The translations under genes and the position numbers were made by a program. Shown here one piece after another: positions 1 through 35,354 of a stretch of DNA of 35,354 nt. This DNA comes from Terriglobia bacterium (GTDB taxonomy: Bacteria; Acidobacteriota; Terriglobia; UBA7540): the NCBI GenBank assembly GCA_020073545.1, contig JAIQEZ010000043.1, positions 1 to 35,354 of the forward strand. The letters are read 5' to 3'. Each line of letters opens with the position of its first letter. Position 1 is the stretch's first letter. The notes under the pieces are model-generated. The model worked only from the letters and a program-made list of their open reading frames with translations. It was not told where the DNA came from and searched no databases.

Positions 1-350
1 AGCAACCTATGGCGGCGTTCCAAACCCTGCTGGGACTCGGGACCAAGCACAAGTCCACGACCTATAAGGAGATGCGAACCAGGCGAACCGTTCCAAGCCG
101 CCCAGCCAAGACTGACCCCAACATATTGGGGCTTGCTGAAACAACCGGATAAGCATGAGGACACTACCAAGCCATGCTGCGCCCGCCGCACTCGGACCGA
201 CAAGCCTGCTTGCCCTGACTGACGCAGGCAGGCGCAGGGAAGTCGGCCCACCCTCCACGCCAAAGGGGGTGAGGGGGTCCTTCGGTCAAGCATGGAACAG
301 TTATTCCCTGACAACGCCTTAGTGTAGGATGGTGGGAGAGGGTACTTCCC
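1..350. other. Left-edge region, possible tail of an upstream gene
   Basis: No convincing complete gene is present. A forward reading frame runs in from near the left edge (an ATG at 9) and ends at a TAA at 150-152, giving about 47 codons. It could be the 3' tail of a gene starting outside the window, but I recognise no motif in it. From 153 to 350 I see only the leader of the next gene, with a purine-rich GGGAGAGGG ribosome-binding stretch near 333-341. Confidence 0.2.
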
Positions 351-845
351 ATGCTCCGGCTCGTTTCGCTCGTGATGGTGCTTTACTCGTACTTCCTAAT
401 CCAGACCAATCTATCCAAACTCCCAAAGTGCATCCCGACACACTTCAATGCTGCCGGAGAGCCCAACGGCTGGGGAAGCCCCGATACCCTCTGGACCCTG
501 CTGGGCGCGCAGGTCCTTGTCTGTACACTCTTTCTCAGCGCGCCCTATCTGGGCCAACGATTCCCGCGGATTGTCAATCTTGGATCGCGCCGGCTGAGCG
601 ACTACACTCCCGAACAGCGGCTGCGCATCCTGCCCCTGCTGCACGACTGGATGGGGTACATGAGTGTCCTGGCGAACCTGTTTTTCGCCTTCACGCTGCA
701 CGAGCAGATTCACGCGGCTATGCAGCCCCACCCACGCCTGCACATCGGCTGGCCGCTGGGACTCCTCCTCGGCGGCTCCTTGTGCCTCACTCTCTATTAC
801 CTCCGGAGGATTAACCGTGCGGCAAAACAAGAAAGCACGGGTTAG
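351..845 (+). CDS. DUF1648-type small integral membrane protein
   Basis: A 164-residue membrane protein. The N-terminus resembles the DUF1648 domain, found in SdpI-like immunity and small membrane proteins: a first membrane segment is followed by 'LPKCIPTHFNAAGEPNGWG', matching the usual 'P.HFN..G.pd.wg' motif. Roughly three further hydrophobic stretches lie near residues 45-65, 98-118 and 130-150, and the C-terminus is basic. The ATG at 351 is preceded by GGGAGAGGG about 9 nt upstream, which supports this start; a second frame starting at 329 overlaps it and has no membrane character. The function is unknown. The resemblance is to the N-terminal domain only, so a role in peptide-toxin immunity is not implied. 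Confidence 0.72.
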   Translation: MLRLVSLVMVLYSYFLIQTNLSKLPKCIPTHFNAAGEPNGWGSPDTLWTLLGAQVLVCTLFLSAPYLGQRFPRIVNLGSRRLSDYTPEQRLRILPLLHDWMGYMSVLANLFFAFTLHEQIHAAMQPHPRLHIGWPLGLLLGGSLCLTLYYLRRINRAAKQESTG

Positions 846-858
846 CCGCTGACCGGCG

Positions 859-1920
859 TCACGCCTTGACATGCCCCGCCACTGCCGCCGCGAATTCCTC
901 CGTGCTGCTTTTCCCACCCAGGTCGGGCGTGCGTACGCGCCCTTCGGCCATTACGGCCTTCAGCGCAGTCATGACGCGGTCAGCCGCGGCCGTCTCACCC
1001 AGGTGTTCCAGCATTAGCGCGGACGCCCAAATAGCGGCGATAGGATTGGCAATGCCCCGTCCCTCGATATCCGGAGCGCTGCCGTGTACGGGCTCGAACA
1101 TGGGCGGCCCACGGCGTTCGCCGGGATTCAAGTTGGCGCTCGCCGCAAGTCCCAGGCTGCCCTGCAAGGCGCCTCCGAGGTCAGTGAGGATGTCGGCGAA
1201 GAGGTTTGAGCCCACCACCACATCCAGGCTCTCCGGGTGAGTGATCATGCGCGCGGCGAGGGCGTCCACGTGGTAGCTGGCCACGCTCACCTCGGGATAC
1301 TCACGCGCCACTTCCCGTACGACCTCATCCCACAGCACCATGGTGTACTGCATGGCGTTTGATTTGGTGGCGCTGGCCAGCCGCTTGCGGGGCCGTCGTC
1401 GCGCCTGCTCGAAGGCATAGCGGACGACGCGCTCCACGCCCTTGCGCGTGAACACCACCTGTTGTATGGCGACTTCGTCCTCCGTGCCGCGCTTGAAGCG
1501 GCCGCCCAGCCCCGCGTACTCGCCTTCGGTATTCTCGCGAATGAAGAGCATGTGAATGTCTTCCGGGCGCTTACCGCGCAAAGGCGGCTCGAGTCCGGGA
1601 AGGATTTCCACCGGCCGCAGATTGACGTACAGATCGAAGCCAAACCGGATGCGCAGCAAAAGGTCGCGGAGGGAAATGTGATCGGGAACCGTGGGGTGGC
1701 CGATGGCGCCGAGCAAAATGGCGTCAAAGGGTCGAAGCGTTTCGAGCCCGTCTTCGGGCATCATCCGACCGTGGCGAAGATAGTATTCGCAGCCCCAGTC
1801 GAAGGGTTCGAAGGCGAGAGCGAATCCCCGGGCGGCGGCGTTGAGAACCCGAACGGCGGCGGGGATGACCTCCTTGCCGATCCCGTCGCCGGGGAGAAGT
1901 GCGAGGTGATAGGTTTTCAT
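859..1920 (-). CDS. Isocitrate/isopropylmalate dehydrogenase family protein, tartrate/D-malate dehydrogenase-like
   Basis: A 353-residue NAD-dependent beta-decarboxylating dehydrogenase. Family marks seen: N-terminal 'LLPGDGIGKEV', the substrate-binding 'NLRPV', 'IRENTEGEYAGLGGR', the catalytic lysine region 'TKSNAMQYT', and metal-binding aspartates in 'YHVDALAARM' and 'NLFADILTDLGGALQGSLG', then 'FEPVHGSAPDIEGRGIANPIA'. The form 'RENTEGEY(A)GLGGR' together with 'VNLRPV' is closer to tartrate dehydrogenase/decarboxylase and D-malate dehydrogenase (TtuC/DmlA) than to LeuB; no other leucine-biosynthesis gene is adjacent. Oxidation and decarboxylation of D-malate, tartrate or 3-isopropylmalate are all possible, because these enzymes are often promiscuous. 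It stands alone on the minus strand. Confidence 0.88.
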   Translation of the reverse strand: MKTYHLALLPGDGIGKEVIPAAVRVLNAAARGFALAFEPFDWGCEYYLRHGRMMPEDGLETLRPFDAILLGAIGHPTVPDHISLRDLLLRIRFGFDLYVNLRPVEILPGLEPPLRGKRPEDIHMLFIRENTEGEYAGLGGRFKRGTEDEVAIQQVVFTRKGVERVVRYAFEQARRRPRKRLASATKSNAMQYTMVLWDEVVREVAREYPEVSVASYHVDALAARMITHPESLDVVVGSNLFADILTDLGGALQGSLGLAASANLNPGERRGPPMFEPVHGSAPDIEGRGIANPIAAIWASALMLEHLGETAAADRVMTALKAVMAEGRVRTPDLGGKSSTEEFAAAVAGHVKA

Positions 1921-1930
1921 GGTAGGTGCG

Positions 1931-1959
1931 ATTCTACACTCGAATGGCTTGCGGTGAAA
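1931..1959 (-). promoter_or_regulatory. Candidate sigma70 promoter of the dehydrogenase gene
   Basis: Reading on the minus strand, TTTCAC (1959-1954) is followed after 17 nt by TAGAAT (1936-1931). The -10 box ends only 10 nt before the ATG at 1920, so the predicted transcript would have almost no 5' leader. No Shine-Dalgarno sequence is seen in that gap, which agrees with leaderless translation. Confidence 0.45.
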
Positions 1960-2067
1960 CCCTACCGGGCGCCCCGGCGAGGGCTTGGATCCGCCCGCTC
2001 GACGCCACTGATGACCTTATAGATACCCTACCCGCTCAGCAGGTGTTGTGGTAAACTAGGAGTTGTC

Positions 2068-2078
2068 CACTTATAGTC
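2068..2078 (+). promoter_or_regulatory. C-box-like operator in front of the methyltransferase gene
   Basis: The 11-bp sequence CACTTATAGTC fits the controller-protein half-site pair GACT-N3-AGTC with one mismatch, and its core ACTTATAGTC is the classic C-box core of Type II restriction-modification systems. It contains a TATAGT hexamer (2072-2077) that could be the -10 box of the methyltransferase promoter, so a bound controller protein would be expected to repress. A second GACT half site lies at 2087-2090 without a clear partner. Only one good palindrome is visible here, as expected for a methyltransferase operator in Esp1396I-like systems. Confidence 0.6.
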
Positions 2079-2213
2079 GTCATCGAGACTCCTGGCGATA
2101 GGTGGCTATTTAGAGGCAGGCGCTCACTACCCGTTATGCTGTCAACAACCCCATTCCGGGGCGGAAACAGAAAGCGATCGGCACCACCGAGTACCGTTGG
2201 GCGAGGTAAGGCT

Positions 2214-3257
2214 GTGGTGTTGACTACCGAGCCAGAAGCTGATGTATGGCGGGATGAGTTCGTGACAATTCAACTGGGTGACAGTCTCGATTTCTACGCG
2301 TCGTGGGAATGGCCCACAGTCATAGTGTCAGACGGCGGGTACGGTGTGCTGGGCTTCGAGGGCGACACCTCTGACCATCTCGATCTACCGATGTGGTATG
2401 AGCCTCACGTGAAAGCGTGGGCAAGCTATGCGAAGCCCAGCACGACGCTGTGGTTTTGGAATTCTGAGATTGGGTGGGCTGCGGTCCATCCCGTCCTGGA
2501 AAGGCATGGCTGGCGCTATGTGAACTGCAATATCTGGAACAAGGGCAAGGGGCACATGGCCGGGAACGTGAACACAGGGAAGATTCGCCGCTTTCCCGTT
2601 GTCACAGAGGTATGTGTTCAGTACGAGTTTGAGGTCCGCGTGAACGGCAAGACGCTCAAAGAATGGTTGCTCGGCGAATGGAAGCGGTCCGGACTGCCGC
2701 TCCGCAAGGCGAACACGGCTTGCGGTGTTGCCGACGTAGCCACTCGCAAGTATTTTGACCAGGGCCACCTTTGGTATTTTCCTCCGCCGGAGATGTTTGT
2801 GCGTCTCCAGCAGTACGCGAATGAGCACGGTGACCCCGCTGGACGTCCCTACTTTTCACTCGACGGAAAGCAGCCGACCAGAGTTGGGGATTGGGCGTTG
2901 ATGCGCACCAAATTCCGCTGCCCCCATGGTTTCACGAACGTCTGGGACCGGAACGCTCTCCACGGGAAAGAGCGCGAGAACGTCAGCGCTACGGACGGTA
3001 GAGCAATCCACCTTAACCAAAAGCCACTCGATCTGATGGAGCTGATTATTCGCGCCTCGAGTGATCCCGGCGATGTCCTGTGGGAGCCGTTCGGCGGGTT
3101 GTTTACAGCCAGTGTCGCGGCACGAAAGCTTGGGCGGCGTGCTTTCGGCGGGGAGATCGATCCGACGTACTTCCATTTCGGGGCACAACGCCTTAAGCGA
3201 GTAGCTTCCCAGCGTCCTCTTCCGCTATCTCCAAATGCTCAGCAAGAGCAGCTTTAA
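2214..3257 (+). CDS. Type II DNA methyltransferase (N4-cytosine/N6-adenine, beta-class order)
   Basis: The protective methyltransferase of a restriction-modification system. From the GTG at 2214 it has 347 residues. The motif order is IV, then target-recognition region, then X/I: motif IV appears as 'SDGGYG' (residues 39-44) instead of the usual (D/N/S)PP(Y/F/W), and motif I as 'LWEPFGGLFTAS' (near 289) instead of 'DPFxGSGTT', after 'NQKPLDLMELIIRASSDPGD'. GAGG lies 7 nt before the GTG, which decides this start; an in-frame ATG at 2136 lacks a ribosome-binding site and would add 26 low-complexity residues. The 3' end overlaps the convergent endonuclease gene by 65 bp. The target sequence cannot be read from the protein. 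Confidence 0.85.
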   Translation: MVLTTEPEADVWRDEFVTIQLGDSLDFYASWEWPTVIVSDGGYGVLGFEGDTSDHLDLPMWYEPHVKAWASYAKPSTTLWFWNSEIGWAAVHPVLERHGWRYVNCNIWNKGKGHMAGNVNTGKIRRFPVVTEVCVQYEFEVRVNGKTLKEWLLGEWKRSGLPLRKANTACGVADVATRKYFDQGHLWYFPPPEMFVRLQQYANEHGDPAGRPYFSLDGKQPTRVGDWALMRTKFRCPHGFTNVWDRNALHGKERENVSATDGRAIHLNQKPLDLMELIIRASSDPGDVLWEPFGGLFTASVAARKLGRRAFGGEIDPTYFHFGAQRLKRVASQRPLPLSPNAQQEQL

Positions 3258-4185
3258 CAAGCGCTTCGTTTTCCGCCAACCTCGCCGCCATTTTTGCTAA
3301 TTGTTCCCTGCTCTGCTTGTTCGAGGTTTTCTTCACCTTGATGGACGCGAACAGCTTTGTCCATCCGGCCACGGTCATGCCGTTAACCTTTGTGCCGCAG
3401 ACACGAGTCTTGAATTCCTCAATCGCGGGATGAGCTATCCGGTCCATCTTGGCGTAGTTCGTATCAAGGCGATACTTGAACCTAGAAGTGAGGTCGCGGA
3501 TACGCTGCTGGTAACCGCGTGTGGGTTTGTACTTCTTTCCACCGGCCCCCCAACTCTCGACGAGCTTCACTGCCTTGTCGAGCTCTGCTGCTGTCCCCTG
3601 GAACTTGTAGCCGTTTGTATTCGTCTGCTGAAGGTTGCGGGTCCGCTCTTTCGTATCCTCCGGCTCGAGGACGAGGTAATCGGGCGGGTTATGATAATGG
3701 TCGTCTCGCGCTTTCGCAACCGAGAACCCATCAGCCACTACAACGTCGAGAACGTATGGCCTCCCGTAGATCAAATGCTCGGGAAGCCACGCCAGCATGC
3801 AGACATGGGTTGTCGTCCGACCATCAGTGAAATGGTTCTGGCTCTCTCTGAATCTGGCGGTGATTTCGGTCGCGAGGGGAAACCACGCCTTGATTTCCAT
3901 GCCCGGAATTGGCCTGACCTTGCCTTCAAAGATAGCATCCGGGAAATCGGGGTCCTGACGTTTCCAACGACCGTGACGCTTGAACTCTTCCTTGTCGTTG
4001 AGCAATTCGACCGCATTGAACTCGATCAAGTTGCCAAGGAGGGAGCTCAACTTCGAAACGACCTTCGCGAGGTTCAAGGCTGCGCTGGGCGATACAGGCT
4101 TTGAAAGTGTCAGAAGGTGGAAGCTGTGCCCTGAGAGAGAGGCGAGATACGCGCCCGCGATCTCGACAACGCCCTTGGCGTCCAT
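3193..4185 (-). CDS. Type II restriction endonuclease, PD-(D/E)xK type
   Basis: A 330-residue protein paired with the methyltransferase. I assign it as the endonuclease from context and from a PD-(D/E)xK-like catalytic signature: 'FPDAIFEG' (PD at residues 82-83), then 'GMEIKAW' with E97-I98-K99, at the normal spacing. The C-terminus is lysine-rich and helical. Its start codon overlaps the stop of the upstream controller gene by one base (TGATG), so the two are translationally coupled, the standard way to delay endonuclease synthesis until controller protein builds up. I do not recognise a specific isoschizomer family. Type II endonucleases diverge quickly, so the specificity is unknown. Confidence 0.8.
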   Translation of the reverse strand: MDAKGVVEIAGAYLASLSGHSFHLLTLSKPVSPSAALNLAKVVSKLSSLLGNLIEFNAVELLNDKEEFKRHGRWKRQDPDFPDAIFEGKVRPIPGMEIKAWFPLATEITARFRESQNHFTDGRTTTHVCMLAWLPEHLIYGRPYVLDVVVADGFSVAKARDDHYHNPPDYLVLEPEDTKERTRNLQQTNTNGYKFQGTAAELDKAVKLVESWGAGGKKYKPTRGYQQRIRDLTSRFKYRLDTNYAKMDRIAHPAIEEFKTRVCGTKVNGMTVAGWTKLFASIKVKKTSNKQSREQLAKMAARLAENEALVKAALAEHLEIAEEDAGKLLA

Positions 4186-4421
4186 CAGCCCCTTTCCATT
4201 TCGCGAATGAGGCGACTCAGCGGAACACCGAGGGCGGCGGCGACCTTGACCATATTCATGAGGCTGATGTTACGGACTCCGCGCTCAACATCTCCAACGT
4301 ACGTGCGGTGAATGTCCGCGAGCTCCGCCAGTTCTTCCTGGGACAGGCCTTTTGCGAGGCGCAACCTCCGCACGGCTTGACCGAACCTCGTCCGCGAGTC
4401 GGTTTCTCTTGCCCGGTTCAT
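4185..4421 (-). CDS. Restriction-modification controller (C) protein, XRE/HTH_3 family
   Basis: A 78-residue helix-turn-helix protein. The sequence 'RLRLAKGLSQEELAELADI' is the first half of the HTH, and 'HRTYVGDVERGVRNISL' is the recognition-helix signature of C proteins. These small dimers activate their own promoter and the coupled endonuclease gene, and often repress the methyltransferase gene. The length is typical of the family. The order C then R on one strand, with M convergent, is the Esp1396I-type layout. Candidate C-boxes lie 21-51 bp upstream of the ATG, and another sits in front of the methyltransferase. No clear Shine-Dalgarno sequence precedes the ATG; many C genes are leaderless. 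Confidence 0.93.
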   Translation of the reverse strand: MNRARETDSRTRFGQAVRRLRLAKGLSQEELAELADIHRTYVGDVERGVRNISLMNMVKVAAALGVPLSRLIREMERG

Positions 4422-4441
4422 CGCGGGGCATCGTAGGTCAA

Positions 4442-4472
4442 TAGACGTTTATGCGTCTACAGACTATGAGTG
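4442..4472 (-). promoter_or_regulatory. Double operator region (C-boxes) upstream of the C-R operon
   Basis: Two adjacent palindromes lie just upstream of the controller gene. The first is the perfect inverted repeat TAGACG-N6-CGTCTA (4442-4459). The second is GACT-ATG-AGTG (4462-4472), which fits the C-box form GACT-N3-AGTC with one mismatch. Their centres are about 16-17 bp apart, close to one and a half helical turns. Paired sites of this kind let C protein first activate and then repress its own operon. The binding register is inferred from sequence only. Confidence 0.5.
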
Positions 4473-4857
4473 GATGTGCGTCGAGCAATGACCGCGTTCT
4501 TTGCGATGAGTGCGGAAAAGGGAGGACGCGCGTTCCCATCCCGAACGCGGACGTCAACCCATCCAGGGCCCATGGAACTGCGTGGGAGCGAACAGCCAAC
4601 GTCAGGGTTCTTCCTGAACGTGGGAAGCGGTGGTGACGCGGTGTAGCGAGTTTCACGTTCGTCGCCTGCGCTTTTGGGACCGCATTCCTTCGACTGCCGC
4701 TCACGCTGCGAGACACGGAACACTTACGAGGGTCTTGAAACGGCGGGGCTACCGATAAACCGCATCGGGACCAGTTTCGGCTCGACGCTCAAGGCGTGCC
4801 CAAATTCAGATTCCTATTGTACAATCCTCGCTCATTTCCTTCCGGGAGACGGAGTTT
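4473..4857. other. Intergenic region without a supported gene
   Basis: No credible coding sequence is seen; short open frames here have arginine/serine-rich composition and no motifs. A perfect 10-bp palindrome, ATTGTACAAT, lies at 4816-4825 and includes a possible -10 hexamer (TACAAT) for the following peptidase gene, but no good -35 was found at the usual distance. GGGAGACGGAG (4843-4853) is the ribosome-binding site of that gene. Confidence 0.35.
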
Positions 4858-7647
4858 ATGCAAAAGCATGGCAAGTGTGCTGGTGGCATTTCTGCGGGGC
4901 TGATTGCGGCAGCCCTCTTCTTCGCTTCTTATCGGCTCAGCCTCGCTCAGCCGGAAGACCCGCCGGAAACGGCGGCTGACACCCGCTGGACGGTTGACGA
5001 CTTCATCGCGCCGGAGTCCGCGGACGAATTCCACATTTCTCCCGACGGCCAATGGGTCGCGTGGGTCAAGACGGTTCCCGACATCGACAAGGACGAAAGC
5101 GTCTCGCATCTCCACTTGAGCAGTCTGAAGGAGAAGAAAGACATCCAGCTCACGCGCGGCCCGAACAAAGACGAGTCACCCCACTGGTCGCCCGATGGCC
5201 GCCTGGTGGCCTTCCTCAGTGACCGCGCGCTGCCCAAGAAGCCTGCGAAGGACGAAGCTGCTGATGACGAGTCCTCCAAGACTCAACTCTGGCTGATCAA
5301 TCCCTTCGGAGGCGAACCGTGGCTGCTCACGCGCTCGGAGCGCGCCGTGAAGGATTTCGATTGGATCGACGCTGAGACGATCCTGATCGCGGCCGAAGAA
5401 GACCCCAGCCTTTACGAGCACAACTTGAAAGAGAAGAAGGATGACTCGCGGGCCGTGGACGACGCCGCGCACACGCCTCCCGTGCGGCTTTTCAAGCTCG
5501 ACGTAAAGACACAGGAAGTGACGCGTTTCACCCGCAACGACGATTGGATTCAGTTGCTCGCGGTTTCGCCCGATGGCACGAAGGCCGTGGCCGTGCACCA
5601 GCGCAGCTTGAGCTACGAATATGACCAGCGCGTGAAGCCCGTGACGTTCCTCTACGACCTCACGAGCGGCAAGAGCCAGCAACTCTTCACGGACGGCAAG
5701 GTCCTGCCGGCAAAGATTCGCTGGAAGCTCGACAGCACAGGATTCTATGCGGTCTCGCCTTACTCGACGCACCCGGTGTATCGGCAGGCGGTCGTGGACC
5801 AACTCTACTACTACGACCTGCCCGACCAGCACACCGTGAAAGTCGATCTCGCCTGGGAAAATGAACTGGGGATTGACGCGCGCAACGAGATCGCGATCAC
5901 GCCCGAGGGTTTTCTGGCCTTGCTGGCCGCGGGCGCCCGCTACCGATTGGCGCGCTTCACGCGCGACGGCGCCACTTGGAAGCGCACCGGGATCGAAGGC
6001 GAGAACGCCACCAACATCTTCGATATCGAGGTAAGCAAAGACGGCCGGACGATCGTGTACAACTCCAGCACCGCGAGCCGGCCCGGCCAGTGGTTTCGCG
6101 CTTCGCTTGGGGAAAATACGCTGGGCGCGCCGATTGCGCTCACGGAGCTGAATCCATCGATCCAGAAAAAGCCCGCGGCGAAATCGGAGGTGGCGCGCTG
6201 GAAGGGCGCAGGGGATGAGGAAGTCGAGGGCATTCTCTACTACCCGCAAGGTTACGTGGCCGGGAAGAAGTACGCGCTGGTGGTGATGATCCACGGCGGG
6301 CCGCTCGGCGCCGACATGGATCTGTGGGACGAGGACTACGCTTATCCCATTAATCTCTACACGCAGCGCGGGGCGTTTGTGCTGCAGCCCAACTACCATG
6401 GCAGCGACAACTACGGCCTCGCGTGGGCGGAATCGATTGGCGGCGGGAAGTACTATGACCTGGAAGTGCCCGACATTGAGAAAGGCGTGGAGGCCTTGAT
6501 CGCGCACGGGTTCGTCGATCCGGAGCGGATGGGCGTGCTGGGTTGGTCGAACGGCGCGATTCTGACCATTGCACTCACCGTTCATTCGACGCGCTACAAG
6601 GTTGCGTCGGCGGGCGCCGGCGACGTCGAGCAAACCAGCGATTGGGCCTATGCGGACTTCGGCGCGGCTTTCGACAATTACTATTTTGGCGCCGCGCCCT
6701 ACGAGGATCCGGAACTGTACATTCGCAAATCACCCCTCTACCAATTCAGCAAGGTTCGCACGCCGACCATCATTTTCTCCGGCACCGATGATCGTGCCGT
6801 CGGTCACGTGCAGGCTTGGGAGCATTTTCGTGCCCTCGAACAACTCGGCCTCGCCAACACTCGCTTCATCGTCCTGCCCGGTGAGCCGCATGGGCCCCGC
6901 AAGCTTTCGCACCGGCGACGCAAACTGGAAGAAGAGCAGGCTTGGTTCGATAAATACCTCTTCAAGCCCGGACTCGCGGCGAACGAGGCCTTGCGCGCGG
7001 ATTCTCCACTGGGCGAGCTGATCAAGCGCCAGCGCATCAAGAAGGTGGGACTCGACTATGGTGTGGAAGTGAAATCTATGTTGGCGCCGGAGACGATAGC
7101 GCATAAGGGCCTTGCGATCGGCCGCTTTGAGGTGACCCGCGCGCAGTATGCGGCGTTCGACCGGAATTACAGGGTCGAGCCGGGCACGGAGAACTATCCC
7201 GTGAATGGCATCACTTTCGAGCAAGCGCAGGCTTACTGCGCGTGGCTGAGCAAGCTCTCGGGTGAGACCTATCGCCTGGGCAGCGAGGCCGAAATGACCC
7301 CGGTTTACAAGGCCACGGCGGCGAGCGAGAACACGCTCGACTACTGGGCCGGGTACAAACCCAATCCTGACGACGCGGCGCGCCTGGAAGCCAAGACCAA
7401 GGATCTGACGAGGCCGGCGCCCCTGCTCAAAGAAGTGGGCAGCTTCCGCGGCGTGGGCGAAGAGGAATTGGTTTTTGACCTGGGCGGCAACGTGGCGGAA
7501 TGGTGCGTTACAAAAGACGGCAAAGGCAAAACCCTCGGCGGGAGCGCCGACCAGCCGGCCGACCCCAAAGCCACGGACGCGCAACCCGGCGCCGCGTACG
7601 TCGGATTTCGGGTCGTGAAGGGCGCTCCGCAGGCGACTGCGAAGTAG
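4858..7647 (+). CDS. Exported S9 prolyl-oligopeptidase-like peptidase fused to an FGE/SUMF1-like domain
   Basis: A 929-residue protein with a signal peptide (hydrophobic residues 10-30, likely cleavage after 'SLA'). Order of parts: a WD40-like/TolB-type beta-propeller (about 45-420, with repeated 'SPDG' blades), an alpha/beta-hydrolase peptidase_S9 domain (about 450-705), and a C-terminal formylglycine-generating-enzyme-type domain (about 745-925, 'GRFEVTRAQYAAF', 'YPVNGITFEQAQAYCAWLS', 'FDLGGNVAEWC'). The triad is visible: Ser564 in 'GWSNG', Asp644/645 in 'GTDDR' and His678 in 'GEPHG'. The FGE-like part lacks the cysteine pair near its C-terminus that true FGEs use, so it is probably a binding or structural module. 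It likely trims peptides outside the cytoplasm. It has a good ribosome-binding site and stands alone. Confidence 0.93.
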   Translation: MQKHGKCAGGISAGLIAAALFFASYRLSLAQPEDPPETAADTRWTVDDFIAPESADEFHISPDGQWVAWVKTVPDIDKDESVSHLHLSSLKEKKDIQLTRGPNKDESPHWSPDGRLVAFLSDRALPKKPAKDEAADDESSKTQLWLINPFGGEPWLLTRSERAVKDFDWIDAETILIAAEEDPSLYEHNLKEKKDDSRAVDDAAHTPPVRLFKLDVKTQEVTRFTRNDDWIQLLAVSPDGTKAVAVHQRSLSYEYDQRVKPVTFLYDLTSGKSQQLFTDGKVLPAKIRWKLDSTGFYAVSPYSTHPVYRQAVVDQLYYYDLPDQHTVKVDLAWENELGIDARNEIAITPEGFLALLAAGARYRLARFTRDGATWKRTGIEGENATNIFDIEVSKDGRTIVYNSSTASRPGQWFRASLGENTLGAPIALTELNPSIQKKPAAKSEVARWKGAGDEEVEGILYYPQGYVAGKKYALVVMIHGGPLGADMDLWDEDYAYPINLYTQRGAFVLQPNYHGSDNYGLAWAESIGGGKYYDLEVPDIEKGVEALIAHGFVDPERMGVLGWSNGAILTIALTVHSTRYKVASAGAGDVEQTSDWAYADFGAAFDNYYFGAAPYEDPELYIRKSPLYQFSKVRTPTIIFSGTDDRAVGHVQAWEHFRALEQLGLANTRFIVLPGEPHGPRKLSHRRRKLEEEQAWFDKYLFKPGLAANEALRADSPLGELIKRQRIKKVGLDYGVEVKSMLAPETIAHKGLAIGRFEVTRAQYAAFDRNYRVEPGTENYPVNGITFEQAQAYCAWLSKLSGETYRLGSEAEMTPVYKATAASENTLDYWAGYKPNPDDAARLEAKTKDLTRPAPLLKEVGSFRGVGEEELVFDLGGNVAEWCVTKDGKGKTLGGSADQPADPKATDAQPGAAYVGFRVVKGAPQATAK

Positions 7648-7860
7648 GTTTGGGGATCGGTGCCGCAGACGGAGGATCCCACGGGGCGGGGTCACTGCGG
7701 AGATCCTTCTCCCGCACGGCGGGATCAGGACGACAGCGCACGCGCTTCACCGGGGCCTTGCACCCTCCCCAACCTGCCCGGCTAACCGGTTCCCGATGTT
7801 CTAGATCGGGGAGCCGGTCCCTACATTACCCGTGCCACTGACCGGCTGCCCCAATCGGAC
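7648..7860. repeat. Intergenic stretch with a short dispersed repeat copy (7700-7735)
   Basis: The segment at 7700-7735 reads GAGATCCTTCTCCCGC, then a CGGCGGGATCAGGA part, and ends GACAG. It closely matches 10936-10973, and part of the motif (TCAGGATGACAG) recurs at 11042-11053. The core CCCGC...GCGGG can fold. No gene is seen in this interval. Confidence 0.5.
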
Positions 7861-7911
7861 TTGCAGTCGGCGCGCTGTTTTGTTAGAATTACGTTTGTCA
7901 TATTTCGTAAT
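7861..7911 (+). promoter_or_regulatory. Promoter and operator of the DUF3368/UPF0175 toxin-antitoxin operon
   Basis: TTGCAG (7861-7866) and TAGAAT (7884-7889) are separated by 17 nt and form a good sigma70-type promoter. A perfect inverted repeat ATTACG (7888-7893)/CGTAAT (7906-7911), with a 12-bp spacer, overlaps the -10 box and the start site. It is a natural operator candidate for autoregulation by the antitoxin. Binding is inferred, not shown. Confidence 0.55.
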
Positions 7912-7912
7912 A

Positions 7913-8416
7913 ATGATTGTCCTTGACGCGTCCACTCTGATTCTGATGGCCAAGATCGAACTTCTCAGCCCGTTCCTGGCCGGCGTGGAGTCGCAGGTTG
8001 CCATTCCGACGGAGGTCGAGCGGGAGTGCTGTGGTGTCAAGAAGACGCTGGATGCGCTGATGATTCAAAAAGCGCTGGAGGAATCGCGAATTCAGGTCGT
8101 GGCGGTCAAGAACCCCAAGCTCATTGCCAAACTGCAAGCCGATTTCAGCTTGGGCAAAGGCGAAGCGGAAGCCATCGCGCTCGCCATTAAGGAAAAGGCC
8201 GAGTTGTTGGGAATCGACGATAAGAACGGCATCAATGCGGCGAAGTTGCTCGGCATTCCGTTCACCACCGCCGTGGGCATTCTGGTTCGGAGCCGCGAAA
8301 AGGGCCTGCTCGATCACAGCGACGCGCTGGCGAAACTCACGGCGCTTGCCGAGTACGGACGCTATAAGCATTCGATCGTCGAAGACGCGAGACGCAGAAT
8401 GGAGCCGCGAAAATGA
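7913..8416 (+). CDS. PIN-like toxin, DUF3368 family
   Basis: A 167-residue PIN-fold protein, probably a ribonuclease toxin. It opens with 'MIVLDAST', where the first acidic metal ligand (D5) sits on strand 1, followed by 'PTEVEREC', 'GKGEAEAIALA' and 'LLGIDDKNGINAAKLLG', which supply the other acidic residues of the active site. The pattern 'GEAEAIALA...LGIDD...A..LGI...TAVGIL' is the DUF3368 signature. I chose the ATG at 7913, not an upstream in-frame ATG at 7832, because 7832 precedes the promoter. The stop overlaps the next start by 4 bp (ATGA), so the pair is translationally coupled. Toxin-first order is the reverse of classical vapBC. Confidence 0.85.
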   Translation: MIVLDASTLILMAKIELLSPFLAGVESQVAIPTEVERECCGVKKTLDALMIQKALEESRIQVVAVKNPKLIAKLQADFSLGKGEAEAIALAIKEKAELLGIDDKNGINAAKLLGIPFTTAVGILVRSREKGLLDHSDALAKLTALAEYGRYKHSIVEDARRRMEPRK

Positions 8417-8709
8417 CCAAGACGATGAGTATCCGCATGGATCGAGAGAACTACGAGTTCCTCACCGAGATCACCAAACAAGAGCGCAGCGATCTCTCCA
8501 AGGCGGTACGCGACCTGGTGACGCGAGGCAGGGTACTGCTGGCCGTGGAGCGGTACAAGAAGGGAGACGCTTCTCTCGGCAAAGCCGCTCAACTGGCAGG
8601 GCTTTCTGTGGGGCAGATGATGACCCTCCTGGCGGAATTTGGCGTGGAAAGTAGGATCGAGAAAGACGACTATCTCGAAGGGCTGAAGAACCTTGCCAAG
8701 GCATGGTAG
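8413..8709 (+). CDS. UPF0175 family antitoxin
   Basis: A 98-residue protein. The N-terminal half resembles a ribbon-helix-helix DNA-binding unit ('MSIRMDRENYEFLTEITKQERSD'), and the C-terminal half is UPF0175-like ('AVERYKKGDASLGKAAQLAGLSVGQMMTLLAEFGV'), a helix-turn-helix-like segment. UPF0175 proteins are regularly found next to DUF3368 PIN proteins and are taken as their antitoxins. It overlaps the toxin stop by 4 bp. The likely binding site is the inverted repeat upstream of the operon. The family assignment is firm; the neutralising role is inferred from pairing. Confidence 0.85.
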   Translation: MTKTMSIRMDRENYEFLTEITKQERSDLSKAVRDLVTRGRVLLAVERYKKGDASLGKAAQLAGLSVGQMMTLLAEFGVESRIEKDDYLEGLKNLAKAW

Positions 8710-8837
8710 CGGACTGCGAGTTCTCAGGCGTCAGCTACTGACTCCTTTGTTCTGACTCCTGCCTCCTGCTTTTCCCCGCACGCCTGTGGCTTGTGGCCAG
8801 CAACTCGAGCCCTGTACCGGCTGGTGCAGGACGAGCC

Positions 8838-8860
8838 GCAGACGCAAACGCGGCGTCTGC
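8838..8860 (-). terminator. Hairpin just after the TPR gene stop
   Basis: GCAGACGC (8838-8845) and GCGTCTGC (8853-8860) form a perfect 8-bp stem with a 7-nt loop immediately downstream of the minus-strand gene ending at 8862. No T-tract follows on the minus strand, so a Rho-independent function is uncertain. Confidence 0.3.
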
Positions 8861-8861
8861 G

Positions 8862-9842
8862 CTACTTGTTCGATGTCAAACCTTTCGCATTCTCCCAGAG
8901 CCCAACGTAATAGCCCGTCAGGACAAATTCTCTCACAAGGTGATTTCTAATTACTGTCCCACGGTCCCTCAACCACGGGAGCTTCTGCATGAAGTTGGCA
9001 AAGGTACTCTCCATGCATGAATCAAGTGCTCTACGGACGAGCGGCCATGGAATCGGATTTCCGGTCTTCATTAAGGCTGCATGATAAGTGATAGGAATCC
9101 CATCCCCCTCGTGACTAGTGCACAGCTGGCTTGCGGCTTCTTGTGTGAGCGAGGCGAAGTAGCAGGAGCGGCCTAGAAGCCCGAGTGAAGCTTTGGCGAT
9201 GGCGTACCCCGCGCAGCAAAAGCCGACCCCGAAGCCGAAGGCGTCGCGTGGGTCAAGATCGTCAAGGCCCTTGATTCCGTAAAAGCGCAGCGGGATCTTG
9301 GCGGACATCGCCTTACCAAACCTGTCGGTCAACCCAGACTCCGCAAAGTCCGTTGAGAAGAGAAGTTCGTCTGCAGCTTTGAGCAGATCATCGAGGGTCA
9401 CTTTCCTACCGGCAACGTTCGCCTCTCTAGAAGATCGCTCCCACTCTTCGTGATAGCGGGTAACAATTGCATAAGCCTGAGACGGGTCCAGAGAAGCAGC
9501 GCGCTCTAAGACGTTTATGTATTCCTTGAGGTACCGGTCAGCCCCTTCATGATCTAGGCAAGCATATTTCTTGAAGTGTTTCGCGCCGAGGGAATATTCC
9601 TTCGTCTCGACGTAGCATACGGCCAGGTTATAGTGCGCCTGTGCGTCGGTCGGATCAAGTTCTATAACGCGCGTAAAGGAGCGCGCCGCTCTGCTGAATT
9701 GACCGCGCTGCAAGGCGTCGACGCCTTCGTCGAAGGTCTTGTCTATCTCAGGATTAGGCGTTCCAGGTATTCGCACGTCAGTCTCGCCTACCTTGCTCAG
9801 TGTCACACCGGCGGCCGTCGGATGCATCGCCTTGTTAGGCAC
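8862..9842 (-). CDS. TPR-repeat protein of unknown function
   Basis: About 326 residues. Residues 30-110 carry tetratricopeptide-type repeats ('GVDALQRGQFSRAARSFTRVIELDP', 'AQAHYNLAVCYVETKEYSLGAKHFKKY'), which usually bind other proteins. The remaining two thirds match nothing I recognise; they contain a hydrophobic glycine/cysteine-rich patch 'AFGFGVGFCCAGYAIAKASLG'. The start is uncertain: the GTG at 9842 and the ATG at 9827 both lie inside a sequence that looks like one half of an integron attC site, so translation may really start at the GTG at 9806 or later. The upstream RES gene ends 7 bases inside the same sequence. It may be a cassette-borne accessory gene. Confidence 0.7.
   Translation of the reverse strand: MPNKAMHPTAAGVTLSKVGETDVRIPGTPNPEIDKTFDEGVDALQRGQFSRAARSFTRVIELDPTDAQAHYNLAVCYVETKEYSLGAKHFKKYACLDHEGADRYLKEYINVLERAASLDPSQAYAIVTRYHEEWERSSREANVAGRKVTLDDLLKAADELLFSTDFAESGLTDRFGKAMSAKIPLRFYGIKGLDDLDPRDAFGFGVGFCCAGYAIAKASLGLLGRSCYFASLTQEAASQLCTSHEGDGIPITYHAALMKTGNPIPWPLVRRALDSCMESTFANFMQKLPWLRDRGTVIRNHLVREFVLTGYYVGLWENAKGLTSNK
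9806..9840 (-). repeat. attC-like half site (integron cassette recombination site remnant)
   Basis: On the minus strand the sequence begins GCCTAACAAGGCGATGCA, then CCGACGGCCGCC. GCCTAAC fits the RYYYAAC core of attC sites and overlaps the stop codon of the RES gene, just as in gene cassettes. I could not find the matching distal half (GTTRRRY) within the next 130 bp, so it is incomplete, degenerate, or coincidental. Confidence 0.4.
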
Positions 9843-10629
9843 CGCTGGTGCTACGTTCCACAGACGCGTCTGTTACGAAGTACGGATTCGCTGCGGGCGA
9901 CGCATCCAGCTTCACTCCGCGAATCTGACGGAGTCCACAGTTCACAAGCACGGCGACCTCCGTATCGAAAAGCGCAACATTGTGACCTAGCCCGAGAGAG
10001 CTTCCGTAAGCGACGCCATCAAGGCCGTTCTCCCGAAAGAACTCGGCGACTACCTGAGTGGGCGCGTAATCGGCAGTGTTGTCGTCAGGAGTTACAGGCT
10101 GAGAAAAAGCGCGATCGATGTCCCGCCAGACCGCTCGCTCGCGCTCCTCCGGTTCGGGTTCTCCGAAATACATCATCAATCGGTGATCGTCGGTCACACA
10201 GTTGACGACGCGCACATCCCGCTTGAGAGCGAATTGGGCGATAGACACATACGATCCAATCCAGGGCCGGACCTCTGCCACCGCAATATCCTGATCCGTC
10301 GCGAGGTACAGGTACGGAATGCCCTTTGGATTCGCTCGGTTCTCGCGAGAGCGGTTACGAAGCGGTTTCATCCGTTCAACATCGAACGGAGCCGGCAACT
10401 CCTCAACCACGCCCCCTCCCAGATCCTCGGGGTGCCAAGCGTGCCCCAACTGAGCGCGCCAGAGCGCGGAACCCGACGGGATGACTTCCTGCCGAGCAAC
10501 GCTGGTTGCAAGCACTGCTTTCAAGAAGGCGGCTTGCTCAGGGTTTCTGGCGTACCTCCGGCGCTTCGTGACTGACAGCGCGAACTGCCGGTAGCTACGG
10601 TACGACTCGAATTCCCCCGTGTTACTCAT
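9835..10629 (-). CDS. RES-domain protein (ADP-ribosyltransferase/NAD phosphorylase-like toxin family)
   Basis: 264 residues from the chosen start. The three residues that name the RES domain are visible in order: Arg in 'ALWRAQ', Glu in 'VAEVRPW' and Ser in 'YGSSLG'. RES proteins are toxins of RES-Xre pairs that degrade or modify NAD, and here the domain spans most of the chain. A perfect GGGAGG lies 6 nt before the ATG at 10629, so I prefer it over the upstream ATG at 10665. No Xre antitoxin gene is adjacent on either side, so it is either an orphan or paired elsewhere. Its stop codon lies inside the attC-like sequence, which suggests transfer as a cassette. Confidence 0.82.
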   Translation of the reverse strand: MSNTGEFESYRSYRQFALSVTKRRRYARNPEQAAFLKAVLATSVARQEVIPSGSALWRAQLGHAWHPEDLGGGVVEELPAPFDVERMKPLRNRSRENRANPKGIPYLYLATDQDIAVAEVRPWIGSYVSIAQFALKRDVRVVNCVTDDHRLMMYFGEPEPEERERAVWRDIDRAFSQPVTPDDNTADYAPTQVVAEFFRENGLDGVAYGSSLGLGHNVALFDTEVAVLVNCGLRQIRGVKLDASPAANPYFVTDASVERSTSGA

Positions 10630-11155
10630 TGCGACCTCCCAACTCCTGTTCATGGTTACCCCCACGAAAACCCGTCCCGGTCGGCACGAGACGAAAACAT
10701 GACAGACGAGTGCCGTTCCAACTTAATCAGCCAAGAAACCGGCGTCGCCGTCGTGTCACAGACTTTCGGCGGCGACCATTCCGGTTCGGTCGAAACTGTT
10801 GGAACGGCTCGAGCCGCGGCAGCAACTGCCCAGATTAGACCGCCTGTTAACCTGCAAGTCAAATCCGCCGCATCTGGGTGTCAAGCCGCATTGGGGGGCT
10901 GTCCCTAATTGCGGTGTCTCGCCGAGCGAAATGCAGAGATCCTTCGCCCGCCACGGCGGGCTCAGGATGACAGAGGGGGCGGCGGGAGAGGGAGGACAGA
11001 AGGGGCGAGTGGAAGCGGGAGGACAGAAACGGCGAGCGGGGTCAGGATGACAGCCTGGATTCCCGCTTTCTCGGGAATGACGGCGCGTGGCCTAGGCTGA
11101 CGGTCGCCGCGGCGACCTGCCCCTACACTGCGGAACGCGCCTGGCGCGCCGGGGT
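10630..11155. other. Intergenic region with a large imperfect palindrome and short repeats
   Basis: No gene is supported. At 10712-10808 a 97-bp imperfect palindrome has 11-bp outer arms (GCCGTTCCAAC/GTTGGAACGGC), plus inner arms AACCGG/CCGGTT and GTCGCCG/CGGCGAC. At 10936-10973 lies a second copy of the dispersed repeat seen at 7700-7735. Near 10990-11040 the phrase GGGAGGACAGAA occurs twice in tandem, and 11042-11085 adds a further repeat-like TCAGGATGACAG and a GGATTCCCGC...GGGAATGAC palindrome. Confidence 0.5.
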
Positions 11156-12934
11156 CTAAAGGCTATCGATTAAGACCAACAGGGAAGATCCATTTGCATT
11201 GCCGACGATCTGGTAGAGCGTGCCGGTGCGCGAGTTGACGGCCAAGCCGGCAGGAGAGTCGCCCTGGGGAAGAGCGATCTCGCCGAGCAGCGCGTTGGTC
11301 GCGCCATCAAAGACCTTGAGGACTTGAGGAGAAAGAGACTGGTCAACGACGTATACGCGGTTCCGTGTGGGATTAACGGCAATCGCCCCGGGTTGGGAGA
11401 CGGGGAGCGTAGCGATCACCGACTCGGTGGTGCCGTCAATGACCTGCACGCCGCCTCCGGAGATTGCCGCGCCGTACATCCGGTTTGTCTGGGCATTGAC
11501 CGCGCTGATCACCGCCGAAAACGGGGCGGTGGTGGTGACCAAGGTGCCGGAGTCAATCTTTTCTTCCGTTTTTGTACCCGCATAGACGTATAGGACATGG
11601 GTAACCGGATTAACCGCGAGGGCGCTCATGACGCCACCGGAACCGATGTAACCGCTCACCAGCCGGTCCGCACCCCCGTCAATCAGGAAGGCGGGGTCAT
11701 CATTCGCGCCGCACTGGCCCCCTCCCCAAACCTGATTGCTGCTCGAATCCACAACCGCCCCAATCGGGCAGCCAAACGCCTTGATCTCGGCAATCAGATG
11801 GCCGTCCTCGGAGCTATAGACGTAGATCGTCCCGCTGTAAACACCGCCGGCGTAGACCTTCCCCGTGGCCGGATTCACGTGTGCTCCCGACCCGGTTCCT
11901 AACGTCGCCACGACCTTATTTGTGCTGCCATCGATCATCACCACCTGCTGACCCGCCGAGGCGCCGCCGCTGGTAAACACCTTGTTGGTGGTGGGGTCTA
12001 CATCAACGGCGTTGCCAGCGCCACTCGGGAGCGAAAAACGCGCCACCACTCGCAGCGCACCGGGCGATGGGCCAATTCCCCCCTCTCCGCTTAAGGTCCC
12101 GGCCGCGCTGACACCCCCACCGGACCAATCCCAGCTCAGAGAGTTGCCTTGAGGAACGACCTTGAGAGTGCCCCCGTCAATGCATTTGTCCTTACCGTAG
12201 GTAATGTGTTCGATATACGAGAGGGTGGAGCCGTCAACACGTTGGAACTCCAGTGAGCCGCCACAACTGAACGAAGGATAATCAATCGAGCCACCGTTTG
12301 GGCCATCCAGTTCCATGGTCACCGGGAAAGCATGAGGCTCGGGTTTGTCCTGCGTCACTGTTCCACGCCACTTTCCCGTCAAAGATCGGCCTCGGGAGGG
12401 TGGCAGCGTCCCGGGCGATGGCCCAACCTCCTCCAGCATGGCCTTCACCGTGGCTACTTGTCCGGCCACAACCGTGACGGGTTGTTGGTATTGCTTCCTG
12501 CCCGCGAGAGAGATTCTCAGTGTGTGGTCACCCGGCTTGGGACTCCCGATCACCAGGCGCCCCTGGGGGCTTGCCTGCCCCACAAGTATGTCGTCGAGAT
12601 AGACTTGGGCGTCCGGTGAGGTCTCAACCACAATCTGCGCAGGCTTGGGCGCAAGTTCCTGGAGCGTTCTGATCAGCTCGTCCGTCGCTCCGGCGCCACG
12701 CAGCTCGTCTTCCGCCTCAGGAGTCAGCTCGAAATTGATCCCCCGATCATGCGCAATGTCAGCCACGCGGCGGGAAGAGACGCCTCCCTTCAGCAACTCC
12801 ACGACTTCATCTTTCAAAAGAGGTCTGCGTGGGTTTTGCGCGCTTGCGGGCAGGGAAGAAAGCCCCGCGCAAAAGACCAGAACCACGGCCAGCGTACGTG
12901 CCGCGCTGCGAACTAGGGCTGTGGGGATTAGCAT
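11156..12934 (-). CDS. Secreted PEGA-domain and YncE-like beta-propeller protein
   Basis: 592 residues from the ATG at 12934, chosen because AGGAGAG lies just upstream and a signal peptide then follows directly ('LAVVLVFCAGLSSLPASAQ'); a start 15 codons earlier would bury it. Residues 35-90 are helical. Residues about 98-165 form a PEGA domain ('ETSPDAQVYLDDILVGQASPQGRL', 'GDHTLRISLAGRKQY'), usually a surface-exposed beta-sandwich. About 185-280 is a beta-rich domain with paired cysteines ('FSCGGSLEF', 'KDKCIDGG'). About 290-592 is a propeller with repeated 'vnp.tn.vyv' blades ('VDPTTNKVFTSGG', 'VNPATGKVYAGG', 'VNPTRNRVYVVD'), like YncE. It probably acts outside the cytoplasm; the ligand is unknown. 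Confidence 0.85.
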   Translation of the reverse strand: MLIPTALVRSAARTLAVVLVFCAGLSSLPASAQNPRRPLLKDEVVELLKGGVSSRRVADIAHDRGINFELTPEAEDELRGAGATDELIRTLQELAPKPAQIVVETSPDAQVYLDDILVGQASPQGRLVIGSPKPGDHTLRISLAGRKQYQQPVTVVAGQVATVKAMLEEVGPSPGTLPPSRGRSLTGKWRGTVTQDKPEPHAFPVTMELDGPNGGSIDYPSFSCGGSLEFQRVDGSTLSYIEHITYGKDKCIDGGTLKVVPQGNSLSWDWSGGGVSAAGTLSGEGGIGPSPGALRVVARFSLPSGAGNAVDVDPTTNKVFTSGGASAGQQVVMIDGSTNKVVATLGTGSGAHVNPATGKVYAGGVYSGTIYVYSSEDGHLIAEIKAFGCPIGAVVDSSSNQVWGGGQCGANDDPAFLIDGGADRLVSGYIGSGGVMSALAVNPVTHVLYVYAGTKTEEKIDSGTLVTTTAPFSAVISAVNAQTNRMYGAAISGGGVQVIDGTTESVIATLPVSQPGAIAVNPTRNRVYVVDQSLSPQVLKVFDGATNALLGEIALPQGDSPAGLAVNSRTGTLYQIVGNANGSSLLVLIDSL

Positions 12935-13129
12935 GTGCTCTCCTACTGTGGCCAGCGAGCAGGTGGGCCCGGCCGCCAAACGCTCACAACTCCTTCAGGT
13001 CCCGTTCCACGCAGGCGACCGCGCGCGGGCGGGGCGCCACTTCCGGCCCAGCGCTGGAAACTCCGTTGGGCGGCTGGTCGGCTCGGGGCCTGATACATCG
13101 CTGTCGCCTCGCGCACCCACGAACCTTCC

Positions 13130-13639
13130 TTAAAGACTGCAGGCCTGTTGCGCGTTCGCGGGGTCGAGCGCCGCAGAGCCTTCGTCGATATGGCGAATCA
13201 TGCCGCCTTTATCGATCACGAATGTGACACGGTTGGCGAAGAGGTGAGTGAAGCTGAGAACTCCGTAAGCCTTGGCCACTTTCTTTTCAGTGTCGCTCAA
13301 GAGAGGAAAACGCGCACCTGTCTGCTCAGCAAATCTGCGGTTTCTTTCCTGGCTATCGAGGCTGATCCCCAGCACCTGGGCGCCCGCTGCCTCGAACTTG
13401 GCGATATCACCCTGATACGCCTTTATTTCTTTTGTTCAACCCGGCGTGGAGGCGCGGATATAAAACGCCAACACCACCGCCTTCTTGCCGTAGAAATCAC
13501 GGAGCTTAACGATCGCGCCATCTTGATCCGGAAGGGCAAAGTCCGGGGCGCGATCGCCGACCTTCAGATCCGAAGCCGGGGCAAACAACGGCATAAGGAA
13601 GATGCTCAGCACGACGATCACGGCGAGTTGTTTTGCCAT
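13130..13639 (-). CDS. Exported peroxiredoxin (AhpC/TSA-BCP type) with in-frame UGA read as selenocysteine
   Basis: 169 residues if the UGA at 13438-13436 is decoded. The signal peptide is '[23 protein letters not shown]', followed by '[15 protein letters not shown]', typical of BCP/AhpC-TSA peroxiredoxins. The frame then reads '[19 protein letters not shown]': position 68 is where the family has its peroxidatic cysteine (TPGCT). The frame stays open through 'VLGISLDSQ', 'FPLLSD' and '[15 protein letters not shown]' to a TAA. A 9-bp hairpin sits 14 nt after the UGA. A standard annotation would break this into two pieces. It reduces peroxides in the periplasm. It lies 76 bp after the paralogue and is probably co-transcribed. 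Confidence 0.85.
13400..13421 (-). promoter_or_regulatory. SECIS-like hairpin in peroxiredoxin 1 mRNA
   Basis: In the mRNA, the arm GGCGUAUCA pairs with UGAUA-U-CGCC around a GGG loop. This gives 9 base pairs with one bulged U on the 3' side, starting 14 nt after the UGA. Bacterial SECIS elements are hairpins just downstream of the UGA with a G in the apical loop and often a bulged U, so shape and distance fit. The paralogous gene has the same hairpin at the same distance. Confidence 0.7.
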
Positions 13640-13715
13640 AATCGCTCAAGAAATGAAGGGACGGCGCGCAGGCCTGCCGCTCGCGGCCTGCTCCTTCCGG
13701 CGTTCTGGCTCCTGA

Positions 13716-14249
<534 letters not shown>

Positions 14250-14295
14250 GAAGTGGCCTCCCTATGAATATGTCGCAGTCCCAAGCCCAGCCCTG

Positions 14296-14301
14296 ATTAT
14301 A
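14296..14301 (-). promoter_or_regulatory. Candidate -10 box of the peroxiredoxin operon
   Basis: A perfect TATAAT on the minus strand lies 47 bp upstream of the peroxiredoxin ATG at 14249. No good -35 hexamer was found at 16-18 bp, so it may depend on an activator or an alternative sigma factor. The rest of 14302-14488 holds no supported gene. Confidence 0.35.
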
Positions 14302-14488
14302 CGCCCAAAGCCTGCGGACGAGGGCTTTTCCGAAGCCGCCGGGGCGGGGAGGCACTGGGTAAACGGCGCCCGAGGAGCGGGGGCGAAGGCTTTCCAACGA
14401 CTTATTCTGGACCCCCATCCAGGGTGGACCCAAGAAGACCAACCTATTAAATTCCTTTAAACGATTGAAAACAAGCATAAAACAGTAC

Positions 14489-14517
14489 TTGACAAGAACA
14501 CACTCATATTCTATTAT
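14489..14517 (+). promoter_or_regulatory. Consensus sigma70 promoter of hsp20
   Basis: TTGACA (14489-14494) and TATTAT (14512-14517) are separated by exactly 17 nt in an AT-rich stretch. A GGGAGGT ribosome-binding site lies at 14551-14557, 8 nt before the ATG. No CIRCE inverted repeat is present, so heat control through HrcA at this site is not supported. Confidence 0.75.
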
Positions 14518-14565
14518 GTAATCGTACTAAGGGAATAGAAAACGACCCAAGGGAGGTTAGAGACC

Positions 14566-15015
14566 ATGGCGATTGTTCGATATGGACCAGTATTCCCGAT
14601 GGCCGCACAGAACCAACTTGAACGCTTTTTACGCGAAACCTTCTCTCCCGTATTGGGTGAGGAGGAGGCTTCGACCCGGACTTGGGCGCCGCCCGTGGAC
14701 ATCTACGAAAACGGCGAGAGCCTGGTGCTGAAGGCGGAACTGCCCGGCGTCAATCCTGATGACGTGGAGATTCGCGTCGAGGACAACACCCTCTACCTGA
14801 AGGGTGAGCGCAAGTTCGAAAAGGATGTGCAGGAGCAGAACTACCATCGCGTCGAGCGTTCTTACGGGACCTTTACGCGCACCTTCTCGCTCCCCAACAG
14901 TATCGACGCGGACAAGGTTGCGGCCAATTACAAGGACGGCGTTCTGACGCTGACCATGCCCAAGAAGGAAGAAGCGAAACCGAAGACCATCAAGATCAAC
15001 GTCGCCAAGAACTAA
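14566..15015 (+). CDS. Small heat shock protein, Hsp20/alpha-crystallin family
   Basis: 149 residues. The alpha-crystallin domain spans about 43-140: 'WAPPVDIYENGESLVLKAELPGVNPDDVEI' and the edge strand 'DNTLYLKGER', followed by the 'ERSYGTFTRTFSLPNSIDADKVAANYKDGVLTLTMPK' hallmark with the G-V-L motif. The short C-terminal tail carries a 'TIKINV' anchor of the I-x-I type used in oligomer assembly. It is an ATP-independent holdase that keeps unfolding proteins soluble. The next gene is clpB, whose disaggregase partner system refolds sHsp-bound clients. It has its own promoter and terminator, so it is probably transcribed alone. Confidence 0.96.
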   Translation: MAIVRYGPVFPMAAQNQLERFLRETFSPVLGEEEASTRTWAPPVDIYENGESLVLKAELPGVNPDDVEIRVEDNTLYLKGERKFEKDVQEQNYHRVERSYGTFTRTFSLPNSIDADKVAANYKDGVLTLTMPKKEEAKPKTIKINVAKN

Positions 15016-15080
15016 GATCGTTCGTCCGTGCGGGCGAGGCCCAGCGGGCTTAGCTGGCGCCCACCGTCCGGCGGGTTCTG

Positions 15081-15139
15081 AACCGCGTCGCACGTGCCGG
15101 GGCAGCCTGAACGCTCTGGCGGTCTGCGACGCGGTTTTT
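15081..15139 (+). terminator. Rho-independent terminator of hsp20
   Basis: AACCGCGTCGCA (15081-15092) and TGCGACGCGGTT (15125-15136) form a perfect 12-bp stem closed by a 32-nt loop and followed by TTTTTGTTT. The following 15150-15258 contains several AGCTGA/TCAGC-type inverted repeats of unknown role before clpB. Confidence 0.75.
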
Positions 15140-15258
15140 GTTTGAAAGAAGCCGTCAGCATTCAGCGGCCAGCGATCAGCTAAAGATAGGTGAGCAGCAA
15201 AGGGTTTCGCTGTAAGCTGATGGCTGACTGCCCATAGCTGACAGCAGAGGGCTTCAAT

Positions 15259-17934
<2,676 letters not shown>

Positions 17935-18291
17935 GGTGCAGTCGAAAGTGAGGGGAGGGCCTGTGTATTTGAGCACCTTCCAGCAGCAAGCTCTACTTGT
18001 TCCGGGCTCGCTGTTGAGAGCGAAGACCCCGGGCCCACCGCCGGATCACAGCGGGATTCTCGGAGAACAACTGCCAGACAGAAGATGGTTAGTCGTCCAC
18101 AGCAGGGAGCGAGGTGTGGTGCTCGTGAGGCTTCGGCAGACCTGCGTGACTCGACCTGGGCAGCGTTGGTAACGTTAGTCTGTCGCTCAGCAGGATGCCA
18201 ACTTCATTGACGATGGTTGACTAACAACTGGAAGGAAGTGCCTGCCTGAGGCAAGGGACCGCGGGCAACCGCGCTTCGATGCGAGCGGGGG
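17935..18291. other. Intergenic region, nothing recognised
   Basis: 357 bp between clpB and the convergent 775-aa gene. No credible gene, strong hairpin with a T-tract, or promoter was found. Confidence 0.4.
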
Positions 18292-20619
18292 CTATGGAGC
18301 CGCGCGCTCGAGCTTCATGCCATGCTTTTGGAGAAAGTCGCTCAGCACGGGAAAGAAACGTTCAAACCCCGCGTCCGGCGACAGCGAGCCATTGCCTTGC
18401 CAGGCAAACACTGTCCCTTTGGGGAACTGCGCAAGCTTGTTTTCGAGGGCCGCTAACGTGAGCCCGTCGTACTGCGCGACGGCGAACGCCGTCTCGCTGC
18501 TGTCTTGAATGTAGCCTCGGTAAATAGCGACTCTGCCGGTGACATCCTGCAAGAGTGCGGCGACGGTGGTGCGGCAGTTTTCGGTGACGCAAAGCGCCAG
18601 CAACCGTTGTGCCTTTCCCGCGTCCAGCACCCAGGCCGAACCCCGACCCAACGCGTTGGCGAGCGCCTCTTCCAACCCCACCTCGAATCCGTGCGGGTAG
18701 TTTTGTGTGATCGGGTCATACCTAAGCTCCGATTCCCGTCCGGCCCAGTCGGCATGCCACTGTTCCAGCCTCTGCCAAAGGGGTGCCTCCGCCCCTGAGG
18801 AGCCGTGCCGTTGTAACATGAAGGCGGCATTCGAGGCCACCTCCGGGTCGCGATCGCCGAGGTGGGCGATCGCGATGCTTTCGAGCTCAGGGCTCATGTG
18901 AAGGTCGGCGACCTGGGCAAACAACATCTTGTAGCATCCGGTCATCGCCCGCGAAGCCATCGCCAGCTTGACGTCTGCTTCTCCGACCGCGGGATCAGCA
19001 CGCAGTAAATAGGCCAGTAACGGGGCCTGGGTATTGCAGGGGAGCGAACCCAGCTTGTCCTCGACGGAAGACTGGACCTGTGGGAGGACCGCCGGCGTGG
19101 CGTAGCGGGCGATGAGATTGGCGATGTTGTACGATTCTTCCAAGCGGCCATTGTGCAGAATGTCGTTCAGGTCGTCGGCGAGAATTCCCTCCAGCTCCGG
19201 CAGAGACTTGTCAGAAAGTAAGCCCAGCGCTTTGATCCCATCCTGTGGGTGCCCGCTGCGAATCTCGTCCAGAATGAGCTGGCGACCCTCATCGGGGGCG
19301 AGATTGTAAAGCCGTCGCAGCGCCACCTCATGAATGGGCATCTGCGTTTTCGGAGGACTCTGCACAATCTTGCGTAGGGGCTCGGCCATGGGTGGCCCGC
19401 CGATGAGCTCCCAACGGTATTCCAGCAGTTGATATTGTTGGCCGGCTGGCAAGGCGTCGAAAACGGCTGCCAACTGCGCGGGCAAGCCGCGAAGCCAAGC
19501 CGGAGCAGTCGGTGGGCCAGGGCAGCAGGCCAACTCGACGACGCCAGCCGCGCTGGCAGCTCTTGCCAAGCCGCGCTTTTCTTGAAGGTGTCCAACCAAC
19601 CGGCCGGCGAATTCCATTTCCTCCTCTTGAATTGCACTCAATCGGTCGCGGAACTGCTTCTGCCAAGCCGTTTGGAGCGAGATGTCCATTTCGGGATACG
19701 GCGGCATCGGCCCGTGCTCGAGTTGATAAGTGAGCGCGCCCAAGGTGAACAGAAACGTCTGGGAGATCGGGTGCTCAGGAGCCAGAAGCTCCCGCTCCAA
19801 CTCTCGCACCGCCAGGCTGCGCTCACGAGTGGCGAACAGGCCGTGCATAATCTCCTCGTTGCCATCGAATCGTCGCGCCATCTCCTTGACAGCTGCTTCG
19901 TTTCCCAGGAAGCTCAAGTCGCGGATCGCGTCACGTCGCCCCAGTTCGCCGGCGGGAGAATTGAGCACGCCAACCGCCTCACTCACGATTTCGGCTTCCC
20001 GCTGCGGATCGCGGGGCAGAATCTCGATCTCGATGATGTTCGACGCGACCGGAGGGTTCACCACCCACCCTTGCCCGGGCTCCGCAAGCTGGCGGGATTT
20101 CTGGAAGCGCCTCGTGACCACGAAAACGCGGTACCGGCCTGGTTGTTCAAACCGGGTCCAGTCGTTTAAATCCAACGAAACAGTGGCGGCTTTCTCACCC
20201 AGAAGGTGTTCTGAAGGGCTGTAGTCGCCGCCGAACCCACCGATGGAAGCGAAATAGTCCGCCCACGGGTCCCTGACTGGCGGATCCACGTGGAATTCGT
20301 CGGCCTCGAACAAATGCCTGGCCTCGTGGTTACCACCGTCGAACTGATAGATTCGGGGAATGCTGCTCGTCGCGGTGAGTTTGACCTCAATCCGTTCGCC
20401 GGGCCAGAACCTAGACTGCCCGCTGGCAATGCTCAGGACAAGCGAGACGCCGGGAGGATTCTGGGCCACTCCCTTGGCATGCTGCTCGACGAAGGAACCG
20501 TCCTGGCCACCCTGACCCGTCCCTGCCTCAGCCGGCAAGACTCCGAGCCCAGCCCACCCGACGAGCCTCAGCACTGTCGCAAGAGCGATAATGCCTGCCG
20601 CGCCTGAAGAGCCTCGCAT
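18292..20619 (-). CDS. Secreted protein of unknown function, likely alpha-helical repeats in the C-terminal two thirds
   Basis: 775 residues. A hydrophobic N-terminus, 'GIIALATVLRLVGWAGLGVLPAEA', looks like a signal peptide. About 55-225 is beta-rich and Ig-like ('VSLVLSIASGQSRFWPGERIEVKLTATSS', 'LDLNDWTRFEQPGRYRVFVVTRRF'), of the kind seen in domains with a ligand-binding sandwich. From about 230 the chain is helical, with HEAT-like stretches ('GRRDAIRDLSFLGNEAAVKEMARRF', 'LGDRDPEVASNAAFMLQRHGS'). I do not recognise the family. It lies on the minus strand between clpB and a broken copy of the clpB 3' end, so it may have been inserted there. Confidence 0.75.
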   Translation of the reverse strand: MRGSSGAAGIIALATVLRLVGWAGLGVLPAEAGTGQGGQDGSFVEQHAKGVAQNPPGVSLVLSIASGQSRFWPGERIEVKLTATSSIPRIYQFDGGNHEARHLFEADEFHVDPPVRDPWADYFASIGGFGGDYSPSEHLLGEKAATVSLDLNDWTRFEQPGRYRVFVVTRRFQKSRQLAEPGQGWVVNPPVASNIIEIEILPRDPQREAEIVSEAVGVLNSPAGELGRRDAIRDLSFLGNEAAVKEMARRFDGNEEIMHGLFATRERSLAVRELERELLAPEHPISQTFLFTLGALTYQLEHGPMPPYPEMDISLQTAWQKQFRDRLSAIQEEEMEFAGRLVGHLQEKRGLARAASAAGVVELACCPGPPTAPAWLRGLPAQLAAVFDALPAGQQYQLLEYRWELIGGPPMAEPLRKIVQSPPKTQMPIHEVALRRLYNLAPDEGRQLILDEIRSGHPQDGIKALGLLSDKSLPELEGILADDLNDILHNGRLEESYNIANLIARYATPAVLPQVQSSVEDKLGSLPCNTQAPLLAYLLRADPAVGEADVKLAMASRAMTGCYKMLFAQVADLHMSPELESIAIAHLGDRDPEVASNAAFMLQRHGSSGAEAPLWQRLEQWHADWAGRESELRYDPITQNYPHGFEVGLEEALANALGRGSAWVLDAGKAQRLLALCVTENCRTTVAALLQDVTGRVAIYRGYIQDSSETAFAVAQYDGLTLAALENKLAQFPKGTVFAWQGNGSLSPDAGFERFFPVLSDFLQKHGMKLERAAP

Positions 20620-20831
20620 GTTACGTACTTACTTAGACCCCGTCCCCGGCGAAGAGGTTGCAATAACCTATGCCCATGAGAACGGGGGCATGGCCGCAAT
20701 CTATGGTTTCCGGCCAGGGAGAATTCATCATACTCCAGATACTTGAGGAGAACTTGCCTACCCGGAATCCACCCTGCTGTGGGCCCGGCCCAGCGTCTGA
20801 CCGTAATTCCACGGCATCCACGCCGACGGGT

Positions 20832-20920
20832 TGCCAGGGGATTCGCTCACAGTTGATGCCGATATGAAGTAGGGCGCGATGACGTTCGGGCGCGCCACGG
20901 CGAAGGCGGCGCGAAGGTGA
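20832..20920 (+). pseudogene. Truncated second copy of the clpB 3' end
   Basis: A gap-free alignment to 17846-17934 (the last 89 bp of clpB) gives 77 identical positions. The first 25 bp are identical, and both copies end at the same TGA. One change creates an in-frame TAG (AAG to TAG at 20870), so this fragment is not a functional gene end. Most differences are in the last 36 bp. Nothing upstream of 20832 matches clpB by eye. Confidence 0.85.
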
Positions 20921-20986
20921 ACCTCCGAGCTGCTGGGCGCCCCGCGGCGTTAGAATAGCTACAAAAGGTTTGACAGAGGAGGGCGA

Positions 20987-21118
20987 TTGAAGATCAAAGT
21001 TGTAGTCCATGAGACGGCTGGGAACTCCTTCGTGTTCGGGGGAGTCACCACATCTACGGAAAACCGGGCAGCTGGTAGCCACGGTCAGTGCAGTCCTGAC
21101 CGTGGGTTCTTCCTTTGA
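20987..21118 (+). pseudogene. HicB-like 5' remnant
   Basis: A TTG start preceded by GAGGAGGGCGA opens 'LKIKVVVHETAGNSFVFGGV', which resembles the 'MKIKVVVHEAEEGGYWAEVP' start of HicB antitoxins. The frame runs 43 codons and ends at a TGA inside the hairpin sequence, without the rest of the HicB fold. It is best read as a broken antitoxin gene, cut where the repeat begins. A chance match of a short segment is possible. Confidence 0.4.
21079..21116 (+). terminator. Hairpin repeat A, terminator-like
   Basis: CCACGGTCAG (21079-21088) and CTGACCGTGG (21096-21105) form a perfect 10-bp stem with a 7-nt loop, followed by GTTCTTCCTTT. The same hairpin occurs in inverted orientation at 21227-21253. 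Confidence 0.5.
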
Positions 21119-21218
21119 TAGCGAGTGCGTAGTCTACATGAATAGTTCAATCCCGTGAGGTAGCGGCAGGCCTCATCCAGATTGGCGACGTGCGGCTGAA
21201 ACTGGGGCATCGGGCACG

Positions 21219-21253
21219 AAAAAAGCCCACGGTCAGAACAGCACTGACCGTGG
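21219..21253 (-). terminator. Hairpin repeat B, terminator-like on the minus strand
   Basis: The same stem arms as repeat A (21227-21236/21244-21253), with an A-tract at 21219-21224 that reads as a T-tract on the minus strand. As a terminator it would act on leftward transcription, for which no source gene is obvious. Confidence 0.5.
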
Positions 21254-21341
21254 CTACCTGCTCCTTCGTGTTCGGGCCAGCCATCACGTTGATCGCAATC
21301 CAGCATGAACGCGCGGCGTAGAGCTCCGCACCGATGATGGC

Positions 21342-21369
21342 AAAATGATGGCAAGCGTGATATCATTTT
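21342..21369 (+). promoter_or_regulatory. Candidate operator of the VapBC/FitAB-type operon
   Basis: A perfect inverted repeat AAAATGAT (21342-21349)/ATCATTTT (21362-21369) with a 12-bp spacer lies 15 bp before the antitoxin ATG. Ribbon-helix-helix antitoxins typically autoregulate through such sites. The inner TGATATCA (21358-21365) is itself palindromic. Confidence 0.5.
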
Positions 21370-21384
21370 GACGTGGGAGGCTTT

Positions 21385-21639
21385 ATGGCCAACGTGACAG
21401 TACGCAACATCCCAGAGAAAGATTACGCCGAACTCCGACAGGATGCCAGGCAAAATCGGCGCAGCATCAACGCCGAAGTCCTGAGCCTGGTTGCCGACAG
21501 GGCTGAAATGAACCGGCGGCGGCGGCATGCCGCTAAGGCGATGAAGAGGATCAACAAGATACGAGAAGAGATCGCCAGGAAGTACCCCAACCAGCCCGAT
21601 AGTGTCGACCTGATTCGCGAAGACCGGGACAGCCGATGA
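21385..21639 (+). CDS. FitA/VapB-type ribbon-helix-helix antitoxin
   Basis: 84 residues from the ATG at 21385. 'MANVTVRNIPEKDYAELRQDARQNRRSINAEVLSLVADRAE' is the FitA-like (Arc-class) DNA-binding signature. The basic/charged C-terminal tail would bind the toxin. GGAGG lies 5 nt before this ATG; a GTG four codons earlier overlaps that site and is rejected. The last four bases overlap the toxin start (ATGA), so the two are coupled. The inverted repeat upstream is the likely binding site. Confidence 0.88.
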   Translation: MANVTVRNIPEKDYAELRQDARQNRRSINAEVLSLVADRAEMNRRRRHAAKAMKRINKIREEIARKYPNQPDSVDLIREDRDSR

Positions 21640-22055
21640 ACATTGTGCTCGACGCCAGCGTCGCCGCCAAGTGGCTTCTGGCCGAGGCGGACAGTGACAA
21701 GGCCGCAGCCTTATTTCAGGCGTGGACGGCCAAGCGTATTGGGTTGCTGGCCCCCGAGATACTTCCCGTGGAGGTGGGCAGCACTTTGTGGAAGAGAGTG
21801 ATGCGCGGCCTCTTGCCCGCAGGGGAAGCCATAAGGTTGCAGCACGAGTTCACCGATCTGGGAATTCCTCTGCGCCCTGTCGGAGAACTGGTTGACGCAG
21901 CTTTCGACTTGGCCCTGCGATTTCGGCACTCCGTCTGCGACGGCCTCTACCTCGCCTTGGCGCTTGAGACCGGCGCAGACTTTGTGACTGCAGATGAGAA
22001 ACTCTTCAACCTGACTAGGTCTGGAAGCACTCGGCTCCTGCGGCACTGGGAGTGA
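21636..22055 (+). CDS. VapC/FitB-type PIN-domain ribonuclease toxin
   Basis: 139 residues. The acidic residues of the PIN active site are visible: Asp6 in 'MNIVLDAS', Glu in 'LPVEVGSTLWK', Asp in 'SVCDGLYLALA' and Asp in 'FVTADEKLF'. VapC toxins are Mg-dependent endoribonucleases that cut tRNA or rRNA loops when not bound by their antitoxin. It overlaps the antitoxin by 4 bp. No catalytic residue is missing, so it is probably functional. Confidence 0.92.
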   Translation: MNIVLDASVAAKWLLAEADSDKAAALFQAWTAKRIGLLAPEILPVEVGSTLWKRVMRGLLPAGEAIRLQHEFTDLGIPLRPVGELVDAAFDLALRFRHSVCDGLYLALALETGADFVTADEKLFNLTRSGSTRLLRHWE

Positions 22056-22110
22056 CTTGCAAGCCTCAGCCAGCATCTAATGAGTGTAGGGGCCAAAGGG
22101 AAGGAAAAAG

Positions 22111-22968
22111 ATGTGGAATAATCTCAAGACAACGATCCTGCTTGCGGGCATGACGGGCCTGCTGTTGGCCATTGGGCAGCTCTGGGGCGGTGAGCGCGGG
22201 CTGATGTTTGCCCTGGTGCTCGCCGCAGTGATGAACCTGGGCAGCTATTTCTTCTCGGATAAGATTGCGCTGAAGATGTCCGGCGCGCAGCCCATTGCGC
22301 GCGAGGACGGCCCGCGCATTTACCAGATCGTCGAGCGCCTGGCCGCGAAGGCCAGCATCCCTGTTCCCAAGATTTACATGATCCCCACGGATTCGCCCAA
22401 CGCTTTTGCCACGGGACGCAACCCGAACCACGCTTCGGTGGCGGTGACGCGCGGCATTCTCGACATCTGCGACGACGAGGAAATCGAGGGCGTGCTCGCA
22501 CACGAGCTCGGCCACGTCAAGAACCGTGACATCCTGATCAGCGCCGTAGTGGCCACACTGGCCGGCGCCATCACCATGATCGGGCGCATGATCTGGTGGG
22601 CCGAGATGTTCGGAGGCTTTGGCGGCGGCCGCAGCGACGACCGTCGCGGCGGCGCGTTTTCCGCCCTGGCGATGATGATCCTCGCCCCGCTTGCTGCCGT
22701 GCTCATTCAACTCGCCATTTCGCGTTCGCGTGAATACGAAGCTGACGCGACCGGCGCGCGCATCACCGGCAATCCGCAAGGCCTCGCCCGCGCCCTCGAC
22801 AAGATCGACAAGTGGGCGAAGCGCATCCCCATGCAGGCCTCGCCCTCGATGGCGCACCTGTTCATCTATCAGCCGCTCACCACGGGTGAAATCTTCTCCA
22901 GCCTGTTCTCCACTCACCCGCCCATCCGCAAGCGCATTGAGCGGCTGATCGGTCGCGACTTCGTTTAG
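22111..22968 (+). CDS. htpX: Membrane zinc metalloprotease HtpX
   Basis: 285 residues, M48 family. Two membrane segments lie near the N-terminus (about 8-24 and 30-47), followed by the zinc site 'AHELGHVKNRD' (His131, Glu132, His135) and two further hydrophobic segments (about 146-168 and 185-205). 'REYEADATGARITGNP' then supplies the third ligand (Glu208 or 210). The C-terminus has the family motif 'LFSTHPPIRKRIERL'. HtpX degrades misfolded membrane proteins alongside FtsH. GGAAGGA precedes the ATG. A terminator follows at once. Together with hsp20 and clpB it makes a quality-control group. Confidence 0.96.
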   Translation: MWNNLKTTILLAGMTGLLLAIGQLWGGERGLMFALVLAAVMNLGSYFFSDKIALKMSGAQPIAREDGPRIYQIVERLAAKASIPVPKIYMIPTDSPNAFATGRNPNHASVAVTRGILDICDDEEIEGVLAHELGHVKNRDILISAVVATLAGAITMIGRMIWWAEMFGGFGGGRSDDRRGGAFSALAMMILAPLAAVLIQLAISRSREYEADATGARITGNPQGLARALDKIDKWAKRIPMQASPSMAHLFIYQPLTTGEIFSSLFSTHPPIRKRIERLIGRDFV

Positions 22969-22998
22969 CCCGCTTGCCAGCTTCAATCCTTCCCGTGG

Positions 22999-23023
22999 GG
23001 CCCACGTGCCGCCGTGGGCCTTT
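22999..23023 (+). terminator. Terminator of htpX
   Basis: GGCCCACG (22999-23006) and CGTGGGCC (23013-23020) form a perfect 8-bp GC-rich stem with a 6-nt loop, followed by a short TTT. Confidence 0.55.
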
Positions 23024-23064
23024 GCCTGCCTACAAAATACGGAACGCCTTTCTCTCGCCCGCTC

Positions 23065-23070
23065 TATAAT
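23065..23070 (+). promoter_or_regulatory. -10 box placing a leaderless start for the phosphatase gene
   Basis: A perfect TATAAT ends 8 nt before the ATG at 23079, so transcription should start at or within two bases of the start codon. The TTACCTCCT between them is not a ribosome-binding site on this strand. No clear -35 is seen. Confidence 0.4.
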
Positions 23071-23078
23071 TACCTCCT

Positions 23079-24248
23079 ATGCCGGCCACTCCTCAGACCG
23101 GGAAGAGCCGCAGCCCGCTTAAGTTTCTGAACGGCAGCGCGCAGCGCGTGGGCCATTTCTGGGAACGCGCTTCCGACGGCCTGGAGATCCAGACCCTCTG
23201 GTCGCAGTTCTTCTCCGAAGCGCGGGCCAGCTATAGCCTTTATCACCGCGAGGTCGATTGGGACGCGCTGCGCCACGAAACGCGCTTCCGCCGGTTCCTG
23301 AAAATCGGCCGCGCCCTGTTTTGGGCGATGATCATGAAGCTCTCGCCTGCGCGGCGCGTGTTCCTTCTAATCGTCCTCCTGTTGCTGGCGTTCTTCGTGC
23401 TCAACGTTCGGCCCGCCGGCGCCCCGCGCGAGGCGGAATTCCTTATGGCCATCGGCGGCCTGATTTTTCTGCTCGCGCTTGAGCTTGCCGACCGCGTCAC
23501 GATGAAGCGCGACCTGGAAATAGCGCGCGAAATCCAGCGCTGGCTCGTTCCGCAGGCCCCGCCACGCGTCCCCGGCGTGGACATCGCTTTTTCCTCGCGC
23601 CCCGCCAACACCGTGGGCGGCGATTACTTCGACGCCTTCCTGCTCGACGGCGCCGCGCCTGCGCCCACTTCCCAGCGCCTCTTGCTCGTCGTCGCCGACG
23701 TCGCCGGCAAAAGCGTCCCCGCCGCACTCCTCATGGCCACTTTCCAGGCCAGCCTGCGCACGGTGGCCAACGCCGCCACGCCGCTTACCGAAATCGTCTC
23801 GCGCATTAACGATTACGCCTGTGCCCACAGCCTGGGGGGGCGCCGCTTCACCACCGCCTTTTTCGCCGAATTTAATCCCGCCACGCGCGCGCTCACTTAC
23901 CTCCGCGCCGGTCACAACATACCCATCCTGCGCCGCGCCTCGGGCGAGTTCGAGCGTCCCGAAGAAGGCGACCTGCCGCTCGGCATCAATCCCGGAACGC
24001 GCTTTCCTTCGGGCTTGGTCACGCTTGCGCCCGGCGACCTTCTTGTCATCTTCACCGACGGCGTCGTGGAGGCCGTGAACGAACGCGACCAGGAATTCGG
24101 CGAAGCCCGCCTACTCGACGTCCTGCGAGCTGCGCCCGCCGAAAGCGCTGCTGCCACCCTTCAGCGTCTCACCTCCGCCGTCGACGCTTTCGCCGGCTCT
24201 GCCCGGCAGCACGACGACATCACCTGGCTCGTCTTCCGTGTGGAGTGA
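23079..24248 (+). CDS. PP2C-type serine phosphatase, RsbU/SpoIIE family, membrane-anchored
   Basis: 389 residues. An N-terminal soluble region (about 1-85) has no motif I know. Two membrane segments follow (about 90-108 'VFLLIVLLLLAFFVL' and 121-138). The SpoIIE/PPM phosphatase domain covers about 150-388: 'EIAREIQRWLVP' (the usual linker helix), 'VGGDYFDAF', 'VADVAGKSVPAALLM', 'LRAGHNIPILRR', 'LGI', 'IFTDGVVEAVN' and 'HDDITWLV', which give the metal-binding aspartates. Such enzymes dephosphorylate anti-anti-sigma factors in partner-switching control of stress responses. No sensor or anti-sigma gene is adjacent, so its partner is unknown. Confidence 0.9.
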   Translation: MPATPQTGKSRSPLKFLNGSAQRVGHFWERASDGLEIQTLWSQFFSEARASYSLYHREVDWDALRHETRFRRFLKIGRALFWAMIMKLSPARRVFLLIVLLLLAFFVLNVRPAGAPREAEFLMAIGGLIFLLALELADRVTMKRDLEIAREIQRWLVPQAPPRVPGVDIAFSSRPANTVGGDYFDAFLLDGAAPAPTSQRLLLVVADVAGKSVPAALLMATFQASLRTVANAATPLTEIVSRINDYACAHSLGGRRFTTAFFAEFNPATRALTYLRAGHNIPILRRASGEFERPEEGDLPLGINPGTRFPSGLVTLAPGDLLVIFTDGVVEAVNERDQEFGEARLLDVLRAAPAESAAATLQRLTSAVDAFAGSARQHDDITWLVFRVE

Positions 24249-24292
24249 TCGCCTCCACGCCCTGCCAGTTGCAACTGCGCGCGTTACCTGCC

Positions 24293-24321
24293 TTGTCTCG
24301 CTGCAGGGAATAAGCTAGGAT
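24293..24321 (+). promoter_or_regulatory. Promoter of the moaA leader
   Basis: TTGTCT (24293-24298) and TAGGAT (24316-24321) are separated by 17 nt. Transcription would start near 24328, exactly where the first paired segment of the riboswitch begins. Confidence 0.5.
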
Positions 24322-24327
24322 GGAAGT

Positions 24328-24457
24328 GTTCTCCGAGCCCGCGACGCTAACGGAGCATCACAATCCCAGGCGCGCTGGGCCGATAGGGTGGCGCGAGAAA
24401 TCGCGTCGCCTCCCGTGTTTGGAAAGGAGAACGCCGCCGGCTCCAAACACGAGCCGG
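24328..24457 (+). ncRNA. Probable molybdenum-cofactor (Moco) riboswitch
   Basis: A dense set of stems lies in the leader of moaA. The long-range pair is GTTCTCC (24328-24334)/GGAGAAC (24426-24432). A local CTCCG/CGGAG pair (24331-24335/24351-24355) competes with it. CCCAG/CTGGG pair at 24365-24369/24375-24379. A 10-bp hairpin capped by a GAAA tetraloop spans 24387-24410. GTGTTTGG/CCAAACAC pair at 24415-24422/24443-24450. The phrases CTCCGAGCC, the GAAA-capped stem and GTGTTTGGAAAGGAG agree with what I remember of the Moco RNA motif. Position in front of a Moco synthesis gene supports it. Confidence 0.78.
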
Positions 24458-24467
24458 TTTCTTGTTT
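24437..24467 (+). terminator. Riboswitch expression-platform terminator
   Basis: CCGGCTC (24437-24443) and GAGCCGG (24451-24457) form a perfect 7-bp stem followed by TTTCTTGTTT. The terminator loop (24444-24450) is the 3' arm of the riboswitch stem GTGTTTGG/CCAAACAC, so the two structures exclude each other. This fits control by premature termination when cofactor is plentiful. Confidence 0.75.
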
Positions 24468-24486
24468 GGGGCGCTTAGTCCGAGTG

Positions 24487-24570
24487 ACAGGGAACAGGTT
24501 ATAGGTGACAGGAAATAGGGAGCTGTCGACTCCCTTGTTGTCTCACTATAACCTGTCACCTGTTCCCTGT
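24487..24570. repeat. Inverted repeat between the riboswitch terminator and moaA
   Basis: ACAGGGAACAGG (24487-24498) is exactly complementary to CCTGTTCCCTGT (24559-24570). Related units (GGTGACAGG and CCTGTCACC, TATAGG and CTATAACC) lie inside. The moaA ATG follows 12 nt later without a clear ribosome-binding site. Confidence 0.6.
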
Positions 24571-24581
24571 AACCTAACCTT

Positions 24582-25568
24582 ATGCTGCGTGATAAGTTCG
24601 GGCGGGAAATTCACGACCTGCGCATTTCGGTGACGGACCGCTGCAACTTCAGTTGCGTTTACTGCAAGTCCGCGGATCCGAAAAACTACTTCCCGCACCG
24701 CGACCTGCTGACGTGGGAGGAATTCCTGCGCCTCAGCCGCGTCCTGGTGGGCCTGGGTATTCGCAAAATCCGCGTAACCGGCGGCGAGCCGCTGCTGCGC
24801 GCCGGCGTCGTCGATTTCATCGCGCGCCTGCGGCGGCTCGACGGGCTAGCCGACCTGGCGCTCACCACCAACGGCTACCTGCTGCCGGAGATGGCTCAGG
24901 AGCTCGCGGCCGCGGGCGCCCCGCGCGTCACCGTCAGCCTGGATTCGACGAATCCCGAAAAGTTCGCGAAGATCACGCGCACGCCGCGCTCCTACGAGAA
25001 AGTGATGGCCGGCATTGACGCTGCCCTGGAAGCGGGTTTGCGCCCGGTGAAAGTGAACATTGTTCTGGTGCGCGGCTTCAACGACGACGAGATCGCGGAA
25101 TTCGCGCGCTTGGCGCGCCGCCGAAATATCCTGGTGCGATTTATTGAGTTCATGCCGCTCGATGCCGACCACGCCTGGAGGCGCGAACTGGTGATTACGG
25201 CGAAGGAAATTGTGGACGCCATCCAGCCCGTGTTTCCGCTCGTGGAAATCCCACGCCACTCACCCAGTGAGACGGCGCTACGTTACCGGTTCGCAGACGG
25301 CCAGGGCGAGCTTGGCATCATCGCGCCCGTTTCGATTCCTTTTTGCGGGCAGTGCAGTCGCATCCGCGTGACGGCTGACGGCAAGCTGCGCACTTGCCTT
25401 TTCTCGCTGCGCGAGCACGACGTGCGGCACCTGGTCCGCAACGGCGCCACCGACCAGGATATCGCGAGGTTCATGGAAAAAGCCGTGCACCAGAAGGAGC
25501 CCGGCCACCGCATCAACGAGCCGGATTTCGTTCAGCCTTCGCGCACCATGGTTTACATCGGAGGGTGA
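24582..25568 (+). CDS. moaA: GTP 3',8-cyclase MoaA
   Basis: 328 residues, close to the family length. It is a radical-SAM enzyme for the first step of molybdenum cofactor synthesis, turning GTP into 3',8-cyclo-GTP, which MoaC then converts to cPMP. The SAM cluster motif C-x3-C-x2-C is at Cys21, Cys25 and Cys28 ('DRCNFSCVYCKS'). 'VTGGEPLLR' follows, and the second [4Fe-4S] cluster has C-x2-C-x13-C at Cys255, Cys258 and Cys272 ('FCGQCSRIRVTADGKLRTC'). The chain ends in the conserved double glycine ('YIGG'). Expression is probably governed by the riboswitch upstream. No other moa gene is in the window. Confidence 0.97.
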   Translation: MLRDKFGREIHDLRISVTDRCNFSCVYCKSADPKNYFPHRDLLTWEEFLRLSRVLVGLGIRKIRVTGGEPLLRAGVVDFIARLRRLDGLADLALTTNGYLLPEMAQELAAAGAPRVTVSLDSTNPEKFAKITRTPRSYEKVMAGIDAALEAGLRPVKVNIVLVRGFNDDEIAEFARLARRRNILVRFIEFMPLDADHAWRRELVITAKEIVDAIQPVFPLVEIPRHSPSETALRYRFADGQGELGIIAPVSIPFCGQCSRIRVTADGKLRTCLFSLREHDVRHLVRNGATDQDIARFMEKAVHQKEPGHRINEPDFVQPSRTMVYIGG

Positions 25569-25995
25569 GGCTTCCGCGGAGACTCGACCCCCGACCTGCA
25601 GGGAAACGACCTGTATTGCTGTTTGGGTGACCGCCGTTCAACCCCCGACCGCGCAGGCAGGTACGGGGGATGGCTTTTGTGCCCTGCAAGGGCACAAGAC
25701 AATAGCCGGGGGCAACGCCCCCGGGAAGGTCGTCAGGGGAGAGTCGACCCTGCAAGGGTCGTACAGCGAGTGCGTTGCAGGGTGGCCGATGCCAACCTGA
25801 ACCGCATGTGACCCCTTAAGGGTCTCGGGTAAGGGGTGGCTAGTCTTCCGGGGGCGTTGCCCCCGGCTATTATATCGATCCCCTCCGGGGATCAGGCCTG
25901 GTGAGGAATGAGAGGCCCTTGCGTCAGAACCACCACGCGACCGAGGTTCCTCGGCAGCACGGCGCTTCTTAAGCTAAGATATACGCAGGGCGATT
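25569..25995. repeat. Intergenic cluster of palindromic (REP-like) repeats
   Basis: At least six palindromes are seen: TTGTGCCC/GGGCACAA (25677-25697), CCGGGGGC-AA-CGCCCCCGG (25706-25724), GACCC/GGGTC (25746-25760), GACCC/GGGTC again (25810-25824), CCGGGGGC-GTT-GCCCCCGG (25848-25866) and GATCCCC/GGGGATC (25877-25893). The segment 25701-25728 recurs in inverted orientation at 25845-25871, including its AATAG/CTATT flank, so the block has the look of a paired REP/BIME unit. No gene lies here. The nadA leader (from about 25960) has AGGGCGATT before the ATG. Confidence 0.65.
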
Positions 25996-27090
25996 ATGGC
26001 CACGGCAACTGTGGATTTGCTTCCCGAGACCTACGTTGAGCTCTCCGCGCCGGAGCTCGCGGAGCGCATCGCGGGCGCTAAGGCGCAACTCGGCTCGCGG
26101 CTTGTGATCTTGGGGCACCATTATCAGCGCGACGAGGTCGTGAAGTTCGCTGACTACCGCGGCGATTCGCTGCGCCTTTCGCAGCTCGCTGCCAGTCGCC
26201 AGGAGGCGGAATACATCGTGTTCTGCGGTGTGCATTTCATGGCGGAGAGCGCTGACATCCTGAGCGGTGAGCAGCAAATCGTAATTCTTCCCGACCTGCA
26301 CGCCGGCTGCTCCATGGCGGACATGGCAAACCTCGAGCAAGTGGAAGTCTGCTGGGAAACGCTGCAGGCGGTGAATAGTGGCAAAATCGTGCCCGTCACT
26401 TACATCAACTCCACCGCGGCCATCAAGGCTTTCGTGGGGAGGAATGGCGGCGCGGTCTGCACCTCTTCGAACGCCCGCAAGATCATGCAGTGGGCGCTCG
26501 CGCGCGGCGAAAAGGCACTGTTCCTGCCCGATGAGCACCTAGGCCGCAACACGGGCTACCGGCTGGGGATTCCCCTGGCAAAGATGGCGGTGTGGAATCC
26601 GCAGGAAGAGAACGGCGGGCTCACGGACGACGCGATTCGCGACGCGCGCGTTTACTTGTGGAAGGGTCACTGCTCCGTGCATCAGCGTTTTCGTCCGGAG
26701 CACGTGGAGCGTGTGCGCAAAGCCTGCCCGGGCATCCGGGTCATCGCGCACCCCGAGTGCTCGTGGGAGGTTTGCGAGTTGGCCGATGAGGTGGGCTCGA
26801 CGGAATACATTCTGAAGCGCATCGTGGAAGCGCCGCCGGCGAGCGCCTGGGCCGTAGGCACAGAAATTCACATGATCCGCCGGCTGGCCAAGGAGCACCC
26901 GGACCGGCTGGTCGTCTCGCTCGACGATTGTGTTTGCATGTGCAGCACCATGTACCGGATCTCGCCGCAGCATCTCTGCTGGACGCTGGAGAGCCTGCTG
27001 TCCGGTCAGGTCGTCAACCGCGTGAGCGTCGATCCCGAGACCAAGCGCTGGGCGCTCGACGCTCTGAATCGCATGCTCGAAATCAAGTAA
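25996..27090 (+). CDS. nadA: Quinolinate synthase NadA
   Basis: 364 residues. It condenses iminoaspartate with dihydroxyacetone phosphate to quinolinate in de novo NAD synthesis. Family marks are 'LGHHYQRDEVVKFADYRGDS', 'FCGVHFMAE', 'LPDLHAGCSMADMA', 'YINSTAAIKA', 'FLPDEHLGRNTG', 'HPECSWEV' and 'CVCMCSTMYRISPQ'. The three conserved [4Fe-4S] cysteines are in 'VFCGVHF', 'HPECSWE' and 'CVCM'. The motifs and length fit the NadA family, and the frame is uninterrupted. nadB and nadC are not seen nearby. Confidence 0.97.
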   Translation: MATATVDLLPETYVELSAPELAERIAGAKAQLGSRLVILGHHYQRDEVVKFADYRGDSLRLSQLAASRQEAEYIVFCGVHFMAESADILSGEQQIVILPDLHAGCSMADMANLEQVEVCWETLQAVNSGKIVPVTYINSTAAIKAFVGRNGGAVCTSSNARKIMQWALARGEKALFLPDEHLGRNTGYRLGIPLAKMAVWNPQEENGGLTDDAIRDARVYLWKGHCSVHQRFRPEHVERVRKACPGIRVIAHPECSWEVCELADEVGSTEYILKRIVEAPPASAWAVGTEIHMIRRLAKEHPDRLVVSLDDCVCMCSTMYRISPQHLCWTLESLLSGQVVNRVSVDPETKRWALDALNRMLEIK

Positions 27091-27182
27091 ACGCGCGAGG
27101 TGCGCGCGCGGAAATGTGCGTGCAGGCTGGGGGGCGGCACGCCGGCTAAGACTTTTGCGCCCGCTTTGCCTCGCTGGATCGT

Positions 27183-27632
27183 ATGGCCGAGAAATACTTC
27201 GATCGTCGCGAAGCGGAAGAACTTCTCCCCAGGATCGCGCCCTGGCTCGAGAAGGCGCGCGGTGAGAAGCAGAAGATCGATGCCTTCAAGACTGAGCTGA
27301 CGCAGGCCGCTTCCCGCATCATGGTGCTGGGCGGCACGTTCCCGCCTTTTGCCGAGCTGCTGCGGCAAAAATCCGAGCATGACGAGGCCACGGCGCGCTT
27401 GGTGGAAATCGTCAACAGGATTCAGGAAACCGGGTGCTTGGTGAAAGACCTCGACTTGGGGCTGGTGGATTTCCCCAGCCTGCTCGAGGGCGAAGAGGTT
27501 TACCTGTGTTGGAAACTCGGCGAGGAGCACATCGCCTTCTGGCACGGCATTGACGAGGGATTCGCCGGGCGCAAGCCGCTCGGCGAACCCGGTGCGGGCC
27601 ACACGCCGCCGCAAGGCCCCAAGGTGCAGTAG
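27183..27632 (+). CDS. DUF2203 family protein
   Basis: 149 residues. The signature '[50 protein letters not shown]' is the conserved C-terminal block of DUF2203. The N-terminal half is helical and charged ('[21 protein letters not shown]'). No biochemical role is known to me. It lies 92 bp after nadA on the same strand and 127 bp before the next gene, so it may share a transcript with both. No ribosome-binding site is obvious before the ATG. Confidence 0.85.
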
Positions 27633-27759
27633 GGGTACGGCTTGCCGTGCGCTCTCGTAGAGGCATCGGCTGGAAAGATGGTAGCGCAACCTGTCCCGGC
27701 GAAGTCGGGAGCCCTTCCCCTACAGGCGCTGTCCCCGCTGACACGAGCGAAAACGTCCC

Positions 27760-31448
<3,689 letters not shown>

Positions 31449-31549
31449 GGCCCGTCAGTTCCGCAATCATTGTCGGGAGAGTTGGGAAGAAACAGACTTG
31501 GCAGCCGGCATGGTTGTAGCTGGAGGGAATCTCAAGGTGAGCCCGCCGA

Positions 31550-31750
31550 ATGAAGTTCAGTGAATTGGTGCGGCGGTTGGAGCGCGAGGGATTCAGGCTC
31601 GTGAGGGAAAAGGGTTCAATCCGGTATTACACAAAACCCGGAGTGTCCCGCTTGATTCGCATTGACTTCCATGGCTCGAAAGAGGTACCGACCGGTACCT
31701 GTCACGCTATAATGGAAGCTGCCGGAATAAAAGGCAGCGAGGAACGATGA
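31550..31750 (+). CDS. hicA: HicA-type toxin
   Basis: 66 residues with a double-stranded RNA-binding-like fold: 'MKFSELVRRLEREGFRLVREKGSIRYY' then 'IRIDFHGSKEVPTGTCHAIMEAAGI', the usual two halves of HicA. HicA toxins cleave mRNA. In most of them the residue after 'KGS' is the catalytic histidine; here residue 24 is isoleucine. The protein may belong to a subgroup with another active-site arrangement, or it may be inactive. AAGGTGAG precedes the ATG. The stop overlaps the next start by 4 bp. Confidence 0.82.
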   Translation: MKFSELVRRLEREGFRLVREKGSIRYYTKPGVSRLIRIDFHGSKEVPTGTCHAIMEAAGIKGSEER

Positions 31751-31998
31751 TTAACTTGAAATACTCTCTGACCATCGAAGCCACCGAGGACCCCAATTTC
31801 TTTGGATTCTACTCGCCTGACCTCGAGGGCTTTACAGGAATCGGCAACTCGATCGAGGATTGCCTATATAAGGCCCGCTGGGGGATGGAGGAGCACGTCG
31901 CCCTCTTGCGCGAGCGTGGCTTGCCGGTTCCGGCGCCAGCGGTTGACCCCAAGGTTGTGATACAGAATGCAGGACCACTAAAGCCCGTGGCACCCTAG
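31747..31998 (+). CDS. hicB: HicB-type antitoxin
   Basis: 83 residues. 'LKYSLTIEATEDPNFFGFYSPDLEGFTGIGNSIEDCLYKARWGMEEHVALLRERGLPVPAPA' is the partial RNase H-like fold of HicB ('P-D-L-E-G-F-T-G-I-G-x-S-I-E-D' and 'GLPVPAP'). It has no separate DNA-binding domain at the C-terminus, so autoregulation would need another mechanism. It is coupled to hicA by ATGA. The pair sits directly between thiC and a short repeat of the thiC 3' end. Confidence 0.88.
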   Translation: MINLKYSLTIEATEDPNFFGFYSPDLEGFTGIGNSIEDCLYKARWGMEEHVALLRERGLPVPAPAVDPKVVIQNAGPLKPVAP

Positions 31999-32338
31999 CC
32001 GGGCAATGCGCCGGCTGATTTGCAAAGGGCGCTGAGGTTCAGACGCGGGCGAGCAGAAGCCCGTCGAGTTGTTGACCAAAGTGCAGCAGTGAGTTTTGCC
32101 GTTCGGACGCCCTACGGCCCCTCCGAGCGGCAATTGATCAGGGCTTGATCGCAAATTGAATATTATCGCGGGTCGGGTTGCGCCTCGCGCGGAGAGGTGT
32201 CTGGCTCCGGCGAGGACGGCTGGAACCGGATTCCTCTGCGATTGATTTTTGTCCGCAGGGACATCTGCATGTTGGCCCGCAATGCCGAGACTGGCCGCGG
32301 TCATAAATTCGTCACTCTATTTCCAAGGAGGATGTTCA
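31999..32338. other. Intergenic region with a thiC tail copy
   Basis: A short hairpin AGCCGG/CCGGCT (31997-32016) follows hicB without a T-tract. The thiC-like tail is at 32051-32092. A possible -10 box TATTAT lies at 32161-32166 with no good -35. AAGGAGG at 32325-32331 is the ribosome-binding site of the next gene. Nothing else is recognised. Confidence 0.4.
32051..32092 (+). pseudogene. Second copy of the thiC 3' end
   Basis: Codon for codon this reads [13 protein letters not shown]-stop, against [13 protein letters not shown]-stop at the end of thiC (31407-31448). About 32 of 42 bases agree without gaps. Upstream bases do not match thiC. It has no start and cannot be expressed as ThiC. 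Confidence 0.65.
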
Positions 32339-33415
32339 ATGAGCCAAACAACAGCACGAGAGGTCGTTAGAAGTCCACAGGTGAAAACAGCCGGAACGGC
32401 CGCACCTGCCGCAACCATGCCCAATCCCTCGCGGATATTCCAGACGTTCAACGCCTTCCAGCAGACCGCAGCTCTAAGGGCCGCTATTGAACTTGACGTT
32501 TTCACCGCCATTGGTGACAGACAGACCACGGTCGAGCAAATCGCGCAACGCGCCAGAGCTTCCGAGCGCGGCGTTCGAATCCTCTGTGATTACCTGACGG
32601 TGCTGGGCTTCCTCACGAAGAACCAGACTCATTACGGCCTGGCTCCGGACGCGGCCATGTTTCTCGACCGCGGCTCGCCCGCCTACATGGGGAGCGCCAC
32701 GCGGTTCCTGGACGCACCGGAGATGGTGAGGGCCTATGATCACCTGGCCGACGCAGTCCGCAAAGGCGGCACGGTGATGGGCGAAGAGGGAACACTGGGC
32801 GCCGATAACCATCTGTGGGTGGAATTCGCGCGCTCCATGTCGCCCCTGATGATGCAGCCGGCGGAGGCCATCGCCCAATTGGTGGGCGCCGGCAAAAGCG
32901 AGAAATGCCGGGTGCTGGATATCGCCGCCGGCCACGGCCTGTTCGGCATCAATATTGCCCGGCACAACCCGCAAGCCGAGATCGTGGCGCTCGACTGGCC
33001 GAACGTCCTGGAAGTGGCCAAGGAAAACGCTCGGAAGTCTGGTGTCGAATCCCGCTACGCGACGATCCCCGGAAGCGCCTTCGACGCCGAACTGGGCAAT
33101 GGCTACAACTTGGTCTTGCTTACGAACTTCTTGCACCATTTCGATCCGCCCACTTGCGAGAGGCTCTTGCGCAGAGTTCACGCCGCCCTCGTTCCGGGCG
33201 GCCGCGTGGTGACACTGGAGTTCGTGCCCAACGACGACCGCGTCACGCCCCCCGAAGCTGCGACCTTCAGCATGATCATGCTGGGCACGACCCCGCAGGG
33301 CGACGCTTACACTTACGCGGAATTCGAGCGGATGTTCCGCAACGCGGGCTTCACACGTAGCGAGCACTTCCGGCAGCAGCCCATGCCGGAGTCGGTGATC
33401 ATCTCCTACAAGTGA
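32339..33415 (+). CDS. SAM-dependent O-methyltransferase, family 2 (plant OMT/hydroxyneurosporene type)
   Basis: 358 residues from the ATG at 32339, fixed by AAGGAGG 7 nt upstream. The N-terminal winged-helix dimerisation domain, about 25-110, has 'FNAFQQTAALRAAIELDVFTAIGD' and 'LCDYLTVLGFLTKN'. The Rossmann domain has SAM motif 'VLDIAAGHGLFGINIARHNP', then 'IVALDWPNVLEVAKENA', 'YNLVLLTNFLHHFDPPTCERLLRRVHAALVPGGRVVTLEF' and the C-terminal 'YTYAEFERMFRNAGF'. These enzymes methylate small phenolic or polyketide substrates; the substrate here is unknown. It is followed directly by a second methyltransferase. Confidence 0.92.
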   Translation: MSQTTAREVVRSPQVKTAGTAAPAATMPNPSRIFQTFNAFQQTAALRAAIELDVFTAIGDRQTTVEQIAQRARASERGVRILCDYLTVLGFLTKNQTHYGLAPDAAMFLDRGSPAYMGSATRFLDAPEMVRAYDHLADAVRKGGTVMGEEGTLGADNHLWVEFARSMSPLMMQPAEAIAQLVGAGKSEKCRVLDIAAGHGLFGINIARHNPQAEIVALDWPNVLEVAKENARKSGVESRYATIPGSAFDAELGNGYNLVLLTNFLHHFDPPTCERLLRRVHAALVPGGRVVTLEFVPNDDRVTPPEAATFSMIMLGTTPQGDAYTYAEFERMFRNAGFTRSEHFRQQPMPESVIISYK

Positions 33416-33498
33416 CGCCGCAGGTGCGGACAGTTGATTCACGGTCGAGCAAAAAGGCGACGCGCCGGGGTACAACCTTGTGCGACACTATCCTGGAC

Positions 33499-34206
33499 AT
33501 GACCATGCCGGACCGGGCGTCAGAAGTGCGGCTTCAGGAGGAATTTAACCGCTGGGCCGAGGAGGGGCGCGGCGAAGGGATGGAGGAGCATCACCTTCCC
33601 ATCGTCGAGCCCACCCTCGCGCTCATGGACCTGCAACCGGCCGATTGCGTCCTCGACGTGGGCTGCGGGAGCGGCTGGCTGGTCCGGCGGCTCGCCGCGA
33701 GTGTCCCGGGCGGGCAGGTCGTCGGCATCGATGTGTCCGATGAAATGATCCGCCGCGCGCAGCTTGCCTGCGCCGGCATCCCCAACGTCAAATTCCTGCA
33801 CGGAACCGCGGAGCAAATCCCGGCGCTGGCGGACTCCTTCACCAAGGTTCTCTCCGTCGAGTCCGCCTATTACTGGCCCGACCCGGAGCGCGGCATCGGC
33901 GAAATCTTTCGCGTGTTGCGCCCGAGCGGCTCGGCCTGGATTTTGATCAACTACTACCGCGACAATCCCTACTGCCACCAGTGGGGGGTCCTGTACTCCA
34001 TCCCCACGCATCTGCTCTCGGCCGCGGAATGGCAGGAACGCTTCAGCGCTGCCGGTTTCCGCCCAGTGAGCCATCGCCGCATTCCTGACCGCTCTCCTAG
34101 TCCCGAGGTTTACACCGGCCGCTGGTTCCGCGACGCCGACGAGATGCGCCGCTTCAAGGCTGAAGGCGCCCTGCTCGTCACGGGCACAAAACCCACTCGG
34201 CCGTAA
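33499..34206 (+). CDS. Class I SAM-dependent methyltransferase
   Basis: 235 residues from the ATG at 33499. SAM motif I is 'VLDVGCGSGWLVRRLA', followed by 'VVGIDVSDEMIRRAQ' and 'VLSVESAYYWPDPERGIGEIFRVLRPSGSAWILINYY', typical of the Methyltransf_11/25 group (UbiE-like fold). No substrate domain is recognised. The start is uncertain: a GTG at 33412 overlaps the preceding stop (GTGA) and would add 29 non-conserved basic residues by translational coupling; an ATG at 33505 is also possible. It was probably transcribed with the preceding methyltransferase. Confidence 0.87.
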   Translation: MTMPDRASEVRLQEEFNRWAEEGRGEGMEEHHLPIVEPTLALMDLQPADCVLDVGCGSGWLVRRLAASVPGGQVVGIDVSDEMIRRAQLACAGIPNVKFLHGTAEQIPALADSFTKVLSVESAYYWPDPERGIGEIFRVLRPSGSAWILINYYRDNPYCHQWGVLYSIPTHLLSAAEWQERFSAAGFRPVSHRRIPDRSPSPEVYTGRWFRDADEMRRFKAEGALLVTGTKPTRP

Positions 34207-34247
34207 CAGACGAGCTTTCGGTAGTTCTCCCGTCGCGAAACCGCAGC

Positions 34248-34253
34248 TATAAT
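34248..34253 (+). promoter_or_regulatory. -10 box upstream of the GT-C gene
   Basis: A perfect TATAAT lies about 90 bp before the chosen start of the next gene. No convincing -35 was seen at the usual spacing. Confidence 0.35.
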
Positions 34254-34343
34254 CGTCCCTGGAAAGATTCCGATTATCCGCTGGTCATCTGGGCGTGATC
34301 CCGGCGGGTCTCAGGTGGGTCTGTTCCGGGATAGAGGTTGCGC

Positions 34344-35354
34344 TTGCTCGAGCGGTGGAACTCTTGGCTGGCGAATCACTCGCGGTGGGCTGCGGCACTT
34401 CTCTGCCTGCTCACGTTCGTCGTCTTTGGGGGAACGCTCGCGGGCCAGTTCGTCTTCGACGATATTCCCCAGGTCCTCGAAAACCCCTTTGTCACCAACC
34501 CGAGTTTCTGGCGCAGGATATTTCTCGGCTCCGTCTGGTCGTTTCGCGGCTCCGGCGAGCACGATAATTTCTACCGGCCGCTGCAGTTCCTTACGTACTG
34601 GCTCTTGTATCGCGCCGGCGGACCCAACCCTGCGCTGTTTCACCTCTTCCAACTGCTCCTGTGCGCCGTGAGCGTATGGCTGGTCTATCGGCTGGGGCGG
34701 GAATTGCTTGGCAACGACCTCGCGGCGTTTGGCGGCGCATTGCTCTGGGGTCTGCACCCGCAGCGCGTGGAAACGGTGGCGTGGGTCTCGGCCTTGCCGG
34801 ACGCCGGCGCGGCCTGCTTCAGCGTATTGGGTTTCCTGCTCTTCCTCCGCGCCGAGCACGCCGCAGACGCTCGCCTCAGGCATTACGCGCTCGCGGCTCT
34901 CGCGTACTTCCCAGCGCTCTTCTTCAAGGAGTCGGCGCTGAGTTTTCCTCTGCTCGTTCTGGTTTATTGGTTCTTCCTACCTGGCGACTCAGGGTGGAAA
35001 CACAAGGCGATTCGCTGGCTGCCTTTTGCAGCGGCGGTCGCGGTCTACCTGGCGATTCGCATCAGCATTCTGGGTAGCTTCTCGCGGGGGCCGGAAGCCT
35101 TCCAGATCACGCGGCAGATGCTCGCGGCTGCGTTTGGACTTCTCGGACAGCATGCGAAACTGTTCTTCTGGCCTGTGCACTTGAGCGCTTTCCGCGTCTT
35201 CGACCTCACCCCAAGCCTGCATTCCTTCTGGCCGTGGCTCGCGCTCCTGGTGCTTGCCATCGCGCTGCTGGCGCGCCGGCGCGAACCGATTCTGGGCTTC
35301 CTGATTTTCTGGTGGGTGGTGACTCTGCTGCCGTGCCTGGACGTTCGCTTGGTG
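34344..35354 (+). CDS. GT-C-fold membrane glycosyltransferase-like protein (TMTC/PMT-like), partial
   Basis: The first 337 codons of a polytopic membrane protein cut by the window end. It uses a TTG start with AGAGG 6 nt upstream; an in-frame TAG at 34332 bars a longer version. After the first membrane segment comes 'GQFVFDDIPQVLENPFV', with the paired acidic residues of the first extracytoplasmic loop that define GT-C enzymes, then 'FYRPLQFLTYWLLYRAGG' and 'WGLHPQRVETVAWVSALPD'. These resemble TMTC-type O-mannosyltransferase-like proteins, which often carry C-terminal TPRs (not visible here). At least eight hydrophobic segments are present. It would transfer sugar from a lipid carrier outside the membrane. 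Confidence 0.82.
   Translation, partial: MLERWNSWLANHSRWAAALLCLLTFVVFGGTLAGQFVFDDIPQVLENPFVTNPSFWRRIFLGSVWSFRGSGEHDNFYRPLQFLTYWLLYRAGGPNPALFHLFQLLLCAVSVWLVYRLGRELLGNDLAAFGGALLWGLHPQRVETVAWVSALPDAGAACFSVLGFLLFLRAEHAADARLRHYALAALAYFPALFFKESALSFPLLVLVYWFFLPGDSGWKHKAIRWLPFAAAVAVYLAIRISILGSFSRGPEAFQITRQMLAAAFGLLGQHAKLFFWPVHLSAFRVFDLTPSLHSFWPWLALLVLAIALLARRREPILGFLIFWWVVTLLPCLDVRLV

Follow-up and report, generated by a model that had tools for sequence, protein, structure and literature searches.

What controls moaA, the gene for GTP 3',8-cyclase, in this soil acidobacterium, and to which cofactor would its leader respond? An initial annotation of the locus had placed a Moco-type riboswitch with a mutually exclusive terminator in front of the gene. 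The whole stretch of DNA analyzed, referred to as the window, spans 35,354 nucleotides and constitutes contig C32 of an incomplete genome (G000; 5.28 Mb, 261 contigs, 95.5% complete), and the riboswitch locus is labeled L001. The presence of a riboswitch and terminator before moaA was confirmed, and the earlier interpretation was supported in part, being right in kind and corrected in direction and in the certainty of the ligand. The element is a new example of the Moco riboswitch family, an RNA switch of known type and ordinary in itself.

Riboswitch aptamer and gene context

The whole window was scanned against 4227 RNA families using cmscan. The sole match was to RF01055 (Molybdenum/Tungsten riboswitch aptamer) on the forward strand at 24319-24445 (72.4 bits, E = 8.4e-16, model positions 1-135), well above the gathering score of 36 bits and present as a single copy in the genome. 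A covariance-model search was the check that the initial annotation had named, and the match is significant. The multi-stem RNA described there is likewise borne out, as the region 24319-24475 folded with -74.8 kcal/mol (z -3.54) and none of 200 shuffles was as good. The proposed target gene was verified downstream on the same strand as moaA (24582-25568; TIGR02666, 374 bits with a cut-off of 284). Among named records, the nearest MoaA proteins come from metagenome-assembled acidobacteria that mostly carry the label Terriglobia. Membership in RF01055 is indicated by the score, by the presence of stems P1, P2, P4 and P5 with the conserved core, by the position before a molybdopterin/Moco gene, and by a switchable expression platform.

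Alignment to the RF01055 model and the computed fold defined the individual stems, all on the forward strand. P1 is formed by 24326-24334 and 24426-24434, also seen in the family alignment described below, and encloses P2 with its internal and terminal loops (24337-24380) and the P4 hairpin (24386-24411). P4 pairs 24386-24396 with 24401-24411 around a GAAA tetraloop (24397-24400); the GAAA-capped hairpin claimed from the sequence is therefore present, with 11 base pairs in the fold rather than the 10 first counted. The P5 element CCCGTGTTTGG (24412-24422) serves, according to the RF01055 alignment, the fold and covariation, either as aptamer P5 (CC/GG) or as the 5' arm of an antiterminator. 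The conserved core (CUCCGAG, AGGG and UUUGGAAAGGAG) is complete. The P3 columns of the model are empty (deleted in the cmscan alignment), with P2 and P4 separated by just a few bases, and the P3 stem was absent in the window as in all nine riboswitch-bearing members of its taxonomic family (f1). RF01055 was found in nine of the 39 f1 genomes; a further genome, G015, has the 3' portion at the end of a contig. moaA lies directly downstream on the same contig at eight of the nine loci, and the ninth locus is truncated by the end of its contig. The nine species were combined into a family alignment (A1), in which the core is mostly invariant; departures occur chiefly in the degraded copy of G003, and G replaces A in the GGAG of the core in four rows.

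Two features of RF01055 aptamers in the wider phylum were observed in passing. The base following CUCCGA, which forms the basal P2 pair, was mostly G in P3-less aptamers (56/73) and C or U in P3-bearing aptamers (86/95), counts taken from 177 RF01055 matches (L001-L070, L101-L206) before later class overrides and including some mis-anchored rows. The link is broken by f9, f24 and f50 (G with P3) and by f12 and f18 (C or U without P3). In family f10, repeat-like inserts (GCGGTTA...TAACCGC or TTGACCGC) lie within the P2/P3 part of the aptamer at L040, L023 and L161; L023 scores just 33.2 bits, so some f10 aptamers may be broken by mobile repeats.

Competing terminator and antiterminator helices

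An intrinsic terminator was identified at 24436-24467 on the forward strand, with a stem of 24436-24443 and 24451-24458, a loop of 24444-24450, and a U-rich tail, TTTCTTGTTT, that extends to 24467. The terminator scan returned three terminator-like sites on both strands of the scanned region compared with 0.6 per shuffle. Within P5, GTGTTTGG (24415-24422) is perfectly complementary to CCAAACAC (24443-24450), most of which sits in the terminator loop. The full antiterminator pairs 24412-24422 with CCAAACACGAG (24443-24453, forward strand) and contains one C.A mismatch, 24413 with 24452. The terminator and the mutual exclusion through GTGTTTGG and CCAAACAC proposed from the sequence were thus both upheld, the terminator and antiterminator each covarying in the nine f1 species. 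The same pairing had been taken for the last riboswitch stem; it is instead the antiterminator, whose 5' arm is the conserved P5 element in the RF01055 alignment.

Conservation of the two helices was examined in the nine-species alignment. The 11 pairs of the antiterminator were formed in 96% of 99 cells, and both partners had changed in two of them (U-A to C-G in G003 and G-C to A-U in three g10/g13 genomes). The terminator helix was paired in 91.7% of 72 cells with three pairs changed on both sides, and P1 with P5 in 91.6% of 95 cells. Covariation scores were reached by 2 of 500 shuffles for the antiterminator (0.232), by none of 500 for the terminator (0.365), and by 6 of 500 for P1 with P5, figures that are not probabilities because the alignment rows are related. 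Sliding the partners by one to three columns reduced paired cells to at most 53% for the antiterminator and 46% for the terminator, and slid versions of the antiterminator scored at most 0.096.

Kinship is better handled by a within-family swap test, in which the P5 of each locus is paired with its own downstream strand and with the strands of its relatives' loci. Own pairing was more stable in f1, where 5 of 2000 permutations equaled it. The same held for f6, a family of the window's class whose aptamers bear P3 (58 loci, 31 distinct P5 strands), with none of 2000 reaching it. The best sites in f6 fell 36-42 nt downstream at 45 of 58 loci, with 6.5% expected. In f6, as in the window, the terminator loop is complementary to P5 and coevolves with it; the f6 RNAs differ in having P3 and in the position of the complementary strand, approximately 39 nt into the scanned downstream stretch compared with approximately 10 nt at the window's locus. 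No signal was obtained in the negative-comparison families f40 (1663/2000) and f55 (583/2000), and the test was not significant in f9 (3 loci, 666/2000) or f10 (29 loci, 112/2000). The signal in f1 and f6 indicates that competition of a terminator loop for P5 is a design common to two or more families of the class, whether or not the aptamer has P3. At the level of single loci, an ungapped 11-nt complementarity test recovered the antiterminator at p <= 0.01 in 7 of 8 f1 loci and in 10 of 172 loci overall, while a gapped duplex test was positive at 13 of 174 loci (f1 5/9, f6 6/58, f9 0/3; 3 loci skipped), with 4 of 200 shuffles as good at the window locus. Since positives outside f1 were few, the per-locus tests are weak there and the swap test was relied upon.

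The conservation of these helices also bears on whether moaA might be controlled mainly at translation, or by a structure close to its start codon, and not by the terminator. Between the terminator and moaA, a long imperfect inverted repeat (24484-24575, forward strand) could form a strong hairpin of -44.6 kcal/mol that ends 6 nt before the ATG, and control of E. coli moaA has been reported at translation (PMC2408646, PMC10845959). However, moaA leaders of relatives showed no such hairpin, whereas the terminator and antiterminator pair is conserved. Furthermore, the P1 3' arm lies approximately 150 nt from the ATG, whereas at L043, a P3-less locus of another family, a GGAGG falls in the P1 arm just before an ATG. 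Control acting mainly at translation or through this hairpin is accordingly considered very improbable, and attenuation at the terminator is the preferred reading. The repeat has arms of up to 34 nt (GTGACAGGGAACAGG...CCTGTTCCCTGTAAC), and short arms related to it occur at eight other places in the genome. No obvious Shine-Dalgarno-like sequence was found just before the moaA ATG, and the repeat may have displaced the ribosome-binding site.

Predicted promoter and proposed mechanism of attenuation

The promoter claimed from the sequence (-35 TTGTCT at 24293-24298, a 17-nt spacer and -10 TAGGAT at 24316-24321, forward strand) is weak by generic criteria, falling below the threshold of a generic promoter scan that found no site on the forward strand, but the pattern is kept between species. 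A TTGNNN-17/18-TANNAT arrangement occurs at the matching place in 9/9 f1 riboswitch loci and in 4/4 moaA leaders of the same genus without the aptamer. The between-species comparison was consequently used as promoter evidence in place of the generic scan. The initial annotation had put the transcript start exactly at the first paired base. From the -10 box, transcription is predicted to start at approximately 24328; the first P1 pair is at 24326 in the window's fold and at 24328 in the part conserved across f1.

Folds of the growing transcript are consistent with a decision between the two helices. P1 holds once the RNA reaches 24434. At 24452 the antiterminator (-60.9 kcal/mol) and P1 (-60.2 kcal/mol) ensembles are nearly equal, and at 24458 P1 with the terminator (-70.7 kcal/mol) outweighs the antiterminator (-61.6 kcal/mol), these being energy-model values that exclude ligand, tertiary contacts and kinetics. 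An alternative hairpin with TTGTTTGG, 3' of the terminator, takes over as the lowest-energy fold when the RNA extends to 24473; it was treated as an accident because the downstream TTTGG is not conserved in the f1 alignment.

In the proposed mechanism, RNA polymerase would start near 24328 and make the P3-less aptamer of P1, P2, P4 and P5. With a cofactor bound, whether a molybdenum or a tungsten pterin, P1 and P5 would be locked, leaving CCAAACAC free so that the terminator at 24436-24467 forms and moaA is off. When the cofactor is scarce, the P5 strand CCCGTGTTTGG would capture CCAAACAC just before the 3' arm of the terminator is complete, opening P5 and P1, blocking the terminator and allowing moaA to be transcribed. 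Because the antiterminator uses up P5 and crosses P1, bound ligand should cause termination and its absence transcription, in agreement with the feedback repression by Moco reported for the E. coli family member (PMC2408646) and opposite to what would follow if GTGTTTGG and CCAAACAC formed a stem of the aptamer. Given the family membership, the gene context, the two competing and covarying helices, and their near-equal computed stability at the decision point, a transcription-attenuating riboswitch of the Moco family probably controls moaA.

Loss of the riboswitch within the genus

The strength of the switch in the window differs from that of its relatives. At completion of the antiterminator, its lead is approximately 0.5 kcal/mol in the window and 0.8 kcal/mol in G003, of the same genus, whereas the seven f1 members from other genera show leads of 3.3-10 kcal/mol. 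The small lead in the window is due to the C.A mismatch, which destabilizes the antiterminator; the terminator has an additional pair. By these energies the switch may lean toward OFF or may work poorly.

moaA was found in six of nine same-genus genomes, the other three giving no match at E <= 1e-40, and only the window's locus has an intact switch. The aptamer of G003 is degraded, scoring 40.9 bits and differing at conserved core positions, although its contig starts 72 bases upstream and an assembly error is possible. G001 has kept the promoter and terminator and lost the aptamer. In G004, G005 and G007 the promoter is kept with moaA right behind it, and both aptamer and terminator are gone. 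A moaA tree grouped G003 with G001 (98/96) and G004 with G005 and G007 (99/99), both groups apart from the window's genome, which is most simply read as two or more losses. The loss or degradation at the other five loci, together with the mismatch in the window's antiterminator, could mean that the window's element is itself a relic that no longer regulates moaA. This appears unlikely, as drift would be expected in a neutral relic, whereas the window's aptamer retains 72.4 bits with an intact conserved core and both competing helices can form. A functional attenuator thus remains the favored reading of the window's locus.

Other features were observed in these genomes. At L076 (G001), a perfect TATAAT lies between the leftover terminator and moaA and might represent a new promoter by which the orphan terminator is bypassed. 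A gene of the formate dehydrogenase alpha type containing a single in-frame TGA occurs in five same-genus genomes (L237 on G003:C634, L238 on G001:C59, L239 on G005:C95, and on G004:C286 and G007:C134). The context NNIDSCNRT[TGA]HAPSVAGL, read in three of the five, looks like that of a selenocysteine codon. In these same five genomes the riboswitch is lost or degraded; the window's genome yielded no copy with a TGA.

Ligand specificity and the P3 stem

The label Moco-type given to the locus was accurate as to family and too specific as to ligand, as the P3-less form has been assigned to the tungsten cofactor, yet the tungsten genes searched for were not seen in the genome. Regulski et al. (2008) found 58 of 176 RF01055-type members to lack P3, observed that 17 of the 19 organisms with such RNAs carry tungsten-cofactor genes, and proposed that these RNAs sense the tungsten cofactor, Tuco (PMC2408646). 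The phylum Acidobacteriota is not mentioned in the main text of that paper.

In order to compare P3 status across the phylum, 177 RF01055 matches in 150 genomes were classified. Classes were assigned automatically and corrected on visual inspection for L202 and, at a later stage, L052, L163, L117, L119, L142 and L201. This yielded 51 genomes with only P3-less aptamers, 90 with only P3-bearing aptamers, four with both, and five that were unclassified and left out (G055, G086, G193, G225 and G348); sub-threshold matches of the class in G145 and G240 were not among the survey sequences. PF01314 (aldehyde ferredoxin oxidoreductase, a tungsten enzyme family) was sought along with PF02738 in 80 of the 150 genomes, comprising all 51 P3-less-only, the four mixed, and 25 of the 90 P3-only genomes, hand-picked to spread over families. 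PF01314 was present in 34 of 51 P3-less, 1 of 25 P3-bearing, and 4 of 4 mixed genomes. Counted by taxonomic family, the values were 9 of 15 and 1 of 9, respectively (Fisher p 0.033). In broad terms, the 2008 association between P3 and tungsten holds in this phylum.

The window's own class departs from this pattern. None of the 11 P3-less genomes of the class (f1, f3 and f12), the window's genome included, has PF01314, and it is likewise absent from the P3-less genomes of f17, f47 and f18. The window's genome contains two MoCoBD_1 matches, of which the one scanned is xanthine-dehydrogenase-like, along with NuoG and, on contig C4, a formate-dehydrogenase-like protein below the cut-off (335 vs 666 bits); a tungsten formate dehydrogenase may be present. 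PBP_like_2 (PF12849) matches were PstS only, with no TupA-like protein seen, and PF13531 matches comprised one truncated 191-aa frame and one PotC/PotD-type fusion. The absence of PF01314 from P3-less genomes of the class, with molybdenum-type genes here, indicates that the lack of P3 does not show tungsten sensing in the window's genome.

The same attenuator could nevertheless respond naturally to Tuco, as proposed for P3-less members. The absence of P3 throughout f1, the 17 of 19 organisms of the 2008 study (PMC2408646), and the phylum-wide distribution of PF01314 argue for this reading, while the lack of PF01314 in the window's class, the PstS-only result for PF12849, and MoCoBD_1 matches that point to molybdenum argue against it. 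Tuco is therefore regarded as a real but less probable candidate, with Moco the slight favorite for the window. A broader proposal, held tentatively and at somewhat less than even confidence, is that P3-less aptamers of this acidobacterial class sense Moco, and that loss of P3 is not the source of tungsten specificity, which would lie elsewhere in the core.

Comparison with known systems and implications

The leader of E. coli moaABCDE (RF01055) resembles the window in its core, in P1, P2, P4 and P5, in its GAAA-capped P4, and in its place before moaA. It differs in carrying P3 and in being described as acting on translation (PMC2408646, PMC10845959), whereas the window has a terminator platform; transcription termination at the E. 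coli locus has also been reported with TaRTLEt (PMC12121620). The P3-less ("Tuco") RNAs of Regulski et al. (2008) are similar to the window in lacking P3 and, in some cases such as S. wolfei, in being followed by terminators (PMC2408646); they differ in being reported to go with tungsten genes, whereas in the window's genome PF01314 is absent and no TupA-like protein was seen. PMC2408646 already describes the family, its P3-less form and platforms of the terminator type. One paper states that the exact metabolite had not been identified (PMC10845959), and a review that cites the 2008 paper counts MoCo (WCo) as a variant class (PMC7266159). PMC2864571 names both the riboswitch and Acidobacteria, and on the riboswitch it only cites the 2008 paper. 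Among the papers listed from an open-licence library, no title or abstract opening concerned this riboswitch in Acidobacteriota.

The locus provides a compact attenuation model, supported by covariation, for a riboswitch class whose ligand recognition is still indirect. One genus displays several stages of switch loss at the same gene. In addition, the aptamer lacks P3 although the tungsten genes that were sought were not seen in the genome, which puts to the test the 2008 rule linking P3 to molybdenum sensing and its absence to tungsten sensing. If the P3-less aptamers of this class do sense Moco, the 17 P3-less genomes without PF01314 would form, beside the 34 with it, a natural comparison set for locating the specificity.
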